Below are positions 1-64,000 of a stretch of 64,000 nucleotides of DNA, one piece after another. Each line of letters opens with the position of its first letter. Position 1 is the first letter of the stretch. The stretch is taken from contig NZ_CP059676.1 of the NCBI RefSeq assembly GCF_014069875.1, positions 682,001 through 746,000 of the forward strand, read 5' to 3'. The stretch comes from Flaviflexus equikiangi (GTDB lineage Bacteria; Actinomycetota; Actinomycetes; Actinomycetales; Actinomycetaceae). The notes under the pieces were generated by a model, which was given only the letters and a program-made list of their open reading frames with translations, searched no databases and was not told the origin of the DNA. Made by a program: the position numbers and the translations under genes.

Positions 1-334
1 CGGGAAAGGTGACCTGCGGGGCTGCATGGTAGTGCAGGGAGAGGACGGTGCACCCCGTCTCGGCGGCATGGAAGCGGCACACGTGCTCATCTTCGCGGAT
101 GCCGCGGCCGATGAGACCGCCGCCGTGGATCTGGATATGGAGGGGCCTGGTACGGCCGCGATCCCGCTCCGGCGAGTCATAGATCAGAGCCGACATCTGG
201 CCATACCTCGTGGGGATGGTGACCTGCGACGTGAGCGTGGGACCGGTGGGGTCGGCGATCCCTCCCGTCATCCGGGTAGCGGTTTGGGCGAGCCAGGCAA
301 GAATCCATCGATCAGGCCGGCGTGCGATAGTCAT
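1..334 (-). CDS. alpha/beta hydrolase, hormone-sensitive lipase (family IV) type, truncated by window edge
   Basis: The first 111 residues of a leftward gene are visible; the rest lies outside the window. An HGGG oxyanion-hole motif sits at residues 70-73 after a beta strand reading LHIQIH, and a segment ending AAPQVTFP at about residues 104-111 matches the place where family IV lipases and esterases carry YRLAPE-x-x-FP. The catalytic Ser, Asp and His would lie beyond the edge. The ATG at 334 is preceded by a GGAAAGG ribosome site. It lies 11 bases downstream of coaA on the same strand, so the two are probably co-transcribed. The ester substrate cannot be inferred. Confidence 0.8.
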   Translation of the reverse strand, partial: MTIARRPDRWILAWLAQTATRMTGGIADPTGPTLTSQVTIPTRYGQMSALIYDSPERDRGRTRPLHIQIHGGGLIGRGIREDEHVCRFHAAETGCTVLSLHYHAAPQVTFP

Positions 335-345
335 CTCGTCCTTTC

Positions 346-1299
346 CTAACTCTTGCGCACGTGGACCGACTCCATGCGATGATCGCCACCCTTGTGCAGG
401 ATGACCGTGGCACGTGACTTGGTCGGCTCGATATTGTCAACGAGATTCGGGGCGTTCACGCTCGCCCAAATGGTGCCGGCAATGTCTCGAGCCTGGTCCT
501 CCGTGAGGTCCGCATACCGCGCGAAATAGGAGTTCGGGTCATTGAATGCGGTCGACTGAAGCTTGATGAAACGTCGGATGTACCATTCGCGAATGTTGTC
601 CGCGTCGGCATCGACATAGATCGACATGTCGAAGTAGTCCGACACCGCGGAGAGTTGCCCTCCGCCGCCCAGACGGGGAGGTTGGAGGACATTGAGGCCC
701 TCGACGATCAGAATGTCGCATTCGCGCACGACCTGTTTCTCACCCGGCACGATGTCGTAGACGACGTGATCGTAGACGGGCAGGTCGTTGGGGCTGAAAC
801 CGGCCTTGATGGAACGCATGAAACGGATGAAGGCCTTGCGATCGTAGGAGTCGGGGAAGCCTTTCCGGTGCATGATGCCGCGCTCTTCGAGGACGGCATT
901 GGGGAGCAGGAAACCATCCGTGGTCACGAGCTCGACCCTGGGGGTTGACGGCCATCGCTCCAGCAGGACCTGCAGCAGGCGTGCCGTGGAGGACTTGCCG
1001 ACGGCGACGGACCCGGCGATGGCGATGACGAACGGCGTGTGCGGTTCTGTCGTCTTCATGAAATCCGTGACATTCTCGTGTCGGCGGAGCGCGGCCTCGA
1101 CATGAAGCTGGATGAGGGCTGAGAGCGGCCGGTACACAGTATCGACCTCTTCCAAATCAATCGGGTCACCGAGAGAGGAAAGACGTGCAACTTCCTCAGT
1201 CTGGAGGGGAAGCGGTGTGCTTTGTGCCAGGGAATCCCAGTGTTCGCGGGTAAGATGAAGAAACGGATCCAGCGGTGTCGTAGCCGGGTGAAGGGTCAT
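346..1299 (-). CDS. coaA: type I pantothenate kinase
   Basis: 317 residues, normal for prokaryotic type I PanK. It phosphorylates pantothenate with ATP, the first step of coenzyme A synthesis, in the cytosol. The P-loop GSVAVGKS is at residues 96-103, followed by the family segment TTDGFLLPN and the stretch RKGFPDSYD. The N-terminal region with PLS-x-L-I-Q-L-H is also typical. It is divergent from glmS with only 51 bases between them. The ATG has no convincing Shine-Dalgarno; a CAGACT hexamer seven bases upstream would suit leaderless translation, though this is a weaker match than elsewhere in the window. Confidence 0.95.
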   Translation of the reverse strand: MTLHPATTPLDPFLHLTREHWDSLAQSTPLPLQTEEVARLSSLGDPIDLEEVDTVYRPLSALIQLHVEAALRRHENVTDFMKTTEPHTPFVIAIAGSVAVGKSSTARLLQVLLERWPSTPRVELVTTDGFLLPNAVLEERGIMHRKGFPDSYDRKAFIRFMRSIKAGFSPNDLPVYDHVVYDIVPGEKQVVRECDILIVEGLNVLQPPRLGGGGQLSAVSDYFDMSIYVDADADNIREWYIRRFIKLQSTAFNDPNSYFARYADLTEDQARDIAGTIWASVNAPNLVDNIEPTKSRATVILHKGGDHRMESVHVRKS

Positions 1300-1350
1300 G
1301 TCTTATAGTCTGACATCCCCAACGCAAAATCATGAACGAGGAGCTCAAAA

Positions 1351-3201
1351 ATGTGCGGAATTATTGGATATGCGGGCGGTGAAATTTCGACCAGGGCGGT
1401 TGATGTCGTCCTCGAGAGCCTGTCGCGTCTCGAATATCGAGGCTATGACTCGGCCGGGGTGGCCGTTGTCAGCGACACGCTCGCCCAGGCTAAGAAGGCC
1501 GGCAAGCTGGAGGGTCTCCTCGCTGAACTACGCACGAATCCGCTGCCAGCATCGTCGACGGCGATCGGCCACACCCGATGGGCCACCCACGGAAGCCCGA
1601 CAGACGAGAACGCCCACCCGCACATGTCGTTCGACGGCAAGGTCACCCTCGTCCACAACGGCATCATCGAGAACTTTGCCGAACTGACGAAAGAACTGCG
1701 GGATCTGGGAATCGTCCCCGTGACCGAGACAGACTCGGAGATCGTCTCCCATCATCTCGCCCTGGCGCTTGCAGAGCGGGATGACCTCACGGCGGCGATG
1801 AGGGACACGGTCGCCAAGCTCGACGGCTCGTTCACGCTCGTCGCCATCGCCGCCAACACCCCGGGGACCGTGGTCGCGGCCCGTCGCAACTCCCCGCTCG
1901 TCGTCGGTATCGGGGAGGGCGAGAACTTTGTCGGCTCAGACGTGGCGGCTTTTGTCAGCCAGACCCGGACTGCGATCGAGATGGGACAGGACGAGATCGT
2001 CACCATCACCCCGGACTCGGTCCACATCCAGACCTTCGAAGGGGACACGGTCGAACGTGAGCCATTCACCGTCGACTGGGACGCGGACGCCGCCGTGAAG
2101 GGCGGTTTCGCCACGTTCATGGAGAAGGAAATCCATGACCAGCCAGCTGCGGTGCGTGACACTCTGCTGGGACGCATGAGCCCCACCGGGTCCCTCCAGC
2201 TGGACGAGCTCCGCATCGACGAGTCGATCCTGCGCAGGGTCGACAAGATCGTTGTCGTCGCGTGCGGTACGGCCGCCTATGCCGGCCACGTCGCCAAGTA
2301 CGCGATCGAGCATTGGTGCAGGATCCCCGTCGAGGTGGAGCTCGCGCACGAGTTCCGCTACCGCGACCCTGTCGTCTCCGAGAAGACACTCGTCGTCGCC
2401 ATCACCCAGTCCGGGGAGACCATGGATACGCTCATGGCAGTCCGGCATGCACGGGAACAGGGCGCGAAGGTTCTCGCGATCGTCAACACCCACGGTTCGA
2501 CCATCGCCCGGGAATCCGACGCGGTGCTCTATACGCATGCCGGTCCGGAGGTCGCCGTCGCCTCGACGAAGGCCTTCGTCGCACAGATCACGGCCACCTA
2601 TCTGCTCGGGCTCTACCTCGCACAGCTGCGCGGCAATAAGTATTCCGACGAGGTCGTCACGTATCTCGACGAACTGATGAAGATGCCGGACAAGATCGCC
2701 GAGGTGATCGCGCGCGAAGACGACATCAAGGACCTTGCCCACCGGATGAAGGACGTCACGTCCGTTCTCTTCCTCGGTCGTCACGTCGGCTTCCCGGTCG
2801 CACTCGAGGGTGCTCTCAAGCTCAAGGAGCTGGCCTACATCCATGCCGAGGGCTTTGCCGCCGGAGAGCTCAAGCACGGCCCCATCGCGCTCGTCGAAGA
2901 AGGGCAGCCCGTCTTCTTCATCGTCCCGACTCCCCGCAGGCCCCTCCTCCACGCGAAAGTCATGTCGAACGTCCGTGAGGTCAACGCCCGCGGGGCGCGT
3001 GTCCTCTGCATCGCAGAAGAAGGCGATACGGCCGTCAATGAGTTCGCGGCTGACGTCATCCGGATCCCGGAGACACCGACGCTCCTCCATCCTCTCGTGT
3101 CCGTCATCCCCCTGCAGATCTTTGCCTGCGCTCTTGCGGCCGAGAAGGGCCTCGATGTCGATCAGCCCCGCAACCTCGCCAAGTCAGTCACCGTGGAGTA
3201 A
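1351..3201 (+). CDS. glmS: glutamine-fructose-6-phosphate aminotransferase (isomerizing)
   Basis: 616 residues, full length. The enzyme makes glucosamine-6-phosphate from fructose-6-phosphate and glutamine, the entry step to UDP-GlcNAc and peptidoglycan. The start MCGIIGY exposes Cys2, the N-terminal nucleophile of the class II glutamine amidotransferase domain, after Met removal. Two SIS sugar-isomerase domains follow (about 290-600), with TQSGETMDT and a C-terminus ending DQPRNLAKSVTVE, the usual family end. GAGGAG lies just upstream of the ATG. It heads a tight rightward run with the NAD(P)HX repair gene three bases downstream and alr after it. Confidence 0.98.
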   Translation: MCGIIGYAGGEISTRAVDVVLESLSRLEYRGYDSAGVAVVSDTLAQAKKAGKLEGLLAELRTNPLPASSTAIGHTRWATHGSPTDENAHPHMSFDGKVTLVHNGIIENFAELTKELRDLGIVPVTETDSEIVSHHLALALAERDDLTAAMRDTVAKLDGSFTLVAIAANTPGTVVAARRNSPLVVGIGEGENFVGSDVAAFVSQTRTAIEMGQDEIVTITPDSVHIQTFEGDTVEREPFTVDWDADAAVKGGFATFMEKEIHDQPAAVRDTLLGRMSPTGSLQLDELRIDESILRRVDKIVVVACGTAAYAGHVAKYAIEHWCRIPVEVELAHEFRYRDPVVSEKTLVVAITQSGETMDTLMAVRHAREQGAKVLAIVNTHGSTIARESDAVLYTHAGPEVAVASTKAFVAQITATYLLGLYLAQLRGNKYSDEVVTYLDELMKMPDKIAEVIAREDDIKDLAHRMKDVTSVLFLGRHVGFPVALEGALKLKELAYIHAEGFAAGELKHGPIALVEEGQPVFFIVPTPRRPLLHAKVMSNVREVNARGARVLCIAEEGDTAVNEFAADVIRIPETPTLLHPLVSVIPLQIFACALAAEKGLDVDQPRNLAKSVTVE

Positions 3202-3203
3202 TC

Positions 3204-4691
3204 ATGTTGAGAGCGTATCGATCGTCTGAGGTTGCGGCGGCGGAACGTCCCCTCATCGAGGCAGGAGTGCCGCTCATGGAGAGGGCGTCTTTCGCGGTCT
3301 CGACTGCGGTGGCGCGGGAGCTCAAGGCGCGCGGACACCACGTGGCAGGCTCACGCATCCTCGTCCTCGCAGGGGGCGGGAACAACGGCGGCGACGCCCT
3401 GTACGCGGGAGCCTATCTCGCCAGACGAGGCGCCATCGTCGACGTGGCATGCCCGGCGGGAAACGTCCACGAAGGCGGTTACGCGGCGGCCATCGATGCT
3501 GGGTGCCGGACGGTCGCTGACAACGAGCTGGCGACCGCCGCTCGAGCGGCAGGAGCGTGGATCGATGGTCTGGCCGGTATCGGCCTTCGTCCGCCTCTGA
3601 GAGATCCCCTCGCCTCGGTCGTCGCCATGCTCGAGACCGAGCGCGCCACGTCACCCGACGAGCCCATTGTTGTCGCAGTGGATTGCCCCACCGGGATCGG
3701 GGTCGATGACGGCGGAGCATCGGGCCCAGTCCTGCGGGCCACCGTGACAGTGGCACTGGCGGTAGCGAAGCCAGGGCTCCTCGCACCGCCCGCCTCGAGG
3801 TTTTGCGGCAGGGTCGAGGTCGTCGACATCGGCTTGAGCGTTCCCGGCCTCCCCGCCGTTGCCGCTCTCGGCGGGAGCGACGTGGCGGACGTCCTGCGCG
3901 TCCCGGACGCCACCGACCACAAATACACGCGGGGGGTCGTCCTTCTCGGAACCGGATCGGCTGAGTATCCGGGGGCGGCTGTCCTCACGGCGGGTGGAGC
4001 CCTTGGTGGGGGAGCCGGCATGGTCCGTCTCGATTCACCGGACGTGGCGAGTCTCGTCCTGCGCACCTATCCCGAAGTGGTGACGGGCATGGGACGAGCC
4101 CAGGCAACGGTGATCGGCTCCGGGGTCCCGGCAACGGACGTGGACCGTCTGCGCGGCCCACTCGACCGCGCCTTGGCGGAGAACTATCCCGTGGTGGTCG
4201 ATGCTGGAGCGCTCTCGCTTCTCAAAGACGGCTATGAGGATCTGCCGTCGACAGCCGTTCTCACTCCGCACGCGGGAGAGCTCGCGGAGCTCCTGTCTGC
4301 ACGAGGGGAGGGGCTGACTCGGTCCGATATTGAAGCCGCCCCCATCCGTGCCGTCCGATTGGCCGCCACCGTGACGGGCGCAACCATCGTCCTCAAGGGT
4401 GGAACAGACGTGATCGCTGGCCCCGATGGTCCTGTCTACGCTCAACCGGCCAGGTCGCACTGGCGGGCCACCGCGGGGGCGGGTGATGTCTATGCCGGGC
4501 TCCTCGGAGCTCTGCTGGCAGGCGCTGGAGAAGACCTCGCGAGGGCTGGGCGCGGCTACGGCCAGCCCGCACTCCTGGCAGCAGCAGCGTCGTGGCTCCA
4601 TGCGGAGGCCGCTCATTCCGATGGTCCGATCCGGGCCGGGCAGATAGCGGAGCGCCTCCCTGCGGCGATTGCGCAGGCGCTGCATGGATAG
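3204..4691 (+). CDS. nnr: bifunctional NAD(P)HX epimerase / ADP-dependent NAD(P)HX dehydratase
   Basis: 495 residues with two fused repair domains. The N-terminal YjeF_N-type epimerase domain has the loop GGGNNGGDAL near residues 56-65. The C-terminal ribokinase-like dehydratase domain has LKGGTDVIAGPDG and the phosphate/ADP motif ATAGAGDVYAG. Together they restore hydrated NADH or NADPH: the first domain equilibrates the R and S epimers, the second dehydrates the S form using ADP. It starts three bases after glmS and its end overlaps the likely alr start by eight bases, so translation is probably coupled. The placement between glmS and alr matches actinobacterial synteny. Confidence 0.93.
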   Translation: MLRAYRSSEVAAAERPLIEAGVPLMERASFAVSTAVARELKARGHHVAGSRILVLAGGGNNGGDALYAGAYLARRGAIVDVACPAGNVHEGGYAAAIDAGCRTVADNELATAARAAGAWIDGLAGIGLRPPLRDPLASVVAMLETERATSPDEPIVVAVDCPTGIGVDDGGASGPVLRATVTVALAVAKPGLLAPPASRFCGRVEVVDIGLSVPGLPAVAALGGSDVADVLRVPDATDHKYTRGVVLLGTGSAEYPGAAVLTAGGALGGGAGMVRLDSPDVASLVLRTYPEVVTGMGRAQATVIGSGVPATDVDRLRGPLDRALAENYPVVVDAGALSLLKDGYEDLPSTAVLTPHAGELAELLSARGEGLTRSDIEAAPIRAVRLAATVTGATIVLKGGTDVIAGPDGPVYAQPARSHWRATAGAGDVYAGLLGALLAGAGEDLARAGRGYGQPALLAAAASWLHAEAAHSDGPIRAGQIAERLPAAIAQALHG

Positions 4692-5808
4692 TTTCGTCGG
4701 GCGGATCACGGTCGATACGGATGCGCTGCGGCACAACGCCGCGACCTTCCGGGGAATGACACAGGCGAAGATCTGCGCCGTTGTCAAGGCGAACGGATAC
4801 GGGCACGGCCTCGTCCCTGCGAGTAGAGCCTTCGTCGCGGCCGGGGTCGACTATCTTGGGGTGGCACAGCTCGAGGAAGCACGTGAGCTTCGTCAACACA
4901 TTCCCGGCGTGCCGATCCTGACCTGGATATTCGATCCTTCCGCGAATCTCGAGGAGGCAGTGCAGTCCGGGCTCGATATCTCGGTGGGAGCCCCATGGGC
5001 GCTCGACAGGCTCCTCACTGCGGCCCAACACTGCGCCAGCCCCGCCCGCCTCCACATCGAGGTCGATACCGGGATGTCGAGAGGAGGATTCGCCCCCGAG
5101 ATGCTCCTCGAGGTCGCCCACCGCATCGCGAAAGCGGAGCGAGACGGGATCGTCGATGTCATCGGCCTGTGGTCTCATCTCGCGAGAGCGGACGAGCCGG
5201 ACTCGGGCGAGACGGAGCGCCAGCTCGATCGTTTCGAGACCGCAACGCGAGCTCTGCGCGATGTCGGAGTGCATCCGCGGCTTCGCCATCTCGCGAATAC
5301 GGCGGGAACCCTCTGGCATCCCCGCACCCATCTCGACATGGTCAGGCCAGGCATCGGACTGTACGGGATCAGCCCCGAGCCCGCCGTCGCGACCGCGCAG
5401 GATCTCGGCTTGCAGCCAGCCATGACATTATCGTCCCGGATCATCGCAGTCCGGGAGGTTCCCGCCGGTACCGGCATCTCCTACGGCCATACCGAGACAG
5501 CGGCAGACGCTCTTGCTCTCGGCACTGTCCCCCTCGGCTACGCGGACGGCATCCCTCGAGCAGCATCATCGCGGGGGCCCGTCATGGTCAACGGACACCG
5601 CTCACGAATCATGGGCCGCGTCTGCATGGACCAGGTGGTGATAGCCCTCCCGAAGGGCGCCACCATCGGCGACGAGGTCGTCTTCTTCGGAAGTGAGGGC
5701 CCCACGGTCGATGAGTGGGCGGACGCAGCGGGCACGATCGGTTATGAGATCACGACGAGACTTGGTAGACATGTGCCTCGGCACTATCGCGGTACAGTTG
5801 GACTCTGA
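4684..5808 (+). CDS. alr: alanine racemase
   Basis: 374 residues using the ATG at 4684; an upstream in-frame start adds only five residues. This PLP enzyme interconverts L- and D-alanine for peptidoglycan. The PLP lysine is K35 in AVVKANGYGHG, and the opposing catalytic tyrosine is Y267 in GISYGH. The TIM-barrel domain is followed by a C-terminal beta domain with GRVCMDQ. The start overlaps the end of the preceding NAD(P)HX gene and has no clear ribosome site, consistent with translational coupling. tsaE follows after ten bases. Confidence 0.96.
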   Translation: MDSFVGRITVDTDALRHNAATFRGMTQAKICAVVKANGYGHGLVPASRAFVAAGVDYLGVAQLEEARELRQHIPGVPILTWIFDPSANLEEAVQSGLDISVGAPWALDRLLTAAQHCASPARLHIEVDTGMSRGGFAPEMLLEVAHRIAKAERDGIVDVIGLWSHLARADEPDSGETERQLDRFETATRALRDVGVHPRLRHLANTAGTLWHPRTHLDMVRPGIGLYGISPEPAVATAQDLGLQPAMTLSSRIIAVREVPAGTGISYGHTETAADALALGTVPLGYADGIPRAASSRGPVMVNGHRSRIMGRVCMDQVVIALPKGATIGDEVVFFGSEGPTVDEWADAAGTIGYEITTRLGRHVPRHYRGTVGL

Positions 5809-5818
5809 GGAGGGAACC

Positions 5819-6307
5819 ATGAAGCTTCATGCGGCCAGCGCCGATGACACTCGAGACATCGGCAGGCGTCTAGCCGGCCACGTTCGGGCTGGCGATCTCA
5901 TCATGCTCGCAGGCCCGCTCGGTGCAGGCAAGACCACCTTCGTCCAGGGCTTGGCCGACGGTCTCGGCGTCAGCGGCAGAGTGACGTCACCGACGTTCGT
6001 CATCTCCCACGTCCACCGAGGAAATCCCGATCTTGTCCACGTCGACGCCTATCGGCTCGACAGTCTTGACGATGTGGATGCTCTCGACCTCGACACGTCA
6101 CTCGAGGATTCGGTGACCGTTGTCGAATGGGGGAGGGGGAAGGCGGATTCCCTCTCGGCAGACAGGCTCGAGATCGACATCGAACGCCCCATCGGATCCC
6201 AGGTGGGGGATAATCCCGATGACCTCATGGAGGATCTGCCGCGGACGATCATTCTGCGTGCCACCGGCCCACGCTCCTCCGCTATCATCGAGGCGCTCTC
6301 CTCGTGA
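5819..6307 (+). CDS. tsaE: tRNA t6A37 threonylcarbamoyltransferase complex ATPase subunit TsaE
   Basis: 162 residues. It is the ATPase partner of TsaB and TsaD in making N6-threonylcarbamoyladenosine at tRNA position 37. The Walker A motif GPLGAGKTT is at residues 32-40, followed by the family signatures SPTFV and HVDAYRL and by VEWG. A GAGGAGGG ribosome site fixes the ATG at 5819; longer in-frame versions would overlap alr. An insertion or tail of about 40 residues (near 125-162) is longer than in compact TsaE proteins. The stop overlaps the next gene in a GTGA arrangement. Confidence 0.95.
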   Translation: MKLHAASADDTRDIGRRLAGHVRAGDLIMLAGPLGAGKTTFVQGLADGLGVSGRVTSPTFVISHVHRGNPDLVHVDAYRLDSLDDVDALDLDTSLEDSVTVVEWGRGKADSLSADRLEIDIERPIGSQVGDNPDDLMEDLPRTIILRATGPRSSAIIEALSS

Positions 6308-7044
6308 GACACATCCTCATCCTCCTGCTGTTCCTCGGGTCGCTGCTCGGCGCGGGCCCAGCAGCGGCGAACGCGCCGGAGGACTGGTTCACCGACGAAG
6401 GGGAAGCAACCCTGCAGTCGTATGCGTCGACGGTCTTCCCGGACCTGAGCGAAGAGGACCGTGCCGCGTTGACAATCGGAGACCCATCTCCCGTCATTGA
6501 AGCCACAGCCCCAGATAGTCGTCTCGGCGATCAAGAGCCTGCCAGTTATATCGCACCCGTCTACTCTGGCGACACGGCCGTGGGAGTCATCGGCCATCCG
6601 GCCGACGAGACCGGTGACACGGACGCCCTCGTCATCGCGGATGCCTTCCTCGCGGAACAGCTGACGAAGCTCGGCGACTCAGACATTCTTCTCCACGACC
6701 CGGAAATGGGCGGGCACTACATCGTCCGGGGGGATGAGGTCTTTCCCGCCAGCGAAGAGGCACTCGACCAGCTTGCGGGTTCAACAAGCCTGGAATCCTT
6801 CATGGAGCTGCGGAGCTCCATGATCTCAGACAGCGTCGGCACGGTCGAGGCCACACCCCACCGGGATACTCGCCCCGTCGTCGTCACGGTTGCAGTTCTT
6901 GCTCTCTTCCTGCTCTTCACCATCGTTCTCACCTGGTTGAGACGCACGCCGGACACACCGACCGTGCACGACCCGGTTCACCGCCACATCAGGCAAGCAC
7001 GCTTCTATCGCCGAGGAGGCCACCGTGTACACTCTGACGATTGA
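6304..7044 (+). CDS. signal-peptide-bearing single-pass membrane protein of unknown function
   Basis: 246 residues, family not recognised. The N-terminus RHILILLLFLGSLLGAGPAA looks like a secretion signal ending near ANA at about residue 24. An acidic exported region of about 165 residues follows, then a transmembrane helix near residues 189-211 and a basic, His/Arg-rich cytoplasmic tail, giving a type I topology. It starts at a GTG overlapping the tsaE stop by four bases and its end overlaps tsaB by 20 bases, so it is embedded in the t6A operon and co-translated. Nothing in the sequence ties it to tRNA modification. The exported part recalls proteins that buffer or sense outside the membrane, but that is speculation. 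Confidence 0.8.
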   Translation: MRHILILLLFLGSLLGAGPAAANAPEDWFTDEGEATLQSYASTVFPDLSEEDRAALTIGDPSPVIEATAPDSRLGDQEPASYIAPVYSGDTAVGVIGHPADETGDTDALVIADAFLAEQLTKLGDSDILLHDPEMGGHYIVRGDEVFPASEEALDQLAGSTSLESFMELRSSMISDSVGTVEATPHRDTRPVVVTVAVLALFLLFTIVLTWLRRTPDTPTVHDPVHRHIRQARFYRRGGHRVHSDD

Positions 7045-7657
7045 CACATCCACCGTTTCCGTCATCTCCCTGATCGGCGAGACATCCATCGTCCGACGCA
7101 GTGCAGACGCTCGACACCACGCGGAAACACTTGCCCCGATTATCGAGGAGCTCGTCGCAGAGGCCGGTATCCCCGACCTGATCGTCGCAGGAACCGGCCC
7201 CGCGGCCTTCACCGGCCTGCGTGCAGGCCTCGTGACCGCACGTGTCCTGGCACGTGCCTGGAACGTGCCGCTCGTCGGCATCGGTTCACTCGAGATCCTG
7301 GGCCGGGCGGCGCTCGATTCCGGAGACGGGCCCGTGTGCGCAGTGGGGGATGCGAGACGCAAGGAAGTCTATGCGGCAGGTATTGCCGCCCGTGGAGCGG
7401 ACGACGTCGACGTGACATGGGGGCCAGAGGTTCTCACGCCCCAGGCGCTCGCGGACCGGCACCCCGGAGCCCGATTCATCGGGCCAGGTGCTGCCCTCTA
7501 CGCGGACGCCCTCCCCGGGGGAGTGGACTGTCCCATCGATCCGCACGTCATGGTCCGACTCGCACACTCTCGGCTTGCTCGGGCAGCGGAGGGTGAAGAC
7601 CTCGATCTCGGCACGGAGCCGCGCTACCTGCGCAGACCGGATATCCACGGGCAATGA
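7025..7657 (+). CDS. tsaB: tRNA t6A37 complex dimerization subunit TsaB
   Basis: 210 residues, the usual length. TsaB is an ASKHA-fold partner of TsaD. It begins YTLTIDTST (the family has a comparable IDTS motif), and GTGPAAFTGLRAGL near residues 56-69 is the conserved TsaB loop. It has no metal-binding HxxxH, as expected for TsaB rather than TsaD. The GTG at 7025 is preceded by GAGGAGG. It overlaps the upstream membrane protein by 20 bases and the downstream rimI by four (ATGA). Confidence 0.94.
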   Translation: MYTLTIDTSTVSVISLIGETSIVRRSADARHHAETLAPIIEELVAEAGIPDLIVAGTGPAAFTGLRAGLVTARVLARAWNVPLVGIGSLEILGRAALDSGDGPVCAVGDARRKEVYAAGIAARGADDVDVTWGPEVLTPQALADRHPGARFIGPGAALYADALPGGVDCPIDPHVMVRLAHSRLARAAEGEDLDLGTEPRYLRRPDIHGQ

Positions 7658-8088
7658 GACGCCTCGGGAGGGTTGATGCGGGGGTTTTCGCACAGCTGGA
7701 CCGCGACGTGTTCGGCGCCGAGGCGTGGCCCCAGTCCGTGATCGAGGATCAGCTCGGCCACGATCGCATCGTTGCCCTCGGCGTTGACGGAGACAGTGGG
7801 CTCGATGCCGCCGGCATGCTCGGCTTGGGGGTCGAGGCGGAACTCTTGACGATCTCGGTGCGCCCGGCTAGGCGCCGGCAGGGCCTGGCCCGCACGATCA
7901 TCCTCGGGCTTCTCGAGGCCGCGGAGGGCGCGGAAGCCTGCTTCCTCGAGGTCCGTTCCCGCGATGATGGGGCACGCGCACTCTACGAGGGTCTCGGCTT
8001 CTACGAGGTGGGCAGGCGCCAGCACTACTACCGAGACGATGACGCGATCGTCATGAGGCGTGATTTTGGCAACGACTTCATCCCCTAA
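7654..8088 (+). CDS. rimI: GNAT N-acetyltransferase, RimI-type
   Basis: 144 residues. RimI acetylates the N-terminal amine of ribosomal protein S18, though the actinobacterial enzymes are broader. The acetyl-CoA loop is RPARRRQGLART near residues 69-80, followed by LEVRS and a C-terminal ALYEGLGFYEVGRR-x-HYY pattern typical of RimI. The ATG overlaps the tsaB stop. In related genomes tsaD follows directly; here an sdhCAB operon stands between them. Assignment to RimI rests on context and motif. Confidence 0.88.
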   Translation: MRRLGRVDAGVFAQLDRDVFGAEAWPQSVIEDQLGHDRIVALGVDGDSGLDAAGMLGLGVEAELLTISVRPARRRQGLARTIILGLLEAAEGAEACFLEVRSRDDGARALYEGLGFYEVGRRQHYYRDDDAIVMRRDFGNDFIP

Positions 8089-8260
8089 AGCGTTGCTCAC
8101 AGATGGTGGGCCCTGCGGGTGGCGCAAACCCGGTCAAAACGGCTGTTTGGCGGGTGAATCCGGCATTTTCCAAGGTCTGTGACGTATGTGGCGGCAGGGT
8201 TGGTCAATCTCGTTAGGGCGATTCGGGCCCAATGTCGCATTATTTGATGTGAGCCACGGT

Positions 8261-8266
8261 TAACAT
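8261..8266 (+). promoter_or_regulatory. -10 element for leaderless sdhC
   Basis: TAACAT ends seven bases before the sdhC ATG at 8274, and no Shine-Dalgarno lies in between, so transcription probably starts at or next to the start codon. The preceding 185-base gap (8089-8273) holds no gene that I can see. Confidence 0.55.
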
Positions 8267-8273
8267 GTGATTT

Positions 8274-8996
8274 ATGGCAACCTCAACTCAGGCATCGCCA
8301 AAGAAGGTCGGAAAACTGTCAACATCCGTGGGTCTGAAGATCCAGATGGCGGTCAGCGGGCTCTTCTTTGTGCTGTTTATTCTCATGCACATGTACGGCA
8401 ACTTGAAAATGTTCAACGGGCCGGACGCCTACAACGGATATGCGCAGTTCCTGCGAGATGTCGGTTACCCGATCGTCCCGCATGAGGGGGTCCTGTGGAT
8501 CCTCCGCATTCTGCTTGTCGTCGCAGTGATCGCGCACGCGCGCGCTGCTTTCATTCTGTGGAACCGCGGCAAGATCGCTCGCGGCCCCAACCAGTACAAG
8601 GTGAAGAGGGGGAAGAAGAATCAGCAGACCTACGCGTCACGGACGATGCGATGGGGCGGCGTCATCATTCTTCTCTTCATCGTCTACCACTTGCTGCAGT
8701 TCACGACGCTCACCATCTCCGTGGGTGCCGAGAACTACTCGGAGATGACGCCCTACGATCGGATGATCGCGGGCTTCCAGCCTGAGGTGTGGTGGAGCTA
8801 CGCGTTCTACGCCGTCACCCTCCTCGCGCTGAGCATGCACATCCGGCACGGCGCATGGTCGGCACTGCAGACGATCGGCCTGTCGAACCGCCGCCGTGAA
8901 GTGGCATTCAATGCGATTGCGATCGCCATCGGAGCCGTCGTCTTCATTGGATTCATGGCACCCCCGACCGCCATCATGTTCGGCCTCATCCCGTGA
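8274..8996 (+). CDS. sdhC: succinate dehydrogenase / fumarate reductase cytochrome b558 subunit
   Basis: 240 residues with about five transmembrane segments. It is the single-polypeptide, diheme-type membrane anchor of the b558 family (as in Bacillus and Bacteroides), so no separate SdhD is expected and none is present. Candidate heme-binding histidines include those in ILMHMYG, IAHARAA, YHLLQF and LSMHIRHG. It feeds electrons to or from menaquinone. Its GTGA end overlaps a possible sdhA start. It heads the sdhCAB operon behind its own promoter. Confidence 0.93.
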
Positions 8997-9007
8997 TTGG
9001 ACACACC

Positions 9008-10968
9008 ATGACAGAACTCATCAACGGCCTCTACCGCGAGGGCGAACCGATCGCGGACACCAAGGCACCGGCAGGCCCACTCGAGCAGAAGTGGGAGAAG
9101 CGCAAGTTCGAAGCGAAGCTCGTCAACCCCACGAACCGACGGAAGATGCACGTCATCATCGTCGGCACCGGCCTGGCCGGAGCATCGGCCGCAGCATCGC
9201 TGGGGGAGATGGGCTACAAGGTGAGCGCCTTCTTCTACCAGGATTCCGCACGCCGAGCCCACTCCATCGCTGCCCAGGGCGGCATCAACGCGGCAAAGAA
9301 CTACCGCAACGACAACGACTCGACGTTCCGCCTCTTCTACGACACCGTCAAGGGCGGCGACTACCGTGCACGCGAGTCGAACGTCTACCGTCTCGCCGAG
9401 GTCTCTGCCGCCATCATCGACCAGTGTGTTGCGCAGGGCGTCCCGTTCGCTCGCGAATACGGCGGCCTTCTCGATAACAGGTCGTTCGGCGGCGTCCAGG
9501 TGGCTCGAACGTTCTACGCTCGTGGCCAGACGGGCCAGCAGCTCCTCATCGGCGCCTACCAGGCCCTCGAACGCCAGGTCGCGGCAGGCACGGTGACGAG
9601 CTACGCCCGCCACGAAATGGTCGAGCTCGTCCTTGTCGACGGCAAGGCTCGCGGGATCATTGCGCGCGACATGGTGACCGGCAAGGTTGAGACACATCTC
9701 GCTGATGCTGTGGTGCTCGCATCGGGCGGCTACGGCAACGTGTTCTTCCTGTCGACGAACGCCATGGGCTGCAACGCGACGGCGATCTGGCGTGCACATC
9801 GCAAGGGCGCGTACTTCGCGAACCCCTGCTACACGCAGATCCACCCCACCTGTATCCCGCAGGCCGGCGAATACCAGTCGAAGCTGACACTCATGTCGGA
9901 GTCGCTGCGCAACGACGGCCGGATCTGGGTTCCGAAGAAGGCAGAGGACTGCGACAAGGATCCGCGTCAGATCCCAGAAGAGGATCGTGACTACTACCTG
10001 GAGCGGATCTATCCCGCCTTCGGCAACCTCGTCCCGCGCGACATCGCGTCGCGCCAGGCGAAGAACATGTGCGATGAGGGCCGCGGCGTCGGCCCGAAGG
10101 TCGATGGCGAACGTCGCGGCGTCTACCTGGACTTCAGCGAAGCGATCGGCCGTCTCGGACAGGCCGCCGTTGCGGAGAAGTACGGCAACCTGTTCGACAT
10201 GTACAAGCAGATCACGGGTGAGAACCCCTACGAGGTTCCCATGCGCATCTACCCTGCCGTGCATTACACGATGGGAGGGCTGTGGGTCGACTACGACCTT
10301 CAGTCGACGATCCCTGGCCTGTTCGTCACGGGTGAGGCGAACTTCTCCGATCACGGCGCGAACCGTCTCGGCGCGTCTGCACTCATGCAGGGCCTTGCGG
10401 ATGGCTACTTCGTCCTCCCCAACACGATCAACGACTACCTGGCCGCAGGTCCCTTCGAGGACGTCTCCAGCGCCCCCGAGGTTGCGCAAGCGCAGAAGGA
10501 AGTCACCGATCGCATCGAGACGCTCATGTCGATCAACGGTGAACGCTCCGTCGACTCCTTCCACAAGGAACTGGGAAACATCATGTGGGAGAAGTGCGGC
10601 ATGGAACGCACTGAGGAAGGGCTGAAGGAGGCCATCGCCGAGATCCGGGCGCTCCGTGAGGAGTTCTGGAAGAACGTGAAGGTTCCCGGCTCGGCCGCCG
10701 ACCTCAACCAGTCCCTCGAGAAGGCCGGCCGTGTTGCCGACTTCCTCGAACTGGGTGAGCTCATGTGCATCGACGCCCTCCACCGCAGGGAATCCTGTGG
10801 TGGTCACTTCCGGGCGGAATCACGAACCGAGGAAGGCGAGGCTCTCCGTCACGACGACGAGTTCGCCTACGTCGGTGCATGGGAATGGGGCGGCGACGAT
10901 CAGGCGCCCGTCCTCCACAAGGAAGATCTCGTTTACGAGTTCGTCGAGATGAAGCAGCGGAGCTACAA

Positions 10969-10972
<4 letters not shown>
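9008..10972 (+). CDS. sdhA: succinate dehydrogenase / fumarate reductase flavoprotein subunit
   Basis: 654 residues from the ATG at 9008; a GTG at 8993 overlapping the sdhC stop would add five residues and cannot be excluded. The FAD dinucleotide motif [11 protein letters not shown] is near residues 52-62. H85 in [16 protein letters not shown] is the expected site of covalent FAD attachment. [21 protein letters not shown] is the substrate-side domain signature, here read only in part. It oxidises succinate in the TCA cycle or runs in reverse as fumarate reductase. The class matches the b558-type anchor. The stop overlaps the sdhB GTG. Confidence 0.95.
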
Positions 10973-11703
<731 letters not shown>

Positions 11704-11723
11704 GCACCACGCGTATGGAGTGA

Positions 11724-11750
11724 GCGGCGACCCTCGGTCGCCGCTTTCTT
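11724..11750 (+). terminator. intrinsic terminator after sdhCAB
   Basis: A perfect 9-bp stem (GCGGCGACC with GGTCGCCGC) and 3-base loop is followed by TTTCTT. It separates sdhB from tsaD. Confidence 0.9.
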
Positions 11751-11757
11751 CATGTAT

Positions 11758-11763
11758 TAGACT
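11758..11763 (+). promoter_or_regulatory. -10 element for leaderless tsaD
   Basis: TAGACT lies eight bases before the tsaD GTG, immediately after the sdh terminator, and there is no ribosome binding site. The same hexamer precedes the Cys-rich small gene at 55387. Confidence 0.6.
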
Positions 11764-11771
11764 GATCGCTT

Positions 11772-12815
11772 GTGAGCGAACCATTGATCCTTGGCATTGA
11801 AACCTCCTGCGACGAGACTGGCATCGCGCTTGTGCGCGGACGCGAGCTTCTCGCGGACGTCGTCGCATCCTCGATGGACGAGCATGCTCGCTACGGCGGC
11901 ATCATTCCCGAGATCGCCTCCCGCGCTCATCTCGAATCATTCGTGCCGACCCTTGATGCGACTCTCGAGAAGGCTGACGTCGATCTGTCGGAGATCGATG
12001 CGATTGCCGTGACGGCGGGCCCCGGCCTCGTGGGGTCACTGACGGTGGGTGTCTCTGCCGCGAAGGCTCTCGCGCTGGCACTTGGCAAGCCCCTGTACGG
12101 CGTCAACCACATCATCGGCCACATTGCCGTGGATGAGCTCGTGAACGGCGCGATCCCAGAGAACTCGATCGGTCTTGTCGTGTCCGGCGGGCATTCGTCC
12201 CTCCTCCGTATCGGGAACATAGCAACGGATGTGAGCGAACTGGGCTCAACCCTTGATGACGCGGCCGGCGAGGCCTTCGACAAGGTCGGACGTATTCTCG
12301 GCCTGCCCTACCCTGGCGGCCCACACATCGATCGTCTCTCGAAGATGGGAGACAAGACGGCGATCCGATTCCCGCGGGGTCTCGCCGGGGGGCGCCACAA
12401 GGAGAAGCATCAGTACGATTTCTCGTTCTCGGGGCTCAAGACTGCCGTGGCGCGCTATATCGAAGGCCTCGAGGCCGAAGGGATCGAGCTTCCCATCGAA
12501 GACATCGCGGCCGGCTTCTCGGAGTCCGTTGCCGATGTCCTATCCGCCAAGGCCATCGCCGCCTGCCGAACGCAGGGCACAGACACCCTGGTGATCGGCG
12601 GAGGATTCTCTGCCAACTCGCGTCTGCGCGAACTCGTGACCGAGCGAGCTGCCAAGGCTGGCGTCACGGTCCGGATCCCTCCCATCCGCTACTGCACGGA
12701 CAACGGCGCTATGATCGCGGCTCTCGGCTCCGCACTCGTCCGCGCCGGAGTTTCCCCGTCCAGCCTCGACATCACGGTCGATACGGGAATGCCGATGAAC
12801 GTCATCAGGGCGTGA
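11772..12815 (+). CDS. tsaD: tRNA t6A37 threonylcarbamoyltransferase TsaD
   Basis: 347 residues. This is the catalytic subunit that transfers the threonylcarbamoyl group to tRNA A37, acting with TsaB and TsaE encoded 4 kb upstream. It begins LILGIETSCDETGIA. The metal site HxxxH is seen in NHIIGHIAV near residues 114-122. VSGGHSSL and the C-terminal TDNGAMIA are further signatures. GTG start with an apparently leaderless transcript. It has its own promoter because sdhCAB separates it from the rest of the t6A genes. Confidence 0.97.
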   Translation: MSEPLILGIETSCDETGIALVRGRELLADVVASSMDEHARYGGIIPEIASRAHLESFVPTLDATLEKADVDLSEIDAIAVTAGPGLVGSLTVGVSAAKALALALGKPLYGVNHIIGHIAVDELVNGAIPENSIGLVVSGGHSSLLRIGNIATDVSELGSTLDDAAGEAFDKVGRILGLPYPGGPHIDRLSKMGDKTAIRFPRGLAGGRHKEKHQYDFSFSGLKTAVARYIEGLEAEGIELPIEDIAAGFSESVADVLSAKAIAACRTQGTDTLVIGGGFSANSRLRELVTERAAKAGVTVRIPPIRYCTDNGAMIAALGSALVRAGVSPSSLDITVDTGMPMNVIRA

Positions 12816-13066
12816 GTCGTCGAGTATCGCGGTGACGGATCAGACCGTCGATTGAGAAGGTCCGCGACCAGTGTGATAGCGAAAGCCGACTCATGAAGCA
12901 CGCCGTCACCTCGAAGCACCAAGGCGGCTAGCTTCAAACCGTGGTGGCATGCAGCCGCGGTCCGGGCACGACAACTTGGCGAGTGGTGCTTGCGGTCCCC
13001 CTGCGGCTGCATCTCCTCCACCACATTGCTTGACGACAGTCGAGGGGATGACTGGAATAGGGCATG
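12816..13066. other. gene-free gap, possible decayed coding sequence
   Basis: About 250 bases between tsaD and a convergent methyltransferase gene. The minus strand can be read as an open stretch of about 80 codons with amino-acid-like composition (for example GVLHESAFAITLVADLL), but it runs antisense into the tsaD end and matches no family that I recognise. No tRNA, terminator with a T-run or inverted-repeat element was seen. Confidence 0.35.
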
Positions 13067-14215
13067 TCAGACCCGGCGCGCGAGGACCGCTCTGCGACCA
13101 GTGAGCAGGGGTGTGAGGATCAGTACTGCTGACTGGCTGCCACTGAGCTTGAGCTTCGTCCTCAACACCTCTGGCGCGACATCGACTCCACGTTTCTTGA
13201 TCTCGAGCGCTCCGATATCCAATCTTCTCAGCTCGCGGGCGAGCTTCTTCTCCTGCATCGGCAGAACCGCCTCAACGGCGAACCGGTGAAGGAAGGGGGA
13301 CTCAATGAGCGTGTCACCGGTCAGGTAGGCGATGCCGGGGGCGACGGGGGCGAGATCATGGTCGGCGCAGAGCTGAGCGATCCCGCCGGCACGGATGACA
13401 GCAGGATCGGGCTCGTACATGTAGGACCCGAGCTCACGGGGATCGACCATGGCTGATGGCTCGCTCGGGTCACCTGGCACCGTCAAGGTCCCATGCCCGA
13501 GGAGGACCGCTCGGCGCCCGGACGGGCCGAGGCCGAGCCAGATGATCGCCTCGACAAGATCCCCTCCCGACGACAGCCATTCGACCGTCGCATCGGGAGG
13601 CAGGGTGGAGTGATCGATGCCGGGAGCGGCTTTGATGCCAGAGACCCTGACCTGTCGCGCAGCGTGGAGAATGGTCGAGAGGGGAGGACCCCACTCCTCG
13701 GGGTCAGCGAGCCGGCCCTTTGCCCCGCGCCGCGCAGGATCGGCCCACAGGGCAGGCTCAGTGATGTCAGCCAGACCATCTGCCAGCTCGACCCGTACGT
13801 GCGGGAACTCGGCAAGGTTGTGTCTCGCAATGTCGACACGGTCCGGTTCGAGCTCACGGGCAGTCACCGATAGTCCTGCTTGAGCGAACGCGAGAGTGTC
13901 CGCGCCGATCCCGCACCCAACCTCCCTCAGGGAACTGATGCCAGCACTGCGGAAGACTGCGGCATGATGCCGAGCAGCATCGGGTCTGCTGGCCTGCTCG
14001 AGGCCGTCAGCCGTGAAGAGCATGGTCTCTGCCCGATCTGCGAACTTCCTGCAGGCCTGCTGCCTAAGCCGTGCCTGGGTGAGAGCGGCCGAGATGATCT
14101 CGGGACTGTGTCCGTCATCCCGCAGCTTGGAGCTCACCGAGAAGACCTCGTCCTCCCGATAGTCGGGAAGCGAAGAGAGGAGGGTGAGGATGCGGGGGTC
14201 TGTCGGTGAGAGCAC
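13067..14215 (-). CDS. class I SAM-dependent methyltransferase with C-terminal THUMP-like domain
   Basis: About 382 residues from the GTG at 14215. The ATG at 14278 would add 21 residues of non-homologous look, while SPTDPRILTLLSSLPDY fits the usual start of this actinobacterial family. SAM motif I is EVGCGIGADTLAFA, followed by the acidic strand ARELEPDRVD and a catalytic-region motif WADPARR. The C-terminal 100 residues match the THUMP-like domain that accompanies it. The substrate is unknown, probably RNA. CAGTAT lies six bases before the GTG, so the transcript may be leaderless. It faces tsaD. Confidence 0.85.
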   Translation of the reverse strand: MLSPTDPRILTLLSSLPDYREDEVFSVSSKLRDDGHSPEIISAALTQARLRQQACRKFADRAETMLFTADGLEQASRPDAARHHAAVFRSAGISSLREVGCGIGADTLAFAQAGLSVTARELEPDRVDIARHNLAEFPHVRVELADGLADITEPALWADPARRGAKGRLADPEEWGPPLSTILHAARQVRVSGIKAAPGIDHSTLPPDATVEWLSSGGDLVEAIIWLGLGPSGRRAVLLGHGTLTVPGDPSEPSAMVDPRELGSYMYEPDPAVIRAGGIAQLCADHDLAPVAPGIAYLTGDTLIESPFLHRFAVEAVLPMQEKKLARELRRLDIGALEIKKRGVDVAPEVLRTKLKLSGSQSAVLILTPLLTGRRAVLARRV

Positions 14216-14470
14216 GGGACAATACTGCCAGACAGCACACCCCCGCGGACGAGACTCAGCGACGGAGCAATCGCGCATGGCTTGCGAAGCTCAGATCCGG
14301 CCCTTGCTCAGAGCGGGATACGGATCTGATTCGTCCACGCCAGGCCGCTGATGGGATGGGCAGGGGCCTGGGGCATTCCCGGCAGGGCCGGAGCCTCGAT
14401 TCACTCAGCACAGGCTCGGTGTGACCCTGTGAGGGGGCTTGCGGAACCTTCTCCCGCTCACCGCGAACAA
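14216..14470. other. gene-free gap upstream of groES
   Basis: This stretch between the leftward methyltransferase gene and the CIRCE element carries no convincing coding frame, RNA gene or repeat. With the groES control region it makes an intergenic span of nearly 400 bases. Confidence 0.5.
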
Positions 14471-14497
14471 TTGGCACTCGAGTTGACCGAGTGCTAA
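14471..14497 (+). promoter_or_regulatory. CIRCE operator (HrcA site)
   Basis: TTGGCACTC, nine bases, GAGTGCTAA: the canonical CIRCE inverted repeat with a single G/A departure in the left arm (consensus TTAGCACTC-N9-GAGTGCTAA). HrcA binds such sites and represses chaperonin genes until heat shock. Confidence 0.95.
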
Positions 14498-14511
14498 TTT
14501 CGCCTTACTCT
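14483..14511 (+). promoter_or_regulatory. groES promoter overlapping CIRCE
   Basis: A -35 TTGACC (14483-14488) sits inside the CIRCE spacer, followed by exactly 17 bases and a -10 TACTCT (14506-14511). HrcA bound at CIRCE would cover the -35 box. The predicted leader before the groES GTG is about 90 bases. Confidence 0.8.
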
Positions 14512-14610
14512 AAAGAACAGACGTGGTTCGCCACGCTGACGTTGAGTTCGACCCCCGCGACGGCGGACGAAGCGTTATCCAACCCGATTTTACGAAAAGG
14601 AGGGGTCCGC

Positions 14611-14907
14611 GTGTCGGTCTCCATTAAGCCTCTCGAGGATCGCATCGTCATTACTCAGCTCGAAGCTGAGACGACGACGGCCTCGGGTCTCGTTATCCCT
14701 GATACTGCCAAGGAAAAGCCGCAAGAGGGCAAGGTCGTGGCCGTTGGGCCGGGCCGTGTCGACGATAAGGGCACCCGCATTCCGGTTGACGTCGCCGTCG
14801 GCGATGTCGTCATCTACTCGAAGTACGGTGGCACCGAAGTCAAGTACGGCGGCGAGGAGTTCCTCATCCTGTCCGCTCGCGACGTCCTCGCAGTAGTCGA
14901 GAAGTAA
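14611..14907 (+). CDS. groES: co-chaperonin GroES
   Basis: 98 residues, the normal length for the 10-kDa chaperonin ring subunit that caps GroEL. It starts [13 protein letters not shown]; the mobile-loop region [19 protein letters not shown] and the end [11 protein letters not shown] are typical. AAGGAGG at 14597-14603 sets the GTG at 14611. No groEL follows; a terminator does, so GroEL must be encoded elsewhere. CIRCE-controlled. Confidence 0.97.
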
Positions 14908-14922
14908 CTCGCAAGAGAAAGA

Positions 14923-14950
14923 GGGGCGATCCGATAGGATCGCCCCTTTT
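14923..14950 (+). terminator. intrinsic terminator after groES
   Basis: A 10-bp perfect stem (GGGGCGATCC with GGATCGCCCC), loop GATA, then TTTT. It lies 15 bases after the groES stop and also just beyond the convergent whiB gene. Confidence 0.92.
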
Positions 14951-14969
14951 GCTGTCCCCGCGAACGGTT

Positions 14970-15263
14970 CTACGACACGCGCTTGATGCGCTTCGAGGCC
15001 AGCATCGCGTGACGCTCCTCCTCGCTCAGGCCACCCCAGACTCCGTACGGCTCCTGCGTCTCCAATGCGTGCTGGCGGCAGATGTCGAGCACCGGACACT
15101 GGGCGCAGATCTTCTTCGCTGCCTCGGCACGCCTTCGCCGGGGCCCGCCCCGCTCACCTTCAGGATGGAAGAACTGGTTCGAGTCCATGTCTCGACACAA
15201 TCCGTCGAGTTGCCACTCCCAGTTGTCTGAGAGGGGCCTCGGTAATCTGTGGATGTCTGCCAC
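14970..15263 (-). CDS. whiB3: WhiB-family iron-sulfur transcriptional regulator, WhiB3-like
   Basis: 97 residues. WhiB proteins bind a [4Fe-4S] cluster and partner with sigma factors to sense redox state. The four cysteines are in GLCRDMDS and ICAQCPVLDIC, followed by the turn motif GVWGG. The stretch WEWQLDGLCRDMDS-x-x-FFHPEGERG and ALE-x-x-EPYGVWGGLSE are closest to mycobacterial WhiB3 and streptomycete WhiD, and the location between groES and guaB agrees with whiB3 synteny. The GTG at 15263 is preceded by GGAAGGGG; the long open frame running beyond it is antisense to guaB and is not coding. Confidence 0.92.
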   Translation of the reverse strand: MADIHRLPRPLSDNWEWQLDGLCRDMDSNQFFHPEGERGGPRRRRAEAAKKICAQCPVLDICRQHALETQEPYGVWGGLSEEERHAMLASKRIKRVS

Positions 15264-15458
15264 GTAAGCTGCACCCCTTCCTGGCTGATGCTCTGACGCG
15301 CACGGACACTCGATCCCGCTTGCTGTCAACGATTTCTGTACGTCATCATCTTTTCCCTGGTCACGGGCTAAGTCAACGAAATCGGCGGGGAGCGGGTGGG
15401 GAGTGCTTCCCAGATGATTCTCACATCTTCGAACGTCGATAGTTCGCCGGGGAGGACT

Positions 15459-16976
<1,518 letters not shown>

Positions 16977-16991
16977 GAACGAGAATCGATG

Positions 16992-17020
16992 CCCTCCCGC
17001 CAGCCAAGGCGGGAGGGTTT
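16992..17020 (+). terminator. intrinsic terminator after guaB
   Basis: A 10-bp perfect stem (CCCTCCCGCC with GGCGGGAGGG), 6-base loop, then TTTCTCATTT. Confidence 0.92.
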
Positions 17021-17120
17021 CTCATTTCTGGCATACGTCGTGTTTATCATGTGAGAAAGACTGTTCACTGGGTCGATCGTGAGTAAAAATAGAGCGTTAC
17101 CCAAAAGAACGGTGAGACAT

Positions 17121-18008
17121 ATGGCGTATTCCTTCACGAAAATGCATGGGCTTGGCAATGATTTCATTGTTATTGATGGCATGACATCTCCCATCGACCT
17201 GTCGAGCGATGACGTCTCCGCCATGTGCGATCGCCATCGCGGGATCGGGGCGGATGGCGTGATCATCGTCCGTCCCGGGGAAGAGGACGGGTTCATGGAC
17301 TACCGGAACGCGGACGGCAGCCTGGCCCAGATGTGCGGGAACGGCGTCCGGGTGACCGCAAAGTTCCTTGTCGATCGGGGTTACCTACCCCCTGGCAGGG
17401 ACAGCCTTCGCATCGGCACCCGGGCAGGGCTGAAAGAGGTGCGTTTCGAGACGGCAGGAGGGAGGCTCAGCCGTGCCACGGTCACCATGGGGCAACCGAT
17501 CCTCGACCCCGCCGCTATCCCCGTCCACGCCCCGGTCGATAGCGACCATGGCGGCGTGCCCTACGTCGGAGCGCTGATGATCCCCACGCCCTGGTGCCCC
17601 GCGACAGTGACCTGCGTGTCGATGGGCAACCCTCATGCTGTCTGGTTCGTCGACCTGGAGAGCATGCCCGACGAGCTCGTCCGGGGCGACCGCCTGGACA
17701 GCCTTGATCTGTCCGCCATCGGCCCCTACCTCGAATCGCATACCGTGTTCCCCGAGAAGGCCAACATCGAGTTCGTGACGGTCGAACCCGATGGGCTTCA
17801 CATGAGGGTGTATGAACGCGGGGTGGGAGAGACACTCGCCTGCGGCACGGGGGCGTGTGCCGTTCTCGTCGCCGCATATCTGACCGGGCGGACGGGACCC
17901 TCCTCGGCGGTTCACCTGCCAGGCGGCACCCTTCACATCGACTATCGGGAGGACGGCGTCCACATGACAGGGCCAGCCTCAACAGTTTTCCACGGAACAT
18001 GGGAGTAG
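17121..18008 (+). CDS. dapF: diaminopimelate epimerase
   Basis: 295 residues from the ATG at 17121, which has GGTGAG upstream; an upstream GTG at 17079 is possible but adds a non-family basic leader. It converts LL- to meso-diaminopimelate for lysine and peptidoglycan. The two catalytic cysteines are C72 in MCGNGVR and C241 in ACGTGAC, with KMHGLGNDF at the start. It is followed after four bases by an LL-DAP aminotransferase, so the two last shared steps of the DAP pathway form a pair. Confidence 0.96.
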   Translation: MAYSFTKMHGLGNDFIVIDGMTSPIDLSSDDVSAMCDRHRGIGADGVIIVRPGEEDGFMDYRNADGSLAQMCGNGVRVTAKFLVDRGYLPPGRDSLRIGTRAGLKEVRFETAGGRLSRATVTMGQPILDPAAIPVHAPVDSDHGGVPYVGALMIPTPWCPATVTCVSMGNPHAVWFVDLESMPDELVRGDRLDSLDLSAIGPYLESHTVFPEKANIEFVTVEPDGLHMRVYERGVGETLACGTGACAVLVAAYLTGRTGPSSAVHLPGGTLHIDYREDGVHMTGPASTVFHGTWE

Positions 18009-18012
18009 ATCC

Positions 18013-19173
18013 ATGCACGAAGCTCACGCACTCAGCGGAATCAAGCCCTATCTTTTCGCCGACATCGACCGCAAGCGGGCCGCGCTAGTCGAGAGAGGCA
18101 TCGACGTCATCTCGCTCGGCATCGGGGATCCTGACATGCCGACGCCGGAACGGATCGTGGAGGCCATGGTCGAGGCTGTCCGCAACCCCGCCAACCATCA
18201 GTATCCTGACTACGCCGGCTCTTTGGCCTTCAGGACGGCAGCAGCCTCGTACATGAGTCGCCGTTTCGGAGTCGAGGTCGATCCCGCCACCGAGGTTCTC
18301 ACTCTGATCGGCTCGAAAGAGGGAATCGCCCACCTGCACACCGCCTTCGTCGACCCCGGCGATTATGTCCTCGTCCCATCGATCGGATATCCCGTCTACG
18401 TGACGGGCGCAGTCCTGCAGAATGCTCAGACGTGGGCGATGCCGATGACGGCAGACAACGGATTCCTGGCGGACTTCACCGCCGTTCCGGACGAGGTGGC
18501 GAAGAAAGCCAAGATCATGTTCCTCGGATACCCGAACAACCCGACGGGTGCGATCGCGACCCCCGAATACTTCGATGCTGCGATCAACTTCTGCCGACAA
18601 CACGACATCCTCCTCGCCCACGACAACGCATACTCCGACCTCACATTCGACGGCTACGTCGCGCCCTCGATCCTCGAACGTCCAGGGGCCCGCGATGTCT
18701 GCATCGAGTTCTTCAGCCTGTCGAAACCGTTCAACATGACGGGCTGGCGCCTCGGCTTTGCGTGCGGCAGCGCTCGCGCAATCGCGGCCCTAGGAAAAGT
18801 GAAGAACAATCTCGACTCGGGACAGTTCACTGCCGTCCAGGAGGCAGGAATCGTTGCGCTGACCGACTGCCAGGACGACGTGACCGCAATGTGCGGGGTG
18901 TATGCGCGGCGGAGAGACCTGCTCGTGGACGCGCTCCACGCCATCGGAGTCGAATGCGACAGCCCCAAGGCGACCATCTATGTCTGGGCGAAAGTACCGG
19001 CCGGCGAAACGTCCGAGTCTTTTGCGACCACACTGCTCGAGAAAGCCCACGTCGTCGTCACGCCCGGCAGCGGCTATGGCGCTGACGGTGAGGGCTACAT
19101 CCGCCTCTCCCTGACAACACCCGACGATCAGCTGCGAGAAGCCGTGCGGCGTATGAAGGGGGCGATGGCCTAG
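18013..19173 (+). CDS. dapL: LL-diaminopimelate aminotransferase (DapL-type), PLP-dependent
   Basis: 386 residues, aminotransferase fold I. The PLP lysine is in FFSLSKPFNMTGWRLGFACG. The sequence LGIGDPDMPTPE, NHQYPDY-x-G, LIGSKEGIAH and GYPNNPTGA closely follow the DapL class that transfers an amino group from glutamate directly to tetrahydrodipicolinate, giving LL-DAP in one step. N-succinyl-DAP aminotransferase (DapC) is the main alternative, and is what many actinobacteria use; the motif pattern favours DapL. Adjacent dapF, which takes LL-DAP as substrate, supports this. Its TAG overlaps the stop of the convergent exonuclease gene (shared CTAG). Confidence 0.82.
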   Translation: MHEAHALSGIKPYLFADIDRKRAALVERGIDVISLGIGDPDMPTPERIVEAMVEAVRNPANHQYPDYAGSLAFRTAAASYMSRRFGVEVDPATEVLTLIGSKEGIAHLHTAFVDPGDYVLVPSIGYPVYVTGAVLQNAQTWAMPMTADNGFLADFTAVPDEVAKKAKIMFLGYPNNPTGAIATPEYFDAAINFCRQHDILLAHDNAYSDLTFDGYVAPSILERPGARDVCIEFFSLSKPFNMTGWRLGFACGSARAIAALGKVKNNLDSGQFTAVQEAGIVALTDCQDDVTAMCGVYARRRDLLVDALHAIGVECDSPKATIYVWAKVPAGETSESFATTLLEKAHVVVTPGSGYGADGEGYIRLSLTTPDDQLREAVRRMKGAMA

Positions 19174-19916
19174 CTGTCGAGACCCGGGGGCACGTCTCCG
19201 TCTGGCCCCGGCAGCGGCATCAGGGGCCAATGTCCGTCGACATTGGCGGGCCTGCCCTGATCGACGAGGTAACGGTTGAAGGATTCCGCCCACTTCTGGT
19301 GAGTCGATGCCTGCAGCTCGTAGAGCTTCCGCAGGGATGATGCTCGGAGCATGGCGTGGTCTTTCACCATGGCGCGCAGCAGCTTCAGCGTCGCGACGAC
19401 ATCGTTCTCCGCGTCGTGGAAGCCCGTCGCGTCAAGACGGTACAGGCTGATGAGAGTCTCGAGGCGACGCGGTCCCTTCCGATATGGGTCGAGCATGCGA
19501 TCGAGGACCAGCGGGTCGAGGACGGGGAAGGGCTCCCGGCCGAGCAGCGCCGACATCGTGTCGAGACCGTAGCGGGTCAGCTCCGCCTCGAGCAGCGTCA
19601 AGTCGAACGGCGCATTGAACGCGACGACCGGATAGCCCGCCTTCATCCCAGCCACGAGTACGTCGCGAATCTCGGCGAGAGCGAAGAGCGGATCCGCTCC
19701 TTCGGCGCGGGCGCGGGCCGTCGATATCCCGTGCACATCGACCGCCGCACTCGGAATCTCGACGCCCGGGTCCAGGATCCAGTTATGGATGGTCGGCTCC
19801 TCACCCGTCACGACGATGGAGGCGGTGACGATGCGCGAATGAAGGGGCGACACACCGGTGGTCTCGGTATCGAAACCGAGGAGCGGACCGCTCGACCAGG
19901 ACAGATGAGGTGACAT
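19170..19916 (-). CDS. DEDDh 3'-5' exonuclease, DNA polymerase III epsilon-like
   Basis: 248 residues. The three exonuclease motifs are visible: ExoI FDTETTG near residues 15-21, ExoII NAPFDLTLLE near 101, and ExoIII HDAENDV near 155, giving the DEDDh active site. An additional C-terminal region of about 70 residues with QASTHQKWAESFNRYL is typical of the small actinobacterial stand-alone exonucleases. Likely role is trimming of DNA or RNA 3' ends; specific substrate unknown. TAGGAT six bases before the ATG suggests a leaderless transcript, divergent from guaB3. Confidence 0.88.
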   Translation of the reverse strand: MSPHLSWSSGPLLGFDTETTGVSPLHSRIVTASIVVTGEEPTIHNWILDPGVEIPSAAVDVHGISTARARAEGADPLFALAEIRDVLVAGMKAGYPVVAFNAPFDLTLLEAELTRYGLDTMSALLGREPFPVLDPLVLDRMLDPYRKGPRRLETLISLYRLDATGFHDAENDVVATLKLLRAMVKDHAMLRASSLRKLYELQASTHQKWAESFNRYLVDQGRPANVDGHWPLMPLPGPDGDVPPGLDS

Positions 19917-19922
19917 GGCCCA

Positions 19923-19928
19923 ATCCTA
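19923..19928 (-). promoter_or_regulatory. -10 element for the leaderless exonuclease gene
   Basis: On the minus strand TAGGAT stands six bases before the ATG at 19916 with no ribosome site between. Confidence 0.5.
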
Positions 19929-19963
19929 CGCGGGCACGCGGACACATGTGTGGCGCGCCTCGT

Positions 19964-19969
19964 TACACT
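19964..19969 (+). promoter_or_regulatory. -10 element for guaB3
   Basis: TACACT ends six bases before the ATG at 19976. The two divergent -10 boxes in this gap are only 35 bases apart. Confidence 0.55.
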
Positions 19970-19975
19970 GGGGGA

Positions 19976-21091
19976 ATGGTACAAGAGGTAGAGATCGGCC
20001 GAGGCAAACGAGCCCGCGTGGCATACACACTCGACAAGGTGGCGGTGGTGCCGTCCCGGCGCACCCGCGACGCAACGGACGTGTCGACCGGATGGCAGGT
20101 CGATGCCTACTATCTCGACATTCCCATCATGTCTGCCCCCATGGACTCCGTGACGTCCCCGCAGACGGCGATTGCGATGGGAAGGTTCGGGGGAGTGGGC
20201 GTGCTCGACCTCGAGGGGCTGTGGACCCGGTACGAGGATCCCACGGTTATTCTCGAGGAGCTCGCGAACCTTCCCGTCGAGGCGGCCGGGGTCCGCATGC
20301 AGGAGGTGTATCGCGAGCCCATCAAGCCTGACCTCATCTCCGCGCGACTGTCGGAGATCCGCGACGCTGGCGTCACGGTCGCGGCAGCCCTGTCTCCCCA
20401 GCGGACGCAGGAGCATTGGCGGACCGTCGTCGAGGCGGGTGTCGACCTGTTCTTCATCCGGGGCACGACCGTGTCGGCAGAGCACGTGTCATCGAATCGG
20501 GAGCCGCTCAACCTCAAGCGCTTCATCTACGAACTTGACGTTCCCGTCATCGTGGGCGGAGCCGTCACCTACACGGCTGCCCTTCATCTCATGCGCACCG
20601 GCGCCGCCGGTGTGCTGGCCGGATACGGCGGGGGAGCATCCTCCGCGAATCGCCGCACCATCGGGGTCGCTTCCCCCATGGCGACCATCGTCGCCGACAT
20701 CGCCGCGGCACGCCGCGACTACCTCGACGAGTCCTCCGGCCGTTACGTCCACGTCATCGCGGACGGGTCCGTCTCATCCTCCGGAGACATCGTCAAGGCA
20801 CTGGCGTGCGGGGCGGACGGTGTCATGCTGGGCACCGCGCTGGCGCGCGCGGATGAGGCTCCCGGCAGGGGCTGGCATTGGGGGGCTGAAGCCCGCCATC
20901 CCAACCTCCCGAGAGGCGAACGCGTGTGGGTGGGCAACGAGGGGCCTCTCGAGTCGATCCTTTTCGGGCCCGCACACAACGCTCGCGGCGTCCTCAATCT
21001 CGTCGGAGCGCTCAAGCACGCCATGGCATCGTCCGGCTATTCGGACCTCAAAGAGTTCCAGCGGGTGGAGATCGTCGTCCAACCTGATTAA
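19976..21091 (+). CDS. guaB3: GuaB3-family IMP dehydrogenase-related protein
   Basis: 371 residues from the ATG at 19976. It has the IMPDH TIM-barrel (MSAPMDSVTSPQ at the start of the barrel, ADGSVSSSGDIVKALACGADGVMLG later) but no CBS domains. At the position of the catalytic Cys loop it reads AGYGGGASSANRR, without cysteine, so it cannot act as a standard IMP dehydrogenase. The C-terminus with NLVGALKHAMASSGYSDLKEFQ is diagnostic for GuaB3. Its role in mycobacteria is unsettled. It is typical for actinobacteria to carry it near guaB2. Confidence 0.92.
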   Translation: MVQEVEIGRGKRARVAYTLDKVAVVPSRRTRDATDVSTGWQVDAYYLDIPIMSAPMDSVTSPQTAIAMGRFGGVGVLDLEGLWTRYEDPTVILEELANLPVEAAGVRMQEVYREPIKPDLISARLSEIRDAGVTVAAALSPQRTQEHWRTVVEAGVDLFFIRGTTVSAEHVSSNREPLNLKRFIYELDVPVIVGGAVTYTAALHLMRTGAAGVLAGYGGGASSANRRTIGVASPMATIVADIAAARRDYLDESSGRYVHVIADGSVSSSGDIVKALACGADGVMLGTALARADEAPGRGWHWGAEARHPNLPRGERVWVGNEGPLESILFGPAHNARGVLNLVGALKHAMASSGYSDLKEFQRVEIVVQPD

Positions 21092-21172
21092 ACGGGACCA
21101 ATTTCCGATGTTTCCGCCACGGACGTGGGGGACAATGGAGGAACGAACTCATGGCATCAAAGGAGAAATGAA

Positions 21173-22564
21173 GTGAGTGCAAAGTTTCGCATAGAACACG
21201 ACACGATGGGCGACGTGCAGGTCCCGATCGACGCCCTCTACCGGGCGCAGACCCAGCGCGCCGTTGAGAACTTCCCCATCTCGGGCAAGACTCTCACCTC
21301 CCATCACATCAGTGCACTCGGGCAGGTGAAGCGCGCCGCCGCTCTCGCCAACGCCGAGCTTGGAGTGATCTCCGAGGATAAGGCGAATGCGATCGTTGCC
21401 GCCGCCGACCAGGTCATCGCGGGCCAGCACGATGGCGAGTTCCCGATCGACGTCTTCCAGACGGGTTCCGGCACCTCCTCGAACATGAACACGAACGAGG
21501 TCATCTCGACGATCGCCACCCGTGATTCCGGAATCGAGATCCACCCCAACGATCACGTCAACGCGTCGCAGTCATCCAATGACGTCTTCCCCTCCTCCAT
21601 CCACATCGCAGCGACCGAGGCGGCCGTCCGCGTTGTCATCCCCAAGCTCACGGTTCTCGCAGAATCCCTGGAGAGGAAAGCCGAAGAGTTCAAGGATGTC
21701 GTCAAGGCGGGACGTACGCACCTCATGGATGCGACGCCGATCATGCTCGGGCAGGAGTTCTCCGGGTATGCGCAGCAAATCCGCAACGGCATCACCCGTG
21801 TCGAGGCGACCATCCCGCACCTTGCCGAGCTTCCCCTGGGCGGCACCGCTGTCGGCACCGGCATCAACACCCCGGCAGGTTTCTCAGCCAGGGTCATCGA
21901 GCTCATCGCGGAGAACATGGACCTGCCGTTCGTTGAGGCACCCAACCACTTCGAGGCGCAGGCCGCACAGGATTCCCTTGTCGAGGCCTCCGGTGCACTC
22001 CGTGTCGTCGCTGTGTCCCTCGTGAAGATCGCCAACGATCTGCGCTGGGCAGGCTCGGGACCCCGCGCCGGTATCGGCGAGATCAACCTCCCCGACCTCC
22101 AGCCGGGTTCGTCGATCATGCCGGGCAAGGTCAACCCGGTTCTCCCCGAGGCCACCGTCCAGGTCGCAGCCCAGGTCATCGGTAACGATGCCGCGATCGC
22201 CTTCGCGGGTGCCCAGGGCAACTTCGATCTTCTCGTCATGCTTCCCGTGATGGCGCAGAACCTGCTCGAGTCGATGACGATTCTCGCCAACGTCTCCGAG
22301 ACGCTTGCCGTGCGCTGCGTCGACGGCATCACCGCGAATGTCGAGCGGGCCAAGGAACTGGCCGAGTCGTCGCCGTCGATCGTCACGCCTCTCAACCGAA
22401 TCATCGGCTACGAGAATGCCGCGAAGATCGCGAAGCACTCGGTCAAGGAGAACATGACGGTCCGCCAGGCCGTCATCGATCTCGGATTCGTCGAGCGCGG
22501 CGAGATCACAGAGGAGCAGCTCGACACTGCTCTCGACGTGGCTTCCATGACGCGCCCGTCCTGA
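21173..22564 (+). CDS. fumC: class II fumarate hydratase
   Basis: 463 residues from the GTG at 21173, which has AAGGAG seven bases upstream. It interconverts fumarate and malate in the TCA cycle. The family signature [15 protein letters not shown] is near residues 304-318, with [10 protein letters not shown]-x-NEV and HPNDHVN-x-SQSSND earlier. Aspartase shares the fold, but the signature and the nearby sdh operon favour fumarase. A long hairpin follows. Confidence 0.95.
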
Positions 22565-22573
22565 TCGATCACC

Positions 22574-22615
22574 GTCAGGGCCCCCGCACCAGGATCTCTG
22601 GGTGGGGGCCCTGAC
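22574..22615 (+). terminator. hairpin terminator after fumC
   Basis: A 12-bp outer stem (GTCAGGGCCCCC with GGGGGCCCTGAC) encloses a small loop. The T tract is poor, so it may be a Rho-assisted or stabilising 3' end. Confidence 0.7.
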
Positions 22616-22721
22616 GCATGAGTGTTTTCTCATGGTGTGCTCCTCCTGGGTTCATCTCTTCCGCATTCAATGGAGACACAACGGGAAGCCGAAGGGCTTC
22701 ACAGAAGTTAAGGAGCACATC

Positions 22722-23222
22722 ATGGCACGCACATTGTGGATCGCAACCGGCACTCTCGGTGCCGTCACCATCGTCGCGGGAGTGGCGGGGCTTGCATCGG
22801 CAGACACGATGAACGATCGGGAATATGGTCCTGAGGCTCCCTCGGGGACCGTCAACGTGATCTCGACACCGACAGCCGTCTCCACGGTCTCAGCCACCAC
22901 GACCGTGAGCGCGGTATCGACAACCTCACCCGTCACCGCACAGTCGACGGTTTCTCCTATGACGCCGCAATCCGCTGTCACTGCCATTTCGGCAGTGTCG
23001 GCACCCGGCACCGTCACAGCGCCCGCAGCAACGCAGACACCTCAGCAGGCGCCAGCCGTCAACAAGCAGGCACCCTCCCCGGTGTCCGCGCCCAGCCCGG
23101 TGTCTGCGCCCAGCCCAGTGTCCGCGCCTAGCCCGGTGTCTGCGCCCTCACCCGTGTCCGCACCGAGCCCCGTCTCTGCGCCTTCTCCGGTGTCGTCTCC
23201 CTCGGCGCCGTCCGCCGACTGA
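22722..23222 (+). CDS. exported Ser/Pro/Thr/Val-rich repeat protein
   Basis: 166 residues, family not recognised. A hydrophobic N-terminal segment (about residues 4-28) ending GLASADT is a likely signal peptide. The rest has almost no charged residues: a Thr/Ser/Val-rich stretch with recurring STVS and TAVS units, then seven copies of the hexapeptide APSPVS near the C-terminus. It resembles a cell-surface linker or stalk without a recognised functional domain or sortase signal. AAGGAG about seven bases before the ATG supports expression. It is isolated between the fumC hairpin and a DUF456 gene. Confidence 0.75.
   Translation: MARTLWIATGTLGAVTIVAGVAGLASADTMNDREYGPEAPSGTVNVISTPTAVSTVSATTTVSAVSTTSPVTAQSTVSPMTPQSAVTAISAVSAPGTVTAPAATQTPQQAPAVNKQAPSPVSAPSPVSAPSPVSAPSPVSAPSPVSAPSPVSAPSPVSSPSAPSAD
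23070..23195 (+). repeat. seven tandem 18-base units coding APSPVS
   Basis: Seven in-frame copies of an 18-base unit coding APSPVS. The protein repeats are perfect, while third-codon positions have drifted, pointing to selection on the peptide rather than very recent expansion. Confidence 0.9.
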
Positions 23223-23279
23223 GAGCAGGCCGGGCCGTAGCCCGACGTTCTTGACCTGCGGTTTACTGCCGGGCACCAG

Positions 23280-23285
23280 TAGTCT
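23280..23285 (+). promoter_or_regulatory. -10 element for the DUF456 gene
   Basis: TAGTCT ends six bases before a GTG at 23292. This selects that GTG over the one at 23286 as a leaderless start. Confidence 0.5.
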
Positions 23286-23291
23286 GTGGGG

Positions 23292-23777
23292 GTGGAACTT
23301 CCCGGACTCATTCTCGTCGGCCTCGCGATCGCGGCCGGCATCATCGGCACCATCATCCAGCTCTACCCCGGTCTGCCGATCATTCTGATCGCGATCGGGG
23401 TGTGGGCTGGGTTCACCGGTACAGCGACCGCTTGGCTGATCTTCGCCGCGGTCGCTGCCGTCGTCGTCCTGGCCTATGTTCTGAGCTTCCTCCTGCCGGC
23501 CCGGATGATGAGGGACGAGGGAACTCCTTGGAGCGCGTTGACGGCCGGTATCGTTCTCGCTTTCATCGGCTTCTTCGTCATCCCCGTGATCGGTATGCCG
23601 ATCGGCTTCGTCGTCGGTGTCTATCTTGCCGAACTCGTTCGGTTGAAGAACCCGGCCGCTGCGTGGCGCCAGACGATGATCGCACTCAAGGGTGTTCTGC
23701 TCTCTGTCATCATCGAGCTTGCCGCGGGCGCCATCTGCGCTGGACTGTGGGTCCTCGGATTGATTCTCACCTCATAG
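23292..23777 (+). CDS. DUF456-family integral membrane protein
   Basis: 161 residues with about four or five transmembrane helices. The pattern of a G-rich first helix pair followed by IQLYPGLPIILIAIGVWAG and a later G-rich FIGFFVIPVIGMPIGFVVGVYLAE is that of the DUF456 (PF04306) family, whose function is not known. It is leaderless and stands alone, facing a GNAT gene. Confidence 0.82.
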   Translation: MELPGLILVGLAIAAGIIGTIIQLYPGLPIILIAIGVWAGFTGTATAWLIFAAVAAVVVLAYVLSFLLPARMMRDEGTPWSALTAGIVLAFIGFFVIPVIGMPIGFVVGVYLAELVRLKNPAAAWRQTMIALKGVLLSVIIELAAGAICAGLWVLGLILTS

Positions 23778-23841
23778 GGTGGGACTGATCCTCGCCCCAT
23801 AGACGAACGATCCCCGCGGACTGCCGCGAGGCGCGGATGCG

Positions 23842-24294
23842 TCAGATCGAGTCGATGACCTGGGCCTCTTTGTACCGGTAGACGTTGGTCTCCCGCTTAT
23901 CGAAACCGCAGCGGACGTAGAGCCGGTTCGCGGATTCCCGGTTGGGGCGGGAGGTGAGATCGACAGACTTGGCACCCATCTTCCCGGCAAAGGCCACGGC
24001 CTCGTCGACGAGGGCCTTCCCGGCTCCCTGGCCGCGTGCTGCTGTCGAAACGACGACGTCCTCGATCCAGGCGCGCAGACCTGTCGGGATGCGGAAGGTG
24101 GCAAGGCTGAGCATGCCGGTGATCTCGTTGGTGCCCTCGCTGCGGAACATGAAGAGATAGACGTTGTCCTGGCTGAGGAAGACATCGATCTCCTCCTCAC
24201 TCAGGGTCGAGGCCGAGGAGGAGAGCTGCGGCAGAAGCGTGTTGATCGCTTCGACAACCTCCGGAGTTGCATCGTTGACGAGTTCTACAGGCAT
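23842..24294 (-). CDS. GNAT family N-acetyltransferase
   Basis: 150 residues from the ATG at 24294, with AAGGAA upstream; longer forms start in non-homologous sequence. The acetyl-CoA loop is VSTAARGQGAGKAL near residues 82-95, followed by VDLTSRPNRESANRLYVRCGF, the usual GNAT motif B region, read here in pieces. The substrate is unknown. It is convergent with the DUF456 gene and divergent from pyrH across a 246-base gap. Confidence 0.88.
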   Translation of the reverse strand: MPVELVNDATPEVVEAINTLLPQLSSSASTLSEEEIDVFLSQDNVYLFMFRSEGTNEITGMLSLATFRIPTGLRAWIEDVVVSTAARGQGAGKALVDEAVAFAGKMGAKSVDLTSRPNRESANRLYVRCGFDKRETNVYRYKEAQVIDSI

Positions 24295-24493
24295 AGTGTT
24301 CCTTCCGATACGTACCGTAACAGTGTGCCACCATCGAGGCGGCCGTGTGAGGTTTCTTTGCGGTGCGCGTCTGAGAAGCGGCCGGCTCACGTGCACATCG
24401 TGCCGTCAGTGGGACGATCGCCTCTCTTCACCCCAAGGGTCAAAGGTGGGGGAATTCGCGCCAGGGGAGGCGACTAAAGGACGCTCAGTCGGA

Positions 24494-24499
24494 TAGGCT
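24494..24499 (+). promoter_or_regulatory. possible -10 element for the pyrH operon
   Basis: TAGGCT lies 41 bases upstream of the pyrH ATG. A GGGAGGG ribosome site follows. The 24295-24540 gap shows no gene, and in particular no rpsB or tsf, which usually precede pyrH. Confidence 0.35.
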
Positions 24500-24540
24500 G
24501 AAAGACGGATAATTCCTAGCGGGAGGGACCCTCGAGAACC

Positions 24541-25320
24541 ATGTCCGACACACACTCACATACGGCGCCAATTCTTGGCGATTACAACAATGACCAGACC
24601 CGTCGAGTCCTACTCAAACTCTCGGGTGAAATGTTCGGTGGTGGGGCGGTCGGTCTCGACGTTCACATCCTCACCCGTGTCGCAGCCGAGATCAAGGAAG
24701 CCGTGCACAGGGGCGTCCAGGTAGCCATCGTCGTGGGCGGCGGGAACTTCTTCCGCGGAGTCGAGCTCCAGAACGCTGGCATGGACAGGGCGCGGGCCGA
24801 CTACATGGGCATGCTCGGCACCGTGATCAATGCCGTGGCGCTTCAGGACTTCCTCGAACACGCCGGCGTGCCGTCGCGCGTCCAGACCGCCATCAACATG
24901 ACCCAGGTGGCGGAACCCTATATTCCGCTGCGTGCCATCCGGCACCTGGAAAAGGGCCGGGTCGTGATCTTCGGCGCCGGCGCCGGCATGCCCTACTTCT
25001 CCACCGACACGGTCTCTGCCCAGCGTGCACTCGAACTGCGCTGCGACGAGATCCTTGTCGGAAAGAACGGGGTCGATGGCGTGTACACGGCGGACCCGAA
25101 CGTTGATCCGTCAGCGAAGAAGCTCGACTTCGTCACCTACCAGGAAGCCCTTGCCCAGAACCTTCGCGTGGTCGATGCGGCGGCGTTCTCCATGTGTATG
25201 GACAACAACATGAACATGCGGGTGTTCGGCATGGGAGAAGATGGTGCCGTCACACGTGCGCTTCTCGGCGAAAATATCGGTACCGTAGTCTCAACAACAC
25301 CAGAACAGGACAACTCATGA
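24541..25320 (+). CDS. pyrH: UMP kinase
   Basis: 259 residues. It phosphorylates UMP to UDP in the cytosol as a hexamer regulated by GTP and UTP. The amino-acid-kinase fold shows [21 protein letters not shown], and [11 protein letters not shown], with the [12 protein letters not shown] loop that contacts UMP and ATP. An N-terminal extension of about 20 residues is rich in His and polar residues. The stop overlaps frr in ATGA, so the two are coupled. Confidence 0.96.
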
Positions 25321-25874
25321 TCGATGAGACGCTGCTCGAAGCAGAAGAAAAAATGGAGCGTGCGATTGAGGTCGCCCAGAACGACTTCAGCCACATTCGT
25401 TCCGGGCGTGCGAACGCCGGAATGTTCAACCAGATCCTCGTGGACTACTATGGCGCGGCAACGCCCCTCCAGCAGCTCGCCACGGTGGCCGTGCCGGAGG
25501 CGCGGACCGTCACGATCGCGCCCTACGATCGCAGCTCCATCAGCGCGATCGATAAGGCGCTGCGAGAGTCGGACCTGGGTGTGAACCCGACCGACGATGG
25601 TCAGTTCCTGCGCATCAACCTGCCCCCGTTGACGGAAGAGCGTCGCCGCGACTACGTGAAGCTTGCTCGTACGAAGTCGGAAGATGCTCGCATCTCCATC
25701 AGAGCCGTCCGCCGCAAGGCCAAGGAAGAGCTCGACCGCATCAAGAAGGACGGCGAAGCGGGAGAGGACGACGTCGAGCGCGCCGAGAAGGAGCTCGAGG
25801 CGATCACGAAGCGTCACACGGACCTGATCGACCAGCTCCTCGAAGCGAAGGAAAAGGACCTCCTCGAGGTCTGA
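25317..25874 (+). CDS. frr: ribosome recycling factor
   Basis: 185 residues, the standard length. With EF-G it splits post-termination ribosomes. [11 protein letters not shown] near the N-terminus and [24 protein letters not shown]-type helices are signatures (quoted in part: RRRDYVKLA). The long-helix domain carries the basic tract [10 protein letters not shown]. Overlaps pyrH by four bases and abuts cdsA by one. Confidence 0.97.
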
Positions 25875-26749
25875 TGATCATGGGTGACGTGTGGTTGGGG
25901 AGGCTCGCGCCGCGGCCTCCCACACCGCCGCCCCCTGCCGAATCGAAGGCGGGGCGCAATCTTCCCGCCGCGATCGCGACGGCTCTCGGCCTCCTCGCGG
26001 TCGTGGCATTGTCACTGTTCGTGTGGATCGATCTCTTCATGCTCGTCGTCATCGCCTTCATGGTGGTGGGACTGTGGGAGGCAGCCGGCGCGTTCTCCAC
26101 GCGCGGGTTCTACCTGCCGATCGCACCGCTGTGGACGGCCGCTGTAGCGATCGTCTTGGCAACCAGGTTCTATGGCGAACTCGGCCTCCTCGTCTCCTTC
26201 TTCTACGGATCCCTCCTGGTGATCGCGTGGAGGTTCCGAGCGGGCGGGCAGTGGGCTGCGAGAGACTGCGCGGCCGCGCTCTTCGCCCTCGCATGGATCG
26301 GCCTGCTCGGCGGTTTCGCGACCCTCCTCGCAGGGCTCGACAACGGGGCATGGGCCGTGATCACCTTCGTTCTCCTGCCGGTCGCCTCCGATACTGGCGG
26401 GTATTTCTCCGGCGTCCTGCTGGGCAAGCACCCCATGGCGCCCACGATCTCGCCGAAGAAGTCGTGGGAGGGTTTTGGTGGATCGATCGCTCTTTCCACG
26501 CTCGCGGGAATCGTCTGCGCACAGTTCGCCCTCGACATCACGTGGTGGTGGGGGATCATCCTCGGGGTTGCCTGCACGATTGCCGGCACTGCGGGGGACC
26601 TGTCGGAATCGCTGCTCAAGCGCGACCTGGGCGTGAAAGACATGGGATCGATCTTCCCCGGGCACGGGGGCGTGCTCGACAGGGTCGATTCGATTCTCGT
26701 ATGTGCTCCGGTCGTCTATATCCTCCTCCTCGCGGCCACGGGGACGTGA
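25874..26749 (+). CDS. cdsA: phosphatidate cytidylyltransferase (CDP-diacylglycerol synthase)
   Basis: 291 residues with about eight transmembrane helices. It makes CDP-diacylglycerol from phosphatidate and CTP, at the membrane. SPKKSWEGFGG and GDLSESLLKRDLGVKDMG followed by FPGHGGVLDRVDS are the CTP transferase signature, with metal-binding acidic residues. The N-terminus has a proline-rich segment (PRPPTPPPPAE). The ATG overlaps the frr stop by one base; an ATG six bases on is equally possible. Confidence 0.95.
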   Translation: MIMGDVWLGRLAPRPPTPPPPAESKAGRNLPAAIATALGLLAVVALSLFVWIDLFMLVVIAFMVVGLWEAAGAFSTRGFYLPIAPLWTAAVAIVLATRFYGELGLLVSFFYGSLLVIAWRFRAGGQWAARDCAAALFALAWIGLLGGFATLLAGLDNGAWAVITFVLLPVASDTGGYFSGVLLGKHPMAPTISPKKSWEGFGGSIALSTLAGIVCAQFALDITWWWGIILGVACTIAGTAGDLSESLLKRDLGVKDMGSIFPGHGGVLDRVDSILVCAPVVYILLLAATGT

Positions 26750-26793
26750 CCTATCCTGCTCAACTTCGGGTGTTAACTCCCAGCCTCATTTGA

Positions 26794-26799
26794 GAGACT
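26794..26799 (+). promoter_or_regulatory. possible -10 element for leaderless rlmN
   Basis: GAGACT ends six bases before the rlmN GTG. The first base departs from consensus, but the spacing and the AGACT core match other starts here. Confidence 0.35.
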
Positions 26800-26805
26800 T
26801 GGGCG

Positions 26806-27975
26806 GTGAGTACTTCGAAGCCCCGCCAGGTCATGCCCGTCGTCGAATCAGGGCCCCGCCCGGTCCTGACGTTCACCGCGCAGCGCCGAGGCAAGCCGCC
26901 CCGCCACTTCGCCGACCTCTCGGTCGAGGAGCGCAAAGAGCTCGCAGCCGAGCTCGATATTCCGGGCTTTCGGATGGACCAGATTGCCCGCCAGTACTTC
27001 GTACACCGGAACGCGGACACGTCGCAGATGTCAGACCTGCCAGCATCCGACAGGGAGCGGTTGGGCGAGACACTGTTCCCGCCGCTCCTCGAGAAGGTCC
27101 GCGATCTCGAAGCAGACGGCGGCTCGACGATCAAGACACTGTGGAAGCTGTACGACGGCGCCATGGTCGAATCGGTTCTCATGCGCTACCCGGACAGGGC
27201 TACGCTCTGCGTCTCCTCCCAGGCCGGGTGCGGCATGGCATGCCCATTCTGCGCCACAGGCCAACAGGGTTTCACCCGTAACCTGTCGACAGCCGAGATC
27301 ATCGAGCAGATCCGCCACGCCCACCTGGCGTGCGAGCGCGGGGATCTCGGCGAACCCGTCCGCCTGACAAACATCGTCTTCATGGGCATGGGGGAGCCTC
27401 TCGTCAACTTCAAGGCAGTATTCGCCTCTCTTCACAGGATGTGCGACCCCGCCCCGGCAGGGTTCGGCATGTCCGCCCGGGGAGTGACCGTCTCAACGGT
27501 CGGCCTCGTTCCCGGCATCGACAAGCTGGGCGATCTGGGCCTGCCCGTGACGCTGGCAGTCTCCCTCCATGCCCCCGATGATGGTCTGCGCGACGAACTC
27601 ATCCCCATCAACTCCCGCTTCAAAGTCGCCGAGCTGCTCGATGCTGCGAGACGCTACTTCGTCAAGACGGGCCGCCGCGTGTCGATCGAATACGCCCTGA
27701 TCAAGGACATGAACGACCACGAATGGCGGGCGAAGGCGCTCGCGGATGAGCTGAACCGCCGCGGACACGGCTGGGCCCACGTCAATCCGATCCCGCTCAA
27801 CCCCACCCCGGGTTCTGTATGGACGTCGTCGACACGCCGCTCCCAGGACGTCTTCGTCAAGACTCTGCGAGACAATGGCATCCAGACGACGATTCGGGAC
27901 ACTCGAGGTTCCGATATCGATGGTGCGTGTGGTCAGCTGGCTGCTGAGCTGGTGGCCCAGAAAGGTCGAGGATAG
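26806..27975 (+). CDS. rlmN: 23S rRNA/tRNA adenine-C2 methyltransferase RlmN
   Basis: 389 residues. A radical SAM enzyme that methylates A2503 of 23S rRNA and A37 of some tRNAs. The cluster motif CGMACPFCATG binds the [4Fe-4S] cluster; a further catalytic cysteine is found near the C-terminus in DIDGACGQLA, and MGMGEPL-x-N-F is the family GGE-like motif. The N-terminal helical RNA-binding domain is present. The GTG overlaps no gene, and its end abuts a DivIVA-domain protein. Confidence 0.96.
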   Translation: MSTSKPRQVMPVVESGPRPVLTFTAQRRGKPPRHFADLSVEERKELAAELDIPGFRMDQIARQYFVHRNADTSQMSDLPASDRERLGETLFPPLLEKVRDLEADGGSTIKTLWKLYDGAMVESVLMRYPDRATLCVSSQAGCGMACPFCATGQQGFTRNLSTAEIIEQIRHAHLACERGDLGEPVRLTNIVFMGMGEPLVNFKAVFASLHRMCDPAPAGFGMSARGVTVSTVGLVPGIDKLGDLGLPVTLAVSLHAPDDGLRDELIPINSRFKVAELLDAARRYFVKTGRRVSIEYALIKDMNDHEWRAKALADELNRRGHGWAHVNPIPLNPTPGSVWTSSTRRSQDVFVKTLRDNGIQTTIRDTRGSDIDGACGQLAAELVAQKGRG

Positions 27976-28523
27976 TGTCTGCCTTCACGAGGAGCGGAGC
28001 CCTGCGGCGCGGCTACCGGGTCGCCGACGTCGATGAGTTCTTCAGCCATGCGAGAGAGCTCTATCAGAAGGACGAGCTGCCGGATGAACTCAACGCGGAA
28101 CGCGTCCGCACCGTCGCATTCCCACTCACCCGCAATGGCTACAGCACGGTCGAGGTCGATCAGGCGCTCGAACGGCTCGAGCGGGCCTGCTGGCAGCGTA
28201 AGAGAGCCTCAGTCGTGACCACGTCGGGGACGGATGCGTGGCTGATGGAGGCCTACGAGTCCGCGTCGACGCTCTACCCGCGTCTCAACCGTCCCCGGGG
28301 GGAACGATTCCGGGCCCCCGTCCGCGGGCGGGGCTACAGTCGAGTCGAGGTCGATGACCTCCTCGATCGGCTCGCGAAATACTTCGACGGCGGGCATGAG
28401 CTCGTCGCACGCGACATCCTCAGTGCGTCGTTCACGATGAAGGGGAAGTCCCGCGCCTACGACGTCAACGTTGTCGATGCGTACCTCGATCGGGCGCTGT
28501 CCGTCCTCCAGGCAGTCGAATGA
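27975..28523 (+). CDS. DivIVA-domain repeat protein
   Basis: 182 residues. It carries four copies of a short DivIVA-type motif of the form GY-x-x-x-x-VD-x-x-L: RGYRVADVDEFF, NGYSTVEVDQAL, RGYSRVEVDDLL and AYDVNVVDAYL. Full DivIVA/Wag31 coiled coils are absent, so it is unlikely to be the polar growth organiser itself. These small multi-motif proteins occur in actinobacteria near isoprenoid and cell-wall genes; function is unknown. The GTG shares one base with the rlmN stop and its own stop overlaps dxr (ATGA). Confidence 0.85.
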   Translation: MSAFTRSGALRRGYRVADVDEFFSHARELYQKDELPDELNAERVRTVAFPLTRNGYSTVEVDQALERLERACWQRKRASVVTTSGTDAWLMEAYESASTLYPRLNRPRGERFRAPVRGRGYSRVEVDDLLDRLAKYFDGGHELVARDILSASFTMKGKSRAYDVNVVDAYLDRALSVLQAVE

Positions 28524-29704
28524 GGCGCGTCGTCGTCCTCGGGTCGACCGGATCGATCGGCACGCAGGCACTCGACCTGGCACGCAGCCACGACCTGTCG
28601 ATCGTCGGTTTAACCGCTGGAGGCGGCCACGTCGAGCTGCTCGCGCAGCAGGCCGCAGAGTTCCGCGTCCCCACCATCGGCATCGCCGACCCGGCACGCG
28701 TGGATGACCTGGACAGAGCGTGCCAGAGCCTCGGAGTCACCCCGACGATCATCTCCGGGCCCGATGCGAATGTTGAGATCGCACGCCTCGTCCCGGACGG
28801 TACGGTCCTCAATGGCATCACCGGTTCTATTGGGCTTCCCGCCACACTGTCAGCACTCCAGTCGGGTGCAACGCTTGCCCTTGCGAACAAGGAGTCCCTT
28901 GTTGCCGGTGGGGCGCTGGTGCGTGAAGCGATGGTGAGACCTGGCCAGATCGTCCCCGTCGATTCGGAGCATTCCGCCATTGCGCAGGCTCTTCGGGGAG
29001 GACGGCACGAGAAGGGCTTGACTTCGCCCGTCGTGAGCGGGCGTTCCGATGTCGCGAAGCTGATCCTCACAGCATCCGGTGGGCCCTTCCGGGGGAAGAA
29101 GCGTGCAGAACTCGAGAGAGTCACCGCGTCCGCGGCCCTCAACCATCCGACGTGGTCCATGGGGCCGGTCGTCACGATCAACTCATCCACGCTCATGAAC
29201 AAGGGACTGGAGCTCATCGAAGCGTCGCTCCTGTTCGACATTGCGCCCGCGTCGATCGTGCCCGTCGTCCACCCGCAGTCCGTCATCCACTCGATGGTCG
29301 AGTTCGTCGACGGGTCAACCCTGGCGCAAGCCTCCCCACCTGACATGAAGCTTCCGATCGCGCTGGGATTGACCTGGCCCGAGCGTCTTCCCTCGGTTGC
29401 GGCACCATGCTCATGGGATAGCCCAGTCGAGTGGACCTTCGAACCCGTTGACCATGACACCTTCCCCGCTTTGCGCCTTGCCAGAGCGGCGCTCGAGGCC
29501 GGTCCCCTTCATCCCGCCGTCTTGAATGCGGCCAATGAAGAGGTTGTGGCCGCGTTCCTCGGCGGAGCGCTCGGATATCTCGCTATGGGGGACGTCGTCC
29601 GTCAGGTCGTGGAAGAGTTCGATTCGCCTCCGTCGTTGACAGTCGACGCCGTCGGCGAGGCGGAAGAGTGGGCGCGTCGCCGTGCCCGGGAGATAGCCTC
29701 GTGA
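28520..29704 (+). CDS. dxr: 1-deoxy-D-xylulose-5-phosphate reductoisomerase
   Basis: 394 residues. It catalyses the committed step of the MEP isoprenoid pathway, using NADPH and a divalent metal. The NADPH motif LGSTGSIGTQALD is at the start. The metal site and substrate loop PVDSEHSAIAQALRG and the LTASGGPFRG and HPTWSMGP segments are present. Overlaps the preceding gene by four bases and the Rip-type protease by four (GTGA); ispG lies 1.8 kb downstream. Confidence 0.97.
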   Translation: MRRVVVLGSTGSIGTQALDLARSHDLSIVGLTAGGGHVELLAQQAAEFRVPTIGIADPARVDDLDRACQSLGVTPTIISGPDANVEIARLVPDGTVLNGITGSIGLPATLSALQSGATLALANKESLVAGGALVREAMVRPGQIVPVDSEHSAIAQALRGGRHEKGLTSPVVSGRSDVAKLILTASGGPFRGKKRAELERVTASAALNHPTWSMGPVVTINSSTLMNKGLELIEASLLFDIAPASIVPVVHPQSVIHSMVEFVDGSTLAQASPPDMKLPIALGLTWPERLPSVAAPCSWDSPVEWTFEPVDHDTFPALRLARAALEAGPLHPAVLNAANEEVVAAFLGGALGYLAMGDVVRQVVEEFDSPPSLTVDAVGEAEEWARRRAREIAS

Positions 29705-30996
29705 GCATCGCCGGATTGTTTGTCCTTGTCATCGGCGTCATCCTCGCGATCGCGCTGCACGAGATCGGCCACCTTGTGCCCGCCAAGCTCTTCGGCGTCA
29801 AGGTGCCGAAGTATTTCATCGGCTTCGGGCCGACACTGTTCTCGCGGACATTCCGCGGGACCGAGTATGGGGTCAAGGCAATCCCGCTGGGCGGATTCGT
29901 GCAGCTGAGCGGAATGTATGCCCCGGCGAAAGACGGTGTTGTCCTGACCAACAGGAAGGGCCAGCTGACTCTCGCAGAGGAGGCTAGGAGAGTCTCCGCA
30001 GAGCAGATCGAGCCGGGCGAGGAGGAGCATGCGTTCTACCGCCTGTCGGTTCCGAAGAAGCTGGCGGTCATGTTCGGCGGGCCCTTCGTCAACCTCCTCA
30101 TCGCACTCGCCCTATCAGTCGTTCTCCTCGTCGGCATCGGAGCACCCGCACTTCTCAACCAGGTGGGTGCCATACCGGCCTGCGTGAGCGCCTCGGAGTG
30201 TTCGGATGCTGATCCCGTGACTCCCGCTGAGACGGCAGGTCTGCGCCCGGGAGACACGATCCTGTCCTGGGGTGGAACTCCCACCCAGTCGTGGACCGAT
30301 GTTCAGCAGGCAATATCATCCGGGACAGCCTCCCCGACAGAGGTCACGGTCGATCGAGATGGTGACACGATCTCGTTGACGGTCACGCCGGTGATGCTCG
30401 AGCGTCCCGTTGTCGACGAGGACGGCCAGGTCGTTCTCGAGAACGGTGAGGAGCTCACCCAGGTCGTGCCCTACGTCGGCATCGCCCCCGCGATCGGTTT
30501 GGAGCGGCAGAGCATCACGGCCGTGCCAGGCTATATCGGCGACATGCTGTGGCGCACCGCGGGAGTGATCGTACGTCTTCCCCAACAGCTGTGGAGCTTG
30601 ACCACAGATTTCGTCACGGGTCAGGAACGCGACCAGTCCTCGATCGTCGGCATCATCGGAGTCGCCCAGGTTGCGGGGCAGATCACGGGCGCCGATATCG
30701 ATGGCTATTCCGCGACCGAGAAGACCGCGGATCTCATCAACCTGCTGATCGCACTCAACGTGTCACTCTTCGCCTTCAACATGCTGCCTCTTCTGCCGCT
30801 CGACGGCGGTCACATCACGGGGGCGCTCTATGAGGGGGCACGTCGCAGGTGGGCGGCGATGAGAGGCCGGCCCGATCCGGGCCCCGCCGACACGGCAAGA
30901 CTCATGCCGCTGAGCTACGCAGTCGCGGGTGCCTTCATCCTCATGACGGTGATTCTCATCGTCGTCGACATCTTCAACCCCATCACCCTGTACTAG
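29701..30996 (+). CDS. rip1: M50 site-2 zinc metalloprotease, RseP/Rip1 type
   Basis: 431 residues from the GTG overlapping the dxr stop. It cleaves within membranes, for example anti-sigma factors. The zinc motif HEIGH is at residues 20-24, in a first transmembrane helix; the third metal ligand is in NMLPLLPLDGGH. One PDZ domain is seen between, near residues 170-230, with AETAGLRPGDTILSWGG. The dxr-rip-ispG-GNAT order equals the mycobacterial cluster. Its substrates here are unknown. Confidence 0.94.
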   Translation: MSIAGLFVLVIGVILAIALHEIGHLVPAKLFGVKVPKYFIGFGPTLFSRTFRGTEYGVKAIPLGGFVQLSGMYAPAKDGVVLTNRKGQLTLAEEARRVSAEQIEPGEEEHAFYRLSVPKKLAVMFGGPFVNLLIALALSVVLLVGIGAPALLNQVGAIPACVSASECSDADPVTPAETAGLRPGDTILSWGGTPTQSWTDVQQAISSGTASPTEVTVDRDGDTISLTVTPVMLERPVVDEDGQVVLENGEELTQVVPYVGIAPAIGLERQSITAVPGYIGDMLWRTAGVIVRLPQQLWSLTTDFVTGQERDQSSIVGIIGVAQVAGQITGADIDGYSATEKTADLINLLIALNVSLFAFNMLPLLPLDGGHITGALYEGARRRWAAMRGRPDPGPADTARLMPLSYAVAGAFILMTVILIVVDIFNPITLY

Positions 30997-31060
30997 GTGG
31001 GCCCTTCCACCGGCCGCTGATCGCGACTACCCTCGGAGAGAACTCGCCTCGGAGGTGGAT

Positions 31061-31411
31061 ATGCCAACGTTCATGATCTCATTCCCGAAGAACGCTATGC
31101 CGACGGATGATGTGGCGGCGGCATCGACCGATTCCCATGCGGTTGTGGCGGACGCGAAGGCCTCGGGTGTGTGGCTGTGCGGGGGAGCCCTCTCTCATGA
31201 CACCCCGCCCATCCTCGTCGAGGCCGACGGTGCCATCACCCGCGGAAACTATCCCGAGACGGAACACATCGAAGGCGGGTTCGCCCTCCTGTCGCTTCCC
31301 TCTTTCGATGAGGCTGTGTCATGGGCGGCGCGATTCGCGGCGGCGTGTCGATGTGCGCAGGAGGTCCGCGTCTTCGCGGAGGATCCGCATGCCTCCCCGG
31401 GGGCCGACTGA
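31061..31411 (+). CDS. YCII-related domain protein
   Basis: 116 residues. GGAGG sits seven bases upstream of the ATG at 31061, deciding this start over a GTG six bases earlier. The N-terminal PTFMISFPK strand and the C-terminal FALLSLPSFDEAVSWAARF helix follow the compact ferredoxin-like YCII/DGPF fold found in several actinobacterial proteins. No catalytic residues can be assigned; the paired Cys (LCGG and CRCAQ) are odd for the family. It stands between the protease and ispG. Confidence 0.7.
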   Translation: MPTFMISFPKNAMPTDDVAAASTDSHAVVADAKASGVWLCGGALSHDTPPILVEADGAITRGNYPETEHIEGGFALLSLPSFDEAVSWAARFAAACRCAQEVRVFAEDPHASPGAD

Positions 31412-31530
31412 GTCCCTGAGGACATGGTTGGCGCAGTCTTTTCCCGGATTCGAGCCGATTCGCGGCTGTGGCGGTGTCTCATTCCTTTTTTGGGCGGGAC
31501 TATTCGGGGGAATCTCGTGGCATGCAGTGC

Positions 31531-31536
31531 CATAAT
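31531..31536 (+). promoter_or_regulatory. -10 element for leaderless ispG
   Basis: CATAAT ends six bases before the GTG at 31543 and is the closest match to TATAAT among the leaderless starts. Confidence 0.55.
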
Positions 31537-31542
31537 GATCAT

Positions 31543-32703
31543 GTGACTGAACCCATTTCGCTTGGAATGCCCGGTATCCATGAAGAGCCGGCTGTGCTTG
31601 CCCCGCGCAAGAAGACCCGCAAGATCAAGGTGGGTGACGTCTATGTGGGAGGCGACGCGCCGATCTCAGTGCAGTCGATGACGACAACGAAGACCCACGA
31701 CATCGGTGCGACATTGCAGCAGATCGCGGAGCTCACGGCCTCGGGTTGCGACATCGTCCGGGTTGCCTGCCCGACAGACAAGGATGCCGACGCGCTGAAG
31801 ATCATCGCCCAGCAGTCGACTATCCCCGTCGTCGCAGATATTCACTTCCAGCCGCGCTACGTGTTCGCCGCGATCGAGGCTGGCATGGGAGTGCGGGTCA
31901 ACCCCGGCAATATCAAGCGTTTCGATGATCAGATCCCGGAGATCGCGGCCGCGGCGAATGCTCATGGCACCGCCATGCGCATCGGCGTCAATGCGGGATC
32001 GCTCGATCCTCGTCTGCTCAAGAAATATGGTAAGGCCACTCCCGAAGCCATGGTGGAATCTGCCGTCATGGAGGCTCGTCTTTTCGAGGATGCTGGCTTC
32101 TACGATTTCGCGATTTCGGTGAAGCACCACGATCCGGTCGTCATGGTGCGCGCCTACCAGCTCCTGTCCGAGGAGGGCGATTGGCCGCTCCACCTCGGGG
32201 TGACAGAGGCAGGTCCTGCCTTCCAGGGGACGATCAAGTCAGCTGTCGCTTTCGGGGCGCTCCTCTCCCAGGGCATCGGAGACACGATCCGCGTCTCGCT
32301 CTCGGCACCGCCGGTGGAGGAGATCAAGGTCGGTGAACAGATTCTTCGTTCTCTCGGCCTGCGTCCCAAGCAACTCGAGATCGTGTCGTGCCCCTCGTGC
32401 GGCAGGGCGCAGGTCGATGTCTACGACCTTGCGGAACGCGTCACCGAGGGCTTGAAAGACGTGACGTTCCCCCTTCGTGTTGCCGTCATGGGGTGTGTCG
32501 TCAACGGCCCGGGGGAGGCCCGAGAAGCAGACCTGGGTGTCGCCTCCGGCAACGGCAAGGGACAGATCTTCGTCAAGGGCAAGGTTGTCGACACCGTCCC
32601 GGAGTCGGAGATCGTTGCCACGCTCGTCGCGAGAGCGCGTGCGGTTGCGGAGGAGATGGGTCTGGAAGCGACCGAGGGCGTCACACCTGACGTCATCGTG
32701 TAA
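31543..32703 (+). CDS. ispG: 4-hydroxy-3-methylbut-2-enyl-diphosphate synthase (flavodoxin/ferredoxin)
   Basis: 386 residues from the leaderless GTG. It converts MEcPP to HMBPP in the MEP pathway with a [4Fe-4S] cluster. The cluster cysteines are in SCPSCGR near residue 280 and [11 protein letters not shown] near residue 317. VQSMTTTKT at the start is typical. The in-frame extension upstream reads non-family sequence. Its stop TAA shares one base with the next GNAT start. Confidence 0.96.
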
Positions 32704-33545
32704 TGTTCTGGCCCTCGTCGGGGCCGCGTGTCACGCGGCTCTCGGGGCGCCACAGGAATGCGGTTCGTGAGCAGTTCCTTGACGACCCCGTCTCATCTAT
32801 TCTCGCCGCCGTCCACGTGGACTCGATGGGTCTCGGCTCGTCCCGCATGCTCGGCGTTCTCGAGGCTGGAGAGCTTCATTCCGCCGTATGGTACGGGGCG
32901 AACATGGTTCCCGTCGGCACGGACCATGCTGATCGAGTCCTCTATGCGGACTATGTGCTCGGCCGGCCCCGTGAATGCTCCTCGGTCGTCGGGCGGTCGG
33001 AGGAGGTTCTCGATCTGTGGGAGATGCTCCGCCACGATTGGGGCGAAGCCGAAGTGCGCGCCAGCCAGCCCTCCCTGGTCGCCGGCGAGTCGAGCATCGC
33101 CCCGGACCCGCGGGTGCGGCCTGCCACGATCGATGATGCTGGGCTTGTCACTCCCGCCGCGATCGCGATGTTCACGGAAGAGGTCGGCTACGATCCGACG
33201 ACGTACGGCCCGGGATACATCTCGCGAGTCTACGAGCTGTGCAGGCAGGGGCACACCTTCCTCCGCACGGGGATCGGCCCCGACGGGAAGGTGCGGGTCG
33301 AGTTCAAGGCCGACATCGGCGCACTGTGGGGCGGGGTGGCCCAGATCCAGGGCGTGTGGACGGCCCCAGACCTGCGCGGGCAGGGTATCGGCACGGCGGC
33401 GATGTCGGCCGTGGTCGAGCATGTTCGTTCGCGTATCGCGCCCACCGTGTCCCTCTACGTCAACTCCTACAACCATGCGGCTCTCAGGATGTACGACAGG
33501 GTGGGTTTCCGCCAGGTGGGTGAATTCGCGACCGTTCTCCTCTGA
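32703..33545 (+). CDS. DUF4081-domain GNAT acetyltransferase
   Basis: 280 residues. The N-terminal half is of the DUF4081 type (YGANMVPVG near residue 64) and the C-terminal half a GNAT domain with VWTAPDLRGQGIGTAAMSAV as acetyl-CoA loop (quoted as one 20-residue stretch) and LYVNSYNHAALRMYDRVGF. The position directly after ispG corresponds to mycobacterial Rv2867c. The substrate is not known. Its ATG shares one base with the ispG stop. Confidence 0.9.
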   Translation: MFWPSSGPRVTRLSGRHRNAVREQFLDDPVSSILAAVHVDSMGLGSSRMLGVLEAGELHSAVWYGANMVPVGTDHADRVLYADYVLGRPRECSSVVGRSEEVLDLWEMLRHDWGEAEVRASQPSLVAGESSIAPDPRVRPATIDDAGLVTPAAIAMFTEEVGYDPTTYGPGYISRVYELCRQGHTFLRTGIGPDGKVRVEFKADIGALWGGVAQIQGVWTAPDLRGQGIGTAAMSAVVEHVRSRIAPTVSLYVNSYNHAALRMYDRVGFRQVGEFATVLL

Positions 33546-33571
33546 GTCGCTGTGGCACGGCAAAGGTTAGG

Positions 33572-33577
33572 TAAGCT
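33572..33577 (+). promoter_or_regulatory. -10 element for leaderless proS
   Basis: TAAGCT ends six bases before the proS GTG at 33584. No ribosome site is present. Confidence 0.6.
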
Positions 33578-33583
33578 GAGTCC

Positions 33584-35389
33584 GTGCTGAAAATGTCGAA
33601 TCTCTTTGTCCGGACCCTTCGGGAGAACCCGGCAGATGCTGAAGTCCCCTCCCACCAGCTCCTGGTCCGTGCCGGCTACATTCGCCGTGCCGCCCCGGGC
33701 GTCTATACGTGGCTCCCTCTCGGCCTCAAGGTCGTCCGCAAAGTCGAGCGGATCGTGCGGGAAGAAATGGACGCCACGGGCGCCCAGGAAGTCCACTTCC
33801 CGGCCCTGCTGCCGCGCGAGCCCTACGAGGCGACGAACCGGTGGACCGAGTACGGCCCGAACCTGTTCCGCCTCAAGGACCGCCGCGACAACGACTACCT
33901 CCTCGCGCCCACGCACGAGGAGATGTTCACCCTCCTGGTGAAGGACCTGTACTCCTCGTACAAGGACCTCCCGCTCATGCTCTACCAGATCCAGACGAAG
34001 TACCGCGATGAGGCACGGCCCCGCGCCGGCCTGATCCGGGGCCGCGAATTCATCATGAAGGACGCCTATTCCTTCGACGTGGCCGACGAGGGCCTGGACG
34101 TCCAGTACCAGTGCATGCGGGACACGTACGAAAAGATCTTCGCGCGTCTCGGCCTCGACTACGTCATCTGCTCCGCCATGTCCGGTGCGATGGGAGGATC
34201 GCGGTCAGAGGAGTTCCTCCACCCCACACCGATCGGGGAGGACACGTTCGTCCGTGCAGCATCGGGCTATGCCGCGAATGCGGAGGCGGTGACCACGCCG
34301 CAGGCACCGGAGCTCGACTGCTCAGATGTTCCCGCCGCAGAGGTTCTCGACACTCCCGAATCGACGACGATCGATACTCTCGTGGCGGTTGCGAACGAGC
34401 TCAAGCCGAAGGCCGAACCGTGGGGTGCGGCCGACACGTTGAAGAACGTCGTCCTCGCCCTCGGACATCCCGACGGCACCCGCGAGGTCATCGTCGTGGG
34501 CGTCCCGGGAGACAGGGATGTCGACCTCAAGCGCGTCGAGGCGGCATTGTCCCCCGCCGAGGTGGAGGTGGCGACCGCGGAGGATCTCAAGAAGCATCCC
34601 GAGCTCGTCCCCGGCTACATCGGCCCCATGGCCATCGGCCCCAATTCGCCGAGCCGCGTCACCGAGGACGGCGTGATCTCAGGATCTGTCCGCTACCTCC
34701 TCGACCCCCGCGTGGCCCGCGGATCAGCCTGGATCACGGGTGCCAACGAGAACGCGAAGCATGTCTTCAACCTCGTGTACGGCCGCGACTTCGAGGCGGA
34801 CGGCACGATCGAAGCTGTCGAGATTCGTGCGGGTGATCCGTCTCCCGACGGTTCGGGCCCGCTCGAGCTCGCCCGCGGCATCGAGGTCGGCCACATCTTC
34901 CAGCTGGGACGGAAGTACGCAGAGAACCTTGGCTTGACTGTCCTGGACGAGAACGGCAAGTCCCGCGTCGTCACCATGGGCTCCTACGGTCTCGGCGTCT
35001 CGCGCGTGCTCGCCGCGCTCGCGGAGAAGAACCATGACGAGTTCGGTCTCGTGTGGCCCATCAACATCGCACCCGCCCACGTTCACGTGCTGGCAACCGG
35101 GAAGGGCGCGGAGATCTTCGATAAGGCTGAGGAAATCGCCGCAGAGCTCACCGATGCCGGCTTCGAGGTCGTCTACGATGATCGGGTCAAGGTTTCTGCC
35201 GGTGTGAAGTTCAAGGACTATGAACTTCTCGGCATTCCCTACGGGCTCGTCGTCGGACGCGGTCTCGCCGATGGGACCGTGGAGATCCGCAACCGCGTGA
35301 CCGGTGAATCGATCGAGACGCCCGTCGCCGACGCTGTCGCACACCTTTCTGAGCTGCTGCGGGCCGATCTGGCCGCACACGGCGAATAG
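33584..35389 (+). CDS. proS: prolyl-tRNA synthetase, bacterial type with editing insertion
   Basis: 601 residues. Class II synthetase charging tRNA-Pro. Motif 1 lies in [20 protein letters not shown], motif 2 in [20 protein letters not shown], and motif 3 in [15 protein letters not shown]. The region from about residue 225 to 385 is the INS editing domain that clears Ala-tRNA-Pro. The C-terminal anticodon-binding domain contains VYDDR[16 protein letters not shown]. GTG start, leaderless. Confidence 0.97.
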
Positions 35390-35392
35390 TGC

Positions 35393-35420
35393 GGGTGCGG
35401 GGGAGTCTTCCTCCGCACCC
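35393..35420. terminator. hairpin between convergent proS and the GntR gene
   Basis: GGGTGCGG pairs with CCGCACCC, extended inwards by four more pairs, starting four bases after the proS stop. There is no T-run on the + strand. It could serve both convergent genes. Confidence 0.55.
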
Positions 35421-35447
35421 CACGCGGGGCAGTGGCGTTCAGGACGT

Positions 35448-36119
35448 TCAGGAGAATGTCCTCATGAGGGACGGGATCCTGTCAAGATGCTTCTTCAGCG
35501 TTGCGACTGCCGACTCGAGGTTGCCCGTCGATAGGTGCTCGATGAGTGCCAGGTGTTCGCCGTGGATGATGTCGAGACGATCCGGGGCAGTCGAAATGGT
35601 GCGGACCGAGAGTCTCACCTGGCGCGGCTGGAGCGAGTCATACAGTTCGCTCATGACTGCGTTTCCCGCGTGGGAGACGAAGAGGGAATGGAGGCGCTGG
35701 TCGAGCTGGGCGACGTCGTTCCAGCGCTCCTTCGTGCCCGCCTCGTAGAGCTCTTCGGCGATCTCGGTAGCACGGCGGGGGAGGGCATGACCCTGGGAGA
35801 CGATTTCGTCGAAAGCATGCGATTCGAGGACGAATCGTGTCGCATAGACCTCTTCGAGCTCGCGGGCGCTGATCATGCGCACCTGTGCTCCTCGCCTGGG
35901 AAGAATATCGATGAAACGCTCTGCCTGGAGGCGGTGCAGTGCCTCTCGGACGGGTGTCCGTGAGGTGTTGACCTCGTGAGAGAGGGCGACCTCGTCGAGG
36001 AATTCGCCTTCTCGGAACACCCCTGTGAGGATCGCGTTCCTGATCCATTCGTAGGCGCGGTCGCTTGCTGAGAGCGTGCGAGTCTTCCGGGGACTTTCAC
36101 CCGTCATGCCGTTGTCCAT
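35448..36119 (-). CDS. GntR-family transcriptional regulator, FadR/FCD subfamily
   Basis: 223 residues. An N-terminal winged helix-turn-helix (EVNTSRTPVREALHRLQAER) is followed by an all-helical FCD ligand domain from about residue 90; metal-site histidines are seen in LDQRLHSLFVSHAG and IIHGEHLALIEHL. FCD regulators bind carboxylic acids and usually repress a divergent catabolic operon. That fits: it faces an aldolase/amidase/TRAP operon across 105 bases with palindromic sites. TACACT six bases before the ATG indicates a leaderless transcript. The likely ligand is a small carboxylate carried by the TRAP system. Confidence 0.92.
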   Translation of the reverse strand: MDNGMTGESPRKTRTLSASDRAYEWIRNAILTGVFREGEFLDEVALSHEVNTSRTPVREALHRLQAERFIDILPRRGAQVRMISARELEEVYATRFVLESHAFDEIVSQGHALPRRATEIAEELYEAGTKERWNDVAQLDQRLHSLFVSHAGNAVMSELYDSLQPRQVRLSVRTISTAPDRLDIIHGEHLALIEHLSTGNLESAVATLKKHLDRIPSLMRTFS

Positions 36120-36125
36120 GGTCCG

Positions 36126-36131
36126 AGTGTA
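36126..36131 (-). promoter_or_regulatory. -10 element for the leaderless gntR-type gene
   Basis: On the minus strand TACACT stands six bases before the ATG at 36119. It overlaps the left arm of the inverted repeat at 36128-36135. Confidence 0.55.
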
Positions 36132-36180
36132 GACGATGCGCTTTACAACCTGTACATGTCATGTATACATTACGTCTACA
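36128..36180. promoter_or_regulatory. predicted GntR operator region with nested palindromes
   Basis: Two perfect 8-base inverted arms, TGTAGACG (36128-36135) and CGTCTACA (36173-36180), flank the region. The palindrome TGTACA (36151-36156) lies almost exactly at their centre, and a perfect 10-base palindrome ATGTATACAT (36161-36170) overlaps the -10 of the catabolic operon. TGTA-type half-sites are common among FadR-subfamily GntR operators. Binding here would cover both divergent promoters. Confidence 0.6.
36142..36171 (+). promoter_or_regulatory. predicted promoter of the aldolase-TRAP operon
   Basis: -35 TTTACA (36142-36147), 18-base spacer, -10 TACATT (36166-36171). The -10 lies within the ATGTATACAT palindrome, so regulator binding should block it. 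The leader before the ATG at 36225 would be about 45 bases and carries AAAGGAG. Confidence 0.5.
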
Positions 36181-36224
36181 TAATGTGGTCCGGGCAACGA
36201 TGCTCGGGTGGACAAAGGAGAGCA

Positions 36225-36971
36225 ATGACGTTTCCTTCCCTGAGCGTATGGTTGACGGAGCCGTCGACGGCCGCCGTCGAGATGGCACACCTGGCCGGGT
36301 ACGACGCTGTCGTCCTCGACGTCGAACACGGCCTCTTCGACCTCGCGGCACTCGACTGGCTCATTCCCCAGATCAGAGCGCGCGGCATGAGAGCAATCGT
36401 CAAAGTCCTCGGACCGGAGCGTGGCCCCATCCAGCAGGCACTCGATTTCGGTGCTGATGCGGTTGCGATCCCGCACATCGAATCGGCCGATCATGCACGG
36501 ACCGTCTGCGGATTCGCCAAGTTCCCCCCGCTCGGAGATCGGAGCTTCGCAGGCGGACGCACGTCCGGCTATCGCGGCTTCACCGACGACTGGGTGGCCC
36601 GGCAGGACCGGGAGACAGCCTGCTACCCGATGATCGAAGACGCGAGCGCCTTCGATGATATCGACGCCATTCTCGCGCTGCCCACCGTCGATGGCATCTT
36701 CGTCGGACCATCCGACCTCAGCCTGCGGCGCGGCCGGGGAGCATATGCCGTGACAGACGCCGATCTCGACGACATCCGGCACCTGGCACGAGCCGCCAAG
36801 GCTGCTGGCAAACCCTGGATTTTACCCGCATGGAGCGAGGCGGAACAGAAACTCGCACACGACGAGGGCGCATCGACCATCGTCCTCGCAATGCAGTACG
36901 GTGCGATCCTGGCAGGATTCACCCAGACGCTGACAAACTTCAAGGCCATGGCCGAAAGGAACCCCCGATGA
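36225..36971 (+). CDS. HpcH/HpaI-type class II aldolase / citrate lyase-like protein
   Basis: 248 residues from the ATG at 36225, preceded by AAAGGAG. A TIM-barrel of the PF03328 family with LDVEHG near residues 32-37, GADAVAIPHIESADHA near 79-94, and VGPSDLSLR; the metal-binding Glu and Asp are in YPMIEDAS and the barrel strands. Members cleave 2-keto-3-deoxy or 4-hydroxy-2-oxo acids to pyruvate plus an aldehyde (GarL, HpaI, RhmA), so the product likely feeds pyruvate. Exact substrate is not readable from sequence. First gene of a six-gene operon with overlapping starts and stops. Confidence 0.88.
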   Translation: MTFPSLSVWLTEPSTAAVEMAHLAGYDAVVLDVEHGLFDLAALDWLIPQIRARGMRAIVKVLGPERGPIQQALDFGADAVAIPHIESADHARTVCGFAKFPPLGDRSFAGGRTSGYRGFTDDWVARQDRETACYPMIEDASAFDDIDAILALPTVDGIFVGPSDLSLRRGRGAYAVTDADLDDIRHLARAAKAAGKPWILPAWSEAEQKLAHDEGASTIVLAMQYGAILAGFTQTLTNFKAMAERNPR

Positions 36972-37765
36972 TCACGAGCGCTGTCCTCCAGTACGCTCCG
37001 ACCGCCGATAAGGCGGCCAACCTTCGCACGATCGAAGCAATGCTGCGAGACGCGGCGGCGGGCGGAGCCCGTCTCGCCGTCCTCCCCGAATATGCGATCT
37101 ATACGGTCGCGTCAATGGACAACAGTTTCGTCGAGACCGCAGAAGACCTCGACGGCCCCGCAGTGACCCGCTTGAGGGAGCTCTCCGCCGAGCTCGGGAT
37201 CGCGATCGTCGCGGGCATCAACGAAGCCGCGACCGATGATCGGATCTACAACACCCTCGTCGGCATCGACGCCGGCGAACTCCGTGCGATCTACCGAAAA
37301 GTCCATCTCTACGATGCTTTCGGATATAAGGAATCAGATCGTGTCATCGCGGCCGAGCCGGGAAACGGCGGCGTCTTCGCCGTCGACGGCTTCACGATCG
37401 GTCTGCAGACCTGCTACGACCTCCGGTTCCCCGAGACGTCGCGCATGCTCGTTGATGCCGGGGCCACCGTCATCGCGCTGCCCGCCGAATGGGTGCCGGG
37501 TCCCCTCAAGGAATACCACTGGAACACGCTGATCCGGGCTCGAGCGATCGAGAACACCGTGTACGTGCTCGCGGCCGACCAGTGTGCGCCGACCGGCGCT
37601 GGACAGAGCGCGATCATCGACCCCATGGGCATCGCACTCGCCCAGGTCGGCGAGACCGCCGGCATCGGCTTCGCAACACTCACCCAGGCGCGTCTCGACG
37701 CGGTACGGGCAACGAACCCTGCGCTCGCGCTGCGCCGCTACCGGGTGGGGATCGCAGATGATTAG
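36968..37765 (+). CDS. nitrilase-superfamily carbon-nitrogen hydrolase
   Basis: 265 residues. The catalytic triad is E41 (LPEYAIY), K111 (YRKVHLYD) and C149 (QTCYDLRFPE). The CYDLRFPE pattern is seen in amidase-type branches such as omega-amidase rather than true nitrilases. In this operon it may release ammonia from an amide or carbamoyl derivative before aldol cleavage, but the substrate is open. Its ATG overlaps the aldolase stop (ATGA) and its stop overlaps the DctP start by eight bases. Confidence 0.88.
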   Translation: MITSAVLQYAPTADKAANLRTIEAMLRDAAAGGARLAVLPEYAIYTVASMDNSFVETAEDLDGPAVTRLRELSAELGIAIVAGINEAATDDRIYNTLVGIDAGELRAIYRKVHLYDAFGYKESDRVIAAEPGNGGVFAVDGFTIGLQTCYDLRFPETSRMLVDAGATVIALPAEWVPGPLKEYHWNTLIRARAIENTVYVLAADQCAPTGAGQSAIIDPMGIALAQVGETAGIGFATLTQARLDAVRATNPALALRRYRVGIADD

Positions 37766-38831
37766 GAACCGATGGAGCGCGGCTCTCGCCATGTCTGTCG
37801 TCCTCGGATCGGCGGCGGCATGCTCGGATGATGGGGCCGACTACGTCCTCCACTACACCACCTATTCCAGCGCGACCTCGGACCAGTCGCGTTCCGCGCA
37901 GCGATGGGCGGAGGAGGTGGAACGTCTCACCCATGGCGGGGTGAGCGTCGTCTTCCACTATTCGCAGAGCCTTGTCGGCGCCGACGAAGCCGTGCAGGCA
38001 ACATTGGACGGTCGGGCAGACCTCGCTCAGGTCGGTTCGATCTATGCAGCCTCCGATCTGTCGATGTTCACCGTCATCGAGCTGCCGTTCGAGACGAAGA
38101 ACCCGCAGGCGCACATGAACACGATCCTCCGCCTCTACGAGGAGAGCCCCGTCTACCGGGAGGACTTCGACCGGCAGGGTGTCCGGCTGCTGTTTCCCCT
38201 GCCGCTGGGCACGATCGCGATGGGACTGAACGAGCCGGCACAGACGCCGGACGATCTCGCAGGCCGCTCCATCCGATCCGGCGGCCTCGCGTCCGAAGTG
38301 CTCCTCACCAGCAGGGTGAACCCTGTCGCCATGACGGCGACAGACATCTACGAATCCATGGAGCGCGGCATCGTCGACGGCTATACGGCTCTCGCTCTCG
38401 CCAACCTGTCGACTTTCGGCCTGACGAAAGCCAGCCCGTACGTGGTCGATCCCGGCATCGGAGCCTACTCAAGCTCGATTGTCGTCATCAACGAAGACCT
38501 CTACCAGTCGATGCCGGAAGAGTACCAGCGCGCACTCGACGAAGCCTCCCGGAAGGGAATCGAATTCGGCCTGGAAGAGATGGAATCAGCCGGCCGCATC
38601 GCCTGCGAAGAACTGACGGCGGCAGGCACCGAGTTCTCGTCCTTCTCGGACGCGGACGTCGCGGCATGGGCGGAGAAGTCCACGATCGCCGATGAATGGG
38701 TTGACCGATATGCGGAGCGCGGCTACGACGCCGCCTCCGTCCTCGACGACTATCGGGCCATCATCGCCGACGAGGAGTCGGCATCCGACTATGAGGATCC
38801 GCTCGTGGCATGCATGGAGGGAACACTGTGA
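37758..38831 (+). CDS. dctP: TRAP transporter solute-binding lipoprotein, DctP family
   Basis: 357 residues. A signal sequence ending GSAAAC with Cys22 as the lipid-attachment site would tether it to the outer face of the membrane. The body reads as a DctP binding protein: GGVSVVFHYSQSLVGADEAVQATLDGRADLAQVGSIY-type strands (quoted in part: SLVGADEAVQATLDGRADLA) and DDLAGRSIRSGG. The usual carboxylate-clamping Arg probably corresponds to the one in SIRSGG. Ligand unknown, most likely an organic acid. Overlaps dctQ by four bases. Confidence 0.9.
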   Translation: MIRNRWSAALAMSVVLGSAAACSDDGADYVLHYTTYSSATSDQSRSAQRWAEEVERLTHGGVSVVFHYSQSLVGADEAVQATLDGRADLAQVGSIYAASDLSMFTVIELPFETKNPQAHMNTILRLYEESPVYREDFDRQGVRLLFPLPLGTIAMGLNEPAQTPDDLAGRSIRSGGLASEVLLTSRVNPVAMTATDIYESMERGIVDGYTALALANLSTFGLTKASPYVVDPGIGAYSSSIVVINEDLYQSMPEEYQRALDEASRKGIEFGLEEMESAGRIACEELTAAGTEFSSFSDADVAAWAEKSTIADEWVDRYAERGYDAASVLDDYRAIIADEESASDYEDPLVACMEGTL

Positions 38832-39412
38832 GAACACTGCCAGGGCCGCTGCGAGCACTATCGCAGACACTCGTCATCATCGCCGGAATCCTCCTCATCC
38901 TCCTCACGCTGCTCACGGTCGCTGACGTGGTGGGAAGAAACCTGTGGGACCAGTCCATCCTCGGAGCGGTCGATATCTCCACACTCGCACTCGTCGCCAT
39001 CGCCTTCCTCGGCCTCGCCGCCGCGGAAATCGACGGCAGGCACGTGTCCGTCGATCTTCTCGAGATGAATCTCCCCACCCGTGAGAGGACCACCCTCGCC
39101 CTCATCCGCACACTGCTCCTCCTGATCGTGGGAGCCGTCCTCTCGTGGGGAATCCTCGGAACGGTCGTCTCCGCCTTCGAACGATCCGAGACGACGAACG
39201 GCATCCTGAGACTGGCGACATGGCCCGTCAAGAGCGCTCTCCTCGCGGCCTTCGTCCTCTTCTTCGTCGTCGCGATCTGGAACTCACTCAACGAATACCT
39301 GGACATGAGAGACGGCAAGCGCCTCGACGACGAGTCGCACATCGTCCACCAGGCTCAGGCCGAAGCCCAGCTCATCACCCACACCGTCATCGACCGGGAG
39401 GAGAAGAAATGA
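38828..39412 (+). CDS. dctQ: TRAP transporter small membrane subunit, DctQ family
   Basis: 194 residues with four transmembrane helices, the normal number. DVVGRNLWDQSILGAVDIS and GLAAAEIDGRHVSVD are the DctQ signature region (each 20 residues or less). A polar C-terminal tail of about 35 residues follows. It pairs with DctM in sodium-driven import. GTG start at 38828 with GGAGGG upstream; the end overlaps dctM (ATGA). Confidence 0.93.
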   Translation: MRTLPGPLRALSQTLVIIAGILLILLTLLTVADVVGRNLWDQSILGAVDISTLALVAIAFLGLAAAEIDGRHVSVDLLEMNLPTRERTTLALIRTLLLLIVGAVLSWGILGTVVSAFERSETTNGILRLATWPVKSALLAAFVLFFVVAIWNSLNEYLDMRDGKRLDDESHIVHQAQAEAQLITHTVIDREEKK

Positions 39413-40758
39413 CCGGCGCAGCCATCGGTGCCCTCCTCACCGTCATCATCACGTTCATCGTCCTCATCGCCATCCGCTTCCACGTCGGCCTCTCGCTCAT
39501 GCTCGCAGGGCTGGTCGGTGTCGTCATGCTCCGCTCCACCGGCGCCGCGATCTCCACGGGAGCGAACGCCCCCTTCTCATCATCCGCCGACTACGGCCTC
39601 GTCATCATCCCGCTCTTCATCCTCATGGGAATCTTCGCCGTCAAGGCGGGCCTCGCGCAGGCGGGATTCGACATCGCATCCCGGATCCTCCGTCGCCTGC
39701 CGGGCGGCTCAGCTCTCGCGTCCCTCGCGGGCTCGGGCCTCTTCGCGGCAGTCACCGGATCCTCGGTCGCCACAGTCGCAACACTCGCACGGGTGTCGAC
39801 CGATGCGATCGTGAAAGCGGGACACAGTGTCAAGCTGGCAGCCGGTGTCGTGTGTGCGGGCGGCACCCTCGGTGTCCTCATCCCACCGTCGATCGTGCTC
39901 GTCCTCTACGGGGTCGTGACGGAAGAGTCGATCGGGCAGCTCCTCCTCGCCGGCATCGGCCCCGGACTGCTCACGATCCTCGCGTATGCAGCGACGATCA
40001 TGATCCTCGTCGTGCGTACGCGTCGAGCAACCGCGGGAACGGAGGACTCCCTCCTCGAGCGCGAGCGGGCAGCGGCTGATGATGCGAGTCGGCTGCAGAT
40101 GGACTGGCTGGGAGGAGCATTCCTCGGAGTGATCTTCGCCGTCTCCATCGGCACCATCTACCTCGGCATCGCAACCCCCACGGAGGCAGCATCCTTCGGT
40201 GCGCTCGCGGCCCTCATCATCCTCATCGTGCGAACGAAGATGAGCCAGCTGCTCGGCGCCGTCAAAGAGTCCCTCGTGGAAGCGATCGGGTTGACCGCCA
40301 TGACCTTCCTGCTCCTCGCAGGAGCGGGTGTCTTCACCTACTTCCTCGCACTCTCGGGAGCATCGACCGCCCTCGTCGACGCGGTGATCTCGGCAGAGCT
40401 GCCCGCCTACCTCGTTCTCATCCTCTGTCTCGCCATCCTGCTGCCGCTCGGCATGTTCCTCGACGGGATCTCCATGATCCTCATCGCAGCCCCGCTGCTC
40501 CACCCCATCCTCACCGGGTACGGGTTCGACGCGATCTGGCTCGGAGTCCTCATCGTCAAGGTCGCAGAGATGGCGCTGATCACCCCGCCCGTGGGCATGA
40601 ACGTTTTCGTCTATTCGGGAACGGTGAAAGAAGTCGGCCTGGGAACCGCGTTCCGCGGGGTCGTGCCCTTTATCGTCGCCGATATCGTCGTGGTCGCGAT
40701 CCTCATCCTCGTTCCGCAGATCGTCACCTTCATCCCCAATCTCTCAGGAACCAGCTAA
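39409..40758 (+). CDS. dctM: TRAP transporter large membrane permease, DctM family
   Basis: 449 residues and about 12 transmembrane helices. GSGLFAAVTGSSVATVATL, VLIPPSIVLVLYGVVTEES and LITPPVGMNVFVYSG are the DctM consensus stretches lining the transport path. It is the sodium-coupled permease that accepts substrate from the DctP protein. The start ATG overlaps the dctQ stop. Confidence 0.95.
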   Translation: MTGAAIGALLTVIITFIVLIAIRFHVGLSLMLAGLVGVVMLRSTGAAISTGANAPFSSSADYGLVIIPLFILMGIFAVKAGLAQAGFDIASRILRRLPGGSALASLAGSGLFAAVTGSSVATVATLARVSTDAIVKAGHSVKLAAGVVCAGGTLGVLIPPSIVLVLYGVVTEESIGQLLLAGIGPGLLTILAYAATIMILVVRTRRATAGTEDSLLERERAAADDASRLQMDWLGGAFLGVIFAVSIGTIYLGIATPTEAASFGALAALIILIVRTKMSQLLGAVKESLVEAIGLTAMTFLLLAGAGVFTYFLALSGASTALVDAVISAELPAYLVLILCLAILLPLGMFLDGISMILIAAPLLHPILTGYGFDAIWLGVLIVKVAEMALITPPVGMNVFVYSGTVKEVGLGTAFRGVVPFIVADIVVVAILILVPQIVTFIPNLSGTS

Positions 40759-40768
40759 AGGAGCCCCC

Positions 40769-41431
40769 ATGTTCATCAACAATCCCATGCCGGACCAGAT
40801 CGACCCGGCGCTTGTCGACGAACTCCGCGGCGTCTGCGTGTCCACTCTCGGGCACCTGCGCGACGACGGGTTCGCGAAGGGCCTCGTGCCGAACCGGAGG
40901 CCCGTGAAGTTCGTCGGCACGGCCGTCACCGTGCGCATACCACACCTGGATTCGACTGCCGTGCACGTCGCGGCCGATCTGCTTCGACCGGGTGACGTGC
41001 TCGTCATCGACCACAGCGGGGACAGGGAGCGTTCCTCCTTCGGAGGTCTCGTCTCCTTCACCGCGAAGGCTCGCGGAGCGGTCGGTGCTGTCATCGACGG
41101 TTCGATCAATGACCACGACGAGACTCTGGCCTACGATTTCCCGGTCTTCTCGAGGGGCTTCAGCCCGATCACGACACGGATACTCGGGCTCGAGGGTGCC
41201 ATCAACGTGCCCGTCTCTGTGTGCGGAGTCGTGGTCCGGCCGGGAGACGTCGTGTTCGCCGACTCCGACGGTGTCGCCTTCCTCCAGCCCCACGAGGCTG
41301 TCGGCCTCGGGGCCCTCCTCTCCTCGAAGGAGCAGGCGGAAGCACCCGCGCGAGATGCTATTGCCGCCGGCGGCTCCATCGCCGAGTTCTCCGGCGCGCG
41401 AGCAGCGTTCGAGGCGAAGCTCCAGCGCTAG
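40769..41431 (+). CDS. RraA-family protein, possible 4-hydroxy-4-methyl-2-oxoglutarate-type aldolase
   Basis: 220 residues, RraA/dimethylmenaquinone-methyltransferase-like fold. GDVLVIDHSGD and VGAVIDGSIND show the active-site loops. In aldolases of the HMG/CHA type the pattern G-x20-R-D supplies a catalytic Arg and a metal-binding Asp; here the Arg is Asn (GSIND) while the Asp is kept. Enzymatic aldolase activity is therefore uncertain. It sits 10 bases after dctM behind AGGAG and ends the operon, so it likely acts on the same substrate or product. Confidence 0.78.
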   Translation: MFINNPMPDQIDPALVDELRGVCVSTLGHLRDDGFAKGLVPNRRPVKFVGTAVTVRIPHLDSTAVHVAADLLRPGDVLVIDHSGDRERSSFGGLVSFTAKARGAVGAVIDGSINDHDETLAYDFPVFSRGFSPITTRILGLEGAINVPVSVCGVVVRPGDVVFADSDGVAFLQPHEAVGLGALLSSKEQAEAPARDAIAAGGSIAEFSGARAAFEAKLQR

Positions 41432-41446
41432 CCGGAGACGGTGGAT

Positions 41447-41476
41447 GGGGAGGCACGGTATCGGCCGCGCCTCCCC
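41447..41476 (+). terminator. hairpin after the aldolase-TRAP operon
   Basis: GGGGAGGC pairs with GCCTCCCC around a 14-base loop, followed by GTTCCGTT. A weak T-tract makes this a modest call. Confidence 0.5.
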
Positions 41477-41542
41477 GTTCCGTTATCGGCGGATCAGGGC
41501 CGTTGTCGTCTCGCGGGTGCGATGATTCGGAGTCCTGGGGTT

Positions 41543-41548
41543 TATGAT
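41543..41548 (+). promoter_or_regulatory. possible -10 element for the alpha/beta hydrolase gene
   Basis: TATGAT lies 36 bases before the likely GTG at 41585. No good -35 was found. Confidence 0.3.
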
Positions 41549-41584
41549 CACAGAAATGATTCCATTGCCAGAACGGACGACATC

Positions 41585-43243
41585 GTGGATCACACGCCCC
41601 CAGCCTCCACCACACGGTATGCGAACCGTTGGATCCCCGACGCGACGGGGTCAGCGCTCGGCTTCATCGCCGCAGTCCTCTCCGTCACCCCGTCGCTGCT
41701 GCCACGCCCGGCCGTCTTCCAAGGCATCATCGTCGTCCTCTCCTTCGCGTTCGGATACCTTGCCGGTGTCCTGATCGCGAAAGGTGTGCGGCGCATGCGA
41801 GGCAAGGAGGCTCCCCGGTCTATCAGCCGGCGCTGGTTCTACGGCTATGTCGCCGCCTGGATTGCCGCCCTTATCGTCCTCCCGGGCGCGGCCGTTGCCT
41901 GGCAGAACGATGTTCGCAGGCTCGTCAGCATGCCGCCTCTCGACGGCACCCACCTCGGGGCATTCTTCCTCGGCTTCCTCATCACGGGAGCCCTCGTGGT
42001 GGCGATCACGCTCGGGGTGCGCCGCCTCTACTCCAGGTTTCGTAAGAATGGTTCATGGGGCAGGGCCACGGCCCTGACGGTGGCCGTCATCGCCGCTATC
42101 ATTGCGGCTCTCGCACTGACGGTGGTCTTCGGAGCGGACCGCTTCTACCGCGACCGCAATGCTCTTCCCGACTCCGACCTGGTCGAACCAGACTCCCAGT
42201 ATCGTTCAGCAGGGAGCGAGTCCATCATCTCGTGGGACAGCCTGGGCAGGCATGGGGCCGATTTCGTCGGTGGCGGGCCGAGCATGGCAGAGATCGAGGC
42301 GCTCACGGGTGAGGAGGCGATGGAGCCGATCCGCGTCTATGCCGGCCTCGCTTCCGCACCCACCATGGAGGAGCGGGCGGATCTCGTCGTCGCCGAACTG
42401 GAGAGGACGGGAGCTTTCGACCGGGAGGTTCTCGCTGTCGCGATTCCCACCGGCTCCGGCTGGCTCGAGCCGCAGACTGTCGATGCTCTGGAGTACGTGC
42501 ACGGGGGAGACACGGCGATCGCCTCCATGCAATACGCCTACACGCCCAGCTGGGTTTCTTACATCTTTGATCCCGATGCCCCCATGAAAGCCGCAGGAGC
42601 GCTGTTCGATGCCGTCGAGGAACGCTGGTCCGAGCTGCCGGAGGATGATCGCCCACATCTCGTCATCTACGGACTGAGCCTCGGAGCATACGGCGGCCAG
42701 TCCGTGTTCACCGACGTGGACGATCTTCGCGCCCGCACCGACGGTGCCCTGTTCGTCGGCAGTCCGCACAGCTCCGAACTCTGGAAGAGCCTGCAATCGT
42801 CCCGCGATCCGGGAAGTCCCGCCTGGCAGCCCGTGCTGGATGATGGGCGGGAAGTGCGATGGATGTCGCGTGACGGGGACGAGAACAAGCTGACCGGCCC
42901 GTGGCTCGAGCCGCGCGTCCTCTACCTCCAGCATGCGACAGATCCCGTCACGTGGCTCGCCCCCGATGTCTACTGGCGGGCCCCCGACTGGCTCAAGCCA
43001 GATCAGAGGAGCCCGGAACTCAGCACGTCGATGAGGTGGATACCAGTCGTGACGGGCCTCCAGGTCACGCTCGACATGCTTGTCGCTGAGGCAGTCCCGG
43101 CCGCCTACGGGCACAACTATGGCGATGTCGTCGTCGACGCATGGCGTCACGTCACTCCTGAGACGGGATTGGGAGATGAGGCCCTCACTCGGATCCAGGC
43201 CGAGATCGCAACCTACGCGGCCATTCCCCGCTACGACTGGTAG
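41585..43243 (+). CDS. membrane-anchored alpha/beta-hydrolase family protein
   Basis: 552 residues from the GTG at 41585; an ATG at 41522 is an alternative adding 21 residues. Four hydrophobic helices lie in the first 190 residues, followed by an extracellular-facing or peripheral catalytic domain. The nucleophile elbow GLSLG places the catalytic serine at about residue 365. The architecture matches the actinobacterial DUF2319-type alpha/beta hydrolases (N-terminal membrane domain plus PF10081 catalytic domain). Known members are uncharacterised, probably esterases or lipases. Ends facing the nucleoside hydrolase gene. Confidence 0.87.
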   Translation: MDHTPPASTTRYANRWIPDATGSALGFIAAVLSVTPSLLPRPAVFQGIIVVLSFAFGYLAGVLIAKGVRRMRGKEAPRSISRRWFYGYVAAWIAALIVLPGAAVAWQNDVRRLVSMPPLDGTHLGAFFLGFLITGALVVAITLGVRRLYSRFRKNGSWGRATALTVAVIAAIIAALALTVVFGADRFYRDRNALPDSDLVEPDSQYRSAGSESIISWDSLGRHGADFVGGGPSMAEIEALTGEEAMEPIRVYAGLASAPTMEERADLVVAELERTGAFDREVLAVAIPTGSGWLEPQTVDALEYVHGGDTAIASMQYAYTPSWVSYIFDPDAPMKAAGALFDAVEERWSELPEDDRPHLVIYGLSLGAYGGQSVFTDVDDLRARTDGALFVGSPHSSELWKSLQSSRDPGSPAWQPVLDDGREVRWMSRDGDENKLTGPWLEPRVLYLQHATDPVTWLAPDVYWRAPDWLKPDQRSPELSTSMRWIPVVTGLQVTLDMLVAEAVPAAYGHNYGDVVVDAWRHVTPETGLGDEALTRIQAEIATYAAIPRYDW

Positions 43244-43255
43244 CCGAAAGCCCCA

Positions 43256-43281
43256 GCCTGTCGGACTCCGCACCGGCAGGC
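43256..43281. terminator. bidirectional hairpin between convergent genes
   Basis: GCCTGTCGG pairs with CCGGCAGGC (one G-T pair) around an eight-base loop, between the hydrolase stop and the nucleoside hydrolase stop. Confidence 0.55.
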
Positions 43282-43285
43282 CGGG

Positions 43286-44212
43286 CTAGCGGAGGCGGCC
43301 GATCGAGGAGATGACGAGATCCCAGAAACGCTCGACATCGAGCTTCAGCGCGGCGCGAGAGCGAGAGTCATAGCTCATCCAGGGCCTGCGGTCGACGATG
43401 GTCATACCGGTCGTGTGGGCACCGCTCGTCTCGACGACGATCGGGCTGGCCAGGTAGGACATGAGAGATGGATCGATGACCTGGGCGACAGCCACCGGAT
43501 CGTGGACCGGCGGGGAGGCGAAGGCCTGCTCGGATTCGTTCGACTCGGTGAAGAACGCCATGAGGTCGACAACGAACTGACCCACCGGGGTGCCCAAGCT
43601 GCGGAACCTGTCGACAACGTCGGGCGTTGCCTGCGCCTCGTGGGTGACATCGAGTCCCACCATCGTGACCGGCCACGGGGCAGACACGACTGCGGCGGCG
43701 GCCTCGGGATCGACAAGGATGTTGAACTCCGCGACGGGGGAATAGTTCCCGACCCCGACGCCCCCGCCCATGAAGGTCACCCCCGCGACACGGGAAGCGA
43801 TCTCGGGCTCCTTGCGCAGTGCCATCGCAACATTCGTCAGCGGCCCGGTGGGAACGAGGGTGATCGTGCCGGGCTCCGACTCCATGATCGTGTCGATCAT
43901 CAGGTCGACGCCATGGCGCTGATCGAGATCCATGGCAGGAGGAGGCAGCGTCACCCCATCCAGGCCGCTCTCACCGTGAATCTCGGCAGACGTCAAGAGA
44001 TCGCGGACGAGGGGACGATCGCAACCCGCCGCGATCGGGGCGGTGATGTTCGCGAGAGTGGCGATGCCGAGAGCGTTGCGCGTCACCTTCTCCAGGGTCT
44101 GGTTGCCGCCCACGGTCGTGATCGCGGCAATCTCGATGTCGGGATGACCGGCGGCGAGAAGCATCGCAACCGCATCATCATGTCCGGGATCGCAGTCCAG
44201 AATGATGTTCAT
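43286..44212 (-). CDS. inosine-uridine preferring nucleoside hydrolase family protein
   Basis: 308 residues. It hydrolyses the N-glycosidic bond of ribonucleosides for salvage. The calcium-binding aspartate cluster DCDPGHDDA is at residues 6-14, typical of the family, with TGPLTN and AEFNILVDPEAA further on, and a late HDPVAVA. Substrate range cannot be called. The ATG at 44212 overlaps the stop of the upstream membrane-anchored protein (ATGA), so the two are translationally coupled. Confidence 0.92.
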   Translation of the reverse strand: MNIILDCDPGHDDAVAMLLAAGHPDIEIAAITTVGGNQTLEKVTRNALGIATLANITAPIAAGCDRPLVRDLLTSAEIHGESGLDGVTLPPPAMDLDQRHGVDLMIDTIMESEPGTITLVPTGPLTNVAMALRKEPEIASRVAGVTFMGGGVGVGNYSPVAEFNILVDPEAAAAVVSAPWPVTMVGLDVTHEAQATPDVVDRFRSLGTPVGQFVVDLMAFFTESNESEQAFASPPVHDPVAVAQVIDPSLMSYLASPIVVETSGAHTTGMTIVDRRPWMSYDSRSRAALKLDVERFWDLVISSIGRLR

Positions 44213-45084
44213 TGCACCTCGATCAGGGGGAAATCGGTGACCGTCGACGCCGCCACATAGCGATGGAGAGCGGACACGATCTGGAGATCGACAGTCGGAT
44301 CGGACGTGGGAATGTAGCTGAACAGCTCGGCCGCGATCAGCATCTTGGCCTCGGCCTCGAGCTGCGCCGCAGTCTCCGGGGACGGGTCGGCCAGGAACCA
44401 CGAGGGGAGGGGCGCGACAGCGAGACGGCTGTCTGCCATCCCGCTCGACAGGATCGCGCTCGTCATCGTATCGACCTCGGCAATACTGTCGACTGCGGAT
44501 TCGTTCGGGTCGAGATGAGCGGCGGCGGTCTCCAGCCACTGCCGCGCCGTGTCAAGGGTGAGCAGCGTCTGCTCTGTCGCGAACTCGGCCAGACCGACAA
44601 GCGGCTCCGCCGCGATCGCTTCCTCCTCGGTCAGAGCATCGAGCGCGATCTGCTGCCGAAGCAGGATGGAGGCGAACAGGGGGGCGTCCGCGGGATCGAC
44701 GGTCTGCACAGCATGCTCGGTGGCCTCGACGGCCCGTTCGAGAAGGATCATGACATCGGCCGTATCGGACTGTGGGGCGGGCGGGTTCGTCGCACCCTCA
44801 GGTGCGCCCTCGGGCCAGGGTACCCATACCCCTCCGACAGCCTCCTCGTGGGCGCGTGCCATCGACGCAACGTCCGGGTTCGCACCCTCGGCCGCCTCCG
44901 CGAGGAGCGCATAGGCCGTCGCGGCATCCTGGCGTGCCTCCTCGGAGACACTGGCAGGCTCCGGCTGGGGAGGCCCCGAGTCGAGCCTGACACCGATGAC
45001 GACCATCGCGAGGACGAAGATGGCGATGCCGATCGCGACAGAGAGGAGGAAAGCTGCGGGTGAGAGCCCAGCGCGGCGAGTCAT
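44209..45084 (-). CDS. membrane-anchored helical protein of unknown function
   Basis: 291 residues. A single N-terminal transmembrane segment (about residues 10-31) is followed by an exported, acidic, Ala/Glu-rich domain predicted to be mostly helical, with no Cys. It sits upstream of rimP on the opposite strand, a place where mycobacteria have a DUF4439-type (ferritin-like) gene; the helical content is compatible, but I do not see metal ligands, so the family is left open. CACTAT six bases before the ATG suggests a leaderless transcript, divergent from rimP. Confidence 0.72.
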   Translation of the reverse strand: MTRRAGLSPAAFLLSVAIGIAIFVLAMVVIGVRLDSGPPQPEPASVSEEARQDAATAYALLAEAAEGANPDVASMARAHEEAVGGVWVPWPEGAPEGATNPPAPQSDTADVMILLERAVEATEHAVQTVDPADAPLFASILLRQQIALDALTEEEAIAAEPLVGLAEFATEQTLLTLDTARQWLETAAAHLDPNESAVDSIAEVDTMTSAILSSGMADSRLAVAPLPSWFLADPSPETAAQLEAEAKMLIAAELFSYIPTSDPTVDLQIVSALHRYVAASTVTDFPLIEVQ

Positions 45085-45090
45085 ACGTCA

Positions 45091-45096
45091 ATAGTG
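45091..45096 (-). promoter_or_regulatory. -10 element for the leaderless membrane-protein gene
   Basis: On the minus strand CACTAT stands six bases before the ATG at 45084. Confidence 0.4.
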
Positions 45097-45164
45097 CCAC
45101 AGGGCCTTCTTCTCCCGTGGCGAAGACCTCCCGGCGGCAGTATCGGCACGGGCGGACATGCAGG

Positions 45165-45170
45165 TACGCT
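45165..45170 (+). promoter_or_regulatory. -10 element for leaderless rimP
   Basis: TACGCT ends seven bases before the rimP ATG. GGAAGG in between is too close to the start to act as a standard ribosome site. Confidence 0.5.
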
Positions 45171-45177
45171 GGAAGGC

Positions 45178-45627
45178 ATGAAGGATGCTGATAAACTGAA
45201 CGATGCACTTGTCTCGGTCGTGGCCGGGGCCGGTCTCTATCTCGAGCAGGTCGAGCTGAAGCCCGCCGGGAAGCGAACCCTGCTGCGGGTCACGGTGGAC
45301 CTGGAAGATGGTCCGGGCGGAGTGGGATCGGATCAGCTGGCCGACGTGTCTCGCAAGATCTCGGCATTCCTCGACGAAAGCCCTGCCGCACCGTCCGGCC
45401 AGTACGTGCTCGAGGTGTCCACACCCGGGGCCACGAGAACCCTGACAGAGCCCCGACACTTCCGCCGTGCGCAGGGACGCAAGGTCGTCCTCGCCACCGC
45501 AGGCGGCGACATCACGGGACGTCTCGACTCAGTCGAAGGCGATACACTGTCCCTCAGCAATGGCGGGCAGGCGCGCGAGATCTCACTCTCCGACGTGCTG
45601 AGCGCCCGCATGGACGTCGAACTTTAG
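45178..45627 (+). CDS. rimP: ribosome maturation factor RimP
   Basis: 149 residues. Assists 30S subunit assembly. The N-terminal alpha/beta domain (LYLEQVELKPAGKRTLLRV) and VSRKISAFLDE precede the family signature YVLEVSTPGATRTLTEPRHF, then an SH3-like C-terminal domain. Its stop lies eight bases before nusA, completing the usual rimP-nusA-ylxR-infB order. Confidence 0.95.
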   Translation: MKDADKLNDALVSVVAGAGLYLEQVELKPAGKRTLLRVTVDLEDGPGGVGSDQLADVSRKISAFLDESPAAPSGQYVLEVSTPGATRTLTEPRHFRRAQGRKVVLATAGGDITGRLDSVEGDTLSLSNGGQAREISLSDVLSARMDVEL

Positions 45628-45635
45628 GAGCCCCC

Positions 45636-46691
45636 GTGGATATTCAGATGAGCGAGCTGCGGATCGTTGAAGCAGAGCTCGGAATCAGTGTCGACGTTCT
45701 TGTCGGAGCAATCGAAGACGCGCTCCTGCATGCCTACCACCGCGTGCCGGGTGCGATCCACCAGGCCAGAGTCGAACTCGACCGCGACACGGGCAAGGCG
45801 ACCGTGTGGGCCGTCGAACTCGACGATGACGGCAACCCCGCCGGGGAGTTCGATGACACGCCGAGCGACTTCGGCCGCATCGCAACCTCGACAGCACGCA
45901 GCATCATCGCGCAGCGCCTGCGGGACGCTGAAGCGGACCGCGTGCTCGGCTCGTTCAAGGGCAAGCAGGGCACCGTCGTGTCCGGCGTCGTCCAAGCCAA
46001 CCCGCCCCGGACGAACCCGGACGACATCTTCATCAACGTCGGAGAGCACGAGGCCCTCCTCCGCAAGGACGAGCAGGTTCCGACCGAGCGTTTCCGCCAC
46101 GGAGACCGGGTGCGCGCCTATGTCCTCGACGTATCCGTCGGGCACCGCGGCGCAACCGTGCGACTGTCCCGCTCCCACCCTGACTTCGTGCGCCGCCTCT
46201 TCGAGACAGAGGTGCCGGAGATCGAGGGTGGGGACGTGGAGATCGTTGCGCTTGCCCGAGAAGCCGGTCATCGCACCAAGCTCGCCGTGTGGAGCCCCGA
46301 CCAGTCCATCAACGCCAAAGGCGCCTGCATCGGGCACAACGGCCAGCGTGTTCGCGCCGTCATGGAGGAACTCGGCGGGGAGAAGATCGACATCGTCGAC
46401 TACGATGACGAGCCCGCCGCCTTCATCGCCGCCGCACTCTCCCCGGCTCGTGTCACCCAGGTCGACGTGTTGAGCATGGATAACCGTCAGGCACGCGCCG
46501 TCGTGCCCGACGATCAGGCCTCCCTCGCCATCGGCAAGGATGCGCAGAACGTGCGCCTCGCGGCGAAGCTCACCGGCTGGTCGATCGACATCCGCAAAGA
46601 GTCGGAAATGGCGGCGGCAGGTGCCGAAGCTGAAGCCAGAAAAGCCGCCGCTGCAGAGGATAATGTCGCAGACGACGAGTCGGACGACTGA
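45636..46691 (+). CDS. nusA: transcription termination/antitermination factor NusA
   Basis: 351 residues, the short actinobacterial form without C-terminal acidic repeats. It binds RNA polymerase and RNA at pauses. An N-terminal RNAP-binding domain (about 1-120) is followed by an S1 domain (VVSGVVQAN onwards) and two KH domains with GACIGHNGQRVRAVM and DDQASLAIGKDAQNVRLAA. AGGAG six bases before the GTG at 45636 sets the start. Confidence 0.96.
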   Translation: MDIQMSELRIVEAELGISVDVLVGAIEDALLHAYHRVPGAIHQARVELDRDTGKATVWAVELDDDGNPAGEFDDTPSDFGRIATSTARSIIAQRLRDAEADRVLGSFKGKQGTVVSGVVQANPPRTNPDDIFINVGEHEALLRKDEQVPTERFRHGDRVRAYVLDVSVGHRGATVRLSRSHPDFVRRLFETEVPEIEGGDVEIVALAREAGHRTKLAVWSPDQSINAKGACIGHNGQRVRAVMEELGGEKIDIVDYDDEPAAFIAAALSPARVTQVDVLSMDNRQARAVVPDDQASLAIGKDAQNVRLAAKLTGWSIDIRKESEMAAAGAEAEARKAAAAEDNVADDESDD

Positions 46692-46753
46692 GAGATCACA
46701 CACCCGCCCGCGTAATGCTGGTGGTTTGTGAGGGAGAGTTGATAGAATCATAG

Positions 46754-46771
46754 ATGGTTTACGCCGCTTAA
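46754..46771 (+). other. possible leaderless five-codon leader ORF
   Basis: ATG-GTT-TAC-GCC-GCT-TAA lies five bases after a good -10 hexamer (TAGAAT, 46743-46748) and ends three bases before the ylxR ATG. Too short to prove; it would place ylxR translation after a terminating ribosome. Confidence 0.25.
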
Positions 46772-46774
46772 CAG

Positions 46775-47101
46775 ATGGATGACGTGTTGACTCATATACC
46801 TCAGCGCACATGCATCGGTTGCCGACAGCGTGAACCGCGGTCCGCCCTGGTCCGGCTCGTGGCGCAGCAACACACCGTTGCTGTCGACGCGGACCGAGTT
46901 CTCCCGGGGCGAGGCGCGTGGCTGCATCGTCGCCGCGACTGCCTGAACCGTGCGCTCGCCTCCCGAGCCTGTTCCCGTCATCTGCGCACAGCGATCACGG
47001 ACACCTCGGGACTTGAGGAATGGTTTGACCTCGGCTCATCCGGAGCCGTACTAGAAGAAGCGACGAAGAAAGCGGGTAGGAAGCCGATGGGCGCCCAATG
47101 A
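46775..47101 (+). CDS. ylxR: YlxR-family RNA-binding protein (RnpM)
   Basis: 108 residues. The motif RTCIGCRQREPRSALVRLV and GRGAWLH are the YlxR signature; a second pair of cysteines (DCLNRA and RACSRH) is noted. In Bacillus the protein modulates RNase P. It lies between nusA and infB as in nearly all Gram-positive genomes. A -10 hexamer at 46743-46748 shows it may also have its own promoter. Confidence 0.92.
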   Translation: MDDVLTHIPQRTCIGCRQREPRSALVRLVAQQHTVAVDADRVLPGRGAWLHRRRDCLNRALASRACSRHLRTAITDTSGLEEWFDLGSSGAVLEEATKKAGRKPMGAQ

Positions 47102-47171
47102 GTACCCAGCGATGAGCTGCCAGCAGTAAAGGGTCTGTCGCACCTGCGCGGACCCCACAAGAAGGAGAAAT

Positions 47172-50066
<2,895 letters not shown>

Positions 50067-50075
50067 TCACCGGTG

Positions 50076-50097
50076 AGCGGGCCCTGAGGGGCCCGCT
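50076..50097 (+). terminator. hairpin after infB
   Basis: A 9-bp stem (AGCGGGCCC with GGGCCCGCT-type pairing) and 4-base loop between infB and rbfA, followed by TTCT. It is likely partial, allowing read-through into rbfA. Confidence 0.6.
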
Positions 50098-50118
50098 TCT
50101 GGGGAAGAGGAAGATTCC

Positions 50119-50550
50119 ATGGCTGAAAACCCCCGCGCCCGCAAGGTCGCCGATCGGATTCACGAGATCGTGGCCATCATGATCGACCGGAAGCTGAAAG
50201 ATCCGCGACTCGGCATGGTGACGGTGACAGATGTTCGCGTCACCGGCGATCTGCAGAACGCAACAATCTTCTACACGGTGCTCGGCGACGAGACCGAGCG
50301 TCAGGCCTCCGGTGCGGCTCTCGAGTCCGCCAAGGGCATGATCCGCTCCGAAGTGGGCAAGCAGCTCGGCCTGCGCCTCACGCCCACGATCGCTTTCGTC
50401 GCCGACGCCCTCCCGGTGGCGGCGCGCTCGATCGAGGATGCTCTCATCGCGGCACGCATGAGGGATTCCGAGCTTGCTCGCCTGCGCGAGTCGGCGGAAC
50501 CGGCTGGTGACGCAGACCCGTACAAGAAGCCTGCCGAAGACGACGAATGA
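50119..50550 (+). CDS. rbfA: 30S ribosome-binding factor RbfA
   Basis: 143 residues. It binds the 30S subunit near helix 1 of 16S rRNA and is needed for maturation and cold adaptation. The KH-type fold shows [30 protein letters not shown] and the [20 protein letters not shown] helix. The polar C-terminal tail is normal. The stop overlaps the truB ATG (ATGA). Confidence 0.96.
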
Positions 50551-51446
50551 TCGAAACACCGCGCGGTATATCCCCAGCAGCGTCGGGAATCCTTGTGGTC
50601 GACAAACCCGCCGCCGTCACGTCTCACGATGTGGTGGCGGCGGTTCGTCGTCTCGCCTGCACGAAGAAGGTCGGCCATGCCGGCACTCTCGACCCTGCCG
50701 CGACGGGGGTGCTCGTCCTCGGGATCGGTGCGGGAACGAAGCTCCTCACCTACCTGTCCGGGGCGGACAAGGACTACGTCTCCCGGTTCAGGCTCGGGCA
50801 GGAGACCGATACTGAAGACCTTGAGGGCAGGATCGTCTCGACTCCGGGAATCGACGCGAGCGACGACGAGATCGACGCCGCACTCGCATCCTTGACGGGG
50901 ACAATCTCCCAGGTTCCGTCCGCTTATTCGGCGAAGAAGATCGACGGGAAGAGAGCCTACGACCTGGCGAGAGCCGGCGAGAAGGTCGACCTGAAGGCCG
51001 TCGAGGTGACGGTCAGCCGTCTCGTCCGGACCTCACCCATCGTGCGCCGCGACGGGCTGGCAGATTTCGATGTCGAGGTCACCTGTTCATCCGGCACCTA
51101 TGTTCGTGCCCTTGCCCGCCAGACCGGCCAAGCACTCGGGTCGATCGGCCACATCACCGCGCTGCGCCGCACCCGGGTGGGAGGGTTCACGGAGGCACGC
51201 TCCGTGGCAGACATGGTGGAGCAGGTTGGTCACGAACCGCTCTCGGTGATCCCCCTCGCGGAGGCTGCCCGCCGGGCACTGCCGTGGGCCGAGATCACGG
51301 ACAGCCAGGAGCAGGCCCTGCGGTACGGCCAGTTCATCGACCTCGATGCGTCGACACCCGTGGCCCTCGTGCGGGGCGACACGCTTGTCGCCATCGGAAA
51401 GAAGCGCGGGAGCCAGATCGGCCCCGCCGTCGTATTCGCGCACTAG
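50547..51446 (+). CDS. truB: tRNA pseudouridine(55) synthase
   Basis: 299 residues. Makes pseudouridine 55 in the T-loop of tRNAs. The catalytic aspartate is in [16 protein letters not shown], followed by YDLAR and [17 protein letters not shown]-type C-terminal domain follows. Overlaps rbfA by four bases, and its TAG overlaps the stop codon of the convergent CdaR-type regulator in a shared CTAG. Confidence 0.96.
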
Positions 51447-52555
51447 TCGAGCTGGAGGGCGAGCCACAGCACGGCGGCATCACCCGTGCTCCGGGGATCC
51501 AAGCCGGTCGTTTCGGCGATGCGATGAAGGCGCCCGCTGAGAGTGTTCTTGTGGACGTGGAGAACCTCAGCTGCTCGCGTCAGCGACCCGTCAGCATCGA
51601 AGTAGGCGCGCAAGGACTTCAGCAGCTCCCCGCGCACCTGTGGCGGCATGCCGGAGAAGATTCGTGTCGTGAAGGCATGCCGTTCCCGCTGGGGGATCGC
51701 GGACAGGAGGACATCGACCGTGACCTCGTCGTAGCGCTGCACGTCGATGGTCGAATGGAGGGCGCGTCGCAGTGCCCTCATGGACTGTTCTGCGGCCTCC
51801 GGCGCTGACACGCCCAGGCATGACACGCCTGCCGCGAGTCGCAGGTTGGATGATGCTCGGACGCGACGCGCGAGCTGGTCAAGCCACTCAACAGTCGGCG
51901 TCAGCCCATTCGTCGATTCCCGATCGAGCGGGAAGAGGATCACGATTCGGCTGGCGATCTGAGCGGTGATGGCGCCGCGCGACCGGGCGGCATGAACGAC
52001 CGTCTCGGTCACGCGATCGATGTCGAGCTGGCGCGGATGATCGGACCGAGCCACGGCCTGCGCTGTGACGACGAGGTACTGGGCCGATACGTCGATGCCG
52101 AAATCACGGCCCTCCGCGATCAGGCTCGGGCTGAGCTCACGAGCGCCGGAAAGCCATGATTCGAGGAAACGCGTATAGGAACGTGTGTGCCGCTCCGCGG
52201 TCTCCCGGCTCCGGGTTTCTCGAAGCAGGATCTCTGTCATCTTCTGGAGGACGTGGGCGGGGGTTGTGAAGGTGGCGGGATCGCCGGTGATGCCGAGAAC
52301 GCCCGTGATCTCGCCGTCCGCCCAGATCGGCAGGTTGAGCCCGGGACGCACTCCCGGCATGTCAGGATCGGTGATGATGAGTCGATCGAGCTGATCGGCG
52401 ATGATCCGGGCAGCCCCCTGATGGTGCTGTCCCACACGTGCCGGGTCGGTGCTGGCGATGATGACGGCACCCTGGTCGATGAGGTTGACGTCCGCACCCA
52501 GCACGGAACTGATCTCGGACACGATGCGCTGCGCATTGTCCAGAGAAATATCCAT
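51443..52555 (-). CDS. cdaR: CdaR-family sugar-diacid-type transcriptional activator
   Basis: 370 residues from the ATG at 52555; a longer frame begins 27 codons earlier in the promoter region. The N-terminal half is the diacid-recognition domain (residues about 4-130, with GLNLPIWADGEITGVLGITG) and the C-terminal end is a PucR/CdaR helix-turn-helix with AAEVLHVHKNTLSGRLHRI. In enteric bacteria CdaR responds to glucarate, galactarate or glycerate. Here it is divergent from a GntP permease and glycerate kinase, which it probably controls. It ends inside the truB stop. Confidence 0.88.
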   Translation of the reverse strand: MDISLDNAQRIVSEISSVLGADVNLIDQGAVIIASTDPARVGQHHQGAARIIADQLDRLIITDPDMPGVRPGLNLPIWADGEITGVLGITGDPATFTTPAHVLQKMTEILLRETRSRETAERHTRSYTRFLESWLSGARELSPSLIAEGRDFGIDVSAQYLVVTAQAVARSDHPRQLDIDRVTETVVHAARSRGAITAQIASRIVILFPLDRESTNGLTPTVEWLDQLARRVRASSNLRLAAGVSCLGVSAPEAAEQSMRALRRALHSTIDVQRYDEVTVDVLLSAIPQRERHAFTTRIFSGMPPQVRGELLKSLRAYFDADGSLTRAAEVLHVHKNTLSGRLHRIAETTGLDPRSTGDAAVLWLALQLD

Positions 52556-52694
52556 TCCACCCCCGTCCTCGTATCGCCACCCATCGTACGTGGTCTGTGG
52601 CACATGTGTGGGGCGAAAGAGTGGTCTGGGGACCATCGTTGGCGGGACGTGGGCGCGACTATGGTCAACTCCAAGTCATCGCAAAGGAGCTGAC

Positions 52695-54095
52695 ATGACT
52701 GGCATCCCACTCATCATCGTTTTCGCCCTCGCCATCGTCCTCATGATCATCATGATCTCGAAGTGGCGGATCCACCCCTTCATCTCGATCATGCTGGTCG
52801 CGCTCGGTCTCGGCCTGATCGGCGGTATCCCGCTTGTCAACAAGACCGACGAGGCGGGAGAGACGATCAACGGCCTTGCGACTGTCATCGGTCTCGGATT
52901 CTCGGGAACCTTCACCTCCATCGGTATCGTCATCATCCTCGGTGCGCTGATCGGGCTCATCCTCGAGAAGACGGGCGCGGCCTTCCAGATCGCGGATGCT
53001 CTCGTCCGCGTTATCGGGAAGAAGCGGCCCGTGCTGGCAACCCAGCTCATGGGATGGGTCGTCTCCATCCCCGTCTTCTGCGACTCCGGCTTCGTCATCC
53101 TCAACCCGATCAGGCGGGCTCTCGCACGGCGCACGGGCGCATCATCGGTGGCGATGACAGTCGCCCTTTCGGCAGGTCTCTACACCTCCCATGTCTTCAT
53201 CCCGCCCACCCCCGGCCCCATCGCGGCCGCCAACACCCTCGGTATCGGCGACAACATCCTCATCGTCATCGGCATCGGAACCCTCGTCTCCATTCCCGCG
53301 CTCGTCGTGTCCTATTTCTATGCTCAGTGGATCGGCAAGAGGATCACGGCGAACGATGAGGACGAAGAGCTCGATGATGCGACCCTCGAGAACCTCTATG
53401 AGGAGCTCCGCGCCTCGTACGGCAGACTGCCCGGCGTCGGCGCTTCCTTCCTTCCCATCCTCGTCCCCATTCTCGCCATGGCGCTCGGCTCCATCGGATC
53501 GCTTTTCGAATGGGATGGAGTCCTCGGGGACGTCGTCGGCTTCATCGGCACGCCGATCATCGCTCTCGCCATCGGCGTCGTCTTCGCCGTTCTCGTCCTC
53601 GGGAGCGTGGGCAGGATGACGGACTTCTACGACATCACGGACGAGACCCTCCGTGTTGTCGGGCCGATCCTCTTCATCACCGCCGCCGGCGGGGTTCTCG
53701 GCCGCGTCATCGCCTCCACGGACCTCGTCGCCTTCATCGAGGAGAACGCCACGACGTTCGCCTCTGTCGGACTGTTCTTCCCGTTCATCATCGCCGCGAT
53801 CCTCAAGACCGCTCAGGGCTCCTCGACCGTCGCGCTCGTGACAACCGCCGGCATCGTCGCCCCGCTCCTGCCGGCCCTCGGACTCGAGACCCCCGTCCAG
53901 ATCGCGCTCGCCGTCATGGCGATCGCGGCCGGTGCGATGACCGTGTCGCACGCCAACGATTCCTACTTCTGGGTCGTGACAAACTTTGGTGGGCTCACGC
54001 CCCAGGAGGGCTACAAGACGCAGACGATGGTGACGCTGATCATGGGTGTCACATCGATCATCGTCATCTGGCTCCTCGGGCTGATCTTCGTCTGA
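52695..54095 (+). CDS. gntP: GntP-family gluconate/carboxylate permease
   Basis: 466 residues, about 12 to 14 transmembrane helices. GLGFSGTFTSIGIVIILGAL, SIPVFCDSGFVILNPIRRAL, LSAGLYTSHVFIPPTPGPIA and AGAMTVSHANDSYFWVV are GntP signatures. The family takes up gluconate, D-glycerate or related hydroxy acids by proton symport. AAGGAG precedes the ATG. The partner glycerate kinase 14 bases downstream suggests glycerate as the substrate. Confidence 0.92.
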   Translation: MTGIPLIIVFALAIVLMIIMISKWRIHPFISIMLVALGLGLIGGIPLVNKTDEAGETINGLATVIGLGFSGTFTSIGIVIILGALIGLILEKTGAAFQIADALVRVIGKKRPVLATQLMGWVVSIPVFCDSGFVILNPIRRALARRTGASSVAMTVALSAGLYTSHVFIPPTPGPIAAANTLGIGDNILIVIGIGTLVSIPALVVSYFYAQWIGKRITANDEDEELDDATLENLYEELRASYGRLPGVGASFLPILVPILAMALGSIGSLFEWDGVLGDVVGFIGTPIIALAIGVVFAVLVLGSVGRMTDFYDITDETLRVVGPILFITAAGGVLGRVIASTDLVAFIEENATTFASVGLFFPFIIAAILKTAQGSSTVALVTTAGIVAPLLPALGLETPVQIALAVMAIAAGAMTVSHANDSYFWVVTNFGGLTPQEGYKTQTMVTLIMGVTSIIVIWLLGLIFV

Positions 54096-54109
54096 CCGTC
54101 AGGAGCATC

Positions 54110-55261
54110 ATGCACATCGTCATCGTCTCGGATTCGTTCAAGGGCGCCATCACCTCGCGGGAGGCGCACGACGCCATCGCCCTCGGCGTGCGGCGGGCCG
54201 TCCCGCAGGCGCGGATCACCGCGATTCCGGTCGCTGACGGCGGGGAGGGCACCGTGGACGCCATGCTGGCGGCCGGCGGAGGCGATAGCGCCGTCGCCGA
54301 GGTGTGCGGAGTGTTCCCAGGGGAGCGTGTCCATGCCCGCTATGGTCGCCTCGATTCGACGACAGCGATTGTCGAGATGGCGGAGTGCGCGGGACTCCCG
54401 CTCGCGGACGGACGCCGGCAGACGGAGGAGGCGACAACCTACGGCGTGGGAGAGCTGATCCGTGAAGCCGTCGAGACAGGCTGCCATCACGTCATCGTGG
54501 GAGCGGGCGGCAGCGCGACGACGGATCTGGGATGTGGGGCGGCCGCCGCTCTCGGAGTCGTCTTCCGCGATGACGAGGGGGAGGAGTTCGTCCCCGTCGG
54601 ACGGACGCTGTCGAACGTTGCCAGTATCGACACGAGCGGGGCGAGACGACTCCTCGAGAACGTGACTCTCACCGTCATGTGCGATATCGATAACCCGCTC
54701 GCGGGAACGACGGGTGCGGCCCACGTCTTCGCCCCGCAGAAGGGTGCGGACAATGCGACCGTGCAGATCCTCGATCAGGGGCTCTCACACGTCGCCTCCC
54801 TCATGGCGCGAGACCACGGGATCGACATTGCGGACATCCCGGGAGCAGGAGCGGCGGGAGGTCTCGCCGGTGGCCTCATGGCGTTCTGCGGGGCCACGCT
54901 CAAGCCCGGCATCGACGCCGTTCTCGAGGCCGCGGACTTTGCCGCTGTCATAGCAGATGCTGATCTCATCATCACAGGTGAAGGCCGCATCGACGGCCAG
55001 TCCCTCTCCGGCAAGGTCCCCGTCGGGGTGGCGCGATGGGCGAAGAGGTACCGCGACGATCTGCCCGTCGTCGTCCTCGCGGGCTCGATCGGTCCAGATA
55101 TCGATGAGGTGTATGGGGAGGGAATCACGGCAGTGTTCCCGATCGGACGTGCCCCAGAGCCCCTTCACGACGCGATCGAGCACACGGAGGAGAACCTGGC
55201 GGCCAGCGCGCACAGCCTTGTTCGTCTCTGCTCCACCATCGCACAGTCAGCCTCTTCTTAG
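54110..55261 (+). CDS. glxK: glycerate kinase, type II (GarK/GlxK)
   Basis: 383 residues. Phosphorylates D-glycerate to 2-phosphoglycerate, joining glycerate to glycolysis. The start IVIVSDSFKGAITSREA and PVADGGEGTVDAML are the family motifs; GAGGSATTDLGCG-x-GAAAALG and DIDNPL-x-G follow; ITGEGRIDGQSL-x-GK is the glycine-rich C-terminal element. AGGAG lies seven bases before the ATG. It follows gntP closely. Confidence 0.95.
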   Translation: MHIVIVSDSFKGAITSREAHDAIALGVRRAVPQARITAIPVADGGEGTVDAMLAAGGGDSAVAEVCGVFPGERVHARYGRLDSTTAIVEMAECAGLPLADGRRQTEEATTYGVGELIREAVETGCHHVIVGAGGSATTDLGCGAAAALGVVFRDDEGEEFVPVGRTLSNVASIDTSGARRLLENVTLTVMCDIDNPLAGTTGAAHVFAPQKGADNATVQILDQGLSHVASLMARDHGIDIADIPGAGAAGGLAGGLMAFCGATLKPGIDAVLEAADFAAVIADADLIITGEGRIDGQSLSGKVPVGVARWAKRYRDDLPVVVLAGSIGPDIDEVYGEGITAVFPIGRAPEPLHDAIEHTEENLAASAHSLVRLCSTIAQSASS

Positions 55262-55374
55262 CCGAGACGACTCGTTGGCGGCAATCGGGAGCAACCGGAT
55301 TCTTCGTTGACAGATGCTGTCGGTCGGAGGCGGGTGGCTTGGTGGCCGCTTCGAATGTCCCGGTCTCCGTCCCC

Positions 55375-55380
55375 TAGACT
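55375..55380 (+). promoter_or_regulatory. -10 element for the leaderless Cys-rich gene and ribF
   Basis: TAGACT ends six bases before the ATG at 55387, identical to the tsaD -10 hexamer. No ribosome site intervenes. Confidence 0.6.
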
Positions 55381-55386
55381 GGCATC

Positions 55387-55566
55387 ATGAGTTCACCATG
55401 TGCATGTGGCAAGCAAGGATCCAAGTGTGGGTGCGGAGGCCAAGGCCGCCGCGGCGGCTGCGGGAATGGCGGAGGATGCGGATGTGGGGGAGGCGGTTCG
55501 GCCGCCCCAGCCGTCCGGGATCTCTCCGAGGGACGCCCACAGCTCGGCCTGCGGTCAGGTATCTGA
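55387..55566 (+). CDS. 59-residue Cys/Gly-rich small protein
   Basis: Not a recognised family. Seven cysteines lie at residues 5, 7, 14, 16, 25, 31 and 33: three CxC pairs plus one single Cys, in a Gly-rich context (CACGKQG, CGCGGQG, GCGNGGG, CGCGGGG). A short polar tail without Cys follows. The ATG has a well-placed -10 (TAGACT, six-base spacing) with no ribosome site, fitting the leaderless starts around it. The stop codon overlaps the ribF ATG in TGATG, so it is translated upstream of and coupled to ribF. The CxC pattern suggests metal or thiol chemistry. It falls below the size limit of common gene callers, which may hide it. Confidence 0.7.
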   Translation: MSSPCACGKQGSKCGCGGQGRRGGCGNGGGCGCGGGGSAAPAVRDLSEGRPQLGLRSGI

Positions 55567-56594
55567 TGGAGGTGTGGCGCTCTTCTGCCGACATCCCCTC
55601 CGACCTGGCAGGATCAGTCGTCACCATCGGCGTCTTCGACGGCGTCCACAAGGGCCACCGTGCCGTCATCAGCGAAGCGGTCCGGCAGGCTGGCGCTCTC
55701 GGACTTCCCTGCATCGTCCTCACCTTCGACCCTCATCCGGGCACAGTCCACAATCCAGAGAGCGAGATCCCCCTCGTCATCTCGCTCGACGATCGGCTGC
55801 GCCTCCTCGAAGCGCTCGGAGTCGACGTCACGTTCGTCCAGCACTACACACTGGACTATGCGATGGCGAGCGCGCAGGAATTCATCGGTCACCAGGTTGT
55901 CGGCGATCTCAAGGCTCGAGCAGTCGTCGTCGGTGAGGACGCGCGGTTCGGCCGCGGCAACGAGGGGGACGGCAAGCTCCTGCAGTCTCTCGGCGAGTCG
56001 CTCGGCTTCACGGTGACACTCGTGCGCGACCTCGAGGATTCGACGAGCGGACGCCGCTGGTCCTCCACGTGGCTGCGCGAACTGCTGGATGAAGGAAACG
56101 TCAAGGGAGCGACGAAGGTTCTCGGGCGGCTCCACCGGCTCCAGGGCACCGTCGTCCACGGGCACAAGAGAGGCCGCGAACTCGGTTTCCCGACCGCCAA
56201 TCTTCAAGCATCCTCAGCGGGGGTCGTGCCGCAGGACGGGGTGTATGCCGGATGGTTGGTTCGCACGGTTCCGGGCACGTCGGCCGTCGAGAACCTCCCG
56301 GCAGCGATCTCTGTCGGCACGAACCCCCAGTTCGATGGCGAGAAGAGGACAGTGGAGGCACACGTGCTGGGCCGAACGGATCTCGATCTCTACGGCGAGG
56401 AGATCTCCATCGACCTCGTCGCCTATCTGCGTCCCATGTGGGCCTTCGACACTCTCGACGAACTGCTGGGGCAGATGGACGAGGACTTGCGCCAGTCCGC
56501 GCTCGCGCTCGGGGTTCCCGTCAGCGGGCGCGTCGACCCGCGCCGCGTCACGGCAGGAACAGAGGTTTCCGCAGAACAGAATCTCACCTGGTAG
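55566..56594 (+). CDS. ribF: bifunctional riboflavin kinase / FAD synthetase
   Basis: 342 residues from the ATG that overlaps the preceding small gene. Makes FMN and then FAD. The N-terminal FAD synthetase domain starts TIGVFDGVHKGHRAVI (nucleotidyltransferase HxGH motif) and continues with AVVVGEDARFGRGNEGD; the C-terminal kinase domain has VVHGHKRGRELGFPTANL and DLYGEEISIDLVAYLRP. The open frame extends 84 codons upstream but through another gene. Stand-alone ribF before rpsO equals actinobacterial synteny. Confidence 0.96.
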   Translation: MEVWRSSADIPSDLAGSVVTIGVFDGVHKGHRAVISEAVRQAGALGLPCIVLTFDPHPGTVHNPESEIPLVISLDDRLRLLEALGVDVTFVQHYTLDYAMASAQEFIGHQVVGDLKARAVVVGEDARFGRGNEGDGKLLQSLGESLGFTVTLVRDLEDSTSGRRWSSTWLRELLDEGNVKGATKVLGRLHRLQGTVVHGHKRGRELGFPTANLQASSAGVVPQDGVYAGWLVRTVPGTSAVENLPAAISVGTNPQFDGEKRTVEAHVLGRTDLDLYGEEISIDLVAYLRPMWAFDTLDELLGQMDEDLRQSALALGVPVSGRVDPRRVTAGTEVSAEQNLTW

Positions 56595-56731
56595 TGAACG
56601 TCACCGTTTCCGACGATTCTTTGCCCCTCGCGGCGTGTTAGCCTGGTGAAGCCGTCTTATCGGCCACGGATGCGTCATGCCCGGGAGAACAGGCCCCGGA
56701 GCTCTGTGCAACGGAAAGAAATTGGAGAATC

Positions 56732-57001
56732 ATGGCTCTCTCACCTGAGAAAAAGCAGCAGATCATCAAAGAGTACGCTACTCATGAGGGCGACACCGGC
56801 TCGCCGGAGGTGCAGGTAGCCCTGCTCTCTGAACGGATCAGTCAGCTGACCGAGCATTTCCGCTCGCACAAGCACGACCACCACTCCCGCCGCGGCCTCA
56901 TGCTTCTGATTGGTCAGCGCAAGCGCCTTCTGAAGTACCTCGCTGCGGAAGACATCGAGCGTTACCGCTCACTGATCGCACGTCTCGGACTGCGTCGCTA
57001 G
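56732..57001 (+). CDS. rpsO: 30S ribosomal protein S15
   Basis: 89 residues, the exact usual length. S15 binds the central domain of 16S r[41 protein letters not shown] (20 residues or fewer each) and the end LIARLGLRR are the family pattern. It precedes pnp as in nearly all bacteria. Confidence 0.98.
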
Positions 57002-57009
57002 AACTCACG

Positions 57010-57033
57010 GCCCGGGCCCTCAGTGGCCCGGGC
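57010..57033 (+). terminator. hairpin after rpsO
   Basis: A 9-bp GC-rich stem (GCCCGGGCC with GGCCCGGGC) and six-base loop, followed by TTCC. Probably partial, as with the classic rpsO-pnp hairpin. Confidence 0.65.
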
Positions 57034-57090
57034 TTCCAGTTGCTCGACGTGGCCGTCGAGACAACACACTGAAGTACAACGAAGAAAATG

Positions 57091-57170
57091 GGGAGCAGGC
57101 AACCGGTCCTCGGTTGTGTGTTACGGGGCATGGTCCCGTGATGAGCAATCGATGGCCGTGGCTGGCTCCC
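57091..57170 (+). promoter_or_regulatory. structured 5' leader of pnp
   Basis: GGGAGC (57091-57096) can pair with GCTCCC (57165-57170), enclosing two smaller hairpins: CAACCG/CGGTTG (57100-57116) and ACGGG/CCCGT (57123-57139). The structure ends just before the AGAGGAA ribosome site. In Escherichia coli PNPase controls its own leader after RNase III cutting; an analogous role here is an inference. Confidence 0.45.
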
Positions 57171-57186
57171 AGAAAGTAGAGGAACC

Positions 57187-59508
57187 ATGGAAGGTCCCGA
57201 CGTTAAATTCGCTGAAGCAATCATTGATAATGGTTCATTCGGCACCCGCACTATCCGTTTCGAAACCGGGCTTCTCGCCCGCCAGGCCGCCGGCTCGACA
57301 ATGGCCTACCTCGATGGCGAAACCGCCATCCTCTCCGCGACCGCGGTCTCGAAAGCACCGAAGGATCACTTCGATTTCTTCCCGCTGACCGTCGATGTCG
57401 AGGAGCGTGCCTACGCTGCCGGCCGCATCCCCGGATCGTTCTTCCGTCGTGAAGCACGCCCCGGCACGGACGCCATCCTGGCCTGCCGTCTCATCGACCG
57501 CCCGCTGCGCCCCGCCTTCGCGAAGGGCTTGCGCAACGAGGTCCAGGTCGTTGCGACCATCATGTCCGTCCATCCTGACGATGCGTACGACGTGCTCGCG
57601 ATCAACGCGGCATCAATGTCGACCACGCTGTCCCCGCTGCCCTTCTCCGGTCCGATCGGCGGCGTCCGCGTTGCCCTCATCGACAACCAGTGGGTTGCGT
57701 TCCCCCGTTACTCCGAGCTCAACCGCGCCTCGTTCACCATGGTTGTGGCCGGCCGCATCGTCGAAGACGATGTTGCTGTCATGATGGTGGAAGCAGAAGC
57801 CGGCGAGTACGCCTGGGATCTGATCCAGGCCGGCGCGCAGGCTCCCACCGAGGAGACCGTCGCTGAAGGCCTCGAAGCCGCGAAGAGCTTCATCCGGGTT
57901 CTCTGCGAAGCACAGCAGCAGCTCGTCGACGAAGCGGGCAAGGAAACCCAGGACTACCCGGTGTTCCTGCCCTACACGGACGAGCAGTTCGCCCGCGTGG
58001 AGAAGCAGATCGGCGATCGCCTCCAGCCCATCCTCCAGCTCGTCGGCAAGGCAGAACGCGACGACGCTCTGAACGAGCTCACCACGCACGTGGTAGCCGA
58101 GCTCTCCACCGACTACCCGGAGGGTGCCGGCGAACTCGCGGCCGCCGTGAACTCGGTGTTCAAGAAGCAGATGCGCCACCGCGTCCTCACCGAGGGTGTC
58201 CGCATGGACGGCCGTCAGCCTGCCGAGATCCGCTCGATCACGGCCGAGACGAACGTTCTGCCCCGCGTGCACGGCTCCGCCCTGTTCCAGCGCGGCGAGA
58301 CCCAGATCATGGGCGTCACGACGCTCAACATGCTGAAGATGGAGCAGCAGCTCGACAACCTCTCCCCGGAGAAGTCGAAGCGCTACATGCACCACTACAA
58401 CTTCCCGCCCTACTCGACCGGTGAGACCGGCCGAGTCGGTTCCCCGAAGCGCCGCGAGATCGGACACGGCATGCTCGCAGAGCGCGCCCTCGTCCCGGTC
58501 CTGCCCGCCCGCGAAGACTTCCCGTACGCGATCCGTCAGGTATCCGAGGCTCTCGGCTCCAACGGCTCGACGTCGATGGGCTCCGTCTGCGCATCGACCC
58601 TGTCGCTCCTCAACGCCGGCGTGCCGCTGCGCGCCTCCGTCGCCGGTATCGCCATGGGCCTCATGAGCGAGGTTATCGATGGGGAGCACCGCTTTGTTGC
58701 TCTGACCGATATCCTCGGCGCTGAAGATGCTCTGGGCGACATGGACTTCAAGGTTGCCGGTACACGCGAGTTCGTGACAGCTATCCAGCTCGACACGAAG
58801 CTTGATGGCCTCCCGGCCCAGGTGCTCGCAGCCGCCCTCGGGCAGGCCCGCGATGCTCGTCTTGCGATCCTCGACATCCTCGACGACGCCATCTCCGTGC
58901 CCGATGAGATGAACGACACCGCCCCCCGGATCATCACGGTCAAGATCCCTGTCGACAAGATCGGCGAGGTCATCGGCCCCAAGGGCAAGATGATCAACCA
59001 GATCCAGGAGGACACCGGCGCTGACATCTCGATCGAAGATGACGGATCCGTGTTCATCGGAGCGACGACCGGTTCAGCTGCTGACGCGGCACGCCAGGCC
59101 ATCAACTCCATCGCCAACCCGACCATGCCAGAGGTTGGTGAACGGTTCGTGGGCACAGTCGTCAAGACGACGTCCTTCGGCGCGTTCGTCTCGCTCTCGC
59201 CCGGCAAGGATGGCCTCCTCCACATCACCCAGATCCGCCGCATGGTCGGTGGCAAGCGTGTCGAGAGCGTCGAAGACGTCCTCAACGTGGGTGACAAGGT
59301 TCAGGTCGAGCTCGCAGAGATCGATCAGCGCGGCAAGCTCTCCCTCCACGCCATCGTCGAAGGCGAAGAGAACGAGCAGGCCGACGAGGTCGCCAACGAC
59401 GTCGAGACCGACGAGAACGGCACAGAGGAGAACGGCACGGAGGAGCGCGGCGAGCGCAAGCCCCGCAACCGTCAGCGTCGCCGTACCCGCAAGTCCGACG
59501 AAGACTAG
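57187..59508 (+). CDS. pnp: polyribonucleotide nucleotidyltransferase (PNPase)
   Basis: 773 residues. Phosphorolytic 3'-5' exoribonuclease. Two RNase PH domains (about residues 10-220 and 325-545) flank a helical linker; the second has active-site motifs [23 protein letters not shown] domain ([16 protein letters not shown]) and an S1 domain ([25 protein letters not shown], shortened here to [15 protein letters not shown]) follow. The C-terminal tail alternates acidic and basic blocks and is longer than in Gram-negatives, as in other actinobacteria. Confidence 0.98.
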
Positions 59509-59538
59509 CAGCGATCGGCTTCTGCCGATGTAGCTACA

Positions 59539-59570
59539 GTGGGCCGATCAATCGATCGGCCCACACTCGT
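59539..59570 (+). terminator. hairpin terminator after pnp
   Basis: A perfect 11-bp stem (GTGGGCCGATC with GATCGGCCCAC), loop AATC, then ACTCGTCTC. Strong stem, poor T-tract. Confidence 0.75.
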
Positions 59571-59631
59571 CTCTCCCGGCACGGTCTGTGACTGATTGTG
59601 AACGCACACGTCTGCGGGCGAACGTGACCGG

Positions 59632-59637
59632 TAGAGT
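59632..59637 (+). promoter_or_regulatory. -10 element for leaderless dapB
   Basis: TAGAGT ends seven bases before the dapB ATG, with no ribosome site. Confidence 0.55.
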
Positions 59638-59644
59638 GGCACGC

Positions 59645-60385
59645 ATGAAGGTAGCAGTTATTGGAGCACAGGGCCGCATGGGGACCGCCATGTCCGCCGG
59701 AGTTCAAGCAACAGAGGGGCTCGACCTCGTGGCGTCACTCGATGCGGGTGACGAGATCACGGTGGGCTCGCTCAACGGGGCAGAGGCAGCGATCGAGTTC
59801 ACGAGGCCGGACTCGACCGTGGCGAACGTGCTCGCGTTGATCGACGCGGGCGTCCACTGCGTGGTCGGCACGACGGGATGGATGGGGGAGAGCCTCGACC
59901 TCGTCAAGGAGAAGCTCGAGCAGAACCCCTCCATCGGCGTTCTCATCGCACCCAACTATGCACTCTCAGCGGTGCTGGCGATGGCGTTCGCGAAGAAGGC
60001 CGCCGCCTATTTCGAATCTGCCGAAGTCATCGAGCTCCATCACCCCGGCAAGGTCGACGCGCCGTCTGGCACGGCGCTGACCACCGCCCAGCACATTGCG
60101 CAGGCACGCAGGGAGGCCGGTCTGGGGGAGATGCCGGACGCGACGGAGACGGATCCGCACGGTGCCCGCGGTGCCGTCATCGAGGGAGTCCACGTCCATG
60201 CCGTCCGTCTTCGCGGTTTGACCGCACATGAAGAGGTGGTGTTCGGGAATCCTGGGGAACAGTTGACGATCCGCACAGACTCCTTCGACAGGGAATCTTT
60301 CTTCCCGGGGGTCCTTCTGGGCCTGCGCGAGGTTGGAAAGCGGCCTGGCTTGACGTATGGACTGGATCAGCTGATGGAGCTGTGA
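59645..60385 (+). CDS. dapB: 4-hydroxy-tetrahydrodipicolinate reductase
   Basis: 246 residues from the ATG at 59645; the frame opens 19 codons earlier in non-family sequence. It makes tetrahydrodipicolinate for lysine and DAP. The NAD(P)H motif VIGAQGRMG is at residues 5-13; VIELHHPGKVDAPSGTALT contains the active-site His pair and Lys. The product is the substrate of the DapL-type enzyme encoded at 18013. No dapA is present in this window. Confidence 0.96.
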   Translation: MKVAVIGAQGRMGTAMSAGVQATEGLDLVASLDAGDEITVGSLNGAEAAIEFTRPDSTVANVLALIDAGVHCVVGTTGWMGESLDLVKEKLEQNPSIGVLIAPNYALSAVLAMAFAKKAAAYFESAEVIELHHPGKVDAPSGTALTTAQHIAQARREAGLGEMPDATETDPHGARGAVIEGVHVHAVRLRGLTAHEEVVFGNPGEQLTIRTDSFDRESFFPGVLLGLREVGKRPGLTYGLDQLMEL

Positions 60386-60488
60386 ATATCCGAATCTTGC
60401 TCATGGCGTGGCTCTGGATCCCTCGGCGATCCGCAGAGTGTGAGGCTTCGTCCCGAACCACTCATCGATAGTCCGCATTGAGAAGACC

Positions 60489-60524
60489 GTGATGGGGCCG
60501 CAGCATGTGCTGCGGCCCCATCAC
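60489..60524 (+). terminator. long hairpin downstream of dapB
   Basis: A perfect 17-bp arm pair (starting GTGATGGGGCCGCAGCA) separated by only two bases. There is no T-run. It may protect or end the dapB transcript; the surrounding 60386-60606 gap shows no gene. Confidence 0.55.
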
Positions 60525-60558
60525 GTCGGGAACCAGTAGGAGAGGAAGTCCCCGAGCA

Positions 60559-60599
60559 GGTGGGCAGCTCCTTGAATGGTGACTGCGGAGCTGCCCACC
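60559..60599 (-). terminator. long hairpin downstream of the sialidase gene
   Basis: A perfect 13-bp stem (GGTGGGCAGCTCC with GGAGCTGCCCACC) around a 15-base loop, eight bases beyond the sialidase stop. No T-run in the gene direction. Confidence 0.6.
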
Positions 60600-60606
60600 G
60601 TTGGTT

Positions 60607-63600
60607 CTAGTAGGTCCGGTTCAGTGTCTGGGTGTCGACGCCGTCGCCATCCCAGTCACCGATGAGGATCGTGTCGCTGGCCCGACCATAACCGATGGTC
60701 CAGTCAGCAGCCCCGCCCGCGAGAGCGTTGTTGATGTGGAAGACATTGCCACGACGCAGGGAGACAGTGTCAACACCATCACCATCGAAGTCACCAGCAA
60801 ACGCCTCATCACTCACCCGGCCGTAGTTGAACACGGAATCCGCATCCCCACCACCGAGAGTGTTGTTGATGTAGAACGCATTCCCACGACGCACAGCAAG
60901 CGTGTCGACGTCATCGCCATCCCAGTCACCAACGAGAACCTCATCACCGGCGCGACCGTAGTTGAACTCAACATCGGCGTTACCACCGGCAAGGGTGTTG
61001 TTCAGGTAGAACGTGTTGCCACGGCGAACACCGAACGTATCGGCGCCATCGCCATCCCAGTCACCGACGAGAACCTCATCGCCGACCCGGCCGAACTTGA
61101 ACTCAGCAGCAGCGTTACCACCCGTGAGCGTGTTGTTGCCATAGAACGTGTTCCCACGACGCACAGCGAGTGTATCGAAACCATCGCCGTCCCAGTCACC
61201 GACAAAGACCTCATCACCGCGACGCCCGAAAGCGAACACGACATCAGCCTCGGTCGAGGTCCAGTCATTGGCAACGAAGAACACATTGCCCTTCAACGGA
61301 GCCACCGGACCCGGAGCGACATAGGTGAACGTCCACTGAGCAACAGCATCCTCAGCAAGGACATAGCCCTCGACCGCACGTGCGGTCACGGTCGTGTCAG
61401 CCGTGATATCGACATCGCCGGTCACGACCGCGCCATCAATCACGTACTCGACACCCTCAACTACTGGAATTGAGACCGTGTTGCCATCCTGGACAGGAGC
61501 CTCGGGCGTGACGGTCACGATCGGAGCAGTGTAGGTGAACGTCCACTGAGCAACAGCACCCTCAGCAAGGACATAGCCCTCGATCGCACGCGCCGTCACA
61601 ACAGCGTCCTTCGTGATATCGACATCGCCAGTCACGACCGCGCCATCAATCACGTACTCGACACCCTCAACTACTGGAATCGAGACCGTATTGCCGGTCT
61701 GGAGCGGAGCCTCTGTCGTGACAGTCACGGTGGGATCGACATCGAGCTCGACCACGAGGGTTTCAGCTGTAGCCTCCACCGTGAGCTCGCCGTTGCGTGC
61801 CGTTGCGGCAACGTCGCCGATGGTGAGAGCGCCCTCTGTGATGTCGTCGGCGGTGAGCACGTGTGTGGTGCGTGAGGAGAAGGAGTCGCCGGTGGCGAGT
61901 TCCTCGGTGACAACCGATCCATCGATGTCGGTCAAGCGAACATTTCCGGTGTTGGAGACGGTGGTCTGGACGGTCACGATGTCGCCAGCGGAGTCGTAGC
62001 CGTCATTGTCGACATCTTCGATATCGAACACGGTCGTTTCGAGACCGATCGCGGGGGTGCGTTCCCGCAGGGAGACATGGTCGTTGACGACGTCGAGAAG
62101 AACGCGCTCGAGATTGTTGCCGCTCACATCTTCCAGAGCCCACGTCGAGGTCGGCAGGAAGAATCCATCTTCGATCTCTGCCTCGGTCACCGTGTGATAA
62201 GGGGTGGTGCAGTTGTAGGCATCCCCAGCCTTGAGGTTGCGCCAACGGCAGTTCCCTGCAGCTTCGGGGATAAAGGGCTGGAAGTCGCCCGCGACCGGAT
62301 AGATCGTCTGCGAGACGTTCGACCGAGAGGTGACACGGAAGTGGTAGTTCATCCGCTCACCGGCCACGTAGGGTTTGGTCACGACGTCTCGAGACGCATC
62401 TGCGGGTGCGCCGGTGATGCGGGCGCCGAGTGTCGGTGCCGCGCCCTCGAGCACGCGAACGGTTGCGTCGCCGCGCAGCGAGTAGTCGCCCGCTTCGATC
62501 TTGACATCGCCGTAGGCGGTCGAGTTGGCTCCCGCGATCACGGGAACGGTGACGGGGATGAGGAGTTCGGTCGATTCTCCGGGCGCGAGGGCTGGTGTTT
62601 CGACCGTGCCTGCTTCCCACTCGCCCTGCATGGTGACCGTTGCGGTACCCGCGGGGAGCGGCTCGGAATCGTTGTTCGTCAGCGTGAACGTGAAGTCCAC
62701 GGTGTCGCCGGCATCGGCCTCGACAACATCGCCATCGAAGTCGGCGCAGAACGGCTTCAGCCATTCGTCGTCGAAGGAACCGTAGATCTGCTCAGAATTG
62801 GCTCCTTCGTAGAACACCCCGTACGTTCCATCGTCGAGTGCGACGAGGTCGGAGTAGGAGTGGGCTCCGGGAGCGTATGTCTTGACGACGGGCCATGTCT
62901 CACCGTTATCGCACGAGTATCGGATCGAGCCGTTCGAGCGCGAGGTCGCTGCCGAGTTCGAGAACAGCAGCTCCTGTGCTTCGCGGGTGCCCTCGGCCGC
63001 GTCGGGGTTCTTCTGGATGATCGACGCGTTGTTGCGCGGGTCGACGAGAGTCCGATCCAGCTCGGGATCCGACCACGTCTCACCACCGTTCGTCGAGTAG
63101 GAGACCCACCGCGCGGTGTGTGTGTTGTGGGCGCGAGAGTTCATCATGAGTGTGCCGTCGGACAGCTCGACGACCTTGTTCTCGTCCATGAGGGTCCCGA
63201 CAGGCTCTCCCATCTGCCACGTCTCGCCGTGATCGTCGGAGTAGACGGAGTAGGCGCTGACCGCACCGCTCTGGAGACGCCCGACGTACTGCTGGACGAG
63301 GCGGCCCGCGTACTCGCCACGGGTGATCTGAATACCGTGTCCGGACGTGGCGAAGGCCGCGATGACGTTGTCAGGCTTGGCAACGGACGTGACGGAGCGG
63401 TGCTCCCACGTGACGCCGTTGTCTTTCGAGACAGCGACCCAGGCGCTCATGACCCGCCGGTCCTCGTCATCGCTTCCGATGGCGCTGTTCCAGAAACCGG
63501 TGTCCTTCGAATAGACATGGAAGTTGAACAGCGTGTTGGTCTCAGCGTCGTAGACGTACGACGGGTCGGAGTAGCCCTTGATCGGGGCGTCCGTCTTGCC

Positions 63601-63939
63601 CTGGGAGACGACGGTGGTCTCACCCCAGGTCTTGCCGCCGTCAGTGGAGCGTCGCTGCAGGATCGAGTTGGGGCCCGGCGAGTCGGTGCCAGTCGGCCGC
63701 CCGTCGTACGACAGGAGGATATCTCCGTTGTTGAGCTGGATCACGGCGGGAATGCGATAGTTCGGGAAAGCTCCATCACCGCCGAGTGCGATTCGTTGAG
63801 TGGTGAATTCTCCGGTGTCTCCGTCGTTTGGTTGAGCAGTTGCGGGAACCGCGGCAAGGGTTGAAGCAACGAGAGCGAATCCGGCAGTGATGCCGAATGT
63901 CTTCCGTCGCCACGACCCTGTCGTGTTGTCGTGTCCCAC
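60607..63939 (-). CDS. nanH: secreted exo-alpha-sialidase with C-terminal VCBS/FG-GAP-like repeats
   Basis: 1110 residues from the GTG at 63939, chosen because AAGGAGG lies six bases upstream. A basic-then-hydrophobic N-terminus ends in AVPATAQP (signal peptide). The GH33 catalytic domain starts with the YRIP motif (residues 61-64, with its Arg of the triad) and has five Asp boxes: STDGGKTW, SKDNGVTW, SDDHGETW, STNGGETW and SCDNGETW. Ig-like or NEW3-type domains, two 70-residue repeats, and five to six 45-residue repeats with DWDGDG motifs follow. It removes terminal sialic acids from host glycans. No LPxTG or transmembrane anchor at the C-terminus, so the repeats may bind the cell wall or glycan. 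Confidence 0.93.
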   Translation of the reverse strand: MGHDNTTGSWRRKTFGITAGFALVASTLAAVPATAQPNDGDTGEFTTQRIALGGDGAFPNYRIPAVIQLNNGDILLSYDGRPTGTDSPGPNSILQRRSTDGGKTWGETTVVSQGKTDAPIKGYSDPSYVYDAETNTLFNFHVYSKDTGFWNSAIGSDDEDRRVMSAWVAVSKDNGVTWEHRSVTSVAKPDNVIAAFATSGHGIQITRGEYAGRLVQQYVGRLQSGAVSAYSVYSDDHGETWQMGEPVGTLMDENKVVELSDGTLMMNSRAHNTHTARWVSYSTNGGETWSDPELDRTLVDPRNNASIIQKNPDAAEGTREAQELLFSNSAATSRSNGSIRYSCDNGETWPVVKTYAPGAHSYSDLVALDDGTYGVFYEGANSEQIYGSFDDEWLKPFCADFDGDVVEADAGDTVDFTFTLTNNDSEPLPAGTATVTMQGEWEAGTVETPALAPGESTELLIPVTVPVIAGANSTAYGDVKIEAGDYSLRGDATVRVLEGAAPTLGARITGAPADASRDVVTKPYVAGERMNYHFRVTSRSNVSQTIYPVAGDFQPFIPEAAGNCRWRNLKAGDAYNCTTPYHTVTEAEIEDGFFLPTSTWALEDVSGNNLERVLLDVVNDHVSLRERTPAIGLETTVFDIEDVDNDGYDSAGDIVTVQTTVSNTGNVRLTDIDGSVVTEELATGDSFSSRTTHVLTADDITEGALTIGDVAATARNGELTVEATAETLVVELDVDPTVTVTTEAPLQTGNTVSIPVVEGVEYVIDGAVVTGDVDITKDAVVTARAIEGYVLAEGAVAQWTFTYTAPIVTVTPEAPVQDGNTVSIPVVEGVEYVIDGAVVTGDVDITADTTVTARAVEGYVLAEDAVAQWTFTYVAPGPVAPLKGNVFFVANDWTSTEADVVFAFGRRGDEVFVGDWDGDGFDTLAVRRGNTFYGNNTLTGGNAAAEFKFGRVGDEVLVGDWDGDGADTFGVRRGNTFYLNNTLAGGNADVEFNYGRAGDEVLVGDWDGDDVDTLAVRRGNAFYINNTLGGGDADSVFNYGRVSDEAFAGDFDGDGVDTVSLRRGNVFHINNALAGGAADWTIGYGRASDTILIGDWDGDGVDTQTLNRTY
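60613..61290 (-). repeat. 45-codon tandem repeats at the sialidase C-terminus
   Basis: A 135-base period. Each unit has the pattern GDEVLVGDWDGDG then DT-x-x-VRRGNTFY and NNTL-x-GGNA. The aspartate-rich loops resemble calcium-binding FG-GAP/VCBS blades. About five full copies and a partial one are present. Confidence 0.85.
61315..61734 (-). repeat. two near-identical 210-base repeats in the sialidase gene
   Basis: The 70-codon unit (EAPxQxGNTVSIPVVEGVEYVIDG and VTGDVDIT, each shortened) occurs twice with 210-base offset and very few base differences, including long identical runs. This suggests a recent duplication or gene conversion. Confidence 0.85.
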
Positions 63940-64000
63940 TGGTACCTCCTTGTAGAAGCGGGTGGCCAGTACCGGCACATGCCAATACTTCAGATGTCAG

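Follow-up and report, generated by a model that had tools for sequence, protein, structure and literature searches.

The 59-residue frame lying directly ahead of ribF in Flaviflexus equikiangi is, on comparative evidence, a real protein-coding gene, and its product belongs to a previously unclassified family, defined here by sequence, of small Cys/Gly(/His)-rich proteins encoded between truB and ribF and kept across the Actinomycetaceae. The window is the whole 64,000-nt stretch of DNA that was analysed, from a genome of 2.34 Mb in a single contig, and all features of the locus described here are on its forward strand. The small gene (55387..55566, stop codon included) encodes, by direct translation, MSSPCACGKQGSKCGCGGQGRRGGCGNGGGCGCGGGGSAAPAVRDLSEGRPQLGLRSGI (59 aa), with 7 Cys at positions 5, 7, 14, 16, 25, 31 and 33, i.e. 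three CxC pairs and one lone Cys. The first pair (C5-A-C7, CACG; 55399..55407) is part of a CACGK sequence found in 5 of the 6 Flaviflexus genomes; the second (C14-G-C16; 55426..55434) lies in a CGCGG module, its two Cys being invariant or nearly so in two family alignments; the third (C31-G-C33; 55477..55485) lies in another CGCGG module, of which Cys33 and the next Gly are nearly invariant. The lone Cys25 (55459..55461) is not conserved, being missing in the homologues of four genomes (G003, G005, G004 and G001). Near the C-terminus, GRPQLGLR (55531..55554) represents the GRxxLGLR motif of the family, conserved in an alignment of 39 members. A -10 hexamer, TAGACT (55375..55380), a putative leaderless promoter, precedes the ATG (55387) by six bases, and the stop codon (TGA, 55564-55566) overlaps the ribF start (ATG at 55566) as TGATG (55564..55568). 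The ribF gene itself (55566..56594) encodes a bifunctional riboflavin kinase/FAD synthetase of 342 aa (PF06574, 7e-44; PF01687, 6e-35; NF004160, over cut-off). The upstream neighbour in the window is a glycerate-kinase-like ORF, and truB is not adjacent. An earlier note on this DNA had described the hexamer, the frame, its three CxC pairs and the TGATG overlap, all of which read as claimed; it recognised the CxC pattern but missed that GRxxLGLR is a conserved motif and that some members of the family are rich in His.

The frame is conserved in all six Flaviflexus genomes, with the upstream DNA divergent between most of them. A protein search found strong homologues 5' of ribF in 4 of the 5 congeners of the window's species, and a short homologue of 36 aa was found in the fifth by reading the DNA upstream of ribF. 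The six ORFs are 59, 64, 56, 70, 94 and 36 codons long, thus differing by whole codons, and in the other genomes of the genus the overlap with ribF is TGATG, TAATG or ATGA. Pairwise dN/dS values are 0.15–0.18 among the window, G003 and G005, 0.13 in another Flaviflexus pair and, outside the genus, 0.01–0.11 in most groups where defined (Georgenia, 0.25), several pairs being saturated at synonymous sites and giving no ratio, and the repetitive middle of the protein being aligned with uncertainty. Every group compared shows a clear third-position excess, indels keep the frame, and the 63 copies of the LGLR/K motif are spelled by 51 different 12-mers. The bias of synonymous over nonsynonymous change that the earlier note had proposed to look for is thus present, and neither frameshifts, nor internal stops, nor loss of the Cys pattern, which it had named as signs against a gene, occur among the carriers. 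A chance ORF in GC-rich DNA would suit the low-complexity composition of the protein; however, the dN/dS values, the in-frame indels and 70 syntenic homologues speak against this origin, which has a negligible probability and was rejected on the dN/dS values and in-frame indels among the homologues. The claim of a real gene hidden ahead of ribF is therefore upheld.

TAGACT followed by six bases and the ATG is common to all six Flaviflexus genomes. With 8 instances of TANNNT-N6-ATG in the window against 3.9 expected, the enrichment is mild and the pattern alone proves nothing; the proof lies in the comparative evidence. A TANNNT element precedes the start by 6–7 bases in Flaviflexus, Arcanobacterium, Trueperella, Peptidiphaga and others, the arrangement of -10 element and ATG being conserved in the first three genera, whereas a Shine-Dalgarno-like start serves the same protein in Actinomyces, Georgenia, Winkia and the genus labelled g12. 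The gene is thus probably leaderless in Flaviflexus, as the earlier note had proposed. As the product is conserved under differing modes of initiation, it can be argued that the protein itself is the selected entity.

The frame of ribF runs open through the small gene, to 84 codons 5' of the likely ribF start, producing a 426-codon ORF (55314-56594). Gene callers may therefore stretch ribF over the small ORF, giving it a false N-terminal extension and hiding the small gene. The shortness to which the earlier note had attributed the oversight is real, but it would not be the sole cause, and the locus may illustrate how small genes can hide under the extended start of a neighbour.

By reading the DNA upstream of ribF in related genomes, a search that the earlier note had suggested, 70 distinct CxC proteins homologous to the small protein were collected from the Actinomycetaceae (delimited as in GTDB, with Georgenia included), nearly all of them from the slot between truB and ribF. 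They are 36–149 aa long, with 3–8 Cys (median 5), 1–4 CxC pairs and 0–15 His, and have in common CxC(G) modules, often accompanied by a His-rich stretch, and the GRxxLGLR motif. The last is the best-kept element of the family (58 LGLR, 4 LGLK and 1 LGVR); in the 39 aligned members Gly49, Arg50 and Leu53 are invariant and Gly54 and Arg56 nearly so. It usually lies 2–4 residues before the C-terminus and in other members is mid-protein or N-terminal (e.g. L056, L158 and L195), which suggests that the order of the modules is free; the family thus appears to be built of CxC/His modules and a fixed LGLR in varying order. One member of 122 residues (L195:945-1310) has LGLR close to the N-terminus and a long C-terminal half that is not of the Cys type. 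Among 80 named loci (1.3 Mb of strand scanned), 28 occurrences of the motif pair lay upstream of ribF; the only two others are detached genes of the family, from Actinomyces oral taxon 170 and A. naeslundii.

The earlier note's suggestion of a new family agrees with the profile searches in the two curated libraries used: no Pfam or NCBIfam family was matched by any of the 39 aligned members, nor any Pfam family by the 9 members of a second set (E 0.01 in both cases). A PDB sequence search with the small protein gave no match, Rfam had no match in the window, and a literature search found nothing on the gene. AlphaFold2 predicted the protein to be disordered (pLDDT 53, pTM 0.15).

The typical gene order is truB-[small gene]-ribF-rpsO-pnp. 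Two profile searches gave matches in 84 and 82 of 213 genomes of the family, tallies that are approximate since true members were missed (e.g. that of G001) and CGCGG-bearing DUF2249-type and HemQ-like proteins were included. Many genomes of Schaalia, Actinotignum and Actinomyces have no such gene at ribF, and in genomes lacking it truB mostly lies directly 5' of ribF. In 19 genomes belonging to other families of the same order, the DNA upstream of ribF has no such gene, and searches with profiles across the class and the order gave only weak, scattered matches outside the family. On a quick RibF tree some 16 changes are needed to explain the presence of the gene, and supported branches force 8 of these; the count scored detached Actinomyces genes as absent and therefore overestimates losses. 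This distribution suits an old gene with several losses. Selection has kept the small protein in much of the bacterial family, genera of the human mouth and mucosae among them. In the same tree some genome records branch within the Actinomycetaceae despite titles that name Xylanimonas cellulosilytica (L130), Sanguibacter keddieii (L134), Propionibacterium (L149) or Chloroflexi (L150); they are probably mislabelled or contaminated.

In at least 8 Actinomyces genomes the small gene lies 3' of truB, with a convergent ABC transporter between it and ribF. The distance to ribF is about 3.5 kb in G072 and G094 and similar in G078, which has the same order; truB, the small gene and a convergent ABC ATPase are found in G060, G079, G080, G098 and G099, and the small gene and the ABC ATPase are visible in G088. 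Since dN/dS among these detached copies is 0.08–0.25, i.e. under purifying selection, the gene acts in trans and is more than a leader of ribF.

These copies bear on the possibility that the ORF is a cis-acting leader with an inert peptide, ribF expression being set by cysteine supply as sensed when the Cys codons are translated. Such a leader would account for the putative leaderless start, the Cys codons and the stop/start overlap with ribF, and has a precedent in mycobacteria, where leaderless polycysteine sORFs with contiguous Cys codons are interpreted as attenuators acting in cis (PMC4633059, PMC9031893, PMC9094748). However, the Cys codons of the window's ORF alternate with Gly or Ala codons and form no contiguous run, selection at the amino acid level extends to the Cys-free LGLR part, some members have Shine-Dalgarno starts and some lie 50–180 nt from ribF. 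Moreover, the RNA fold is ordinary (z 0.44), and a terminator scan found none. We consider a pure leader very unlikely, and as the sole role of the family it was rejected, the gene being retained where detached from ribF; an additional role in cis on ribF may still exist in Flaviflexus.

The same copies weaken the role in flavin balance that the earlier note had suggested, as they stay with truB and away from ribF. A regulatory or metal/redox-sensing partner of RibF, with LGLR binding RibF and the Cys modules tuning flavin synthesis, would be in keeping with the position of nearly all members directly 5' of ribF; against it, detached members persist in Actinomyces, none of the RibF columns listed significantly tracks the presence of the gene in independent pairs (8 supported pairs, a test of low power), and a read-through chain of the small protein and RibF was modelled without docking (first 60 residues with pLDDT under 50; a weak test given the short linker). 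This partnership is accordingly unlikely, although less so than a pure leader. A partner of TruB or of nearby translation/RNA genes (truB, rpsO, pnp), acting for instance in zinc supply, could explain both the truB-[gene]-ribF-rpsO-pnp slot and the detached copies, which keep truB as neighbour; yet the window itself has the glycerate-kinase-like ORF in that position and synteny alone proves no link, so that we give this possibility a low probability.

Both CxC pairs accompanied by Gly and stretches rich in His are typical of ligands for soft or borderline metals. We consider it rather probable that the small protein is a disordered, trans-acting thiolate (+His) metal buffer or metallochaperone with a docking motif, its gene serving in Flaviflexus also as a leader cistron of ribF. 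For the CxC modules, together with the His-rich stretches of most relatives, the likeliest role is to hold a metal of the soft or borderline class (Zn, Cu(I), Ni or the like); for GRxxLGLR, whose constancy across the family suggests docking, it is to attach the protein to a partner. The predicted absence of a fold is in keeping with folding induced by metal or by a partner. In Flaviflexus the ribF transcript would open with this gene as a leaderless cistron, ribF translation probably being partly coupled to it. Against metal binding, the window's protein lacks His and its Cys count is odd, the variation from 3 to 8 Cys in the family is unusual for one fixed metal site, and the best-kept element, GRxxLGLR, contains no metal ligand, so that the core function may lie elsewhere. 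A broader version, in which the whole family would be a small metallochaperone or metal-regulated adaptor with LGLR as a new dock on an essential housekeeping partner encoded nearby (RibF, TruB or the translation machinery), is possible but tentative. With its modules, its truB-ribF slot and a start that appears to alternate between leaderless and Shine-Dalgarno modes, the family would be a clean case in which ideas on small metal-binding proteins can be tested.

CGCGG(H) modules are not confined to the small family: Schaalia has DUF2249 proteins that carry them, and a HemQ-like protein has a tail of this type. In these carriers they are fused to folded domains, LGLR is absent and the genes lie outside the truB-ribF slot. 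Three Schaalia loci (L179, L180 and L181) encode a protein of roughly 200 residues with three or four such modules before a DUF2249-like domain, the DUF2249 profile being confirmed within Schaalia in G014 only; the HemQ-like protein (L186:194-1106, reverse strand; G233) ends in a C-terminal CACGEGGCGCGGHGH tail. The HemQ/chlorite-dismutase profile (PF06778) has matches in all 5 congeners and none in the window's genome. The fusions, both named by eye and the second seen in one genome, together with a CxCG-type motif ahead of DUF2249 in other genomes, raise the possibility that the small protein is a related thiol/NO/iron redox protein. This is improbable, given the lack of LGLR in the DUF2249 and HemQ-like proteins, the fact that low-complexity modules can arise repeatedly and the absence of PF06778 from the window's genome.

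Bacterial metallothioneins (SmtA/BmtA type and mycobacterial MymT) are short and Cys-rich, with CxC pairs and in some cases His, features that the small family shares, some of its members having His. The small proteins differ in having fewer Cys, far more Gly and the additional LGLR, and in being predicted to be disordered; no member searched matched the metallothionein profiles of Pfam or NCBIfam. Like the mycobacterial polycysteine sORFs (Canestrari et al. 2020, through PMC4633059, PMC9031893 and PMC9094748), the Flaviflexus gene is a small, Cys-rich, putatively leaderless ORF that would open an operon and is probably coupled to the next gene; unlike them, it belongs to a family in which the protein is conserved outside its Cys residues, the mode of start is variable and the gene is retained at sites apart from ribF.
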